A DNA stretch of 35,618 bases from a virus, in the IMG/VR virus record IMGVR_UViG_3300035662_000089, positions 1 through 35,618 of that record; one strand, 5' to 3'. The notes under the pieces were generated by a model. The model searched no databases. It had not been told where the DNA came from and was given only the letters and a program-made list of their open reading frames with translations. The translations under genes were made by a program, and so were the position numbers. This document shows positions 1-35,618 of this stretch, piece by piece; positions within the stretch are counted from its first letter, which is position 1; every line of letters begins with the position of its first letter.

Positions 1-19
1 TCGGCCCCTCCCTGTTCAC
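1..19 (-). CDS. Start of next gene, cut by window edge
   Basis: GTG at 19-17 overlaps the tape measure stop (GTGA), the same junction seen between most genes here. Only six codons remain (V N R E G P). The next gene would be the distal-tail-type protein. Joining the two window ends directly puts this frame out of phase with the partial gene at the right edge. Confidence 0.35.
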
Positions 20-1647
20 GAGCGCCACGACTTCCCGTTGCGCTTCTCGTACTGCTGGATCGCTGCCACGACGTCATGGCCGTTGCTGCCCGGCGGCATG
101 TTGATGGTGACGTTCACGCCGCCGCCGCCGAGCCGGTGGTTCGGGATGACGGTGCCGGACCGGCCGGGCACGATGACCTCCGGGCCACGCTCGCCGACGA
201 GGTAGGGCGTGCCAGCGGTCACCGGGCCGCCCATGGCGCGGCCTTCCATCTCGTTACGCAGACCGCCGCCGACGAGCTGGCCGCCGATCGACACGACACG
301 GTTGCGGGCCAACTGGTTCAGGCGGCTCTCAATGGCGGCGATGTTGCCTTCGTCGAGAGTGGCGATCATCTGCGCCTTCGTCTCGGGCGGCACGTTCTCT
401 AGCGCCATCACCATCTCGGCGATGTCTCGGGTGTAGTCGCGAGTCTCCTGGGCGCTGCGGCCCGTCTCAGAATGGTAGACGTACATCTTCTCGAAGAAGC
501 CGTCCCATGCGTCCTGCTGGTCAAGGCTGCCGAGGAACGCCTTGTAGGTGTCGTCAAGGTCGGCGGTTGCCGCCTCAAGATCCTCGACGTGTGTCGTTGC
601 AGTATCGACCGTCGGCACGACCCGCTCGGCGTACATCGCCGCCATTGCGGCGGCGGCATCGGTGCCCGCCTCGATGGCGGTGGTGGTTTCATCAGTGGCG
701 CCGACCAGCGCCTTTACTCCGGCCACGGCGCGACCCGTGACGTTGTCTGTTCCAGTGAGCTTCTCCGTAAACCAGTCGATTGCGTCGCCGGTCATGCCGA
801 ACGTCTTGGTGAGCTTGGTTGCCCATCCGGCCAGATCGGTGCCGGTCAGATCCTCGGCGGCGCCGCTGGCCGCTTGGAACGCGTCGGTCACTGTGCCGAT
901 GGTCTCGGCAGCATCAGACAGCGCCGGAACGAGAGACTCGCCGACGGTCATCATGACGGCCTGCAACTTGTCGTTCAGCTCGTCCATGCTGTCACGGAAC
1001 TTGCGAGCCTTCGCCAGTTCGTCTTCGTCGATCACCTGGGCGTCGGCGACGCCAGCGAGCGACGCCTTCAGCGCACTTGACCCCTGGCCGATCAGCTCGG
1101 CCATGCCCTGCCAGCCCTTGCCGAGCAACTGCGACGCAACACGCGCCCGCTCAGCCGGGTCCTCGATGGCGTTCAACCGGTCGACGACGTTCAGGAAGGT
1201 GCCGTTTACGTCGGTGGCGCCGGTGTTGGTCTTGGCGATCTCGACGCCGAGGTCAGTGAACAACTGCGGCGAAGCGCCGAGCGTCTTGTTCATCTTGCCG
1301 AGCGCCGTCTCGACGGTTCCGGCCTCGATTCCAATATCGCCCGCCACTTCGATGAGGCGGCTGGCCTCATCGACGGCCAGGCCGGTCGCGTCGCTGAACT
1401 GACCAGCGGCGAGCGCCGTGTCCTGGAACGCCTGCACCGACTTCACGCCGAAGGCGAGCAAGGCGGCGCCGGCGGCGACTGCAGCGTTGGCGAGGTTGTC
1501 CTGCAAGATCGTTCCGAGACCGGAGCCTGCGGTCTTGAGTTTGTTGACGGCGCCGTCGGCCTTGGCCACCTCGGTGCGCAACTTCTTCAGTCCGCTGTCG
1601 AACCCTTTGGCGTCGAGGTCGAACAGCGTAGTGATCCGGTTGGCCAT
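16..1647 (-). CDS. Tape measure protein (short)
   Basis: A 543-residue protein with helical, Ala-rich and coiled-coil regions (AGFDSGLKKLR-like start at 13-24, then long helices) and the usual C-terminal module GGPVTAGTPYLVGERGPEVI followed by VPGRSGTVIPN. At roughly 1.5 angstrom per residue it predicts a tail of about 80 nm, short for a siphovirus. It begins 11 bp after the upstream stop. Its TGA overlaps a GTG at 19 that may start the next gene. Confidence 0.88.
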   Translation of the reverse strand: MANRITTLFDLDAKGFDSGLKKLRTEVAKADGAVNKLKTAGSGLGTILQDNLANAAVAAGAALLAFGVKSVQAFQDTALAAGQFSDATGLAVDEASRLIEVAGDIGIEAGTVETALGKMNKTLGASPQLFTDLGVEIAKTNTGATDVNGTFLNVVDRLNAIEDPAERARVASQLLGKGWQGMAELIGQGSSALKASLAGVADAQVIDEDELAKARKFRDSMDELNDKLQAVMMTVGESLVPALSDAAETIGTVTDAFQAASGAAEDLTGTDLAGWATKLTKTFGMTGDAIDWFTEKLTGTDNVTGRAVAGVKALVGATDETTTAIEAGTDAAAAMAAMYAERVVPTVDTATTHVEDLEAATADLDDTYKAFLGSLDQQDAWDGFFEKMYVYHSETGRSAQETRDYTRDIAEMVMALENVPPETKAQMIATLDEGNIAAIESRLNQLARNRVVSIGGQLVGGGLRNEMEGRAMGGPVTAGTPYLVGERGPEVIVPGRSGTVIPNHRLGGGGVNVTINMPPGSNGHDVVAAIQQYEKRNGKSWRS

Positions 1648-1658
1648 GAATCACCGCC

Positions 1659-2177
1659 TCAGTCGACGTCGAAATACTTGCGGCTGGTGCGCCGTAGCCC
1701 TTTGACTGCGATCTCTTCGACGAGCCGCTCAGTCTGCTTGCGCGTCTCGGTCGCCGTTCCCTTGCCTCGGGTGTAGCCGTTCCACCGTTTGGCCTTGCGC
1801 TCGCGAACCTTGCGCAGCGAGCCGTCTTTCTTGCGGCCGGTGTTGCCGGTGCGCGTGTTCAGGCCCGGCCCGGCGAATCCGCCGGCATTGCCCTGGTTGC
1901 GGCCAACCTCAGCCACGGTCCACGGCCCGGCGCTGGTCTTGGTCGGGGTCAGCAAGGTTGCGCCGCTGCTCAACTCTTTGAGTTGCGTGTCAAGCGTTGG
2001 TGCCCATCCAGAGAACTTTGGATCACCGCCGAGGTCGGCCGAGGCGACACGGGTCGCAATCGACTGCATCGCCTCGGCCTGCTCGCGCGTGATCCTGCTC
2101 CGCTCGACCTTTTCCAACTCCTTGCCGAACTTCGCCAGTTCCCGCTCGAAAGCAGCGAGCGAGTTGAACGTCACCAT
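1659..2177 (-). CDS. Tail assembly region protein, 172 aa
   Basis: ATG 2177 or GTG 2174 (GTGA overlap) may start it. A helical N-terminus (FERELAKFGKELEKVERS) is followed by a Gly-rich, basic centre (GNAGGFAGPGLNTRTGNTGR, KKDGSLRKVRERKAKRW) and a helical end. It sits where tail assembly chaperones or HK97 gp10-like proteins are encoded, directly before the tape measure. No slippery frameshift motif was noticed. The role is inferred from place only. Confidence 0.5.
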   Translation of the reverse strand: MVTFNSLAAFERELAKFGKELEKVERSRITREQAEAMQSIATRVASADLGGDPKFSGWAPTLDTQLKELSSGATLLTPTKTSAGPWTVAEVGRNQGNAGGFAGPGLNTRTGNTGRKKDGSLRKVRERKAKRWNGYTRGKGTATETRKQTERLVEEIAVKGLRRTSRKYFDVD

Positions 2178-2596
2178 GTGTTATTCGTAACGGCGCCGGT
2201 CACCTGCAGCGATGCCGACAACTCGACACGGCCGCCGACCGACGACGACAGCGACACGCTCGTCACCCACGCCTCGGCGGTGACACGGGCCTCGCCCGAC
2301 ACCGACCCGCCCGGCCCCCACAGGATCGTCATCGTCGACGAACCCGCCGACTGCGCCGCCTTCACGCCGGTCAGCAACGAGAACATCGGGGCGTCGTAAG
2401 GGCCGCTGATCGAGACGGTGTCGCCGTCGGTGAGGCCGTTGATGAACGCCTTGGCGGCGGTGCCGAAGGCGCTGACGTCCTGCGTCTCGACCGACTGCGG
2501 CCAGTCGAACGAGTCAGCGAAGCGTGAGACGTTGGTGCCGGCGCCGTTGACGCCGTCGAGTGCGATGAAGGTGGTGGTACCTGCACGGAAAGCCAT
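2171..2596 (-). CDS. Second tail-tube-like protein
   Basis: A 141-residue protein; ATG 2596 follows AAGGAG. FGTAAKAFINGLTDGDTVSI and the end RVELSASLQVTGAVTNNTW match tail tube folds, in which the final strands join neighbouring subunits. It is shorter than the upstream protein and lacks its C-terminal domain. Whether it forms the tube itself or a different ring is unclear. Confidence 0.65.
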   Translation of the reverse strand: MAFRAGTTTFIALDGVNGAGTNVSRFADSFDWPQSVETQDVSAFGTAAKAFINGLTDGDTVSISGPYDAPMFSLLTGVKAAQSAGSSTMTILWGPGGSVSGEARVTAEAWVTSVSLSSSVGGRVELSASLQVTGAVTNNTW

Positions 2597-2629
2597 GATC
2601 GGGACTCCTTGGTGATGGGGGTGGTGTGA

Positions 2630-3352
2630 TTAGCGGCGAGCGAACGACACGAACCGAGTGGTCGAGCCGGTGCCCGTCACGTCGTCGACCACCCGGAGGT
2701 ATCGACGGACCGTTGTGCCAGCGGCGACCTCGACACGTTCCGAGGTGACGCCGGTGTAGGTGGCGAAGGTGGCCAGCGTCGCCCAGCCGGTCGAACCGTC
2801 GACGCTGTGCTCGATGCTGCAGGCGTTGCTGGTCAGGCCGGAGAACGCCGTGACGTGGATGTGCGCCACGCCACCGTTGGCTGTGGCGGCCGTCTGGTCG
2901 CGTGCGGTGCCAGTGGTGTCGGCGCTGATGGCGGTGAAGTCCTCGACCACCAGGCCGACGTCGAAGTTGCCGGTCGACTGGAACGCCGCCGAGCACGTCA
3001 CCAGATCCGATACCGACGATGCGCCGGTGAAGTTGCCGAGGTGAGCGTTCACCATCACGGCCACTTCGCCGACAGCAAACCCGTCAGGGCACAACGTCAG
3101 CGGGTACGGCCCGGTCGCCTTCTGCGACTTGAACGCGTCGAACTGCAGCGCCGTGGTGCCGACGGTGTCGAACAGCATGTCGAGCGACCCGGACGACTCG
3201 TCCTGCCCGACGACGAACGTCTTGGCGGTGTCGGTCAGCACCGTCGTGTCGAGCGCAACGGTCTGCGCCGTGAGCGAGTAGCCCTTGGTGTAGCCGGAAG
3301 CGTTGAGCAGCCCTACGGCGACCCTGCTGGCTTGAGCGGTCTTCATTGCCAT
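2630..3352 (-). CDS. Major tail tube protein
   Basis: A 240-residue tail protein. The N-terminal portion is beta-rich; the C-terminal domain, from about 155, has GGVAHIHVTAFSGLTSNACS and HSVDGSTGWATL, then YLRVVDDVTGTGSTTRFVSF with a final ARR, a pattern well known from actinophage major tail proteins. It follows the tail-completion gene (TGATG) and precedes another tube-like protein. Confidence 0.75.
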   Translation of the reverse strand: MAMKTAQASRVAVGLLNASGYTKGYSLTAQTVALDTTVLTDTAKTFVVGQDESSGSLDMLFDTVGTTALQFDAFKSQKATGPYPLTLCPDGFAVGEVAVMVNAHLGNFTGASSVSDLVTCSAAFQSTGNFDVGLVVEDFTAISADTTGTARDQTAATANGGVAHIHVTAFSGLTSNACSIEHSVDGSTGWATLATFATYTGVTSERVEVAAGTTVRRYLRVVDDVTGTGSTTRFVSFARR

Positions 3353-3756
3353 CAGAACACGACCTCCACGTCGAGCGGCACGGCTAGGTAGTTTGACTCA
3401 CCCTGCGACGACGCCGTGACTTCGCCGATGCGGATGACCTGCACGTAGTCGATGTCGACGCTCGACCAGTTGGCGTCGTCTTGGATCGCTGCCACGACCG
3501 ACCCGGCGCCGCTCAGTTCGCAGTAGTCGTCAAGCAGTATCTGCGCCGTGCGCTCATTGGTCCGGTCGGCGTAGATGGTGACGGTGAACTGGTAGGCGGC
3601 CCTGTTCGACGTGAACACCAGCCGAGGGTCGAACTCTCGTCGAGTGATGATGGCGATCGGTGCGGTGAATGTGTCCTGCCACATCGGCGCCGAACGAAGC
3701 CCGGTCACGGCGATGGCGTCGGCGAGCGCCGAGCGCACGTCTTGCACCGTCGGCAT
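3352..3756 (-). CDS. Tail terminator/completion-like protein
   Basis: A 134-residue protein with the order expected for a tail completion protein: an N-terminal helix (TVQDVRSALADAIAVTGL), a beta hairpin (TAPIAIITRREFDPRLVFT), and strands ending LAVPLDVEVVF. It sits between connector and tail tube, where the terminator is encoded in HK97-like phages. ATG 3756 overlaps the connector stop. Family by position and pattern. Confidence 0.65.
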   Translation of the reverse strand: MPTVQDVRSALADAIAVTGLRSAPMWQDTFTAPIAIITRREFDPRLVFTSNRAAYQFTVTIYADRTNERTAQILLDDYCELSGAGSVVAAIQDDANWSSVDIDYVQVIRIGEVTASSQGESNYLAVPLDVEVVF

Positions 3757-4388
3757 CAGCCGACCCTCGGCTTGCAGTACGGCTCGAGGAGCGCCGCTGC
3801 GATCGGGTTGATCGTGCGACCGACCCGCATGGCAGCGCCGGCGTTGGCGAACTCGGTCACACCGAACACAGCGTCCGCCGACTTGAACAGCATGGCCGAC
3901 TGCACGAGACACGCCTTCTTCACGTCGTCGGGGATCGCTGGCCAGCCGAAGCGAGCCGTGACGCGTACGCCAGGTCGGCCCGACTGCGACATCGGGAAGT
4001 TGCCGTTGATCGCATCGACCAACACGATCTCGTCGTACGGCCATACCGGCACCCGGTCGAAGGCGTTGAGCGGCCGCAGGATGAAGTCGGTCGAGATGGT
4101 CAGCGTCGTCTCGAACACGCCATCGTCATCGTCGTCGACCTGGACGACCAGCCCGGTCACCGTGGAGATGTCGTCAACCTCGCAGCGCCGGTGGTCGTTG
4201 GCGTAGAACTCGCGAGTGTGCGTGCCCGCTTCGCGCCAGAAGAACCGGCCGCAGTGGGCGTCGATCTGGCGGGACGCTGCAGCAATGGCGACCTCGAGCC
4301 GGGTGTCGTCGGCCGTGTCGGTCAGCGTCGGGATGCGCAGCTCTGGCTTCAGTTCGGCGAGGGTGCAGTACCCGTTGGTAATGGCCAT
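3756..4388 (-). CDS. Head-tail connector (gp6-like)
   Basis: A 210-residue protein starting AITNGYCTLAELKPELRI, followed by DDTRLEVAIAAASRQIDAHC and FF, the typical start of gp6-like head-tail connectors that form a ring under the portal. The second half contains FGWPAIPDDVKKACLVQSAM, also usual for the family. It follows the methyltransferase cassette and precedes the tail-completion gene with a TGATG overlap. Confidence 0.85.
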   Translation of the reverse strand: MAITNGYCTLAELKPELRIPTLTDTADDTRLEVAIAAASRQIDAHCGRFFWREAGTHTREFYANDHRRCEVDDISTVTGLVVQVDDDDDGVFETTLTISTDFILRPLNAFDRVPVWPYDEIVLVDAINGNFPMSQSGRPGVRVTARFGWPAIPDDVKKACLVQSAMLFKSADAVFGVTEFANAGAAMRVGRTINPIAAALLEPYCKPRVG

Positions 4389-4389
4389 G

Positions 4390-4938
4390 TCACTCCTCAG
4401 GAACTCGGATCACGGCGAACCCCCAGCAGTCGGGGAAGTTGTGCCATTGCCAACCGGTCTCGGCGATGAACTCGGTGACCGCCTTCTTCACCGGGTACAG
4501 CGGCCGGGGCGGTGCGCCTTCGGGCGTCGGTAGCTCGGTGTCGTGCAGGCAGATGACGCCGCCGGGACGCACCAGCCAGCGGTAGATCGCCAACTCCTGC
4601 ACCGTGTGGTCCCAATGGTGACTGGTGTCGATGAACACGATGTCGGCCGGGTCGAGCGCCGCCACCAGTGCCGGGTCGGTGTCGTCGCCCTGGACGTGAG
4701 TCCAGTTGTCGTGCTCACCGATGGCCGGTGCTGCGTCCAGGTCGACCGACGTGAGCCGACCGCCGGTGCGCTGCAATGCGTGCAGCCAGGCGATCGTCGA
4801 CACGCCCGACCGAGAGCCGAGCTCGAGCACGTGCTGGGCGTCGAGTTGTTCGACGAGTTGCACCATCCGAGGAAGGTGCAGGTAGATGTCCGATGGCGTC
4901 TTGCACGCCTCGGCGTACTGCAGGTCGAGCAGGTTCAT
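4390..4938 (-). CDS. Class I SAM methyltransferase 2
   Basis: A 182-residue methyltransferase with motif I HVLELGSRSGVSTIAWL, acid loop TSVDLDAAP, and IVFIDTSHHWDHTVQEL followed by RPGGVICLHD. It resembles the upstream methyltransferase in plan, but the sequences differ, so the pair could act on different positions. ATG 4938 gives an ATGA overlap; GTG 4950 is another possible start. It closes the cassette, right before the connector gene. Confidence 0.82.
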   Translation of the reverse strand: MNLLDLQYAEACKTPSDIYLHLPRMVQLVEQLDAQHVLELGSRSGVSTIAWLHALQRTGGRLTSVDLDAAPAIGEHDNWTHVQGDDTDPALVAALDPADIVFIDTSHHWDHTVQELAIYRWLVRPGGVICLHDTELPTPEGAPPRPLYPVKKAVTEFIAETGWQWHNFPDCWGFAVIRVPEE

Positions 4939-5477
4939 CGCTTCCACCACCAGACAGACGTGCCGATCTCCACCTGGACATCGACCGGGCGAAGGTGCCG
5001 GGCGATGCCCTGACGGACCGGCGGGTGCATGACGTCGTCACCGCAGATGATCCCGCCCTCGGCAAGCCAGGGCAGCACGGCGGCGATGTTGTCGGCCACC
5101 TCGGCCTCAGTGTGTTCGGCGTCGATGAACACGAACGCCAGCGGCGAAGCCTTGTCAGCGAAGAACTCTCGCCAGCCCACCCGGTGAGCGATCACGTTGC
5201 CGTCGGTGAACTCGTCGACGTTGCGTTGCCACTGGGCGAACACGTCACGCTCGGCGGCCAGGGTGCTGCTGATTTCGCCGGGCGAACCGGCCCAGGTGTC
5301 GACGGCGTGGAGCGGGCGAGGGTTGATCGCTTTTGCCAGTGCGCACGTCGAGCGACCGGTCCACGATCCGACCTCGACGATCAGTCCGGGGACGTCGGCG
5401 ACGCTGCGCGCCAGGTCGGCGACCGCCCGCTGCGACGCCACGCTGAACCATTCCTCGCCGAACGGGTCGGCGCTCAT
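4935..5477 (-). CDS. Class I SAM methyltransferase 1
   Basis: A 180-residue methyltransferase (Methyltransf_24-like). Motif I is LIVEVGSWTGRSTCALA and the acid loop HAVDTW follows; FVFIDAEHTEAEVADNIA and LAEGGIICGDD are the later strands. ATG 5477 overlaps the previous stop. Family members often methylate sugars or small acceptors. Next to two glycosyltransferases, O-methylation of the glycan is a reasonable inference. Confidence 0.85.
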   Translation of the reverse strand: MSADPFGEEWFSVASQRAVADLARSVADVPGLIVEVGSWTGRSTCALAKAINPRPLHAVDTWAGSPGEISSTLAAERDVFAQWQRNVDEFTDGNVIAHRVGWREFFADKASPLAFVFIDAEHTEAEVADNIAAVLPWLAEGGIICGDDVMHPPVRQGIARHLRPVDVQVEIGTSVWWWKR

Positions 5478-6277
5478 CGGGGCCGATACCACGACGCCGG
5501 GGCGTGGCCCTCCACGATCCATCTCGGCCAGGTGTCGTCGACGTCGACCGGCGTCATCTTCGTGCCGTCGACGTGGATGCCGTCACGGTAGAAGGTGTCT
5601 CGCTCGAGGCCGTCTCGGATCTGATCCTCAACCTCGGGATGGCAGAAACTGCCAACCTTGCGGATCGCTGCTTCGGGTCCACCGAGCCACGACAGGTGCC
5701 AGCCGACGTCCTGCAGGTGCGGCGGGCAGAGTGCCGTCATCCGCACGTCGCGCATGTACGAGAATCGGCGCGCCTCGGGGAACTTGGCGAGGTGGCCCAC
5801 CGTGGCGGCGACGGTGCCGTACCACGGGTGCGGGTACAGCCAGTCGACGGCCCAGAAATGCCCTCGCTGACCGAACGACCAGAACCCCTGCGGGCGACAG
5901 TTGCGAGCGTGCAATGCCCTCGGGATCTCGTCGACATCGGACTGCAGAATCACGTCATGATCGCTCAAGTCGAGCCGTGCGAGCCCTCGGCCGATGAATT
6001 CGCGCTGTGCGTGCTCACGTGCCCAGGGGTCGTTGTCCTGCGCCTTGCTCGGCATCTCGCCCTCGTCGACGACGACGTGGACGATCTTGTCTGCCCAGGG
6101 GGCGAACCGTTCGGCGTGCTCGGCGTACCACAGCGGCTTGGCGTGGTCCTGGTGGTCGCGTGTGGCCTCGACGAGCACGAAGGCGTCGATGGAGTCGTAC
6201 AGCTCGACCAGTCGGCATTCGAGGATGTCGTGCTCGTTGTTGAACGGGAAGGCGTCGATGACCTTCGGGCGGGTCAC
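5474..6277 (-). CDS. Glycosyltransferase family 17-like protein
   Basis: A 267-residue protein from GTG 6277 (GTGA overlap). DAFPFNNEHDILECRLVELY, then DAFVLVEATRDHQDHAKPLW and ILQSDVDEIPRA (with the DxDE metal-binding acids), are typical of GT17, related to beta-1,4-N-acetylglucosaminyltransferases. HLSWLGG and FCHPEV also match. It presumably extends or caps the glycan begun by the preceding enzyme. The family is clear; the donor is inferred. Confidence 0.85.
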   Translation of the reverse strand: MTRPKVIDAFPFNNEHDILECRLVELYDSIDAFVLVEATRDHQDHAKPLWYAEHAERFAPWADKIVHVVVDEGEMPSKAQDNDPWAREHAQREFIGRGLARLDLSDHDVILQSDVDEIPRALHARNCRPQGFWSFGQRGHFWAVDWLYPHPWYGTVAATVGHLAKFPEARRFSYMRDVRMTALCPPHLQDVGWHLSWLGGPEAAIRKVGSFCHPEVEDQIRDGLERDTFYRDGIHVDGTKMTPVDVDDTWPRWIVEGHAPASWYRPR

Positions 6278-8106
6278 TTGCGGCCCGCCTTGTAGCCAGC
6301 GATGATCGGCACCCGGCTCATCCACGTCTTGCGGTCGGCCTCGCTGGCGTCGACTGCCGCCATGTAGATCGGGTCGGCCTCGCGTGCGGACTCGTTGCCG
6401 TCGTAGCCCGGATGGTGGTGAATCACCCGGCAGTCGTGGGCATGGCCGTAGACCCCTCGCGCCTTGGCGAGTTCGATGACCTCCTTGTCGGAGTACCAGT
6501 GCCGGTACGCCTCGGAGATGGCCACGCCGGGGCCGTCAAGGGTGGAGCCCTCGTCGTCGATGTAGCTGCGCCGGATCAGGAAGTGATCGGCGTGCGAGCC
6601 CTTCGCCACGGCAGGGTTGCGGACCCGACCGACCTCGGAGTCGTTGGTGCCGACCACGTCGAAGCGGTCGGTGAGCGCCTGCGCAGCCTCAAACCATCCA
6701 GGCGTGAACTCGCAATCGTCGCCGACGATCAGCACCCAATCGGCCGACGACTTGCGGACACAGTCGTTCACGTTCTCGGCGTAGGTCTTGCCTTCCTCAC
6801 CCTCGACGAGCCAGCACGCCGTCGCCGGCGCCGTTGCCCACAGCGATTCCCAGAATCGATCGCGATTCGCCTCCCGCATCAGCGGCACGATCACGTCGCA
6901 CCGCTCCATCGGCGGCTTGTCAGCGGCCGGCGGCTGCGGCTCGAGGTTGGCGATGAGCGGTTGCCAGTACGAGGCCCAGACCTTCTCGACGTCGTACTCC
7001 GCAGCGAAGCCGATGCTGAGTTCGGCGATCTGCGCCAGGTCGGCCTCGTACGCCTGGCAGAGCTTGTGGTACACGTCGATGGTCGAGGCGGCCAGGTAGC
7101 TCGCCGCCTGCGGTGCGTCCCATTCGAGCTGCCCGGTGACCGACCAGCCGTAGCCGATCAGTTCGCTCTGCGCCGAGAAGTCCGAGGCGATGACGGGCGT
7201 GCCGCACGCCTGCGCCTCGATCATCGGCACGCAGAACCCCTCGCCCCGACTCGGAGCGAGCAGCACGTCGCAGCTGCTGTAGAGCGCCGCCATCATCTTC
7301 GGCGAGAAGCCGATGCGGTGGGCGTAGGCGTCGGTGAAGATCAGCGCGTGCATCGGGATGGCTGCGTGCTTGGCGAGTTCGATCAGGTCGATGCCGCTGC
7401 CGTCCATGCCGAACCGGTCGGAGTGCACGACGAGCACGGCGTCCTGGTGGTCTTTCCAGAATGCACCGAAGGCACGGAAGGCTTCATTGAAGCCCTTGCG
7501 GTCCTTCGGGTCTTTGTTCATCGCGACCATCAGCACGGCAAAGGCGTTCTGCGGGATGCCGAACACCGTGCGGGCGTCCTGCGTCTCGCCGTTGATCTCG
7601 AGGTGCGTGGTCGGCTTGTAGTCGGCGGTGTCGACGGCGAGCGGGGCGTACAGCGGGTCCAGTCCGGCCTCGATGAGTTGCTGCTCACCGAACCGGGACA
7701 TCGCCACCGGGGTGGCGCCCGAGCGGTGGAAGAACTTCACCACGGCCGGCGGTGCGGGGAAGTGGTCGACGGGCGTCCAGGCGAGCACCTTCAGGTCATC
7801 CATCGGCACCCGACCGAGCACCCACACGTCAGTCAGCGGGATGATCCAGCCCGACGACAGGTCACCTTCGAAGAAGTGCTCGGCGTGGCCGCGCAGGATG
7901 TCGATCGAGTTCTCCAGCCGACCAGACGGGTACAGCGTGACCGGCCCGTAGGGCGTCGGCCACTGCTTCACGCCGATCTGGTGGCCGTAGGTGCAGGCGA
8001 CGGCGACGTCATGGCCGTCTCGCTTGAGACGGGTGACGAGGTGTCGGCACTGCACGCCGTAGCCGGTGGGCGAGTCGGGCGAGTTGGCGTGGATCAAGAA
8101 CTTCAT
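6274..8106 (-). CDS. Two-domain glycosyltransferase (GT4 + GT2-like)
   Basis: A 610-residue fusion. Residues 1-385 are a GT-B, family-4-like enzyme: HANSPDSPTGYG at the N-terminus and APSRGEGFCVPMIEAQACGT (284-303), with the Ex7E pair Glu289 and Glu297 and a GTPVIAS turn. Residues about 402-600 look like a GT-A, family-2-like domain: DVIVPLMREANRDRF at the start and VGDDCEFTPGW (461-471) with the DxD-type acids. Such an enzyme could add two sugars in turn. It opens a four-gene cassette inserted in the structural operon. Acceptor and sugars are unknown; virion protein is the main candidate. Confidence 0.85.
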   Translation of the reverse strand: MKFLIHANSPDSPTGYGVQCRHLVTRLKRDGHDVAVACTYGHQIGVKQWPTPYGPVTLYPSGRLENSIDILRGHAEHFFEGDLSSGWIIPLTDVWVLGRVPMDDLKVLAWTPVDHFPAPPAVVKFFHRSGATPVAMSRFGEQQLIEAGLDPLYAPLAVDTADYKPTTHLEINGETQDARTVFGIPQNAFAVLMVAMNKDPKDRKGFNEAFRAFGAFWKDHQDAVLVVHSDRFGMDGSGIDLIELAKHAAIPMHALIFTDAYAHRIGFSPKMMAALYSSCDVLLAPSRGEGFCVPMIEAQACGTPVIASDFSAQSELIGYGWSVTGQLEWDAPQAASYLAASTIDVYHKLCQAYEADLAQIAELSIGFAAEYDVEKVWASYWQPLIANLEPQPPAADKPPMERCDVIVPLMREANRDRFWESLWATAPATACWLVEGEEGKTYAENVNDCVRKSSADWVLIVGDDCEFTPGWFEAAQALTDRFDVVGTNDSEVGRVRNPAVAKGSHADHFLIRRSYIDDEGSTLDGPGVAISEAYRHWYSDKEVIELAKARGVYGHAHDCRVIHHHPGYDGNESAREADPIYMAAVDASEADRKTWMSRVPIIAGYKAGRK

Positions 8107-8282
8107 GCGGCACCCACCCGGGCGGCGTGCGTGCGGTACTCGATGCGCTGGCCGACGGTGATGGTGCCGACGAGCACGAACTCGGGACCGTCAGCGGCGA
8201 CGGAGACGACCTGCTCGCCATCTCGTTCGACGGCGTGCAAGTCCTCGTGCATGGTGGCGCGAGGGATGCGGTGAATGGGCAT
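8103..8282 (-). CDS. Small hypothetical protein, 59 aa
   Basis: ATG 8282 follows GGAGG by five bases. It has a short basic N-terminus (HRIPRATMHEDLHAVERDGE) and two or three likely strands (EQVVSVAADGPEFVLVGTIT, then VGQRIEYRTHAARVG). It is coupled to the glycosyltransferase by ATGA. A small capsid decoration protein is possible, but nothing identifies it. Confidence 0.55.
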   Translation of the reverse strand: MPIHRIPRATMHEDLHAVERDGEQVVSVAADGPEFVLVGTITVGQRIEYRTHAARVGAA

Positions 8283-8320
8283 GGTTCCTCCGGGCAGGGG
8301 ATGGGGTAAGGGGGATGGCC

Positions 8321-8371
8321 CCCGGGCAGGAGAGCGGGGCGCCGCGGCACCTGGCGCTTCTCCTGCCCGGG
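8321..8371 (-). terminator. Large hairpin downstream of capsid gene
   Basis: Perfect 13-bp arms (8321-8333 with 8359-8371, CCCGGGCAGGAGA and its complement) around a 25-base centre that can itself pair GCGCC with GGCGC. It starts 30 bp after the capsid stop and ends before the next ribosome-binding site. There is no T-run, so it may be a partial terminator or an mRNA-stabilising hairpin. Confidence 0.6.
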
Positions 8372-8400
8372 AGATCGACAACGCTGGGGGCGTTGGAAGG

Positions 8401-9699
8401 TCAGGCGACAACCTGGCGAATCACGTTGACCGCGGTGGCGTCGAGCAGGTCGCCATCGACCCGCCACTTGCCACGGAACCCGATCTCGTCGGTGTCGAAG
8501 TACCGGCTGTCGTCACGCTCGATGACCGGGTTGCCGACGGTGCGGACGTAGTACGCCGACATGTCGCCGAAGGCCACCGTCTTGTTCGCCGAGCCGGCCG
8601 CCGAGACGTTCGGGTCGGTGTAGACCGGCTTGTCGAGCAGGCGGTCGGGCTGGCCGTTGATGATGCCGTTGGTGAGCGACGGCTGCCACAGGAACGCACC
8701 GATGGTGCCGCCCGCACCGTCACGCAGCTTGCGCAGCGTGCCAGCCGTGGAGTCGTTCATCAGCCAGGCGGCGTCGGGCGAGTTGCGGTACTCGTCGTTC
8801 ACGCTGTACTGCAGGTCGATGAGCTTCTCCACCGTCGGCGTGATGAGCGAGCCACCGGTGGCGATGGTGCCCGAACCGGCGATGGCGGTCATGATGCCGT
8901 TGGGGCGACCCGAGCCAGAGCCAGCAACGAGGTCGGTGGCGATGACACGGCCGAGCGCACGGCCGATGTTGCGGCCGAGGAAGCCCTCGATGTCGACGCC
9001 GGAGTCGGTGACGACCTCGGATGCCACGACCACCAGGGCGCCGTACTTGAAGGCGTCCAGCCGGGTACGGGCGAAGGTCGGATCGGTGCCGCCGATGGCG
9101 GTGCCCTGAGCGACGACGAGCGTGCCGATCGTGTGAGCGCTCACACGGGGCAGGTCGAGCGGCTCACCCGAGGTGGTGTTGAGCTTGGTGGTCGGCGCAC
9201 GGAAGATGCCGTTCGACGCCTCCATGTACTCGTACAGGGTGCGGGCCAGCGTGGTCGGCACGAGCGAACCGGCCGAGCCGGTGTCCCATGCGAGGTCACG
9301 CAGTTCCATCGGTGATGCGCCCTGACGGAGCAGTTCGCGCTCCTTGGCGGCCGAGCGGATGTCGACCTCGAAGGCGACCTTCTCGCCACGCATACAGGCG
9401 TCGAGGAACGAGCGCAGCTCGTTGACGGCCTGCTGCGGGGTGGCGACGCCGGGGTCGCTGCTGAACACGCGGGCCTGAGCCTCGCGCAGCTGGGCGGCCT
9501 CGCTCTCGCGACGCTCGCGCATCACGTACTCACGGATCTCGGCGTCGAGATCGTCGATCTCGGCGTCCATGCGCTCGATGCGGGCCTGCTCTTCGGCCGT
9601 GCGCTCACGGCCTGCGGTGTTGTCGAGTTCAGCCTTCTGAGCGTCCCACGCCCGAAGGCGCTTCTCGTTCAGCTTCTCGACGTGTGCACGAATGTCCAT
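8401..9699 (-). CDS. Major capsid protein (HK97 fold)
   Basis: A 432-residue HK97-type capsid protein. Residues 1-95 are a charged coiled coil (KLNEKRLRAWDAQKAEL ... EIDDLDAEIREYV), the delta domain normally cut away by the protease. The shell domain follows: LVPTTLARTLYEYMEASNGI, FGDMSAYYVR, and the RDDSRYFDTDEIGFRGKWRV end. Length and order are usual. A strong hairpin lies just downstream. The following genes are glycosyl- and methyltransferases, which might act on this protein. Confidence 0.93.
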   Translation of the reverse strand: MDIRAHVEKLNEKRLRAWDAQKAELDNTAGRERTAEEQARIERMDAEIDDLDAEIREYVMRERRESEAAQLREAQARVFSSDPGVATPQQAVNELRSFLDACMRGEKVAFEVDIRSAAKERELLRQGASPMELRDLAWDTGSAGSLVPTTLARTLYEYMEASNGIFRAPTTKLNTTSGEPLDLPRVSAHTIGTLVVAQGTAIGGTDPTFARTRLDAFKYGALVVVASEVVTDSGVDIEGFLGRNIGRALGRVIATDLVAGSGSGRPNGIMTAIAGSGTIATGGSLITPTVEKLIDLQYSVNDEYRNSPDAAWLMNDSTAGTLRKLRDGAGGTIGAFLWQPSLTNGIINGQPDRLLDKPVYTDPNVSAAGSANKTVAFGDMSAYYVRTVGNPVIERDDSRYFDTDEIGFRGKWRVDGDLLDATAVNVIRQVVA

Positions 9700-9839
9700 C
9701 GTGGGTGGTGTCCTTTCGGGAGGGTGTGCGACGTGCCCGGGGTGGGCCGTCCAACGGGGTTGGGTGTCGCGACGGGTCTCGTCAGGTGCAGGTGCCTTGC
9801 GGCGGCGTGCGGCGTGGGGAGCGGGTCGCAGGTGCAGCG
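9700..9839 (-). other. 140-bp gap between protease and capsid genes
   Basis: No protein-like frame was seen. The minus strand holds a GAAAGGA ribosome-binding site about 11 bases before the capsid ATG and several copies of GCACCTG. A capsid-boosting promoter could be here, but no good -35/-10 pair is evident. Confidence 0.4.
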
Positions 9840-10547
9840 TCAGGTCAGCGCAGGGCGCAACAGACGCTTGCGCTCAAGCCGTTCCCGGTCCATCCGGTCA
9901 CGGTCGGCGAAAGTGTCGACGGGTGGCTGCGGCAGGCGGCCCTCAAAGAAGGCCAGCGCGCGACGCACCTCGTCGTCGGTCATCTCGGCATCGGTGAGCG
10001 ATGCCAGCATCTCGTCGAAGGAACGCATCGACGACGAGGTGTACGGGTTGGCGCCCCGCCACACCACCGACGCCTCGAACAACTGCAGTTCCTTGATCGT
10101 GCGCTCGGTCATGTCGTCGTTCCACTTGTCTCGCGCCTTGGGCACGGTGAAGCCGATTGACATTTGGCGCATCTCGCCACGGGTGACGGCGCTGCGCAGG
10201 TTCTGCACGTCGCTGCGGGCCGGGTCGAGCTCGGCCGAGACACGCAGGTCCGGGTCGGCCACCAGGCGCAGCGTGCCAGCCGAACGGGTGGCGAGCGGGA
10301 TGCCCTGGTGGTCGTGGTTGATGAACAGCGCCACGTCGGCCTTGGAGTCGCGCAGCGTCTTGGTGAAGGCGCCGGCGGCGATCGTCTCGGTGAACGTGCC
10401 GAACATGTCGTGGACCGTGTAGGGCGCATCGACGACCGATGCCACGCCCTCGAAGGTGTAGCCGTTGTCGCCGCCCTCGCGAAACTCGAAGTCGGTCAGG
10501 TCGTAGTGCCGGATCTGGCGGCCAGTGCCGCGTTCGTCGATCATCAT
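9840..10547 (-). CDS. Prohead maturation protease (S78 family)
   Basis: A 235-residue protease that trims capsid and scaffold regions during head maturation. NHDHQGIPLATRSAGTLRL holds the catalytic His, MSIGF the nucleophilic Ser, and LFEASVV the third residue in the HK97 prohead protease order. ATG 10547 was chosen over 10544 because GGAGGTG lies five bases upstream. The C-terminal tail is charged and helical (DRDRMDRERLERKRLL). It precedes the major capsid gene. Confidence 0.9.
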   Translation of the reverse strand: MMIDERGTGRQIRHYDLTDFEFREGGDNGYTFEGVASVVDAPYTVHDMFGTFTETIAAGAFTKTLRDSKADVALFINHDHQGIPLATRSAGTLRLVADPDLRVSAELDPARSDVQNLRSAVTRGEMRQMSIGFTVPKARDKWNDDMTERTIKELQLFEASVVWRGANPYTSSSMRSFDEMLASLTDAEMTDDEVRRALAFFEGRLPQPPVDTFADRDRMDRERLERKRLLRPALT

Positions 10548-10559
10548 GTGAGCACCTCC

Positions 10560-10730
10560 TCAGGTGAGCAGTAGGAGCGAGGCGAGGATCGCCTCTAGTT
10601 CTTCGTCGACGGTGCGACGGAGGGGTTTGACCGGCAACGGCCGCACGAACGTCCGACTACCGCTGCCGGGATCGTCCTGCGGCGGCTCGGGCGGGATGGT
10701 CCCGGTGGACTGCAGCAGCGTGAGCAGCAC
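10560..10730 (-). CDS. Small hypothetical protein, 56 aa
   Basis: GTG 10730 is preceded by GAGAGGAG. The N-terminal half is Pro/Gly rich (TGTIPPEPPQDDPGSGS), the rest basic, ending in a helix (VDEELEAILASLLLLT). Nothing identifies its role. It lies between the coiled-coil gene and the protease and could be a small head-assembly protein. Confidence 0.5.
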   Translation of the reverse strand: MLLTLLQSTGTIPPEPPQDDPGSGSRTFVRPLPVKPLRRTVDEELEAILASLLLLT

Positions 10731-10746
10731 GGCCGCTCCTCTCGGG

Positions 10747-10908
10747 CTAGAGCGCCTCGAGCGTGGCGATGGTGTCCTCGGTGGTGGCGATCTCGGCGTC
10801 GGCGGCGGCGATGGCCGTCGTGTCACCGAGGCGCACCGCTTCGGCGCGTAGCACCGTCTGACGAGCGACCCACGTGCGGGCCTGGCGGATCAGGTCGTCG
10901 ACGGTCAT
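10747..10908 (-). CDS. Small coiled-coil protein, 53 aa
   Basis: ATG 10908 overlaps the preceding stop (TGATG), and a TAG ends it at 10749-10747. The protein is a continuous charged helix (DDLIRQARTWVARQTVLRAE, then IAAADAEIATTEDTIATLEA). Its size and position before the protease gene suggest a scaffold-like or assembly helper, but no family is recognised. Confidence 0.6.
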   Translation of the reverse strand: MTVDDLIRQARTWVARQTVLRAEAVRLGDTTAIAAADAEIATTEDTIATLEAL

Positions 10909-12350
10909 CAGATGATCATCGCCCGCAGCATGACGGTGCTGGTGTTGAGCACCATGTAGACGTAGTCGATCTCAGCGGAACCGTCGGTGTAGTGGACGTC
11001 AAAGCTCGTGTCGCCGGCGATGGCTGCGCCCTGGGTGTAGGTCATCGTCGACCAGCCGTCCTGCTCGCTGGTCACGACGTTGTACCGGAACCATCGGCCG
11101 GTCGCGTCCTTCTGGGCGTAGATGGCGTTGTTGCGGTAGGCGTACTTCGAGCCAGCACCGAACACCTCGGTCGCCGGGGCGTACGTCAGAGCGCTCGCCC
11201 AGGTGTTCGCAGCGATGTCGTAGCGGTCGAGCACGGCACCAGCGCCACCACGGAACGAGTAGATGTACCGCCCGTTCAGGATGGCTGACTCGTTATTCCA
11301 CGCGGCGTCGGTGGCTTCCCATACCCAGTGCCCACTCATCCCGACTGCCGGGGCAGCGGCACGGGCAGCGGTCGGCGACAGTGTCGTCCAGGTGCCTGCA
11401 GAGATGCTGTAGCGGAACAACGTGACCGCCGCCGAGCCCATGTAGTAGATGAAGTCGTCGTTGCCCTCGATCGAGTAGACCGAGGTGGCGTCGGGGTTCG
11501 TCGTCCATGCCGCCGAGGTGGTCAGCACCGTGGCGGTGTTGCTGGCGATGGTGCGGATCTGACCGGCGCCCGTGCCCGACACGATGCGGACCTGGTAGTT
11601 CGTCCACTGGTTCGTTGTCCAGGTCTTGGCCGAGTTCGTCAGCGTCGATGCGCCGCCTGCCGTGGCGGTGCCGGTGGCAAATGCGGCATAGCCCTCGCCC
11701 TGCCACGACGGTGTCGCGATCAGCTTCGAGTCGGTGCCGATCACTGCCGCCGGGGCGATGCCGTCGGTGGCGCCCGTCTCGGCTGCGCCCCAGGTGTTCA
11801 GTGCGAAGTCGTAGAACCGGAACACGTTGGCCGTGGTAGTGCCCGCCGCCGTGATGGCGTTCAGGACGTACCAGCGGGGCGTGAGCAGACGGAACGTGGT
11901 CGACGCCGTGAACGCCGACGCCTGCACCGGGACGGTGATGACCGAGGTGGCGCCGACCGTGTTGCTACTGATCGCCAGTGTCGCGCCAGCGTTCGGTCCG
12001 CCGGTGATGTGGATGCTGTAGCCGCGCAGGTCACGGGCCAGGGTGAGGTTCGTCGTGATCGTCGATGTCGTGCCAGCGGTCGCCGTGCCGCTCGGGCCGA
12101 CCGAGGTGGCCGTGCCGCACGCACCGACGGCGAACGTGCCAGCGAGAGCGCCGGACGGGATCTGCACCCATGCGTCTTCTTGCGCCGAGTAGAGGTACTG
12201 CACGGTTGCCGACACGACGTACAGCTGCTGCTGGCGGTAGTGGCGGGACGACGAGATGAACGCACCCGCCACGGTCGCTGTCGGGGCAGGGGTGCAGAAC
12301 TCCCACCGCTTCAGGTCGAGAATCTTGCGGTTGCCGTTGGTCGTGGTCAT
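10908..12350 (-). CDS. Kelch-like beta structural protein
   Basis: A 480-residue beta-rich protein. Two copies of a Thr/Ala module lie at about 88-157 and 226-296, the second reading NQWTNYQVRIVSGTGAGQ and IRTIASNTATVLTTSAAW, the same pattern seen in structural proteins of unrelated phages. Kelch-like blades follow, each with an aromatic strand and a W turn: FIYYMGSAAVTLFRYS, GRYIYSFRGGAGAVLDRYD and RWFRYNVV. A beta-propeller on the head or vertex is likely. It lies between portal and protease rather than among the tail genes, and overlaps the next start by TGATG. Confidence 0.7.
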   Translation of the reverse strand: MTTTNGNRKILDLKRWEFCTPAPTATVAGAFISSSRHYRQQQLYVVSATVQYLYSAQEDAWVQIPSGALAGTFAVGACGTATSVGPSGTATAGTTSTITTNLTLARDLRGYSIHITGGPNAGATLAISSNTVGATSVITVPVQASAFTASTTFRLLTPRWYVLNAITAAGTTTANVFRFYDFALNTWGAAETGATDGIAPAAVIGTDSKLIATPSWQGEGYAAFATGTATAGGASTLTNSAKTWTTNQWTNYQVRIVSGTGAGQIRTIASNTATVLTTSAAWTTNPDATSVYSIEGNDDFIYYMGSAAVTLFRYSISAGTWTTLSPTAARAAAPAVGMSGHWVWEATDAAWNNESAILNGRYIYSFRGGAGAVLDRYDIAANTWASALTYAPATEVFGAGSKYAYRNNAIYAQKDATGRWFRYNVVTSEQDGWSTMTYTQGAAIAGDTSFDVHYTDGSAEIDYVYMVLNTSTVMLRAMII

Positions 12351-12351
12351 C

Positions 12352-12783
12352 TCAGGTCACGCTCACGTTTCTGCGGAGGCTGTCGGCACCGAGGCGCATC
12401 AGCGCCGGGATCTGCTCGAAGGCTGGAAGGCCGCCGATCTGTGTCTGGTTCGTCAGCGTCGTGACGGTGCCGACTGTGGTAATCGTCGCCAACGTCAGAG
12501 AGCCAGTGATGGCGTCCACCACGACACGTAGACGACCGGCCACATCAGGCATCGACTGGCCGATGGAACGGCTGAGCGCCTGCACTGCCATTCGCATGGC
12601 TTCCAGCGCCTCCACGACCTCGCCCTGCGTGAGCGTGACCGGCATCGGGTTCGACTCCGACACATCGACGGCGGTGCCGTCGTCGCCGATGCCGAGCTTG
12701 ACGCGCTGGTGAAGCACGCCACCGATCTCGTCGGCGGCGACGGTTGCGCCTGACCCTGGGGTGTATCCGACGTTGTCAGCCAT
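12352..12783 (-). CDS. Putative virion protein, 143 aa
   Basis: It begins ADNVGYTPGSGATVAADE followed by GGVLHQRVKLGIGDDG, a start often seen in small structural proteins encoded near portal or head genes. A helix (EVVEALEAMRMAVQALSRSI) follows, then a Thr-rich beta part (LATITTVGTVTTLTNQTQ). It is coupled to the portal by TGATG. Decoration or head-attachment protein is a reasonable inference, not proven. Confidence 0.6.
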   Translation of the reverse strand: MADNVGYTPGSGATVAADEIGGVLHQRVKLGIGDDGTAVDVSESNPMPVTLTQGEVVEALEAMRMAVQALSRSIGQSMPDVAGRLRVVVDAITGSLTLATITTVGTVTTLTNQTQIGGLPAFEQIPALMRLGADSLRRNVSVT

Positions 12784-14261
12784 CAGTTCGTCACCTTCTT
12801 GGCGCCGACGATGCGGCCCGACGGGTCACGCGTGAACGTGATGGACTCGTCGCCGGAATCCGGCGGCTGCACGTAGACGATCGGCGGCGGCTGCGTCGGG
12901 ACGTTCACCGTCACCTCGGTCGGAGGGACGTTCACCGTCACCGGTGTCGGCTCGACGTTGACCGTGACCTGCGCCGGCGGGATGTTGACGATCGGGGCCG
13001 GGATGATGATCGGCTCCTGACGCATCTCCACCTGCAGCGAATCCGGCAGGTGGATGTGCGTGTCGGACGTGCGGGTCGACTGCTCGGCCATCGCTGCTCG
13101 CATCTCGGCCATCATCAGCGCAGCGTTCTCCTCCATCGGGGCCACCTCGGGCACGTCGGGCGTGTCGTCCATCGGCGGCAGGTCTTCCCAGTCGCGCGCC
13201 TCGTTCGGCTCCAAGAACCCGGCGCCGATGCCGACGGCGTAGGCGGCGTAACGGGTCTGCAGGTCACCCCGGAGCAGGGCGCCGAGGTTGAACTTGACGT
13301 ACCGAGGCTGCGCCAGCAGGTCCGACAGCGCCTTCTCTAGACGCACGATCCACGGCAGCAACGTCACTCGGACAAAGCGGGTGTTGCGCTGCTCCAGGTT
13401 GGCGTAAGTCAGCGACGAACCCTCGATGCCGATGCCCAGCTCTGTCGGGTCGATCATGAACATCTGGCCAGCGATCTCGGCCGACGTGAACTTGCGGGTG
13501 GCCAAGAACTGCGCCTGCTCGTTGGTGACGCCGGTCGGCTTCCACACGGCGCCCTCTTGCAGCACGCCGGGCAGGCCACGGCCGCCCTCACGGCGACGAC
13601 GGCGCCACTGGTCGGCGATAGCCTTGAGCGTCTCGGACTGCGCACTGCCAGGCATCTCGATGACACCGGGCATGTTGCCCTCGCCCTCGAAATATCCGGT
13701 GCCGAACTTGACGGCGGCCAGGCCGAGCCCGATCGACTGGCGGGCGTACTCCACCGGCGACAGGCCGACGTCGGAACCCGGCAACATCAGCCCCTTGAGA
13801 TGGAGCATCTCGGCGTCGACACGCTGGCCGTTCACCATGTAGGCCAGGCGGCCACGATCACGGGTCACCCGAACCTTTGACGGGTCGAGCGGGATCAGTT
13901 CGACAATGGCGCCGACCTCATTGCGCAGGACGACGACGTAGGCGTTGCCGTGCAAGAGCAGCGACGACAACACCTGCGACACCCACGACGTAAAGTCGAG
14001 GTTCGTCGTCGGCTGCTGCAACCACTTCGGCTTGGCGACCTCAACCTTGGCGTCGTCGCCGGTGCGGCGATACACGTCGAGCGGCAGCGTGGCGATCGAA
14101 TCGGAGATGAGGCGCACCGAGCCGTAGACGGTGAGCAACTGCATCGACGTCTGCTCGGTGACCGACACGCCGCCGACAACCTGGGTCATCTCGCCGGGCC
14201 AGAGTCCCCAGGTGGTCGCCTGGGCGCGCTGCTCGGGGCGACGGAAGATTGACGACAACAT
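12783..14261 (-). CDS. Portal protein (HK97 family)
   Basis: A 492-residue portal forming the ring at the head vertex for DNA entry. SVRLISDSIATLPLDVYRR (48-66), LLLHGNAYVVVLRN and MFMIDPTELGI fit the family, as does the place directly after terminase. The C-terminal tail is unusual: after about residue 410 come three related strands (PAQVTVNVEP, TPVTVNVPP, TEVTVNVPT) that would make a regular beta repeat. The gene overlaps the 143-residue virion gene by TGATG. Portal identity is firm; the role of the tail is unknown. Confidence 0.92.
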   Translation of the reverse strand: MLSSIFRRPEQRAQATTWGLWPGEMTQVVGGVSVTEQTSMQLLTVYGSVRLISDSIATLPLDVYRRTGDDAKVEVAKPKWLQQPTTNLDFTSWVSQVLSSLLLHGNAYVVVLRNEVGAIVELIPLDPSKVRVTRDRGRLAYMVNGQRVDAEMLHLKGLMLPGSDVGLSPVEYARQSIGLGLAAVKFGTGYFEGEGNMPGVIEMPGSAQSETLKAIADQWRRRRREGGRGLPGVLQEGAVWKPTGVTNEQAQFLATRKFTSAEIAGQMFMIDPTELGIGIEGSSLTYANLEQRNTRFVRVTLLPWIVRLEKALSDLLAQPRYVKFNLGALLRGDLQTRYAAYAVGIGAGFLEPNEARDWEDLPPMDDTPDVPEVAPMEENAALMMAEMRAAMAEQSTRTSDTHIHLPDSLQVEMRQEPIIIPAPIVNIPPAQVTVNVEPTPVTVNVPPTEVTVNVPTQPPPIVYVQPPDSGDESITFTRDPSGRIVGAKKVTN

Positions 14262-14392
14262 CAGCGCTCACCCGCCAGACCGAAGTAGGTCAGCAGAATC
14301 CCGGCGCCGACGAGGGCACCAGGTAGGCCAGCGCCGATGAAGGCACCGACGACGACCATGACCAGACCGACGAGTTGCATGGCAGTGAACAT
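14261..14392 (-). CDS. Small hydrophobic membrane protein, 43 aa
   Basis: ATG 14392 follows GAGGGGG, and the TGA overlaps the portal start (TGATG). Nearly all of the protein is hydrophobic with glycines (MQLVGLVMVVVGAFIGAG, then ALVGAGILLTYFGLAGER), so it should form one or two membrane segments. Short hydrophobic genes between terminase and portal are found in other actinophages. Function unknown. Confidence 0.65.
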   Translation of the reverse strand: MFTAMQLVGLVMVVVGAFIGAGLPGALVGAGILLTYFGLAGER

Positions 14393-14408
14393 GCGCGACC
14401 CCCTCGGG

Positions 14409-15881
14409 CTAGTAGTCGTTGAGCGACACGAACGCCGACGCCGAGTGCGTCAGCTTTGGGGGCTTGTCGCCGAGTAGCGAGCGAGCCAACGTCACCGCCA
14501 CCAGCGGCGCCAGTGGCACGGTGGCAGTTCTGCGGTCCCACACGAAGGCGTCACCGATGCGGCGCTCAGAGGCGACCACAGCGGCGTTGTCGAGCTGATC
14601 CGGTGCGACGACCGGGCGGGTGAGGGTGCCGTCGACGACGGAGCGCAGGAATGACCCGCACGCCGCCTTGTAGTCGGCCGAGGTGATCGGCCGGAGCAGG
14701 TCGGGGTTGAGCCCAGCCTCCTCGAACTGCTCGCGTGCCACGCCGAGCACTGCGACCGCTGGGCCGTTGCCGCCGTCGAGGCCGATGCTGATCGGCTTCC
14801 ACCGCTCGGCGAGCTCGACGAGGCGGCGAGGGAGCCAGCCGTCTCCGGCCTGGTGGGCGACGACCTCGACGTAGGCCGCCGACAGGGTGCCTGCGGCGAT
14901 GGCGATGGATGCCCAGCCGTCGTGGACGTCATAGGCGAACACGCAGCCGCCAGGGGCGACGTCGTGAGGGATGGTGGTCGCCGTTGCCTGCCAGGCGTCG
15001 GCGGGGATGGCGGGCGGTGCGACCTTGTCGGTGATCGGCATGTCAGGGATGCCGAGGCGTTCGCGCAGGAACTCCTCGGGCGAATGTGACAGCGCCTGCA
15101 TCTCGTCCCTGACGAAGTCTTCCGAGATGCGGATGCCGAGCGCCGGGTTGGCCTGGTACCACGCTTCGACGTTGTCGGCTTCGGCGAGCTCGTCGGCTGA
15201 CCAGCTGGCGTAGAACAGGCGGCCCGGGTCGGCCTCGGACAGCGCCCTTGAGCGGACGCTGTGAAAGACGACGCTGTCGGCGTGGGGCGCCGACGACACG
15301 TACCAAATCTGCGGGTTGGAGTCGCCACGCATCGACCGGGCGGCGAGGGCGGGGACCATCGCGCCGAGCGCCTTCGGGTCGAGGTCGAACGCCTCGTCGA
15401 AGATAATCCGGTCGCCGGAGAAGCCACGACCGCCGCCACGGCTGCGGGCCATGAACTTGACCCGGCATCCGTTCTTCAGGATGATCGCTTCTTTACCGTT
15501 GGCCGTGTAGACCTTGGCGACCTCGTCGGCGAACTCCGACTGTTCGATCAGTGACCGGAGCCGGGTGAACGTCTCTTGCGCACTGGAGAACAGGTGCGCC
15601 GAGTAGATGACCGTGCGCTCCTGCCAGACAAACAGAGCGGCGAGGATCAGCGCCTCAATGAGCGCCGACTTGCCGTTCTGTCTCGGCACGTCAATGCCGA
15701 CCTCAAACGCGGCCCAGCGGCCATCGTTGAGCTCGCCGAGCGAGTTGCGGGCGATCCACTTCTGCCACTCGTCGAGCGGCATGCCGGCGACCTCGGCCAT
15801 CGTGATGACGTCGTCGGCTGCGTCGTTGCTGGCAAACGCCGGAATGCGGGACAGGCGCGGCGTTTGGACGCCGACCCTCAC
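14409..15881 (-). CDS. Terminase large subunit (HK97-type)
   Basis: A 490-residue packaging motor. The ATPase has Walker A VPRQNGKS (65-72), the adenine region DEWQKWIARN (37-46) and Walker B IIFDEAF (159-165). In the C-terminal RNase-H-like nuclease, which makes the DNA cuts, VFAYDVHDG contains the first expected acid, GLDGGNG fits a second, and the acidic SERRIGDAFVWD segment lies nearer the end. GTG 15881 overlaps the small subunit gene. Length and motif order are normal for the Terminase_1 family. It works with the HNH endonuclease and portal. Confidence 0.95.
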   Translation of the reverse strand: MRVGVQTPRLSRIPAFASNDAADDVITMAEVAGMPLDEWQKWIARNSLGELNDGRWAAFEVGIDVPRQNGKSALIEALILAALFVWQERTVIYSAHLFSSAQETFTRLRSLIEQSEFADEVAKVYTANGKEAIILKNGCRVKFMARSRGGGRGFSGDRIIFDEAFDLDPKALGAMVPALAARSMRGDSNPQIWYVSSAPHADSVVFHSVRSRALSEADPGRLFYASWSADELAEADNVEAWYQANPALGIRISEDFVRDEMQALSHSPEEFLRERLGIPDMPITDKVAPPAIPADAWQATATTIPHDVAPGGCVFAYDVHDGWASIAIAAGTLSAAYVEVVAHQAGDGWLPRRLVELAERWKPISIGLDGGNGPAVAVLGVAREQFEEAGLNPDLLRPITSADYKAACGSFLRSVVDGTLTRPVVAPDQLDNAAVVASERRIGDAFVWDRRTATVPLAPLVAVTLARSLLGDKPPKLTHSASAFVSLNDY

Positions 15882-16096
15882 GACGCCCGTCGGCTGTCGC
15901 GCTTGGCGCGCAGCTGGTCGACCGTCGACATCTTCGACTCGGTGGGCAGTGCTGCGAGCTCGGCGAGCACCGACTGCAGCCGGGCGGCGACTTGGGCCAC
16001 CACGCTCGGCTCACAGAGCACGATCTGGTCGGCCAGAATGTCACGCAGTGCGGTCAGCGCTCGGCGGTGGTCGCCTGACTTGAGGTCGTCGACCAC
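15878..16096 (-). CDS. Terminase small subunit (putative)
   Basis: A 72-residue protein starting at GTG 16096, which has GGGGG five bases upstream. The whole protein is helical (DHRRALTALRDILADQIVLC, then VVAQVAARLQSVLAELAAL) with a basic end (RAKRDSRRAS), matching the small helical terminase subunits of HK97-like actinophages that bind the packaging site. It overlaps the large terminase by GTGA. The identification rests on pattern and position; the start is chosen over ATG 16231. Confidence 0.7.
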   Translation of the reverse strand: MVDDLKSGDHRRALTALRDILADQIVLCEPSVVAQVAARLQSVLAELAALPTESKMSTVDQLRAKRDSRRAS

Positions 16097-16224
16097 GGCA
16101 CCCCCTTGGGTATGGCTACATAACACCAGGTCAGCCCCTGTGTCTATGGGGAGGGAACCTGGGTTGAGTCCGGGGTTCTCTGCAGTATCACTCAGAGTGA
16201 AAAACAGGAAGCAGATTGCATGTA
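16097..16224 (-). other. 128-bp gap upstream of small terminase
   Basis: This gap is more A+T rich than the coding sequence around it. It contains a short CCCC/GGGG stem (around 16137-16153) and the ribosome-binding site GGGGG before GTG 16096. Terminase recognition (pac or cos) sites often lie in or next to the small terminase gene, so this is a candidate place, but no cos overhang or repeat set was recognised. An open frame from ATG 16231 runs through it but has no protein-like features. Confidence 0.4.
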
Positions 16225-16695
16225 TCACCACGCTCGGGTAGTTGCCGCTCCGAGGTGTCCAGCGATGCTCGGCCAGTGCCGGGCGACGGTGGCCGACAGG
16301 CCGGGGCGGTCGAGGATGCGCTCAAGGTGCTGGACGATGAGCGGGTTCGGCTTGATTGCTCGTCCCGCTGGCACCCAGGTGCGGACGAGGTCGCAGGCTT
16401 CGTCGACGGTGTGGCCGAGCTTGACGGCGATGCCGATGGCAATGGCCGGCGAGCGGGACTCGCCTCGGTGGCAGTGGATGAGCAGGCTGTCGGCGTGCGC
16501 TGCGCCGAAGTCGACGAGCGAGGTAACGGCGGTGATGCTCGGCGCCATCGGTCCCGAGGTCGTGTCGGCGAAGGTGCGGGCCCGTTGTAACGGGTGACCG
16601 AACGCTGCCTCGCTCGCCTTCGGCCCGGCAGTGATGACGGCGGCGAAGCGGTGCGCCTCAGCCTTGGCCTCGTCAAGGTTGCGCACGACGATCAC
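16225..16695 (-). CDS. Dual-specificity/tyrosine-phosphatase-like protein
   Basis: A 156-residue protein from GTG 16695 (GTGA overlap with HNH). LLIHCHRGESRSPA (71-84) is the cysteine-phosphatase P-loop HCx5R with Cys75 and Arg81. TFADTTSG (41-48) supplies a possible general-acid Asp44, and PNPLIVQHLERILDR (117-131) matches the end of a small bacterial DSP family. It could remove phosphate from Tyr/Ser/Thr or from nucleotide-like substrates. A phosphatase between HNH and terminase is unusual. Catalytic residues are intact; the target is unknown. Confidence 0.75.
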   Translation of the reverse strand: MIVVRNLDEAKAEAHRFAAVITAGPKASEAAFGHPLQRARTFADTTSGPMAPSITAVTSLVDFGAAHADSLLIHCHRGESRSPAIAIGIAVKLGHTVDEACDLVRTWVPAGRAIKPNPLIVQHLERILDRPGLSATVARHWPSIAGHLGAATTRAW

Positions 16696-16949
16696 CACGT
16701 ACGCGTCGTCCCTTGCACTCGCATCTGGTTGCCTCGCCGTGCGCCCTTGCTGGCGTTGCAGGACTTGCACTCGGCAAGCAGCACGCTGCCAGGGTGGCCG
16801 TCGATGACGTGGCCTGCTTCCCAGGTGGAGCCGTGCTCGGCCTTCGTGCGATCGCAGACCCAGCAGCGGGTGAACGGGTCGGCGTTGGCTGCGTCCCTGA
16901 CGACCTTGGCCCTGCGGCGGTAGCTCGAGGACTGGTGCAGTGCGCTCAC
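16692..16949 (-). CDS. HNH endonuclease
   Basis: An 85-residue HNH nuclease from GTG 16949 (GGGGGTGG upstream). Two CxxC pairs (CWVC and CKSC) bracket the core GHVIDGH and end in CNASKGARRGN, the HNH zinc-finger arrangement. In many siphophages an HNH protein is encoded beside the terminase and is needed for specific terminase cutting. The position, two genes before the small terminase, fits that role. Confidence 0.85.
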   Translation of the reverse strand: MSALHQSSSYRRRAKVVRDAANADPFTRCWVCDRTKAEHGSTWEAGHVIDGHPGSVLLAECKSCNASKGARRGNQMRVQGTTRTW

Positions 16950-17012
16950 ACGCCACCCCCGACAACGGCAACGCCCGCCGGTGCTGCTGCACACGACGGG
17001 CGACTTACACCG

Positions 17013-17041
17013 AGACTACAGGTTCCTGGTTTCACTGTCCA
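17013..17041 (-). promoter_or_regulatory. Candidate promoter for packaging/structural operon
   Basis: On the minus strand TGGACA (17041-17036, five of six to TTGACA) is followed after exactly 17 bases by TAGTCT (17018-17013), which fits the actinobacterial TANNNT -10. It lies in the 119-bp gap upstream of the HNH gene, the first gene of the packaging and structural block, and is the best promoter-like pair seen in the window. Confidence 0.45.
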
Positions 17042-17068
17042 ACATCGACGCAGGTCAGCGGCCAAGTT

Positions 17069-17572
17069 TCATCGAGCATCGACGACGTCCCGAACTGCCA
17101 GCCCCTCACCGATGCGCCAGCGCCGCTCACGCTGGTAGCACGCCGAGCACAACCCCGCCTTCGCCGGGATCTCCTCACACGTCGGATCGCCCCAGTCCAT
17201 GCCGCCATCCCGGCCGGGCAGCGAATCGCGACACCGTGACACAGCGATCGGCGCACGCAGGCCGATGGCCCGGTCGATCATGTGCGCCAGGGCGCCGACC
17301 ATCTCGATCACCGCCTGGGCATCCTCACGCAACGTGTCGAGTTCGGTGCTGAAGTGCACTCGGCTGGCGGCGACCCGTTCGACGGCGGTGAGCGCCTCGA
17401 CGTCGCTCCCCGCTCCACGGGTGATGCCGGCGCCGCTGGTGTGGTCGGGCATGCCGTCGAGGACGAGCAGCTCGCGGGCGAGGTGGCCGAGCGCCGACGG
17501 GTACGAAGATGCCAGGCGGTCGAGCAGGGTGGCGGCTGCAGCGAGTTGGACGTCGATACGGGTGCGGGTCAT
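17069..17572 (-). CDS. Hypothetical zinc-binding protein, 167 aa
   Basis: ATG 17572 is preceded by AAAGG. The N-terminal two thirds look helical (DVQLAAAATLLDRLASSYPS, then DAQAVIEMVGALAHMIDRAI). The C-terminal part places four cysteines (SRCRDSLPG ... DPTCEE ... LCSACYQRERRWR) in the pattern of a zinc ribbon, followed by a basic stretch. Similar helical proteins with a C-terminal zinc ribbon are common in actinophages near the packaging genes. Function unknown. A promoter candidate lies just downstream. Confidence 0.6.
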   Translation of the reverse strand: MTRTRIDVQLAAAATLLDRLASSYPSALGHLARELLVLDGMPDHTSGAGITRGAGSDVEALTAVERVAASRVHFSTELDTLREDAQAVIEMVGALAHMIDRAIGLRAPIAVSRCRDSLPGRDGGMDWGDPTCEEIPAKAGLCSACYQRERRWRIGEGLAVRDVVDAR

Positions 17573-17588
17573 GGGTGTTGGCCTTTCA

Positions 17589-19736
17589 TCAGAAGTCGTC
17601 CATCGAGGGAATGGTCTTGCCGGGGCTCACGCTGGGGCGCGCCCCCTCTAGAGAGGGGGCGCGCGCCCCAGTTGCGTCGGGGTGCCGCGCCCCACCGCGC
17701 CCCGCACCGCGCCCCACGTCCTGACCTGGGGTTTCGTCAACCGCGCCCCGGTGCGCCCCAACAATCGGGGCGCGCTCCGTTTCGCGACCGCGCCCCGCAC
17801 TTCGGGGCGCGCTTTCAGGGTAGTTATCCACAGGCTGCAGCACCCTGCTTCGGCGTGCTTTCTGCGCCGCCCTGATGCGGTCGTTCTTTGCTGAGCGGCC
17901 TGCCGCCCGCAGTGCTTCGGCGGCCTTGCGGGCCGATGCGTCGACCGCCACGCCGAGCGCATCGAGGTCGGCGACCGTCTCGGCGGTACCGGCGGGCACG
18001 GCGTCGATGCCGGTGCGGTAGTGCAACTGCGGCTCGTCTCGCTGCATCAGTACCACCTCCTCGGGCACCCAGCCCATGCGCCGCTTCGTCGCCTTGAGGG
18101 TGAATCCGCCGTCGGCTTTCATCATTCTCCAGACGACATCGACGTCGTCGTTCTTCGCTGAGGTGCCTCGCTGGCCCTTCTCGACGTCCTTGCCGGCGTG
18201 ATCGACCCGCAGGAACGCCCGCCCCTCGGCCTTCAGGTGCAGCCCGGTCCAGCGGTAGAAGTTGCGCACCGTGTCGGCGTCGTTCTCGTCGCCGGCGACG
18301 GCCCGGCCGAAGGTGTCGATGACCACCAGGTCGGCGCCGACGAGCTGCGCCAGCCGGGCGATGGCTTTGCCGCCCTCGGGCGCATCGGCGGGCGGCAGTG
18401 ACGGCAACAGGGCGTAGTGCAACCAGCCCAGGTCCATCTCGGCGCCGAACCCCATCGCCGTGAGCCGCTCAGCGAGGTCGTCGGCGGTCATCTCGTAGTC
18501 GAGGTACAGCACCCGTCGCCGCTCGATCTTGATGCCGTCGAGCCCGATCAGGCCGCAGGCGATCGAGGCGCACAGCCACAGGGCGAACAGCGACTTGCCG
18601 GTGCCGCCCGGGGCGAACAGCGCCGTGGCGCGCCCCTGAGCGATGACGGGCTCGGCCAGCCACGACGCCTCGGTGGTGTCTTTCGCCCAGAAGTCGCCCC
18701 AGTCGAGCAGCAGGCCCCGCAGCGAGGCGTCGTAGTCGCTCATCTCGTCGTCGATCGGCGCCTCGGTGCCGACGGGCACCACCGGGAGCGCAGCGACGAC
18801 AGCGGCACCTTCGTCGGCGATGATCTGGCGGGCCAGCGCCCGTTCGTCGCCGCCATGTGTGCGTGCCGCCTCGTATTGGAACCGGCTGTAGGTGCGCTCC
18901 GCCTGCAGCCACGGCACGGCCGAGGTGAACACCTTGAGGGCGTCGTTGCCTTGCCAGCCGACGGTCGCCGACGTGCCCTCACGCCGGTCCTTGCCGGGCC
19001 GGGTCCAGTGCTGCTCACCGTCGGCGTCGATGTGATGGAGTTGCCAACCGTCGCGCTCGAGCAGGTCGGGCCAGGTGGTGCGGTCGTTCCAGCGATCGGC
19101 CGGCGATGACGACAGGAACACGTCACGCTGCCGGGTCGGTGCTGGTGCCGGTGCGCTGCGCTCCACCGGGGCGAGCAGGTCCATCATCCAGGCGGGCGCC
19201 TCGGCCATGTCGATCTCGCCGGGGGCGTGGCCGACTTCCCAGGCGTAGGCGTTGCCGTTGGGGTGCACGGTTGGGGCGACGACGACCTGGCCGCCTTCGC
19301 CTCGGATGTCGAGCCCGGCACCGAGCCTGCCTGACTGGTCATTGCGAGGCACCGGCCGCCCGGCTGGAACCAGTAGGTAGCGGTGTTCGCTGCCGCTGCC
19401 GGTGATCGACGTGATCGTCGCCGGAAGCGGGCCGTGTACCTTCTCAAGGTCGTGCAGCGTGTCGGTGCCGCTGAAGGTGTCCCGCTCGTCGATGTCGAGC
19501 ACGAAGAACCCTTCGCCGGTGTCGAGGTGGCCGGTGGCGATACCGACGCCGTGGCCCCGGTACAGCCCGTTCCACCAGGCGCCGATCGCTTCGGTGCGGG
19601 TGGTGGCGGCCTGCTGCCATGCGGCCATCGGCGGGTGTTTCATGCCGGGCCGGATCGGCAGCACCCGGAACCCGTGCGCAGCGAGGTCGAGCGCCGCCTG
19701 GTGCACGTCGGCGGGTGGCGGTGTGGTGGCGGGCAT
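17589..19736 (-). CDS. Primase-polymerase / RecA-like helicase fusion
   Basis: A 715-residue replication protein. Residues about 10-190 are a prim-pol (archaeo-eukaryotic primase) domain: VLDIDERD (79-86) with the metal-binding acids, GSGSEHRYLLVP (113-124), and a GLDIRGEGGQVVVAP strand (141-155). Residues about 340-560 are a RecA-like ATPase (AAA_25/RepA type): Walker A APGGTGKS (375-382), Walker B LVVIDTFGR (470-478) and RVDHAGKD (510-517). ATG 19736 follows GGGGGAG by 7 bases and overlaps the previous stop. The last 90 residues are low-complexity (AGRGRETER ... GRGAGRGG), and their DNA holds the candidate origin. Confidence 0.85.
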   Translation of the reverse strand: MPATTPPPADVHQAALDLAAHGFRVLPIRPGMKHPPMAAWQQAATTRTEAIGAWWNGLYRGHGVGIATGHLDTGEGFFVLDIDERDTFSGTDTLHDLEKVHGPLPATITSITGSGSEHRYLLVPAGRPVPRNDQSGRLGAGLDIRGEGGQVVVAPTVHPNGNAYAWEVGHAPGEIDMAEAPAWMMDLLAPVERSAPAPAPTRQRDVFLSSSPADRWNDRTTWPDLLERDGWQLHHIDADGEQHWTRPGKDRREGTSATVGWQGNDALKVFTSAVPWLQAERTYSRFQYEAARTHGGDERALARQIIADEGAAVVAALPVVPVGTEAPIDDEMSDYDASLRGLLLDWGDFWAKDTTEASWLAEPVIAQGRATALFAPGGTGKSLFALWLCASIACGLIGLDGIKIERRRVLYLDYEMTADDLAERLTAMGFGAEMDLGWLHYALLPSLPPADAPEGGKAIARLAQLVGADLVVIDTFGRAVAGDENDADTVRNFYRWTGLHLKAEGRAFLRVDHAGKDVEKGQRGTSAKNDDVDVVWRMMKADGGFTLKATKRRMGWVPEEVVLMQRDEPQLHYRTGIDAVPAGTAETVADLDALGVAVDASARKAAEALRAAGRSAKNDRIRAAQKARRSRVLQPVDNYPESAPRSAGRGRETERAPIVGAHRGAVDETPGQDVGRGAGRGGARHPDATGARAPSLEGARPSVSPGKTIPSMDDF
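17632..17671. repeat. 40-bp near-perfect palindrome
   Basis: An 18-base left arm and 20-base right arm (the right has an extra CG) around a 2-base centre, pairing from CTGGGG to CCCCAG. It lies in the last codons of the primase-helicase gene and contains four of the GGGGCGC/GCGCCCC motifs. It could be a protein-binding site or a strong RNA hairpin. Confidence 0.85.
17634..17810. repeat. Cluster of 12 GGGGCGC/GCGCCCC motifs (candidate origin iterons)
   Basis: Within 177 bp at the 3' end of the primase-helicase gene, GGGGCGC occurs at 17634, 17656, 17767 and 17804, and its complement GCGCCCC at 17639, 17663, 17687, 17697, 17709, 17743, 17753 and 17790. Three copies (17687, 17697, 17709) are spaced 10 and 12 bp apart, about one helical turn. 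Such clustered short repeats next to replication genes are typical of iteron origins. Confidence 0.6.
17824..17832 (+). promoter_or_regulatory. DnaA box, exact consensus
   Basis: TTATCCACA is a perfect 9-base DnaA-box consensus, 14 bp beyond the end of the GGGGCGC motif cluster. On the minus strand it is coding sequence within the primase-helicase gene (Val-Asp-Asn-Tyr). It is the only such 9-mer noticed. Confidence 0.55.
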
Positions 19737-21019
19737 CACGCGGCTCCCCCGAACAGGTCGAGTTGGCCGGGTGTCTCTGGCCGGGTGCCGAACAGTGCCT
19801 TGCGCACCTCGGCGCACCTGGCCGGGTAGAGGGCGTGGTTGCGTTCGTCGATGTCGATGCCGATGGCGTCGCGGCCGTGGCAGTCAGCAACAGCGAGGGT
19901 GGTGCCGGTGCCTGCGAACGGGTCGAGCACGACGCCGGGCCGGTAGTCGTCGTGGCCGCAGTCGGTCCAGCCGATGAGGTGCTTGGTGGTGCGAAATGAA
20001 GGCGTCGGCGCATCGTCCAGCAGGTACTCGTAGTCGCGTAGCGTGCCCATCGTTTCGCGTGTCGCACGAAACTGCCGTCCGTCAAGGCTCCTGCCCTTGG
20101 CGTCGGTGCGCTCCGTCGCCTCCACCCGCCGCCGTGGCTCGCCGCACACGTTGCACACCTCGGCCGGGCACATCGACAGCACCAGCCGCTCGGCCAGTTT
20201 CGCTGGCCACATGGCGTAATGGGCGAGCGATGACGGTTGTGTGGTGAGTGTCCATGTGTCGTGTTCGTCGAACCAGGCGTCGAGCGGCGGGGCGCCTGCG
20301 GGGTTTCGGTCCATGCCGACTGTGCCGTTTCGCGCCTTGCCGAGATCGCCGTTGCGCTCGAACTCGGTAGCGCCTCGCTGTGATGGCTTCGGATCGGGAC
20401 CCGGGGCACGCACCGCCGTCAGGTCGAACCACCGCTTCGGCGACCGGGTGGCGACGGTGATGTAGGACGTGGACGGCCGGTACTTGTCGCCCAACGCCCC
20501 CACTGCCGGGTTCGGCCGGTGCCAGACGATCATGTTGCGTACGAGCCACTGCCCGGCGGGTGACGGCTCGCCGGTGAGCAGGTTCCGCCCGTAGGCGAGG
20601 CTGGCGGCGTAGAGCTGCGGCACGAGGGCGAGGCACTTCGGGCGCGGCCAGCCTGGGCCGTCTTTGGCAGTCGGCGTATCGTTCCACCGTTTACCGTCAG
20701 CCTCACTATTTGGACGCCATGTCGCGTCGCCGGTCTTGAATCCCAGCCCGCCACCGGCGTAGGTGTCGCCGAGCTCGATGGCGATGCTGCCCCACGGTGC
20801 GAGCACCCGGCCCCATTCGGCGGTGAGTGCGAGCAGGGTGTCGAGGAAGGTGGCGGGGTCGGGTTCGCTGCCGATCTCGGCGTGTTTCATCGGATGATCG
20901 GCGGGCAGGTACGACCGCAGGGCGATGAACGGTGGCGAGCACGCCACCAGCGACACCGACCCGTCTGCGATGGTGGCGGTCTGCTCTCGCGTGTCGCCGA
21001 CTAGGTATTGAACACTCAC
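19736..21019 (-). CDS. DNA methyltransferase, N4-C/N6-A type (orphan)
   Basis: A 427-residue methyltransferase from GTG 21019 (GTGA overlap). Motif IV, CSPPFIALRSY (27-37), precedes motif I, VLDPFAGTGTT (364-374), the beta-class order of N6-adenine and N4-cytosine DNA methyltransferases; SPPF rather than NPPY favours N4-cytosine but does not prove it. CNVCGEP in the C-terminal half may form a zinc knuckle. No restriction endonuclease is nearby, so it is an orphan, probably protecting phage DNA or marking it for replication or packaging. A longer upstream frame shows no family features and was not used. Confidence 0.85.
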   Translation of the reverse strand: MSVQYLVGDTREQTATIADGSVSLVACSPPFIALRSYLPADHPMKHAEIGSEPDPATFLDTLLALTAEWGRVLAPWGSIAIELGDTYAGGGLGFKTGDATWRPNSEADGKRWNDTPTAKDGPGWPRPKCLALVPQLYAASLAYGRNLLTGEPSPAGQWLVRNMIVWHRPNPAVGALGDKYRPSTSYITVATRSPKRWFDLTAVRAPGPDPKPSQRGATEFERNGDLGKARNGTVGMDRNPAGAPPLDAWFDEHDTWTLTTQPSSLAHYAMWPAKLAERLVLSMCPAEVCNVCGEPRRRVEATERTDAKGRSLDGRQFRATRETMGTLRDYEYLLDDAPTPSFRTTKHLIGWTDCGHDDYRPGVVLDPFAGTGTTLAVADCHGRDAIGIDIDERNHALYPARCAEVRKALFGTRPETPGQLDLFGGAA

Positions 21020-21399
21020 GCCGCTCCCCTTCCCTCGTTCTTGCGTCGCGCCCGGTAGTCCCGTCGCGCCTCGCTCACTGCTGTCTTGCACGGCTGGCAC
21101 GCCTCCTCGCCGAGCCGGTGGTGCCGCCAGTACCCGGCGGCGGTCCCGCAGGCGTCGCCGCCGTGGCGGTATCTGCGCCGCTGCCCTGGTGTCATGCCGC
21201 CGACGACCATGACCGGCGACGGGTCGTCCGGTTGGCGCAGTACCCACGCCCGGCACCGGTTGAGGTGCTGGCAGCCAGCGCAGATGGCGAGCCCGGCCCG
21301 TTCCTGCCTGGCGCGCTGGTGCGGGGTCGAGCCGTCGACACACATCTCGTTGGCTCGGCCGGTGCAGGCGAGCTGCGCACGCAGTTCGGCCCAGTTCAT
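21016..21399 (-). CDS. Divergent WhiB-like protein
   Basis: A 127-residue protein overlapping the WhiB gene by ATGA. It keeps the Wbl cysteine spacing (Cys40, Cys43, Cys49, C-x2-C-x5-C, with Cys12 or Cys20 as the fourth), but the GxWGG turn is replaced by VVGGMTPGQRRR. The C-terminal part, CGTAAGYWRHHRLGEEACQP (84-103), repeats the module of the upstream WhiB protein. It looks like a diverged paralogue of that gene. A cluster is possible but less certain, and its target is unknown. Confidence 0.65.
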   Translation of the reverse strand: MNWAELRAQLACTGRANEMCVDGSTPHQRARQERAGLAICAGCQHLNRCRAWVLRQPDDPSPVMVVGGMTPGQRRRYRHGGDACGTAAGYWRHHRLGEEACQPCKTAVSEARRDYRARRKNEGRGAA

Positions 21400-21818
21400 G
21401 CCGCCCTGCCCTGCTTGCGCTCCCGCTCAGCGTTGTAGGCGGCGTGCGCCTCACGGCATGACTCGCACGGCCGCTCGCCGCGGCGGTGATGCGCAAAGAA
21501 ACCAGCATCGGTGCCGTGCTTGATCGGCTTGAGCGTCGTGCCCGGCTTCGGCCCCTTGCGGCCACCCGCCCGTCGCTGCCTCTCCTGCCGCAACTGCCGA
21601 CCGGACAGACCGCCCCAGATGCCTTCGGTCTCGCCAACCTCGATGGCGAACTCCAGGCACTGCTTGGCCACCGGACAGGCGGCGCAGACCGCCTGGGCGT
21701 TGCGAGCGGTGAACGTGTCGCCCCGCTCGGGGAAGAATAACTCGGGGTCGAGCCCACGGCAGGCTGCGAGGGTGCGCCAGTCAGCGGGAACAGTCCCGAT
21801 TCGGTACTGTTCGCTCAC
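21396..21818 (-). CDS. WhiB-family regulator with C-terminal Cys module
   Basis: A 140-residue WhiB-like (Wbl) protein, expected to bind a 4Fe-4S cluster and act on host sigma-factor transcription. The four cluster cysteines are Cys20, Cys45, Cys48 and Cys54 (CxxC-x5-C), and the GIWGG turn is at 66-70, both diagnostic. A basic stretch follows. Residues 101-125 (HGTDAGFFAHHRRGERPCES ... C121) form an added module that recurs in the neighbour. GTG 21818 lies in a GTGA overlap. Phage Wbl proteins such as the one in mycobacteriophage TM4 alter host division and block superinfection; the same here is inference. Confidence 0.85.
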   Translation of the reverse strand: MSEQYRIGTVPADWRTLAACRGLDPELFFPERGDTFTARNAQAVCAACPVAKQCLEFAIEVGETEGIWGGLSGRQLRQERQRRAGGRKGPKPGTTLKPIKHGTDAGFFAHHRRGERPCESCREAHAAYNAERERKQGRAA

Positions 21819-21997
21819 GACGGGCCTCCCGCCATGCGCTCGACGATGGCGTCGCACAGCGCGTCGGCCAGGTCGTGGATGCGCAACAGGATGTCGTCGC
21901 CGGACGTGTCGATCCACGCACTGCCGGCGTTGGTGAACGGGTGCCAACGCTCGTGCAGCACCTCGTCGATGATCGGGTACAGCTCATCCTTCGTCAT
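21815..21997 (-). CDS. Hypothetical protein, 60 aa
   Basis: ATG 21997 has one of the best ribosome-binding sites in the window (AAGGAGG, six bases upstream). The protein is acidic and helical (KDELYPIIDEVLHERWHPF, then IHDLADALCDAIVERMAGG). It lies directly upstream of the WhiB-like genes and is coupled to the first by GTGA. The strong site suggests higher translation of this and the following regulators. Confidence 0.55.
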   Translation of the reverse strand: MTKDELYPIIDEVLHERWHPFTNAGSAWIDTSGDDILLRIHDLADALCDAIVERMAGGPS

Positions 21998-22205
21998 GGG
22001 GAACCTCCTTGTTCTTCTCGTTCCTCAGGTGCTCGGCCAGCACGCCGTCGAGCACGGTCATGCCGCCGAGGTCGGCGGCGTCGTCGACCTGGCGTCGCCG
22101 CCTGATCGGTCCCTGGGTGAGCGGCCGACCCTTGACGGCGACGAGTTCGTCGTGCTCGTCGCGGGTGATGCCGGTCGCCGGGATCGGTGTCGGGTCGGGG
22201 GTCAT
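21984..22205 (-). CDS. Hypothetical protein, 73 aa
   Basis: ATG 22205 overlaps the upstream stop. A Pro/Thr-rich start is followed by a basic RRRR segment and an acidic end. The gene's last 14 bases overlap the next start, whose ribosome-binding site lies inside it. No function is recognised. Confidence 0.5.
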   Translation of the reverse strand: MTPDPTPIPATGITRDEHDELVAVKGRPLTQGPIRRRRQVDDAADLGGMTVLDGVLAEHLRNEKNKEVPHDEG

Positions 22206-22390
22206 TGGGTGGCCTCAAACAGGATTCCCCGCAACTTCGGCGGGTGAGCCATCGACATCGTCGGCCCGATCGGCACACCCCACCATGCTTCGTGTAAAGC
22301 CATCGCCACCCCCATCTCAGCGTCGTGTTCGTAGATGGCCTTCATCCACCAGTCCACGAAATGCTCGAGCCATGCTTGGTCGGGGGTCAT
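22202..22390 (-). CDS. Hypothetical protein, 62 aa
   Basis: ATG 22390 overlaps the upstream stop (ATGA). It is helical at the start (AWLEHFVDWWMKAIYEHDAE) with many Trp residues, and Pro-rich later. No motif is recognised. Confidence 0.5.
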   Translation of the reverse strand: MTPDQAWLEHFVDWWMKAIYEHDAEMGVAMALHEAWWGVPIGPTMSMAHPPKLRGILFEATQ

Positions 22391-22737
22391 GTCACCACCG
22401 TCCTGTACTCGTCGCGGACTTCGCTTTCACACTCGCCCCTGGCGTTGCGGCGAAAGCGGGCCCACCGCTGCCGATACTTGGTGCGATACCGCTTGAGCTG
22501 CTCGTACCTCAGCACCTTGAACAGCGACACCTCGGCGGCGACCAGATCGAAGCCGACCTCCTCGTCGCTCACGATCTCCTCTGGCCCGCAGCGTTCCCAC
22601 TGGGACCAGTCGGACCACGGGTACTCAATCTCGAACTTGGCAAGGGTTGGCAGAGCGGTCGACTGGTCACTCCACATCCGTGGTTCGTCGATCAGGCGAG
22701 CGATCGGCTTCGGGATGGTCGGGTATTGCATGCTCAC
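22387..22737 (-). CDS. Hypothetical protein, 116 aa
   Basis: GTG 22737 gives a GTGA overlap; ATG 22731 two codons later is also possible. The protein is rich in Trp, Tyr and charged residues (FEIEYPWSDWSQWERCGPEE, then LRYEQLKRYRTKYRQRWARF) and ends in a basic segment. No family is recognised. Confidence 0.5.
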   Translation of the reverse strand: MSMQYPTIPKPIARLIDEPRMWSDQSTALPTLAKFEIEYPWSDWSQWERCGPEEIVSDEEVGFDLVAAEVSLFKVLRYEQLKRYRTKYRQRWARFRRNARGECESEVRDEYRTVVT

Positions 22738-22901
22738 CCCAGCCCCTCCGCTCGCCGTTTGGCGTCTAGCTCGGCCCATAGCTCGTTCCGCTGTGCAATC
22801 AACTGCTGCACCTGCGCATCCCGCAGGGCGAGGTCGCGGCGCATCTGCTCGATGCCGTCGACGAGTTCGGCGGCGAGGCGTTGTACGTCCTTGCGCTTCA
22901 C
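22734..22901 (-). CDS. Coiled-coil protein, 55 aa
   Basis: From GTG 22901 (GTGA overlap) to a stop overlapping the next gene. Almost the whole protein is a charged helix with heptad-like spacing (QRLAAELVDGIEQMRRDLAL, QVQQLIAQRNELWAEL). No function is recognised. Confidence 0.5.
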   Translation of the reverse strand: MKRKDVQRLAAELVDGIEQMRRDLALRDAQVQQLIAQRNELWAELDAKRRAEGLG

Positions 22902-23359
22902 CCCAGCCCCCTCATCCACCAGTGAGCGAGCAGCGCAGCGTCGGCCCGCCCGTCGTCCTTGACACGGTCGAACAGGTCGTCGAGCGGCCACAGCCGTTGC
23001 GCCGCCAGGCGGTGCGCACCCTTGTCGGAGCCGACGCCGAGGTCTTTCGTCCAGCGTTGCGGCGTGACGTAGGTGACGGGCCGGTCGAGCCCGGCGAGCA
23101 CGCCTTCGATGACACCGCAGCCACGGCCGAACGAGAACGCCGATGTGGCGCCGGAACCTTGCACGCCCTGCACGTCTTCGACGACGACCATGACGGCCGG
23201 GCCGATGTCGACGAGCAGGTCGCGCAGATGCCGGGCCGAGATGCGCTTCTTGCCGCGCACCTCGATGGTCGGCATGTCCCAGACGAGCACCTCGCCGGCG
23301 GCGTTGACGACAGCGATGGCGCCGGCGACTCCGGGGTCGATGCCGATGGTGAGGGTCAT
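22898..23359 (-). CDS. RuvC-like Holliday junction resolvase
   Basis: A 153-residue RNase-H-fold nuclease that would resolve branched DNA before packaging. The four expected acidic positions are visible: Asp8 in IGIDPGVAG, Glu61 in VVVEDVQG, and Asp136 and Asp140 in DDGRADAALLA. SAFSFGRGCGVIEGVL (73-88) and VTPQRWTKDLG (98-108) are typical of phage and bacterial RuvC relatives. ATG 23359 overlaps the upstream stop (ATGA). The length fits the family. Confidence 0.85.
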   Translation of the reverse strand: MTLTIGIDPGVAGAIAVVNAAGEVLVWDMPTIEVRGKKRISARHLRDLLVDIGPAVMVVVEDVQGVQGSGATSAFSFGRGCGVIEGVLAGLDRPVTYVTPQRWTKDLGVGSDKGAHRLAAQRLWPLDDLFDRVKDDGRADAALLAHWWMRGLG

Positions 23360-23568
23360 AGGGTGACCTCGATCTGCTCTTCGTCGGCCCGCCACGCCAT
23401 CTCTCGCTCGTGCTGGCGGAGTTTGCGCTTGACCCGGCGGATCGCCTGTCGACGCGTGCGCCCGTTCGCCGAACTCCACCAGTAGCTAGAAAAGGGGGGT
23501 TGAGCCACAGCGGACCACAAAGACTTTCCGTGCCGATAGACCCTGACGGTGTACGTGCGCCCGCTCAC
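23356..23568 (-). CDS. Small basic hypothetical protein, 70 aa
   Basis: GTG 23568 overlaps the upstream stop. It begins with two likely strands (RTYTVRVYRHGKSLWSAVAQ) and continues in a strongly basic helix (RTRRQAIRRVKRKLRQHERE), followed by an acidic end. The basic helix could bind nucleic acid. It is directly upstream of the RuvC-like gene (ATGA overlap). Function not recognised. Confidence 0.5.
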   Translation of the reverse strand: MSGRTYTVRVYRHGKSLWSAVAQPPFSSYWWSSANGRTRRQAIRRVKRKLRQHEREMAWRADEEQIEVTL

Positions 23569-23753
23569 TGCGCCCACTCCACGCCTTCGAGGCTGTCGGG
23601 CACGCCGACCATGCCGTGCTCGGCGAGCAGGTCGTTGATCCGGTTGGCGGTCGCACGGTCGGGGCAGGCGATCACACCGGTCGGGCCGACGACCACCCAT
23701 GCACCGACGTGGTGCACGGAGTGGGCGTAGGCCACCGGGTAGTCGCCGGTCAC
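23565..23753 (-). CDS. Hypothetical protein, 62 aa
   Basis: Starts at GTG 23753 in a GTGA overlap. It reads as strand-strand-helix: AWVVVGPTGVIACPD, then RATANRINDLLAEHGM. Small proteins with this pattern are common in actinophage early regions, but no function is known to me. Confidence 0.5.
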   Translation of the reverse strand: MTGDYPVAYAHSVHHVGAWVVVGPTGVIACPDRATANRINDLLAEHGMVGVPDSLEGVEWAQ

Positions 23754-24085
23754 AGTGCTGCCGCCTTCTCGTACCACGGCGAGACAGCACTGGGCACTGC
23801 ATGCGTCCATCGGGCCCATGCCACCAACACGTCGCCCTGGATGCGCATGACAACTTCGCAACCTCGGCGACGAAGTGCAGCGGCCATGGCTGAAGACGTG
23901 TTCGGACAATTCTGATTCGATGGGTATGAGCGTCGACGCACCGCCCACTCGTCCACTTGATGCCATTGACCAGCGTTGGCCATGAGCACGTACAGCGTCT
24001 GCTCAACTGGGCGAAGAGATGGTGGGCCAACCCTGCCAACTCGCTGGCTGAGAGATCGCGACGGAGGCGGTTCGGAGCGGCTCAC
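23750..24085 (-). CDS. Hypothetical protein, 111 aa
   Basis: GTG 24085 overlaps the upstream stop, while an inner ATG at 23983 (MANAGQWHQVDEW) begins the part that looks conserved. The segment SYPSNQNCPNTSSAMAAALR followed by MRIQGDVLVAWARW resembles small phage proteins in which a strand-helix-strand unit ends in an aromatic strand. No function is recognised. Either start is possible, and the first 34 residues are low-complexity and rich in Ser, Arg and Pro. Confidence 0.5.
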   Translation of the reverse strand: MSRSEPPPSRSLSQRVGRVGPPSLRPVEQTLYVLMANAGQWHQVDEWAVRRRSYPSNQNCPNTSSAMAAALRRRGCEVVMRIQGDVLVAWARWTHAVPSAVSPWYEKAAAL

Positions 24086-24582
24086 AGTGCTGCCGCCGCT
24101 GCGTCTCGGGCGGCCTGGTGGTTGACGGCGGGCCGGTCGGCGTCGATGAGGCCCTGTTCGCGGCAACGCTTCACCATCCACTGAGCGGTGGTGCTGGGCA
24201 CCTCGAACTGGTGTCCCAGCCATGCCGCCCGCCGACAGCCAGTGGCGTCGGCCGTGTCGATCTCTTGGGCGACGATGTGCCAGTCCCAGCGGCCTCCCGG
24301 CGTGCGGCCGTAGGGCGGTTCCGGGCCGTCCTCGGGAGCGTCGTAGCTCGACACGAACGACGTCGGCAGTACGACGGCCTCGGGCACGTCGATGCGCAGC
24401 ACCGTCCGCTCCTCCTCCCACGGCCACGGCTCCTCCTCGGCGATGACGTCCATCAGCAGCGAGTCGGCGTCCAAGCCGAACGCTTCGATGGCGGCACGCA
24501 CGAACGCCATGCGGTGCTCGATCTCGCTCGCCTCGGCCTCGAGCAGGCGCAGCGCCTGGCCGAGGTGTTCGACGGCGTTCAC
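24082..24582 (-). CDS. Hypothetical protein with possible helix-turn-helix end
   Basis: A 166-residue protein from GTG 24582 (GTGA overlap). The N-terminal 30 residues look like a coiled coil (HLGQALRLLEAEASEIEHRM), followed by an acidic linker (IAEEEPWPWEEER). The C-terminal part (WDWHIVAQEIDTADATGCRR, then FEVPSTTAQWMVKRCREQGL) has the spacing of a helix-turn-helix with an AAWLGHQF turn, so DNA binding is possible. No family is recognised with certainty. Confidence 0.5.
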   Translation of the reverse strand: MNAVEHLGQALRLLEAEASEIEHRMAFVRAAIEAFGLDADSLLMDVIAEEEPWPWEEERTVLRIDVPEAVVLPTSFVSSYDAPEDGPEPPYGRTPGGRWDWHIVAQEIDTADATGCRRAAWLGHQFEVPSTTAQWMVKRCREQGLIDADRPAVNHQAARDAAAAAL

Positions 24583-25325
24583 TGGGCCACCTGCAGCATC
24601 TGCTCGATCGCCTTGGTGACGATCACCGGCTCCGGTGCCGTCGGCGTGAACCCTGCCCATTCGCACCACACATCGACGGCCCGGTGGGCGAGCTGCAAGC
24701 GCTCGGCGGCGTTGGCGGCGCTGGCGGCGGCGGCGAGTTTGGCGGCGTAGGCGGCGGCGTTGACGGCGTAGGCGGCGACGGCGTTTGCGGCGGCGGCGTA
24801 GGCGTTGGCGGCGTAGGCGGCGGCGGCGGCGGCGGCGTTGGCGGCGGCGGCGTAGGCGGCGGCGTTGGCGTTGGCGTTGGCGTTGGCGTTGGCGTTGGCG
24901 ATTCTGCACTGCTCGGCGGTCACCGTCCCATCGCACCAACCTTCTGCCGCTTCGATCGCTGCCAACGCTTCAGGCGCTGACGTCTGATGCAGCACCTGCC
25001 GGGCCTGATCGGCGGCAACCCGCACCCACACCCGCTGACGCTCCAACTCGGTCAGCGGATGGGTGCCGGTGCCGACGATGCGGTGCGCCAGGTCGAGCAC
25101 CTTCACCGAGCATGTCGGGCACAACAGGTCGCCGTCACGGTGCGTGCAGATCGAGTCGTTCACCCATTGCACAATCCGCGCCAACACCGAGTCGGCGCAC
25201 GCCGGCAGGTCGGTGATCATGGTGTCGCCGGACTCCCACGAGATGACGTTCATGGCGCAGCCCATGCCGCTGCCCGCCCGATGCGAGCCGACGGCAAGCC
25301 GGAGGGGATGGTCGACGGCGCTCAC
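24579..25325 (-). CDS. Ala/Asn/Tyr-repeat protein
   Basis: A 248-residue protein from GTG 25325 (GTGA overlap; an adjacent GTG at 25328 is also possible). The N-terminal part has CxxC (CPTC) and a helical stretch (VWVRVAADQARQVLHQ), then AAEGWCDGTVTAEQCRIA leads into about 70 residues built almost only of Ala with regularly spaced Asn and Tyr (NANANANANAN, AAAYAAAANAAAA). It ends in a helical segment (AAERLQLAHRAVDVWCEWAGF). Phage and actinobacterial proteins with the same helical lead-in followed by AAAWAAA/AAAYAAA repeats are known, but their function is not. The repeat would form a long alanine helix. Confidence 0.65.
   Translation of the reverse strand: MSAVDHPLRLAVGSHRAGSGMGCAMNVISWESGDTMITDLPACADSVLARIVQWVNDSICTHRDGDLLCPTCSVKVLDLAHRIVGTGTHPLTELERQRVWVRVAADQARQVLHQTSAPEALAAIEAAEGWCDGTVTAEQCRIANANANANANANAAAYAAAANAAAAAAAYAANAYAAAANAVAAYAVNAAAYAAKLAAAASAANAAERLQLAHRAVDVWCEWAGFTPTAPEPVIVTKAIEQMLQVAQ
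24861..24900. repeat. Hexanucleotide tandem repeat (GGCGTT)n
   Basis: Six perfect copies of GGCGTT plus GGCG in a row, encoding the Asn-Ala dipeptide run on the minus strand. It lies at the edge of a longer, imperfect GGCGGCG/GGCGTA repeat region from about 24700. Length changes by whole units would keep the reading frame. Confidence 0.9.
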
Positions 25326-25933
25326 CACGCCTCGTCTGCGGGTGCGGCGGCCGACGTGGTCGTCTTCGGGGCGTCGAGCGTGATGGCCGTGGCCTCGAGG
25401 TACGCCTTCTCGGCGGCGGCGATCGACGCAGCGTCGCTGCCCTCAACCAACTTCAGCGGGCCGTAGAAGCCGAGAGTGACGCCCTTCATGCGCAGCGCCA
25501 CGACGTCGGCCTGGTCGGTGATCTGGCCGCCGCGCAAGCCGCCCTCGCTGTCGTATGCCTGCGCGTACTCGGCGGTGATGCGCAGTTCGTCGCCGACACG
25601 GATCGAGCCGTTGCGGTGGGTCTTGCGGGCCTCGATCCAGGCGCCGAGCCCGGCGCCCTTGAGGATGACGCGCACCGGCGTGCCAACGGCGGGCACCCAC
25701 TGGTCGTCGCCCTTGCCGCACGGTGCGGTCGTGCCCTCCATTGCCAGGCCGTGCACGACGAGTTCCTGGCGGGGCTTGCCGGTCTTGGGGTTGATGACGT
25801 CGGCGCCGTCCTTCTTGATCGGGCGCTGCTCGAAGCGGACGATGGCGAGGCGGGTGCGCTCGCCGATCGCCGTGCGCTTCATCACCGGTGTCGTCGGGGC
25901 GTTGTTCCGGTCTTCGGGGATGTCGATGGGCAT
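25322..25933 (-). CDS. Putative ssDNA-binding / recombination-associated protein
   Basis: A 203-residue protein with an AGGGAG ribosome-binding site before ATG 25933. It looks beta-rich in the centre (RLAIVRFEQRPI, PVRVILKGAGLGAWIEARK, GDELRITAEYAQAYD), as in OB-fold proteins, and ends in an Ala-rich tail finishing PADEAW, like the acidic tip of some SSB proteins. Genes of this kind often sit next to phage Cas4-like exonucleases. No definite motif was recognised, so ssDNA binding is inferred from the position and fold-like pattern. The tail is coupled to the repeat-rich gene by overlap. Confidence 0.5.
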   Translation of the reverse strand: MPIDIPEDRNNAPTTPVMKRTAIGERTRLAIVRFEQRPIKKDGADVINPKTGKPRQELVVHGLAMEGTTAPCGKGDDQWVPAVGTPVRVILKGAGLGAWIEARKTHRNGSIRVGDELRITAEYAQAYDSEGGLRGGQITDQADVVALRMKGVTLGFYGPLKLVEGSDAASIAAAEKAYLEATAITLDAPKTTTSAAAPADEAW

Positions 25934-26004
25934 TGCAGGTATCTCCCTGTCATGTTTGTGATGTTTGGTTGTTGGGATTCGCTCAACTGGCAGCGATGTG
26001 GTTG
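25934..26004 (-). other. 71-bp gap before possible SSB gene
   Basis: Between the exonuclease stop and the next ATG, the minus strand contains the ribosome-binding site AGGGAG 9 bases before ATG 25933 and is locally A+C rich. No convincing -35/-10 pair is seen. Confidence 0.4.
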
Positions 26005-27669
26005 TCAGGCCCAGGTGCCGCCGAGTCGCTCGGCGGCCTGGTCTGCGGTGAGCGGCCGGTCAACCAGCCGCATCACTCCGGTGTCGCCGAAAGCGAGCGT
26101 CATGCGCCCCTCGACGAAGGTTTCGCAGGCGGTCTGGAAGGTCAGCGCCTCCGTCCACCCGAGTGCAGCGATCGCCGCACCAGCGGGCAGCGATCCCTGC
26201 AGCGGCTCGTCGGAGTCGAGCGCGAACGCTGCAGCGGCACGCACCAGGTCGTCGTCCATGCAGTCGTTCAGCGCCAACTCAATCAGTCCCCGCACGATGC
26301 GAGTGCTGCGGGTCGTCTTGCGCTCGGCGAGGTGGAACGACGCCACAGCGCGCGACTGGTCGGCGAGCGCAGCGATCCATGCCCGCTGCACGTCGTCGAG
26401 CGCAGCGTGCAACTCACGCATCTGCACCATGCGCCCCTCGCCCGCAGGCTCACCCTCATCGGGCACCACCCGGGCACGCACCTCGGCGACGTCCACGGTG
26501 CGCAGCGGCGCAGGCTCGGCCGGCAGATCGGCGAACGGTGCCGAAGTGATCGTCTCGGCCTGCTCGACGATCTGCTGGATCCGGTCGAGCTGCTCGGCGG
26601 TGTGGCCGCCCTCGGACAGTTTCGGACAGCCAACGGGCCACGCCTCGCGAACCCGCTGGGCCACATCGGGCGACAGGGCGGCGATGGTGCGCAACCGGTC
26701 GACGAGGTTGGCGGCACGATCCGGCAGGTCGGGTGCGGGCGGCGCAAATGTTGGAGTTTCCCTACCCTTGATCGGCCACGGCTTGCCGACCGGCTTGCGC
26801 TCTTTCAGCCGTGCCGTCCACCAGGCGTGCCGGGCTCGCCAGTTGGGCGCAGCGTCGCTGATATCGATCGGGTACGACCGGGCACCGTCAGGGCGGATCG
26901 ACACGATGAGCCCGCCAGTAACCTCGGGGATCTCCTGGCGCTCGGCGCCGTGGTCGCCTTGCACGATCATGTAATCGGCGGTGACACCAGCGGCGACCTG
27001 CTCGGCCTCCTCGGGGTAAGCACCGTGCTCGCTGTCCTCGCCTCGGGACTTCCAGTCGATCGCCCACAGCAGGCCGTCGATCCGCAGCAAGCCGTCGGGC
27101 GTGCCGCCGTAGCCAGCGATGTATTCACCGCTCAGCGGACAGAACATCTGGCGCTTGATAACCACGTACTCGGCGGCGATCAGCTCCGGCTGGTGCTGGT
27201 CGAACCAGGCGTCGACAGCTGGCATGTACTCGTGGCCGGGAGCGCCGACCGGGATGCGCCAGTCGGAGCCGTGCAACTTGGCCTCGCAGTAGAGGTGCAC
27301 GTTGGTGCCGCGCAGCGCCGCGGCGCTCAGGCCCAACTTGTTGATGGCCTTGAGTGCCTCATACCGCTCGGCGGCGCTCATGCCGTCGAACCGGGTGGGG
27401 CGCTGCTCGAGCGCCTCGTTCACTCGCTTGAGAGCGACGAACGACCAGTCGCTACCGCTGGCCTTCTTGATCGTCGAGATGGACGGCACCGAACCATCCC
27501 ACGCCGCCCAGCACCGGTCACCGGGCAGCGGGTCGCAGTACCAGCGGTCGCCATAGCGGCCGACCTTGATGCGGAAGTGATCGGCGTCGGCCGGGCCAAG
27601 CAGCGACGAACCGCTGCGCTGAAACGGCTTACCCTGGCCAGTGGCCAGCATGAACGGGTCAGCGCTCAC
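26005..27669 (-). CDS. RecB/Cas4-like PD-(D/E)XK exonuclease
   Basis: A 554-residue protein starting at GTG 27669 (GTGA overlap). Residues 121-230 carry the RecB/Cas4 nuclease motifs: GTNVH (121-125), AEYVV with Glu167, GGTPDG with Asp192, IDWKSR with Asp205 and Lys207, and EEAEQVAAG with Gln224. This arrangement defines the family, whose phage members degrade or resect double-stranded DNA for recombination. The C-terminal half is helical and unassigned; it lacks an iron-sulphur Cys cluster like that of Cas4. The next gene may encode its DNA-binding partner. Nuclease assignment is good; polarity and partner are inferred. Confidence 0.8.
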   Translation of the reverse strand: MSADPFMLATGQGKPFQRSGSSLLGPADADHFRIKVGRYGDRWYCDPLPGDRCWAAWDGSVPSISTIKKASGSDWSFVALKRVNEALEQRPTRFDGMSAAERYEALKAINKLGLSAAALRGTNVHLYCEAKLHGSDWRIPVGAPGHEYMPAVDAWFDQHQPELIAAEYVVIKRQMFCPLSGEYIAGYGGTPDGLLRIDGLLWAIDWKSRGEDSEHGAYPEEAEQVAAGVTADYMIVQGDHGAERQEIPEVTGGLIVSIRPDGARSYPIDISDAAPNWRARHAWWTARLKERKPVGKPWPIKGRETPTFAPPAPDLPDRAANLVDRLRTIAALSPDVAQRVREAWPVGCPKLSEGGHTAEQLDRIQQIVEQAETITSAPFADLPAEPAPLRTVDVAEVRARVVPDEGEPAGEGRMVQMRELHAALDDVQRAWIAALADQSRAVASFHLAERKTTRSTRIVRGLIELALNDCMDDDLVRAAAAFALDSDEPLQGSLPAGAAIAALGWTEALTFQTACETFVEGRMTLAFGDTGVMRLVDRPLTADQAAERLGGTWA

Positions 27670-27851
27670 CGCCCGCACCCCCCACGCCGCTCGCTGATGA
27701 CGATGTTCCACAGCCGGTCAAGGTCGGCGGCACGCTCGTCGAGCTGGTCGGACCAGTCCTGCAGCGCCTGGCGCTGCTCGCCGAGCCGCCACAGGGTGAC
27801 GGCCAGGCCGAGCTGCACGCCGGCGGCGAAGGTGAGGACGTACCAGATCAC
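27666..27851 (-). CDS. Small membrane protein with coiled coil, 61 aa
   Basis: GTG 27851 overlaps the upstream stop (GTGA). An N-terminal membrane segment (IWYVLTFAAGVQLGLAVTLW) is followed by a polar helix with heptad-like spacing (QRQALQDWSDQLDERAADLDRLW). The plan resembles Rz-type inner-membrane spanins, but actinobacterial hosts have no Gram-negative outer membrane to bridge, so that role is not claimed. Function unknown. Confidence 0.55.
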   Translation of the reverse strand: MIWYVLTFAAGVQLGLAVTLWRLGEQRQALQDWSDQLDERAADLDRLWNIVISERRGGCGR

Positions 27852-28114
27852 GCCACACCTCCGTCAGGGTCGATCACGCCAGGGCGCTGCAACCGGGACG
27901 GACTCCCGGGAACGCCCTGGCGGCCTGCACCGGCTGGGGATGTGCCGGTGCGGCGAAGGTGGTGGTCGAGACGGTCGCCGGCGTCACGGACGAACTGCAC
28001 GTCGGAGGCGGCGAGTGCCGCCAGGATCAGCCGCACATCGAGCGGCGACAGTTCATCGACCGACCAATCGTAGGGTCGGCGGCGACGGGGCCGGAGGTTG
28101 ACAACGTGGCTCAC
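27848..28114 (-). CDS. Hypothetical protein, 88 aa
   Basis: Starts at GTG 28114 in a GTGA overlap. It has a basic N-terminus (NLRPRRRRPYDWSVDELS), a helical centre (LDVRLILAALAASDVQFVRDAGDRLDHHLRR) and a Gly/Pro-rich tail. No family or catalytic motif is recognised. It is coupled to the genes on both sides by overlaps. Confidence 0.5.
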   Translation of the reverse strand: MSHVVNLRPRRRRPYDWSVDELSPLDVRLILAALAASDVQFVRDAGDRLDHHLRRTGTSPAGAGRQGVPGSPSRLQRPGVIDPDGGVA

Positions 28115-28509
28115 GATGCACACCACCGCGTGCGCTTCGTCGTCCACGGCTGCCAGCCGCAGCCCATCTGCTGCTCGGCCCGGTCGAACAGTTGCCGGGC
28201 GACGGCCAGGTTCGTCGCCGGATCGAACAGGCGGTCGAAGTCGCCGTCGACCAGCGGGCGCACCCATGAGCGATGGGCACGCATGTTCAGTTGCATCAGC
28301 CCGTAACTGTCATCCCGGCCCCGGCCGTTGTGCGCCGTGGGCGTGCAGCGGGATTCGCGCCAGATGATGGCGTCGAGCCGTGGCCAGTCGGCCTCCGACC
28401 AGCCGGCGTCGAGCGCCGTCTGACGGAACTCGGGGCAGCGGTCGGCGGTGGTGCTGGTCGGCGCCGAGCAGTGGCCGAGCAGCAAGGTGAGAGCGGCCAG
28501 AGCCTTCAT
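28111..28509 (-). CDS. Secreted lytic transglycosylase (SLT/lysozyme-like)
   Basis: A 132-residue protein with an N-terminal signal-like segment (MKALAALTLLLGHCSAPTST) and a compact lysozyme-like domain. DAIIWRESRC (46-55) carries the expected catalytic Glu52, and SYGLMQLN (68-75) matches the SxGLMQ motif of goose-type/SLT transglycosylases, which cleave the MurNAc-GlcNAc bond. ATG 28509 lies in an ATGA overlap. It is a second murein hydrolase, about 3.7 kb from the endolysin and not next to tail genes. The signal segment suggests export on its own, perhaps for lysis or for changing the wall early. Cys14 may be a lipid-attachment site, but the lipobox is poor. Confidence 0.75.
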   Translation of the reverse strand: MKALAALTLLLGHCSAPTSTTADRCPEFRQTALDAGWSEADWPRLDAIIWRESRCTPTAHNGRGRDDSYGLMQLNMRAHRSWVRPLVDGDFDRLFDPATNLAVARQLFDRAEQQMGCGWQPWTTKRTRWCAS

Positions 28510-28542
28510 CGGTCGCACCAGCGCAGCCACACGTAGGCGGCG
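28506..28542. repeat. 37-bp direct repeat, copy 2
   Basis: Exact match to 29344-29380, 838 bp away. On the minus strand it covers the end of the 21-residue frame and the ATG of the lytic transglycosylase gene, just as copy 1 covers the ATG of the DpdA-like gene. Confidence 0.9.
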
Positions 28543-28571
28543 AGCAGCATCGTGAACGGTTGGCGGCTCAT
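28506..28571 (-). CDS. Tiny protein, 21 aa, duplicate C-terminus
   Basis: A 21-codon frame from ATG 28571 (ATGA overlap with the DpdA-like stop) to TGA at 28508-28506, overlapping the start of the lytic transglycosylase. The last eleven residues, AAYVWLRWCDR, are identical to those of the 31-residue gene because both lie in the 37-bp repeat. It may be a by-product of the duplication that keeps translational coupling intact rather than a functional protein. Confidence 0.35.
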   Translation of the reverse strand: MSRQPFTMLLAAYVWLRWCDR

Positions 28572-29347
28572 CGCAACACCAACTGCATCTGTGCATCGGT
28601 GATCGCCGACGAGGTCACGCTGTCGCGCCATGCAAGGGCGTGCGGCAGGCAGTTAGCGCACGACGAAACGGCAGTGTGCGGACAGGGCTTGATTCGACGG
28701 CCGCCGTAACTCCAAGCCATCGAGTCGCACGACGCAAGCATGGACCCGTAACGCCGGATGCCCGCACCCTTCACGCCGAAGCCGTGCAGACGCAGCCCAC
28801 CACTTGCCAGCGTTGACACAATCGCGCCGATTTCGGCGGTTGCTTCACGGCGGCAAACAGAGCCGACCCCGACCGTCGACTCGGAGCGCAGGTCGACCCC
28901 GGCCGCGTCGTACATGCGAGCGTGCGCCTCGTAGTCCTCTAGGCGCCAACCTTGCAGCACTGGCACGAACGGCACGTCGGGCGCCATGTCGCGCAGTGTG
29001 AGGAAGTTCTCCGTCGTCCATTGCTGGTGCGCCTTGACTGTGCCGCCGAGCCACGCCTTGGCGCGCTCAAGAATCCACGGCTCGCACATCGCGTCTTGCG
29101 GGGCGCACCAGTCAAGCGACCCGATCTCGTCGCGATAGCGACGACACGCAGCGACGTAAGCGGCGGGCGCTTCACGCCACCGCCCGTGCATCGACAGTTC
29201 GGTGAACCCCCCCGAATCGAGCGCCCACCGAGAGCGTGCGATCGGGAGCGTGCGGCGGCCCTTCAGCCGATTGTGCGACACGAACAGCGGCACGTCGACC
29301 GTGGCCAACCAGTGCGGCATGTGTGTCCCGAGGTAGAACGTCGTCAT
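28568..29347 (-). CDS. dpdA: DpdA-like 7-deazaguanine DNA transglycosylase (TGT superfamily)
   Basis: A 259-residue protein related to tRNA-guanine transglycosylase. DpdA proteins exchange guanine in DNA for a 7-deazaguanine such as preQ0, protecting phage DNA from restriction. The start FYLGTHMPHWLATVDVPLFV, ALDSGGFTEL (42-51, with the nucleophile/base Asp44), CAPQDAMCEPW (81-91), PFVPVLQGW (126-134), VGVGSVCRRE (159-168) and HGFGVKG (188-194) match the short DpdA-like group in actinobacteria and their phages. C222, C230 and C233 with a nearby His resemble the zinc site. ATG 29347 overlaps the upstream stop. No preQ0 synthesis genes are visible here. Family assignment is strong; DNA rather than RNA as substrate is inferred. 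Confidence 0.8.
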   Translation of the reverse strand: MTTFYLGTHMPHWLATVDVPLFVSHNRLKGRRTLPIARSRWALDSGGFTELSMHGRWREAPAAYVAACRRYRDEIGSLDWCAPQDAMCEPWILERAKAWLGGTVKAHQQWTTENFLTLRDMAPDVPFVPVLQGWRLEDYEAHARMYDAAGVDLRSESTVGVGSVCRREATAEIGAIVSTLASGGLRLHGFGVKGAGIRRYGSMLASCDSMAWSYGGRRIKPCPHTAVSSCANCLPHALAWRDSVTSSAITDAQMQLVLR

Positions 29348-29380
29348 CGGTCGCACCAGCGCAGCCACACGTAGGCGGCG
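29344..29380. repeat. 37-bp direct repeat, copy 1
   Basis: Identical over 37 bases to 28506-28542. On the minus strand it covers the end of the 31-residue gene and the ATG of the DpdA-like gene. Together the two copies bracket the DpdA-like gene and the 21-residue gene. Confidence 0.9.
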
Positions 29381-29439
29381 GCGGAGCCGATGAGCAGGCA
29401 GGCCACGGCGGCGAGCCGATCAGACCAGGCGGCGATCAC
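29344..29439 (-). CDS. Tiny membrane protein, 31 aa
   Basis: A 31-codon frame from GTG 29439 (GTGA overlap with the gene upstream) to TGA at 29346-29344, which itself overlaps the DpdA-like start (ATGA). It holds one membrane-like segment (LAAVACLLIGSAAAYVWL) and ends AAYVWLRWCDR. The same eleven residues end another tiny gene at 28571-28506, encoded by an exact 37-bp repeat. Its size makes it uncertain on its own, but the paired overlaps and membrane segment support it. Function unknown. Confidence 0.5.
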   Translation of the reverse strand: MIAAWSDRLAAVACLLIGSAAAYVWLRWCDR

Positions 29440-29681
29440 TGGGTCACCTCCGGCAGCGGTGCCATCACGGCCCGCATGTCGGCGATGCGCACGTCGCCGA
29501 GCACGTCGGACAGACCCTCGATCAGTTGCACCAGTTCGGCGGTGGTGGCGACGAGCGCCACGCTGCCGATGCCGAGCGAGATGTAGTGCCGGGCGCCGTG
29601 GTTGTGCTGCACGACCGAGGGCGGCCGGTGCGCCCGGCCGCCGTGGCTGGTGAAATGGCCGTCGATCTGCGGGCCGTTCAC
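29436..29681 (-). CDS. Hypothetical protein, 81 aa
   Basis: Begins at GTG 29681 after the gene-free gap. The N-terminal part is His and Gly rich (HFTSHGGRAHRPPSVVQHNH), followed by a hydrophobic stretch (ISLGIGSVALVATTAELVQL) and an amphipathic helix. The sequence ARHYISLGIGSVALVATTAE reads like a small alpha/beta protein in which a beta strand leads into a helix. No family is recognised. It opens the cluster containing the DpdA-like gene and overlaps the 31-residue membrane gene by GTGA. The start is uncertain because no strong ribosome-binding site is visible. Confidence 0.5.
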   Translation of the reverse strand: MNGPQIDGHFTSHGGRAHRPPSVVQHNHGARHYISLGIGSVALVATTAELVQLIEGLSDVLGDVRIADMRAVMAPLPEVTQ

Positions 29682-29877
29682 GACGCCACCGCTCTGGTGT
29701 CGGCTTGGATAATGGCGGTCAGAGCGTCAGCCCCTCCGGTTGGTGTGTTCCCCACGGGAGAGACTCTGCACCAGATTTAGCCATTCGTCAAGAGGGAATG
29801 TCAGAAAAACGCCAACAGCCCCCCGCCTTGTGGCGAGGGGCGTGACGTCGCACAGCTCAGGGGGCGCTGCGAGCGAT
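29682..29877 (-). promoter_or_regulatory. 196-bp gap with terminator and weak promoter candidate
   Basis: One of the largest gene-free stretches in the window, and more A+T rich than its surroundings. Besides the hairpin near 29830, the minus strand has TTGACG at 29791-29786, and 17 bases later CAGAGT at 29768-29763, which only partly fits the actinobacterial TANNNT -10 pattern. A promoter for the genes from 29681 onward is expected here because a terminator precedes them, but the match is weak. Confidence 0.3.
29818..29841 (-). terminator. Candidate intrinsic terminator
   Basis: A stem of ten positions with one mismatch (29818-29827 with 29832-29841) and a TTGT loop lies in the gap after the 58-residue gene. 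Read on the minus strand it is followed, after about eight bases, by five T residues (29809-29805). The T-run is farther from the stem than in ideal terminators, so it may be a weak terminator. Confidence 0.5.
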
Positions 29878-30054
29878 TCAGTTGTGAGGCGGTAGCAGGT
29901 CGTACACGGCCATAAGGTCGCGACGGTGCTGCTCTAGCCGTCGGCGCTGGGCATCAGCGCTGACCAGCAGTCGCTCCAGCGACAGCAGGTCGATGCTCGT
30001 CAGGCCGTGGCTCCGGGCGTCGGCGACGAGGGCCGCCAGGGCGTGCTCGATCAC
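29878..30054 (-). CDS. Hypothetical protein, 58 aa, helical
   Basis: A short protein starting at GTG 30054 in a GTGA overlap. It is almost entirely helical in appearance (HALAALVADARSHGL, then LLSLERLLVSADAQRRRLEQ) with a leucine-rich coiled-coil-like centre and the end LLPPHN. No family is recognised. It is the last gene before a 196-bp gap with a terminator-like hairpin, so it probably ends this transcription unit. Confidence 0.55.
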   Translation of the reverse strand: MIEHALAALVADARSHGLTSIDLLSLERLLVSADAQRRRLEQHRRDLMAVYDLLPPHN

Positions 30055-30284
30055 AGCTCCGTCACCTCCATCACCATGCCGTCGGGGATGTGGATGATGT
30101 GGTCGAGCGCACCGTCGTCGCCGATCGACTGGGCGAGCGAGACGTGGCCGGGCTTCGGCTCGATGCGCCACCCGACCGTCGTCACCCGGTAGGGCTCGGC
30201 GTCGATGTCGGCGGGCAGTACCCAGCCGCCCGCACGGTCAGCGTGAGCGTCGTGCCAGACGACGGCGATGGCGGTGCCGGTCAC
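30051..30284 (-). CDS. Hypothetical protein, 77 aa
   Basis: Starts at GTG 30284, which overlaps the upstream stop (GTGA) and is preceded by GGAGGG. The protein has a hydrophobic start (TGTAIAVVWHDAHADRAGGW) and otherwise mixed beta-like sequence ending MVMEVTEL. No family or motif is recognised. It is coupled to the phosphoesterase upstream and to the 58-residue gene downstream by GTGA overlaps, so it belongs to the same operon. Confidence 0.6.
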   Translation of the reverse strand: MTGTAIAVVWHDAHADRAGGWVLPADIDAEPYRVTTVGWRIEPKPGHVSLAQSIGDDGALDHIIHIPDGMVMEVTEL

Positions 30285-31363
30285 CAGCCCTCCTTCGCAC
30301 GGTCCTGGGCGTAGATCGGCGCCATCCATGTGCGGCCACGCTCCGGCGTCATCAGCCACAGCGCCTGCGCCGGTTCCTGAAAGCCGAAGTTCGACACGGC
30401 GGCGTACTCGTCGTAGCCGACGAGTGAGCCGTTGATGATGAAGTTCGGTCCCCACGTCAACTGGTGCCAGTGCCCCATGACGAGCAGGTCGTACGGCTGC
30501 TGCACGGCCGCGTAGCGGGCACGCTTGCGGGCGTCGAGCCGCATGATCGGCGGCCAGATACCACCGATGCCAGAGCCGCCGGTCACTTGGTCGCCGTGCG
30601 TCACACAGACCGTGTGGCCGTAGGACTGCACCAGGGCGTCGGCCGAGTCGGCGATGTCGAACGTGATCCGGTTGTCCTTGCGGAACTCTCGGGCGAGCAG
30701 GTGGCCGGTGAACCAGTCCCAGTTCGTCCGGGCGCGGAACTTGGCCATCGGCTTGCGAGTCGTGCGGCCGTGGTTGCCGACGACGACAGGGACGTGCACC
30801 TTGCCGAACTCGTCGGCGAGCAGCGACAGCGCAGCGGCGAGCTGGTCGCTCCAGTGCAGTACCGAACCCATGATGGTGTCGGCGTTGGTGTGCTTCAGTT
30901 CCTCGTGGATGTCACCGGCGTACAGGTCGCCGGCCAGCGGCACCACGATCCCGTCGTAGGCGACGCCGGTCCAGTAGTCCCGGCAGACCTTCACCGTGTG
31001 CTCGACCGTGGTGCGCAACCGCATTTCGGCGATGGCGCGGTCGTACTTGTTGACGCCACCGATCTGCGCCGGGTCGACGACCTCGTCGAAGTGCAGGTCG
31101 CTCAGCAGCAGCCACGGCGTACCGCTGTGGGCGCTGGCCTTGCGAGGCGAGCGCATCCACTTCGGCGGCTCGGCCGGGCGTGCCTTGTCGAGCCGGAGCA
31201 TCGCCGACAGTTCCTGCTCGGCCCGGCGGCGCGCCTCGTTGGCGACCTCGAGCTGGTGCATGGCGTCGGCGTGCTTGCGCTTGAGGTCGTCGACCTGTTG
31301 GCGGTCGACCGTGCTCGCCGCCAGCACGGCGTCGATGTCAGGCGTGGCCACGACTACCCACAC
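30281..31363 (-). CDS. Calcineurin-like metallophosphoesterase
   Basis: A protein of about 360 residues with all metallophosphoesterase motifs in order: SDLHFD (88-93), GD (145-146), GNHGR (196-200), THGD (255-258) and GHWH (297-300). These residues bind two metal ions in phosphodiesterases and Mre11/SbcD-type nucleases. Residues 12-60 are a charged predicted coiled coil before the catalytic domain. GTG at 31363 and an in-frame GTG at 31351 are both possible starts; neither has a strong ribosome-binding site. Phage members of this family are often called Mre11-like nucleases, but a nucleotide or protein phosphodiesterase is also possible. No SbcC-like partner is visible. Confidence 0.8.
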   Translation of the reverse strand: MWVVVATPDIDAVLAASTVDRQQVDDLKRKHADAMHQLEVANEARRRAEQELSAMLRLDKARPAEPPKWMRSPRKASAHSGTPWLLLSDLHFDEVVDPAQIGGVNKYDRAIAEMRLRTTVEHTVKVCRDYWTGVAYDGIVVPLAGDLYAGDIHEELKHTNADTIMGSVLHWSDQLAAALSLLADEFGKVHVPVVVGNHGRTTRKPMAKFRARTNWDWFTGHLLAREFRKDNRITFDIADSADALVQSYGHTVCVTHGDQVTGGSGIGGIWPPIMRLDARKRARYAAVQQPYDLLVMGHWHQLTWGPNFIINGSLVGYDEYAAVSNFGFQEPAQALWLMTPERGRTWMAPIYAQDRAKEGW

Positions 31364-31610
31364 ACTCGCGCCGACGGTGCCGCTCGATCGAGCCTCGCGC
31401 CAGGGTCACGTCGATCCGGTCGAACGCCCCGATCAGCGACGACGCCGAGAATCGTTCGGTGTCGGCGAGGGCTGCCTCGAACTTGTCGCGCCAGTCGTCG
31501 GGCATGGCGGCGAGCGCCGTGCAGACGTTGCACTTGCCGCCGACCCGCTTGCGTTGCGAGTCGGCGAGGATGGCGTCGATGTCGACGCCGGTGGACTTGG
31601 CCTTGCTCAC
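31338..31610 (-). CDS. Hypothetical protein, possible DNA-binding
   Basis: A 90-residue protein beginning at GTG 31610, chosen because an AGGGAGG ribosome-binding site lies 5 bases upstream and no ATG fits. It contains a CNVC pair (about residues 28-31) and a basic C-terminal stretch (GSIERHRRRECVGSRG). The end resembles small phage proteins that place a helix before an RHR.xxC basic motif, which could contact nucleic acid. Its 3' end overlaps the metallophosphoesterase start by about 26 bp (less if the inner GTG is used), so the two are probably co-translated. No specific function is recognised. Confidence 0.6.
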   Translation of the reverse strand: MSKAKSTGVDIDAILADSQRKRVGGKCNVCTALAAMPDDWRDKFEAALADTERFSASSLIGAFDRIDVTLARGSIERHRRRECVGSRGHA

Positions 31611-31632
31611 TGTTGCCTCCCTGTGGCGTTGT

Positions 31633-31676
31633 GCCCGGCGCACACCGGGCGTTGGTGCCCGGCTCAGAGACCGGGC
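31633..31676 (-). other. Four alternating hairpin arms after holin (attenuator-like)
   Basis: Four 6-bp arms alternate across the holin stop codon: GCCCGG at 31633-31638, CCGGGC at 31645-31650, GCCCGG at 31657-31662 and CCGGGC at 31671-31676 (plus-strand reading). Any neighbouring pair can form a perfect 6-bp G+C hairpin with a 6-8 base loop, so alternative and mutually exclusive folds are possible. No T-run follows on the minus strand, so this is not a standard intrinsic terminator. It sits between the lysis cassette and the next gene, where it could stabilise or attenuate the mRNA. Confidence 0.5.
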
Positions 31677-31909
31677 GGCACGACCGAGGCGGGCGACATG
31701 CCCGGCGCTCGAGCGGATGCGATCGACGTCAGCAGCGACACCAGCGCCGCCGCCGCTGCGAGCGCTGCGACGTTGCCGAGGCTGGCGCCCCACAGATCGG
31801 CGCCGACAGCGTCCTGGCCGATGGCGACGAGAGCGACCTGGGCGGCGGTCTTGATCGCCCGCTCGGCGGCGTCGGCCCAGAACGCTCGGGTGAACAGGTG
31901 ACGGGTCAT
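31664..31909 (-). CDS. Holin, phage r1t type
   Basis: An 81-residue protein matching the r1t holin layout: FWADAAERAIKTAAQVALVA near the N-terminus, a polar turn, then a second hydrophobic helix (NVAALAAAAALVSLLTSIAS). The FWxDAxERAxKTxAQ pattern is the hallmark of this family. Two membrane spans fit a holin that accumulates in the cytoplasmic membrane and opens it so the amidase can reach the wall. The ATG overlaps the upstream stop (ATGA). It is the last gene of the lysis cassette and is followed at once by a set of alternating inverted repeats. Confidence 0.85.
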   Translation of the reverse strand: MTRHLFTRAFWADAAERAIKTAAQVALVAIGQDAVGADLWGASLGNVAALAAAAALVSLLTSIASARAPGMSPASVVPPGL

Positions 31910-32190
31910 GCTGGCTTCCTCCGTTGGCGCTTCGGTGGCTCGGCGGGTTCGTCGGCCTCGACGATGCGCAGCCGATGCGAGTGGTCCCGCAGGTCGGCCT
32001 TCACCTCCCTGAGGTCGGCCTTGATCTCGATCTGATCGGCACGCATGTCGCCGACGACGGCGGCGATGGTGTCCACCGTCGCGGCCGTCTTGGCGTGGTC
32101 GTTGCGGTTGTCCTTGTGCACCCGTGCCTGCAGCCAGATCGTGGCCAGGCCGAACACACCGCCGATGACGGCGACGATGATGGTGGTCAT
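31906..32190 (-). CDS. Membrane/coiled-coil lysis-cassette protein (DUF2746-like)
   Basis: A 94-residue protein with an N-terminal membrane segment (TTIIVAVIGGVFGLATIWL, residues 2-20), then a charged helical region with heptad-like repeats (IKADLREVKADLRDHSHRL) and a basic tail (PPKRQRRKPA). This plan resembles small actinophage proteins beside endolysin and holin genes, such as the DUF2746 group. It lies between amidase and holin with ATGA overlaps on both sides. A second holin, an antiholin or a membrane-anchored regulator of lysis is plausible. The family name is from recall, and the activity is inferred from position. Confidence 0.6.
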   Translation of the reverse strand: MTTIIVAVIGGVFGLATIWLQARVHKDNRNDHAKTAATVDTIAAVVGDMRADQIEIKADLREVKADLRDHSHRLRIVEADEPAEPPKRQRRKPA

Positions 32191-32666
32191 GCCGTCAACT
32201 CCGACCAGCGCTCCTTGATCCGGCCGGGGCAGGCGGTGGCGGCCACCTGGCCGTGCTGCACAATCTTCGCTGTCGGCGTGACGGCCTGCGTCCACTTGAG
32301 CACGTCGATGAGCCACCGGAACGAGGCGACCTGCGCATCGGTGCAGGCGTCAGACTCGCCGTTCAGGAACAGGATGCCGTAGGCGGTGTCGTTGTACTTC
32401 GCTGCGTGCGCCGCCCGGTGACGGCCGGCGAACTCGGCGATACGCCCATCCATGTGGATGACGTAATTGTACTCGTTGGCCTTCCAGCGGTGAATCGACG
32501 CGATCGTCTTGGTCAGGTCGGCGTTGGCGTACGACCGACGCACCCCGGTGTAGTGGGCGATGACCATGTCGAGCCGTGGCCGCAGCAGCGGCCGTGGCGT
32601 GATCCGGTCGATGTTGGTGACGCGGCCGGGCAGGCCGACGTCGAAGCGGGACAGGATGGCGGTCAT
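32187..32666 (-). CDS. Endolysin, N-acetylmuramoyl-L-alanine amidase (Amidase_2/PGRP type)
   Basis: A 159-residue amidase expected to cut the bond between MurNAc and the stem peptide. The zinc ligands fit the family: His38 in IAHYTG, then His138 and Cys146 in QHGQVAATACPG, the usual HxxxxxxxCPG ending. NYVIHMDGRIAEFAG (67-81) and the AYGILFLNGES strand are also typical of the fold. The ATG at 32666 overlaps the upstream stop (ATGA); longer in-frame extensions upstream have no family similarity. There is no separate cell-wall-binding domain, so it is a catalytic-domain-only endolysin. It opens the lysis cassette, followed by a membrane protein and a holin. Confidence 0.85.
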   Translation of the reverse strand: MTAILSRFDVGLPGRVTNIDRITPRPLLRPRLDMVIAHYTGVRRSYANADLTKTIASIHRWKANEYNYVIHMDGRIAEFAGRHRAAHAAKYNDTAYGILFLNGESDACTDAQVASFRWLIDVLKWTQAVTPTAKIVQHGQVAATACPGRIKERWSELTA

Positions 32667-32917
32667 CGCTTCACCGCCTGCAGTGCGGTCGCGACAGCGT
32701 CGGCGATCTGTTCCTCGAGCGTCTTCGGCGGCGGCGGCGGCGGAGGCGGATCGACAGCGACGAGCGCTGTACCGGTCCACTCCGGCACCTTGCCGTCGGG
32801 CACCTCGCACTCATGCCAGGTGTAGCCCTTGGCGGCGAGGTCGTCGGCGTCGATGACGGTCCCGGTCGACACCAGGGTGCCGGTGTCGTCGAGAACTGCG
32901 AACCATGTGGTGCTCAT
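32663..32917 (-). CDS. Small protein with polyproline linker
   Basis: An 84-residue protein starting at an ATGA overlap with the upstream tail gene and ending in an ATGA overlap with the amidase. The N-terminal half (WFAVLDDTGTLVSTGTVID and a GYTWHECEVPDG stretch) looks like a small beta domain often found beside phage tail genes. It is followed by eight consecutive prolines (about residues 57-64) and a short amphipathic helix (TLEEQIADAVATALQAV). The linker-plus-helix design suggests an attachment or oligomerisation tail. No function is recognised; a small virion or tail accessory protein is a guess from context. Confidence 0.6.
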   Translation of the reverse strand: MSTTWFAVLDDTGTLVSTGTVIDADDLAAKGYTWHECEVPDGKVPEWTGTALVAVDPPPPPPPPKTLEEQIADAVATALQAVKR

Positions 32918-33840
32918 GTGAGTGTCTCCCTCCAGATGACGCGCACGCTGCCGCCCGCTGAGGCGTTGTCTGATCGGACCGCTAGGCGGGTTGATGGGGA
33001 CCAGTAGATCGGCGAGCGCAGCGATACCAGGCCGCCGCCGCCCTGCTGCATGGCGCCCGTTGTTGCCACTTCACTACCTGACCCACCGAAGCCGAGCTGG
33101 ATTCCGTAGGAGCTGAACAAGACACCAGCGAAACCTTCAAGCCCGACGATGTAGCAACCGCCAGCCACGGGCGGCGTTGCTGCGATCTGCACCCACGACG
33201 TGCCACTGATCGTCGCCGACGACGTCCACCCCATCTGCACCAGCGAAGGCACACTCGACGTTGGCGTGTAATGCACAAATACGCTTTGATTGGTGCCGCC
33301 GATCGTCGTTCGGAAAGCGATACGGGTGCCGTTAGCGACACCAATGCCGTACGGGATAGCGAAGTAGTCCTGTGGTGCGCGACTCACGGCGCCAGGGAAC
33401 GTCGTCCAGCGCACCACTTCGCTGCCCGACCCGCCGGTGCCGATGTCTACCGTCTGCGCGCCACTGGCGCCGAAGAACTCGAAGCCGTGGATGATCGCAT
33501 CAGTGCCGAGCGAAGCGGTCACTTGCAGCCAGACGTTGGAGGTAGTGGTCACGAGGTACTGACTCACGCTCGCCTGTTGCGTCTGATCTCCGAGCGTCCA
33601 CACGTTCGCATACGGCGACCCGTTCTGAACCAGAGTCCACGCCGCTCCATCCCAGTAGCGGGGCGCACCGAGGTCGGGCGAAGCCGTCACCGCCGACTGC
33701 ATCCCGACCGACGGTGACGGGATCGCAGCATCTCGGGCCGTCGTGGTGGCGAACACCATCACCGACTGATCGGCAAGGCTGGCGTTCACGTCGGCGGCGG
33801 TGACCTTCTCAAACGCTGCCCACTGTTTGCGTCCCATCAT
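32914..33840 (-). CDS. Minor tail / fibre-like protein
   Basis: A 308-residue protein following the tail-tip gene. Residues about 10-65 (VTAADVNASLADQSVMVF ... PSVGMQSAV ... RYWDGAAW) form a module common in phage tail and fibre proteins and homologous by eye to the C-terminus of the upstream protein. The remainder is Gly/Ser/Thr rich and beta-like with no catalytic motif. Its location between the tail-tip gene and the lysis genes is typical of receptor-binding or tail-decoration proteins, so a host-contact role is possible but not shown. It overlaps the next gene by ATGA. Confidence 0.65.
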   Translation of the reverse strand: MMGRKQWAAFEKVTAADVNASLADQSVMVFATTTARDAAIPSPSVGMQSAVTASPDLGAPRYWDGAAWTLVQNGSPYANVWTLGDQTQQASVSQYLVTTTSNVWLQVTASLGTDAIIHGFEFFGASGAQTVDIGTGGSGSEVVRWTTFPGAVSRAPQDYFAIPYGIGVANGTRIAFRTTIGGTNQSVFVHYTPTSSVPSLVQMGWTSSATISGTSWVQIAATPPVAGGCYIVGLEGFAGVLFSSYGIQLGFGGSGSEVATTGAMQQGGGGLVSLRSPIYWSPSTRLAVRSDNASAGGSVRVIWRETLT

Positions 33841-33853
33841 CGACCCCCTGTGG

Positions 33854-35350
33854 TCATGCTTTGATCCATGACGAACCGTTCCAGTAGCGACGCTCGAACG
33901 GCGTCACAATCTGCACCTGCATTCCGACCGTCGGCGACGTGATCACCGACTGCGCAACAGCCAGCGACGGGAACACCATCACCATCTGATCGGCCAGGCG
34001 GTTCCACTCGGTACGGGTCGGCACCTGACCGGCCGTTGTCGTCCAACGACCGCCCGACCACGTCCCAGCGCCCTCAGCCAGCGCCCAACTGTCGAGCTGG
34101 CCGAGCACCACGTCGTCGAGCGTGAAGTAGCGGTACCTTGCCGCCGACTGCAGCGACAGCGTGCACCGCCACACACGATCAGCGGTCACCTCGTGCGAGA
34201 TGCCACGAACCCAGCACGACTGGGTAATGGTGCCGCCACCCATCGGGTTGATGATGACCGTGACCTTCGATGCGATCTCCAGCGCCAGCAGCGCAGCGAC
34301 CATCGACGTGTCGCCGCGAGGCAGCAGCGTCACCGTGTCGACCCGCAACTCAGGATCGGCGCCGATGTACAACGCCAGTTGCGCCCACGCATCGGCGGAC
34401 GCCTGCGTCGAGAACGGCAGGTCGGTCGCCGTCAGCGTCGCGAACAGCCCCGCCGTGTACTTGCCAGCCGAACCGGTGTCGCTCAGCGTCGTCACCGTCG
34501 GCGACCCGGCCAGGGCATAGATCACCCGGTTCAACAACTGCTCATCGTCATAGACCATCGCCACGTCGGCGTAGGCGACACCGGTGCCGTCGTCGGCGAA
34601 CGTCATCGACGACGCACCATTCAGCGCCTCGGCGAACGTGCGGAACGCCACGACGCCATCAGCACGCACCCAGCAGTCGCCGACCTCGGCGTCGACAACC
34701 GTGCCGACCTGATCCCACACCGACCCCTCCAGCGTCGTCGCCGCCAAGGCCACGCCACCGCCGGAGATGTCACGGTCGCCGACCAGCCAACCGGCGGCGT
34801 CGAGGATGCGGGTGATGCGCTCCGACGCCGTCTCACCGGCACCGACAGCGGCGACCGCTGCCAGGTCCATCTGTGACAGCACCGACACCGCATCGGCGGC
34901 CGTGACGGTAACGACCGGGTCCATGCCGTACGAGCGCCACTGCAGCTCGATGTCGACCACTCGGCCGGTGAACACCGGCACCATCGCCGACCCGTTCGAC
35001 ACCGTCAGCCTGAGCGGCACGCCGGTGTAGAAGTCGGTGTTAGCGGTCGGGTCCCACTGGCGCGCACGGTTGAGCAGTTCGACCGTCACGGTGCCCGCTT
35101 CGGTGCGGCGAGTGATACCGCTGACTGTGCGAGAACCACGACTCGTCGACACGCCACGCACGTCGGCGGTGGCGTCGACCCAGCGGCGCAGGAACAACTC
35201 GACCCGCCACTCGCCGAGGGCGAGCACCGGCAGCGATGCCTCCGGCGGCTGGCCGACGATCGCCGAGCGGGCCACGTCGGCGACGAGCGTCGCCGGTGCG
35301 GTCAGCACGCCCTGTCCGGTGGACAGCTTCGGCGCCATCACGGCGCGCAT
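33854..35350 (-). CDS. Minor tail protein (tail-tip/baseplate type)
   Basis: A 498-residue protein that begins with ATG 3 bp after the preceding tail gene. The N-terminal part (about 40-130) has the pattern of actinophage minor tail proteins: an RRW-type start of a beta domain, then RTEAGTVTVELLNRARQWDP and FTGRVVDIELQW, as in tail-tip proteins related to the Tal/gp27 fold. The middle contains repeated beta-rich stretches. The last 50 residues (RLADQMVMVF ... GMQVQI ... RYWNGSSW) match the start of the next protein, which suggests a shared structural module. It probably forms part of the tail tip or baseplate. The family is clear, but the exact position in the virion is inferred. Confidence 0.75.
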   Translation of the reverse strand: MRAVMAPKLSTGQGVLTAPATLVADVARSAIVGQPPEASLPVLALGEWRVELFLRRWVDATADVRGVSTSRGSRTVSGITRRTEAGTVTVELLNRARQWDPTANTDFYTGVPLRLTVSNGSAMVPVFTGRVVDIELQWRSYGMDPVVTVTAADAVSVLSQMDLAAVAAVGAGETASERITRILDAAGWLVGDRDISGGGVALAATTLEGSVWDQVGTVVDAEVGDCWVRADGVVAFRTFAEALNGASSMTFADDGTGVAYADVAMVYDDEQLLNRVIYALAGSPTVTTLSDTGSAGKYTAGLFATLTATDLPFSTQASADAWAQLALYIGADPELRVDTVTLLPRGDTSMVAALLALEIASKVTVIINPMGGGTITQSCWVRGISHEVTADRVWRCTLSLQSAARYRYFTLDDVVLGQLDSWALAEGAGTWSGGRWTTTAGQVPTRTEWNRLADQMVMVFPSLAVAQSVITSPTVGMQVQIVTPFERRYWNGSSWIKA

Positions 35351-35353
35351 CGG

Positions 35354-35618
35354 CTATTCCTCCCAGACGGCGTAGACGTTCAGTGCGCTACCGGCACCGG
35401 AGCCGAAGTTCCACAGCACCAGACCGCCGACGCCGGCAGGGCCGACAGCGAACATCGGATCGAACGTCCAGATCACACCCGCACCGATGGCGGCGGGCAG
35501 AGCGATGCGGCGCAGCGAGTTGGCGATCGTCACCGTCGGCGCCGTCGACCAGGCGGTGTCGACGTTGGCGATCGACGTGGGGTCGCCGGTGTCGTACGGC
35601 TGGCCGATGATCGACGTG
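35354..35618 (-). CDS. Tail protein, C-terminal part (5' end outside window)
   Basis: The last 88 codons of a gene are open from the right edge to a TAG at 35356-35354. The residues are rich in Gly, Ala, Val and Thr and end in NVYAVWEE, preceded by GGLVLWNFGSGAG, which looks like the beta-rich end of a phage virion protein. It lies 3 bp upstream of the large minor tail gene. In siphophages the gene between the tape measure and the large tail-tip protein is usually the distal tail (Dit) or another minor tail protein, so that role is inferred from position only. The start and most of the protein are missing. Confidence 0.6.
   Translation of the reverse strand, partial: TSIIGQPYDTGDPTSIANVDTAWSTAPTVTIANSLRRIALPAAIGAGVIWTFDPMFAVGPAGVGGLVLWNFGSGAGSALNVYAVWEE

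What the first reader, a model, noticed from the sequence alone, without database searches (positions are those of the whole stretch)
4390..8282. Glycosyl- and methyltransferase cassette inside the structural operon
Two glycosyltransferases (one a GT4+GT2 fusion) and two class I methyltransferases are inserted between capsid and connector. Phage-encoded glycosyltransferases are known to glycosylate mycobacteriophage virion proteins. The place next to the capsid suggests that the capsid or another virion protein carries a methylated glycan.
Basis: partly seen in the sequence, partly recalled or inferred. Interest (0 to 1): 0.6.

Follow-up and report, generated by a model that had tools for sequence, protein, structure and literature searches.

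The report
Capsid-linked sugar cassette with RNA switch
Next to its capsid gene this uncultured virus of (probably) actinobacteria carries a conserved set of sugar-adding and methyl-adding enzymes, most likely used to coat its own particles with a methylated glycan, and a previously undescribed RNA element in front of the set can hide its ribosome-binding site, apparently to control how much of these enzymes is made.

Summary
On the - strand, between the HK97 major capsid gene (MCP) and the connector gene, lie a 59-aa ORF, a GT4+GT2 fusion, a GT17 glycosyltransferase and two Methyltransf_24-type methyltransferases, overlapping as one translational unit and under purifying selection. The virion-glycan reading is well supported by comparison, not proven. 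Of 118 virus contigs fetched by glycosyltransferase queries alone, 106 have an MCP immediately upstream, 11 end at the enzyme gene, 1 differs. GT4-GT2 and GT17 are constant in the lineage; the methyltransferases come, go, swap order or fuse. More distant relatives keep the GT4 beside the MCP but swap in other sugar genes. Isolated phages phiPsal1 and Mae-JY09 share the layout. Closest characterised system: cluster O mycobacteriophages, whose capsid and tail tube are reported to be glycosylated; the genes are not recognisable orthologues. DNA modification is unlikely: the window's DpdA is absent from 23 other records. New here: the MCP-cassette leader holds an RNA arm (L) that pairs either with a middle arm or with an arm containing the cassette's Shine-Dalgarno. 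This pairing covaries at 9 of 11 pairs across 20 leaders, is absent at other gene starts, and has no Rfam match: a likely translational switch. No biochemistry was possible.

The parts
8401..9699 (-). HK97-fold major capsid protein (probable acceptor of the glycan; inference)
   Evidence: PF05065 E 9.7e-50, phrog_10 4e-60; immediately upstream of the GT4 in 106 of 118 contigs fetched by glycosyltransferase queries
8379..8395 (-). short hairpin just after the MCP stop codon
   Evidence: CAACGCCCCCAGCGTTG; a hairpin of other sequence at the same place in relatives
8359..8373 (-). leader RNA arm L (CTCCCGGGCAGGAGA)
   Evidence: complementary to both M and R; L/R pairing covaries across 20 leaders
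8334..8358 (-). inner hairpin region between arms L and M
8319..8333 (-). leader RNA arm M (TCTCCTGCCCGGGGG), alternative partner of L that leaves the Shine-Dalgarno free
   Evidence: 15-bp L/M helix; favoured by 6 kcal/mol in this clade
8287..8298 (-). leader RNA arm R (CCTGCCCGGAGG) containing the Shine-Dalgarno of the 59-aa ORF
   Evidence: 9-bp L/R helix; same pairing in relatives with compensatory changes
8103..8282 (-). conserved 59-aa protein of unknown function, first gene of the cassette
   Evidence: related ORF found in 49 of 63 fused-GT contigs and 12 of 66 others; dN/dS 0-0.11 on few sites
6274..8106 (-). GT4 (GT-B, retaining) + GT2 (GT-A) fusion glycosyltransferase, 610 aa
   Evidence: Pfam; invariant E289-x7-E297 and GDD 462-464; AlphaFold pLDDT 87 and Foldseek to GT4 structures
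5474..6277 (-). GT17-family glycosyltransferase, 267 aa
   Evidence: PF04724 E 3e-24; invariant D130, D132, E133 in the numbering of the extended ORF P0003; GT-A fold, pLDDT 90
4935..5477 (-). MT1, class I methyltransferase (Methyltransf_24), about 180 aa
   Evidence: nearest solved sequence NovP, a sugar O-methyltransferase; invariant D134, D162, D163 in the numbering of P0002
4390..4938 (-). MT2, class I methyltransferase (Methyltransf_24 / RMNT_CmcI), 182 aa
   Evidence: O-methyltransferases and MycE among solved sequence relatives; invariant D108, H136, D137 in the numbering of P0001
3756..4388 (-). gp6-like head-tail connector, downstream border of the cassette
   Evidence: phrog_442 E 7e-22

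Best explanation
The region is a late, capsid-linked virion glycosylation cassette. Made with the head proteins, the GT4+GT2 fusion puts on the first two sugars (GT4 most likely primes a Ser/Thr of the capsid or another major virion protein; GT2 extends), GT17 adds a further sugar, and MT1/MT2 cap the glycan by O-methylation. Shown: gene content, intact catalytic motifs, purifying selection, near-absolute adjacency to the MCP, constant transferases with variable methyltransferases. Inferred: the acceptor, the order of steps, the sugars, and methylation of the glycan. Between MCP and cassette an RNA leader with arms L, M and R controls cassette translation: L pairs with M (Shine-Dalgarno free) or R (Shine-Dalgarno hidden). 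Shown: the L/R pairing, by covariation. Inferred: that it keeps enzyme synthesis far below capsid synthesis, or lets it happen only on freshly made mRNA before the L/R fold closes.
For: Among 118 contigs retrieved only by glycosyltransferase queries, 106 have the MCP directly upstream, 11 are truncated there, 1 differs. In 48 of 51 stand-alone-GT4 relatives (mostly 37-44% identical) the upstream ORF is a phrog_10 major head protein; downstream lie GT2, epimerase/GDP-mannose dehydratase, cytidylyltransferase, hexapeptide and Methyltransf_24 genes up to the connector. GT4 tracks MCP (Mantel r 0.81, n=72; MCP-portal 0.89 and MCP-GT4 0.82 on the same 43). Methyltransferase patterns: none 4, MT1 3, MT2 18, MT1-MT2 15, reversed 2, fused 23; GT17 is never missing where fusion and connector are both seen. 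phiPsal1: MCP-GT4-MT-GT2-neck. Mae-JY09: MCP of another family, then GT4, a GT2-like protein and an epimerase. Cluster O precedent. No transmembrane-like segment. Leader: L/R helix score >=13 in 16 of 21 nonredundant leaders, 0 of 57 other gene starts, 2.7% of 840 random positions; own against swapped arms 14.7 and 7.8; 9 of 11 pairs change on both sides, covariation 0.418 against 0.139 +/- 0.024, 0 of 500 shuffles.
Against: No direct evidence of a glycan, of the acceptor, or of the sugars. Adjacency could reflect shared late timing rather than substrate. MCP Ser+Thr content does not differ between cassette-bearing and cassette-less relatives (0.149, 0.154, 0.152). Virion glycosylation genes can lie far from the capsid (near the 3' end of the genome in a cluster F1 phage), so adjacency is not needed for function. 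The leader arms were found by searching for the best helix, which favours pairing (controls address this), and in the window's own clade the L/M fold wins by 6 kcal/mol, so the default there would be an open Shine-Dalgarno. The direction of the switch is therefore uncertain.
Confidence: 0.7

Rival explanations
1. The enzymes modify a host cell-envelope glycan late in infection (superinfection exclusion, or release of progeny from receptor), and sit next to the capsid gene only because that operon is strongly expressed late.
For: Prevention of superinfection by changing cell-wall glycosylation is one role proposed for glycosyltransferases of freshwater actinobacterial phages. GT4 structural relatives include wall- and lipid-modifying enzymes such as PimA and PimB'.
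Against: No transmembrane-like segment in any cassette protein; no flippase or polyprenyl-phosphate enzyme in the cassette; late structural-operon timing is late for exclusion; long-term linkage to the MCP.
Confidence: 0.13
2. The enzymes decorate virion DNA (hypermodified bases). The window encodes DpdA, which puts 7-deazaguanine into DNA, so sugars or methyl groups could be added to that base.
For: DpdA at 28568-29368 (PF23859, E 1.7e-80). DNA protection was proposed for related phages' glycosyltransferases.
Against: DpdA is in 1 of 24 records tested, including cassette-bearing records of 20-36 kb (many are fragments). No pyrimidine-hydroxylating or hydroxymethylating gene among the window ORFs scanned. 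Known DNA glucosyltransferases (T4 AGT and BGT, from general knowledge) belong to other families.
Confidence: 0.05
3. The cassette does glycosylate virions, but the main acceptor is not the capsid protein: tail tube, the 59-aa protein, or the kelch-like 480-aa protein encoded between portal and protease.
For: In cluster O phages both capsid and tail tube are reported as modified. The 59-aa ORF travels with the cassette.
Against: The kelch gene is not fixed in the lineage (portal runs directly to protease in L015 and L017); the 59-aa ORF was not found in 14 of 63 fused-GT contigs; the one constant neighbour is the MCP.
Confidence: 0.25
4. The leader is not a switch: the L-M hairpin is an mRNA-processing or stability element after the MCP, and the L/R match is a by-product of repeats.
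For: The L-M hairpin is very stable and is the minimum-energy fold in the window (z -4.6). Six of the stand-alone-GT4 phages, among them phiPsal1, have a hairpin with a T-rich tail at the same place instead.
Against: L/R pairing is maintained by compensatory change even where M pairs weakly (L223 16 bp against 7; L196 11 against 7), and L/R is the more stable fold in 15 of 20 leaders. Where an HNH gene has inserted after the MCP, the element stays attached to the 59-aa ORF.
Confidence: 0.2

Closest known systems
Cluster O (Corndog, Firecracker) mycobacteriophage modification genes: O-methyltransferase + three glycosyltransferases between portal and protease (PMC4351075; capsid and tail-tube glycosylation reported by Freeman et al. 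2023 as cited in PMC11600133 and PMC11256854; the original paper is not held)
   Same: Four adjacent late genes inside the head operon: a class I methyltransferase of about 195 aa plus several glycosyltransferases.
   Different: Different position (before the protease rather than after the MCP); no significant sequence similarity between the gene sets or the MCPs; other glycosyltransferase families; no GT4-GT2 fusion, no GT17.
Pontimonas phage phiPsal1 (MG835450), MCP-GT4-MT-GT2-neck
   Same: Same slot between homologous MCP (33%) and connector (35%); GT4 36% identical over the GT4 half.
   Different: GT4 and GT2 are separate genes, its methyltransferase is of another type and annotated on the opposite strand, no GT17; instead of the L/M/R leader a hairpin with a T-rich tail.
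Microcystis phage Mae-JY09 (PP395641), MCP-GT4-GT2-like-epimerase
   Same: GT4 35% identical, just downstream of a capsid gene and before the head-tail adaptor.
   Different: MCP of another family (phrog_267), a sugar epimerase instead of GT17 and methyltransferases.
Chlorovirus-encoded glycosyltransferases acting on their own capsid protein (general knowledge)
   Same: Solved chlorovirus GT4 B736L (3oy2) is among the nearest structures of the GT4 half; same logic of virus-encoded capsid glycosylation.
   Different: Eukaryotic NCLDV, unrelated capsid and genome layout.
Start-associated sequences (SAS/ESAS) of cluster K mycobacteriophages (PMC3203893)
   Same: Repeats tied to Shine-Dalgarno sites, some with inverted repeats just upstream.
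   Different: SAS is a fixed 13-bp motif at many non-structural genes and its authors found little support for hairpin pairing; this leader occurs once, before the glycan cassette, with strongly covarying arms.

Membership tests
GT17 (Pfam PF04724) | curated Pfam score and GT-A acidic metal motif | tested here: met
   86.1 bits against cut-off 26; invariant DxDE in 18 sequences
GT4 | Glycos_transf_1 score, EX7E motif, GT-B fold | tested here: met
   48.5 against 26.4 bits; E289 and E297 invariant; Foldseek to MshA, PimA, B736L
GT2 (C-terminal half of the fusion) | Glycos_transf_2 score and acidic motif | tested here: met
   29.6 against 23.3 bits; GDD invariant
Methyltransf_24 class I methyltransferases | curated score, SAM motif E-x-G | tested here: met
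   57.7 and 60.2 against 26.3 bits; motifs invariant
TylF / RMNT_CmcI sugar O-methyltransferases | curated Pfam score | tested here: inconclusive
   MT2 passes RMNT_CmcI (28.3 against 23.2); MT1 falls short of TylF (17.8 against 23)
Virion glycosylation system of actinobacteriophages | glycosyltransferase genes kept with the virion gene module | tested here: met
   106 of 118 contigs, 11 of the rest truncated
Virion glycosylation system of actinobacteriophages | glycan demonstrated on capsid or tail tube | not testable with these tools
   needs mass spectrometry of particles
Virion glycosylation system of actinobacteriophages | recognisable homology to the cluster O enzymes | tested here: not met
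   no significant BLASTP match between the window genes and Firecracker gp33-gp36; so it works like, but is not shown to descend from, that system
Translational attenuator / riboswitch-like leader | mutually exclusive helices, one of them hiding the Shine-Dalgarno, supported by covariation | tested here: met
Translational attenuator / riboswitch-like leader | shown change of translation in response to a signal | not testable with these tools
   needs reporter assays
Known Rfam family | score above a family's gathering threshold | tested here: not met
   only two chance microRNA matches far below threshold in 8000-8700

The most novel reading that the evidence does not exclude
The MCP-cassette leader is a new class of phage RNA switch, possibly a co-transcriptional timer: arm M captures L first and leaves the Shine-Dalgarno open on nascent mRNA, then R displaces M and shuts translation, so that each capsid mRNA yields only a short burst of glycan enzymes. 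This would couple the dose of glycan enzymes to new capsid transcription.
Probability: 0.35. Interest if true: 0.75.

Novelty: new variant of a known kind. Interest (0 to 1): 0.6.

Why it matters
Phage virion glycosylation has been shown in only a few cultured actinobacteriophages. It also offers an alternative to the DNA-protection and superinfection roles suggested for glycosyltransferases of freshwater actinobacterial phages. The covarying leader RNA, found only in front of this cassette among the places tested, makes the dosage control of such enzymes directly testable with a simple reporter.

Tried and rejected
Nearest DNA relatives among isolated phages: none. Orthology to the cluster O enzymes: rejected. 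DNA modification through DpdA: rejected as the general explanation. Capsid Ser/Thr enrichment as a sign of glycosylation sites: no difference; T281 and S284 of the MCP are Ser/Thr in all 36 fused-lineage MCPs but rarely in others, which is confounded by ancestry and alignment and not claimed. An SAS-like repeat spread over the genome: rejected, the R sequence is not over-represented in the window. Intrinsic terminator after the MCP in the window: none with a T-tract there, although related stand-alone-GT4 phages have such hairpins. A pattern scan for the leader in all of IMG/VR gave 75 stretches, about half in the MCP-cassette context; the others mostly show short pairing or lie in coding sequence and look like chance. 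An alignment with an erroneous two-base entry was not used. Searches in the open-paper library for this leader type or a capsid-adjacent cassette found nothing specific.
Full report
WHAT IS THERE. The window is a 35,618-base virus record with its late genes on the - strand. From the MCP (9699-8401) transcription runs through a 59-aa ORF (8282-8103), a 610-aa GT4+GT2 fusion (8106-6274), a GT17 (6277-5474), MT1 (5477-4935) and MT2 (4938-4390) to the connector (4388-3756). Overlaps of four bases join the cassette genes, and MT2 ends just before the connector start. A WhiB gene (21396-21947) points to an actinobacterial host (inference).

ARE THEY REAL ENZYMES. Alignments of 14-18 diverse relatives keep the catalytic motifs: E289 and E297 of GT4, GDD of GT2, DxDE of GT17, and acidic residues of the methyltransferases. 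dN/dS against relatives is 0.03-0.28 for the enzymes. Models are confident (pLDDT 87 and 90) and match GT-B (MshA, sucrose-phosphate synthase, chlorovirus B736L, PimA) and GT-A structures. MT1's nearest solved sequence is NovP, a sugar O-methyltransferase; MT2 passes the RMNT_CmcI cut-off and matches several O-methyltransferases. These are weak pointers to sugar O-methylation, not proof.

LINKAGE TO THE CAPSID. tblastn synteny over the fetched loci gives MCP - small ORF - GT fusion - GT17 - (MT1) - (MT2) - connector down to about 40-48% MCP identity; the MCP relatives at 39% or less that were fetched by the MCP query lack it. To avoid circularity I counted contigs fetched by glycosyltransferase queries only: 118 with the GT4, of which 106 have the MCP directly upstream, 11 end at the GT4 and 1 (L224) differs. 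Their downstream genes include GT2, epimerase/GDP-mannose dehydratase, cytidylyltransferase, hexapeptide transferase, Gfo/Idh oxidoreductase and Methyltransf_24. GT4 distances follow MCP distances (r 0.81, n=72), about as well as portal distances do.

CONSTANT AND VARIABLE PARTS. With GT17 and connector both present, the pattern between them is MT1=MT2 fused (23 contigs), MT2 alone (18), MT1-MT2 (15), none (4), MT1 alone (3) or reversed (2). GT17 is never missing where fusion and connector are both seen. So the transferases are the core and methylation is an optional finish. GT4 and GT2 are fused here but separate in phiPsal1 and Mae-JY09; MT1 and MT2 are separate here but fused elsewhere. Such fusions suggest that each pair works in one pathway (inference). 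HNH endonuclease-like genes have inserted at the MCP and GT junctions in some relatives.

FUNCTION. The nearest studied case is cluster O: O-methyltransferase and three glycosyltransferases between portal and protease, detected in infected cells and proposed by the authors to add methyl and glycan groups to the capsid, with capsid and tail-tube modification later reported (Freeman et al. 2023, known here only through citing papers). No significant sequence similarity links those proteins to the window's, so this is the same way of working, not shown descent. Rival roles are host envelope and DNA. DpdA in the window makes the DNA rival worth testing; it is in none of 23 other records tested, which carry the cassette or its GT4, though many are fragments.

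THE LEADER RNA. The 118 bases between MCP and the small ORF fold strongly (z -4.6). Comparison shows arms L, M and R: L (8373-8359) is complementary to M (8333-8319) and to R (8298-8287), and R carries the Shine-Dalgarno. In 21 nonredundant leaders, selected by a small ORF starting MP-[IVTL]-H, the helix between the last 28 bases and upstream sequence scores 13 or more in 16, against 0 of 57 starts of MCP, protease, connector and portal genes in the same contigs and 2.7% of 840 random places; arms swapped between phages pair far worse. Aligned on the arms, 9 of 11 L/R pairs have changes on both sides; the covariation score is 0.418 against 0.139 +/- 0.024 in shuffles and at most 0.117 for slid partners. 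The arms were extracted as the best helix, so the controls matter most. L/R is favoured in 15 of 20 leaders (median over all 20, 5.8 kcal/mol), L/M in 4, including the window's clade. The element has no Rfam match. An IMG/VR pattern scan found it with long pairing almost only in the MCP-cassette context. Six stand-alone-GT4 phages have a hairpin with a T-rich tail in the same place. Both arrangements would keep cassette expression below capsid expression (inference).

VERDICT. Observation confirmed; interpretation partly supported and strengthened by comparison; cassette filed as a new variant of a known kind; the leader RNA is the most novel part.

Noticed in passing
window 8400-8283 (- strand): Three-arm leader RNA before the cassette with covarying pairing that can hide the Shine-Dalgarno of the first cassette gene; no Rfam family.
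   Followed up: yes
window 8282-8103 (- strand): 59-aa protein starting MP-[IV]-H, related ORFs in 61 contigs (49 of 63 fused-GT contigs), no Pfam or PHROG match; could be an accessory factor or acceptor.
   Followed up: partly
window 28568-29368 (- strand): DpdA (7-deazapurine insertion into DNA), with no preQ0 biosynthesis gene recognised in the ORFs scanned; absent from 23 other records tested.
   Followed up: partly
window 12783-10908 (- strand): 143-aa and kelch-like 480-aa proteins between portal and protease, missing in some close relatives (L015, L017); possible optional virion decoration.
   Followed up: no
L018 3449-4060, L020 2812-3423 and 5516-5968, L028 5445-6134: HNH endonuclease-like genes inserted at the MCP-cassette and GT fusion-GT17 junctions; in L020 and L028 the leader RNA stays attached to the following gene.
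   Followed up: partly
L096, L233, L252, L268, L269, L277 between MCP and GT4: Hairpin with a T-rich tail between capsid and GT4 genes in stand-alone-GT4 phages; may damp cassette transcription.
   Followed up: no
window 16225-16992 (- strand): ORF with a weak dual-specificity phosphatase match (23.1 bits, below the 33.5 cut-off).
   Followed up: no
window 19736-21757 and 21396-21947 (- strand): N6/N4 DNA methylase and a WhiB-like regulator; the latter suggests an actinobacterial host.
   Followed up: no
window 24695-24921: Run of degenerate GGCGGC/GGCGTT triplets, a low-complexity stretch.
   Followed up: no
L224 9062-11257: A GT4 relative in a virus contig with no recognisable relative of this MCP; context not worked out.
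   Followed up: no
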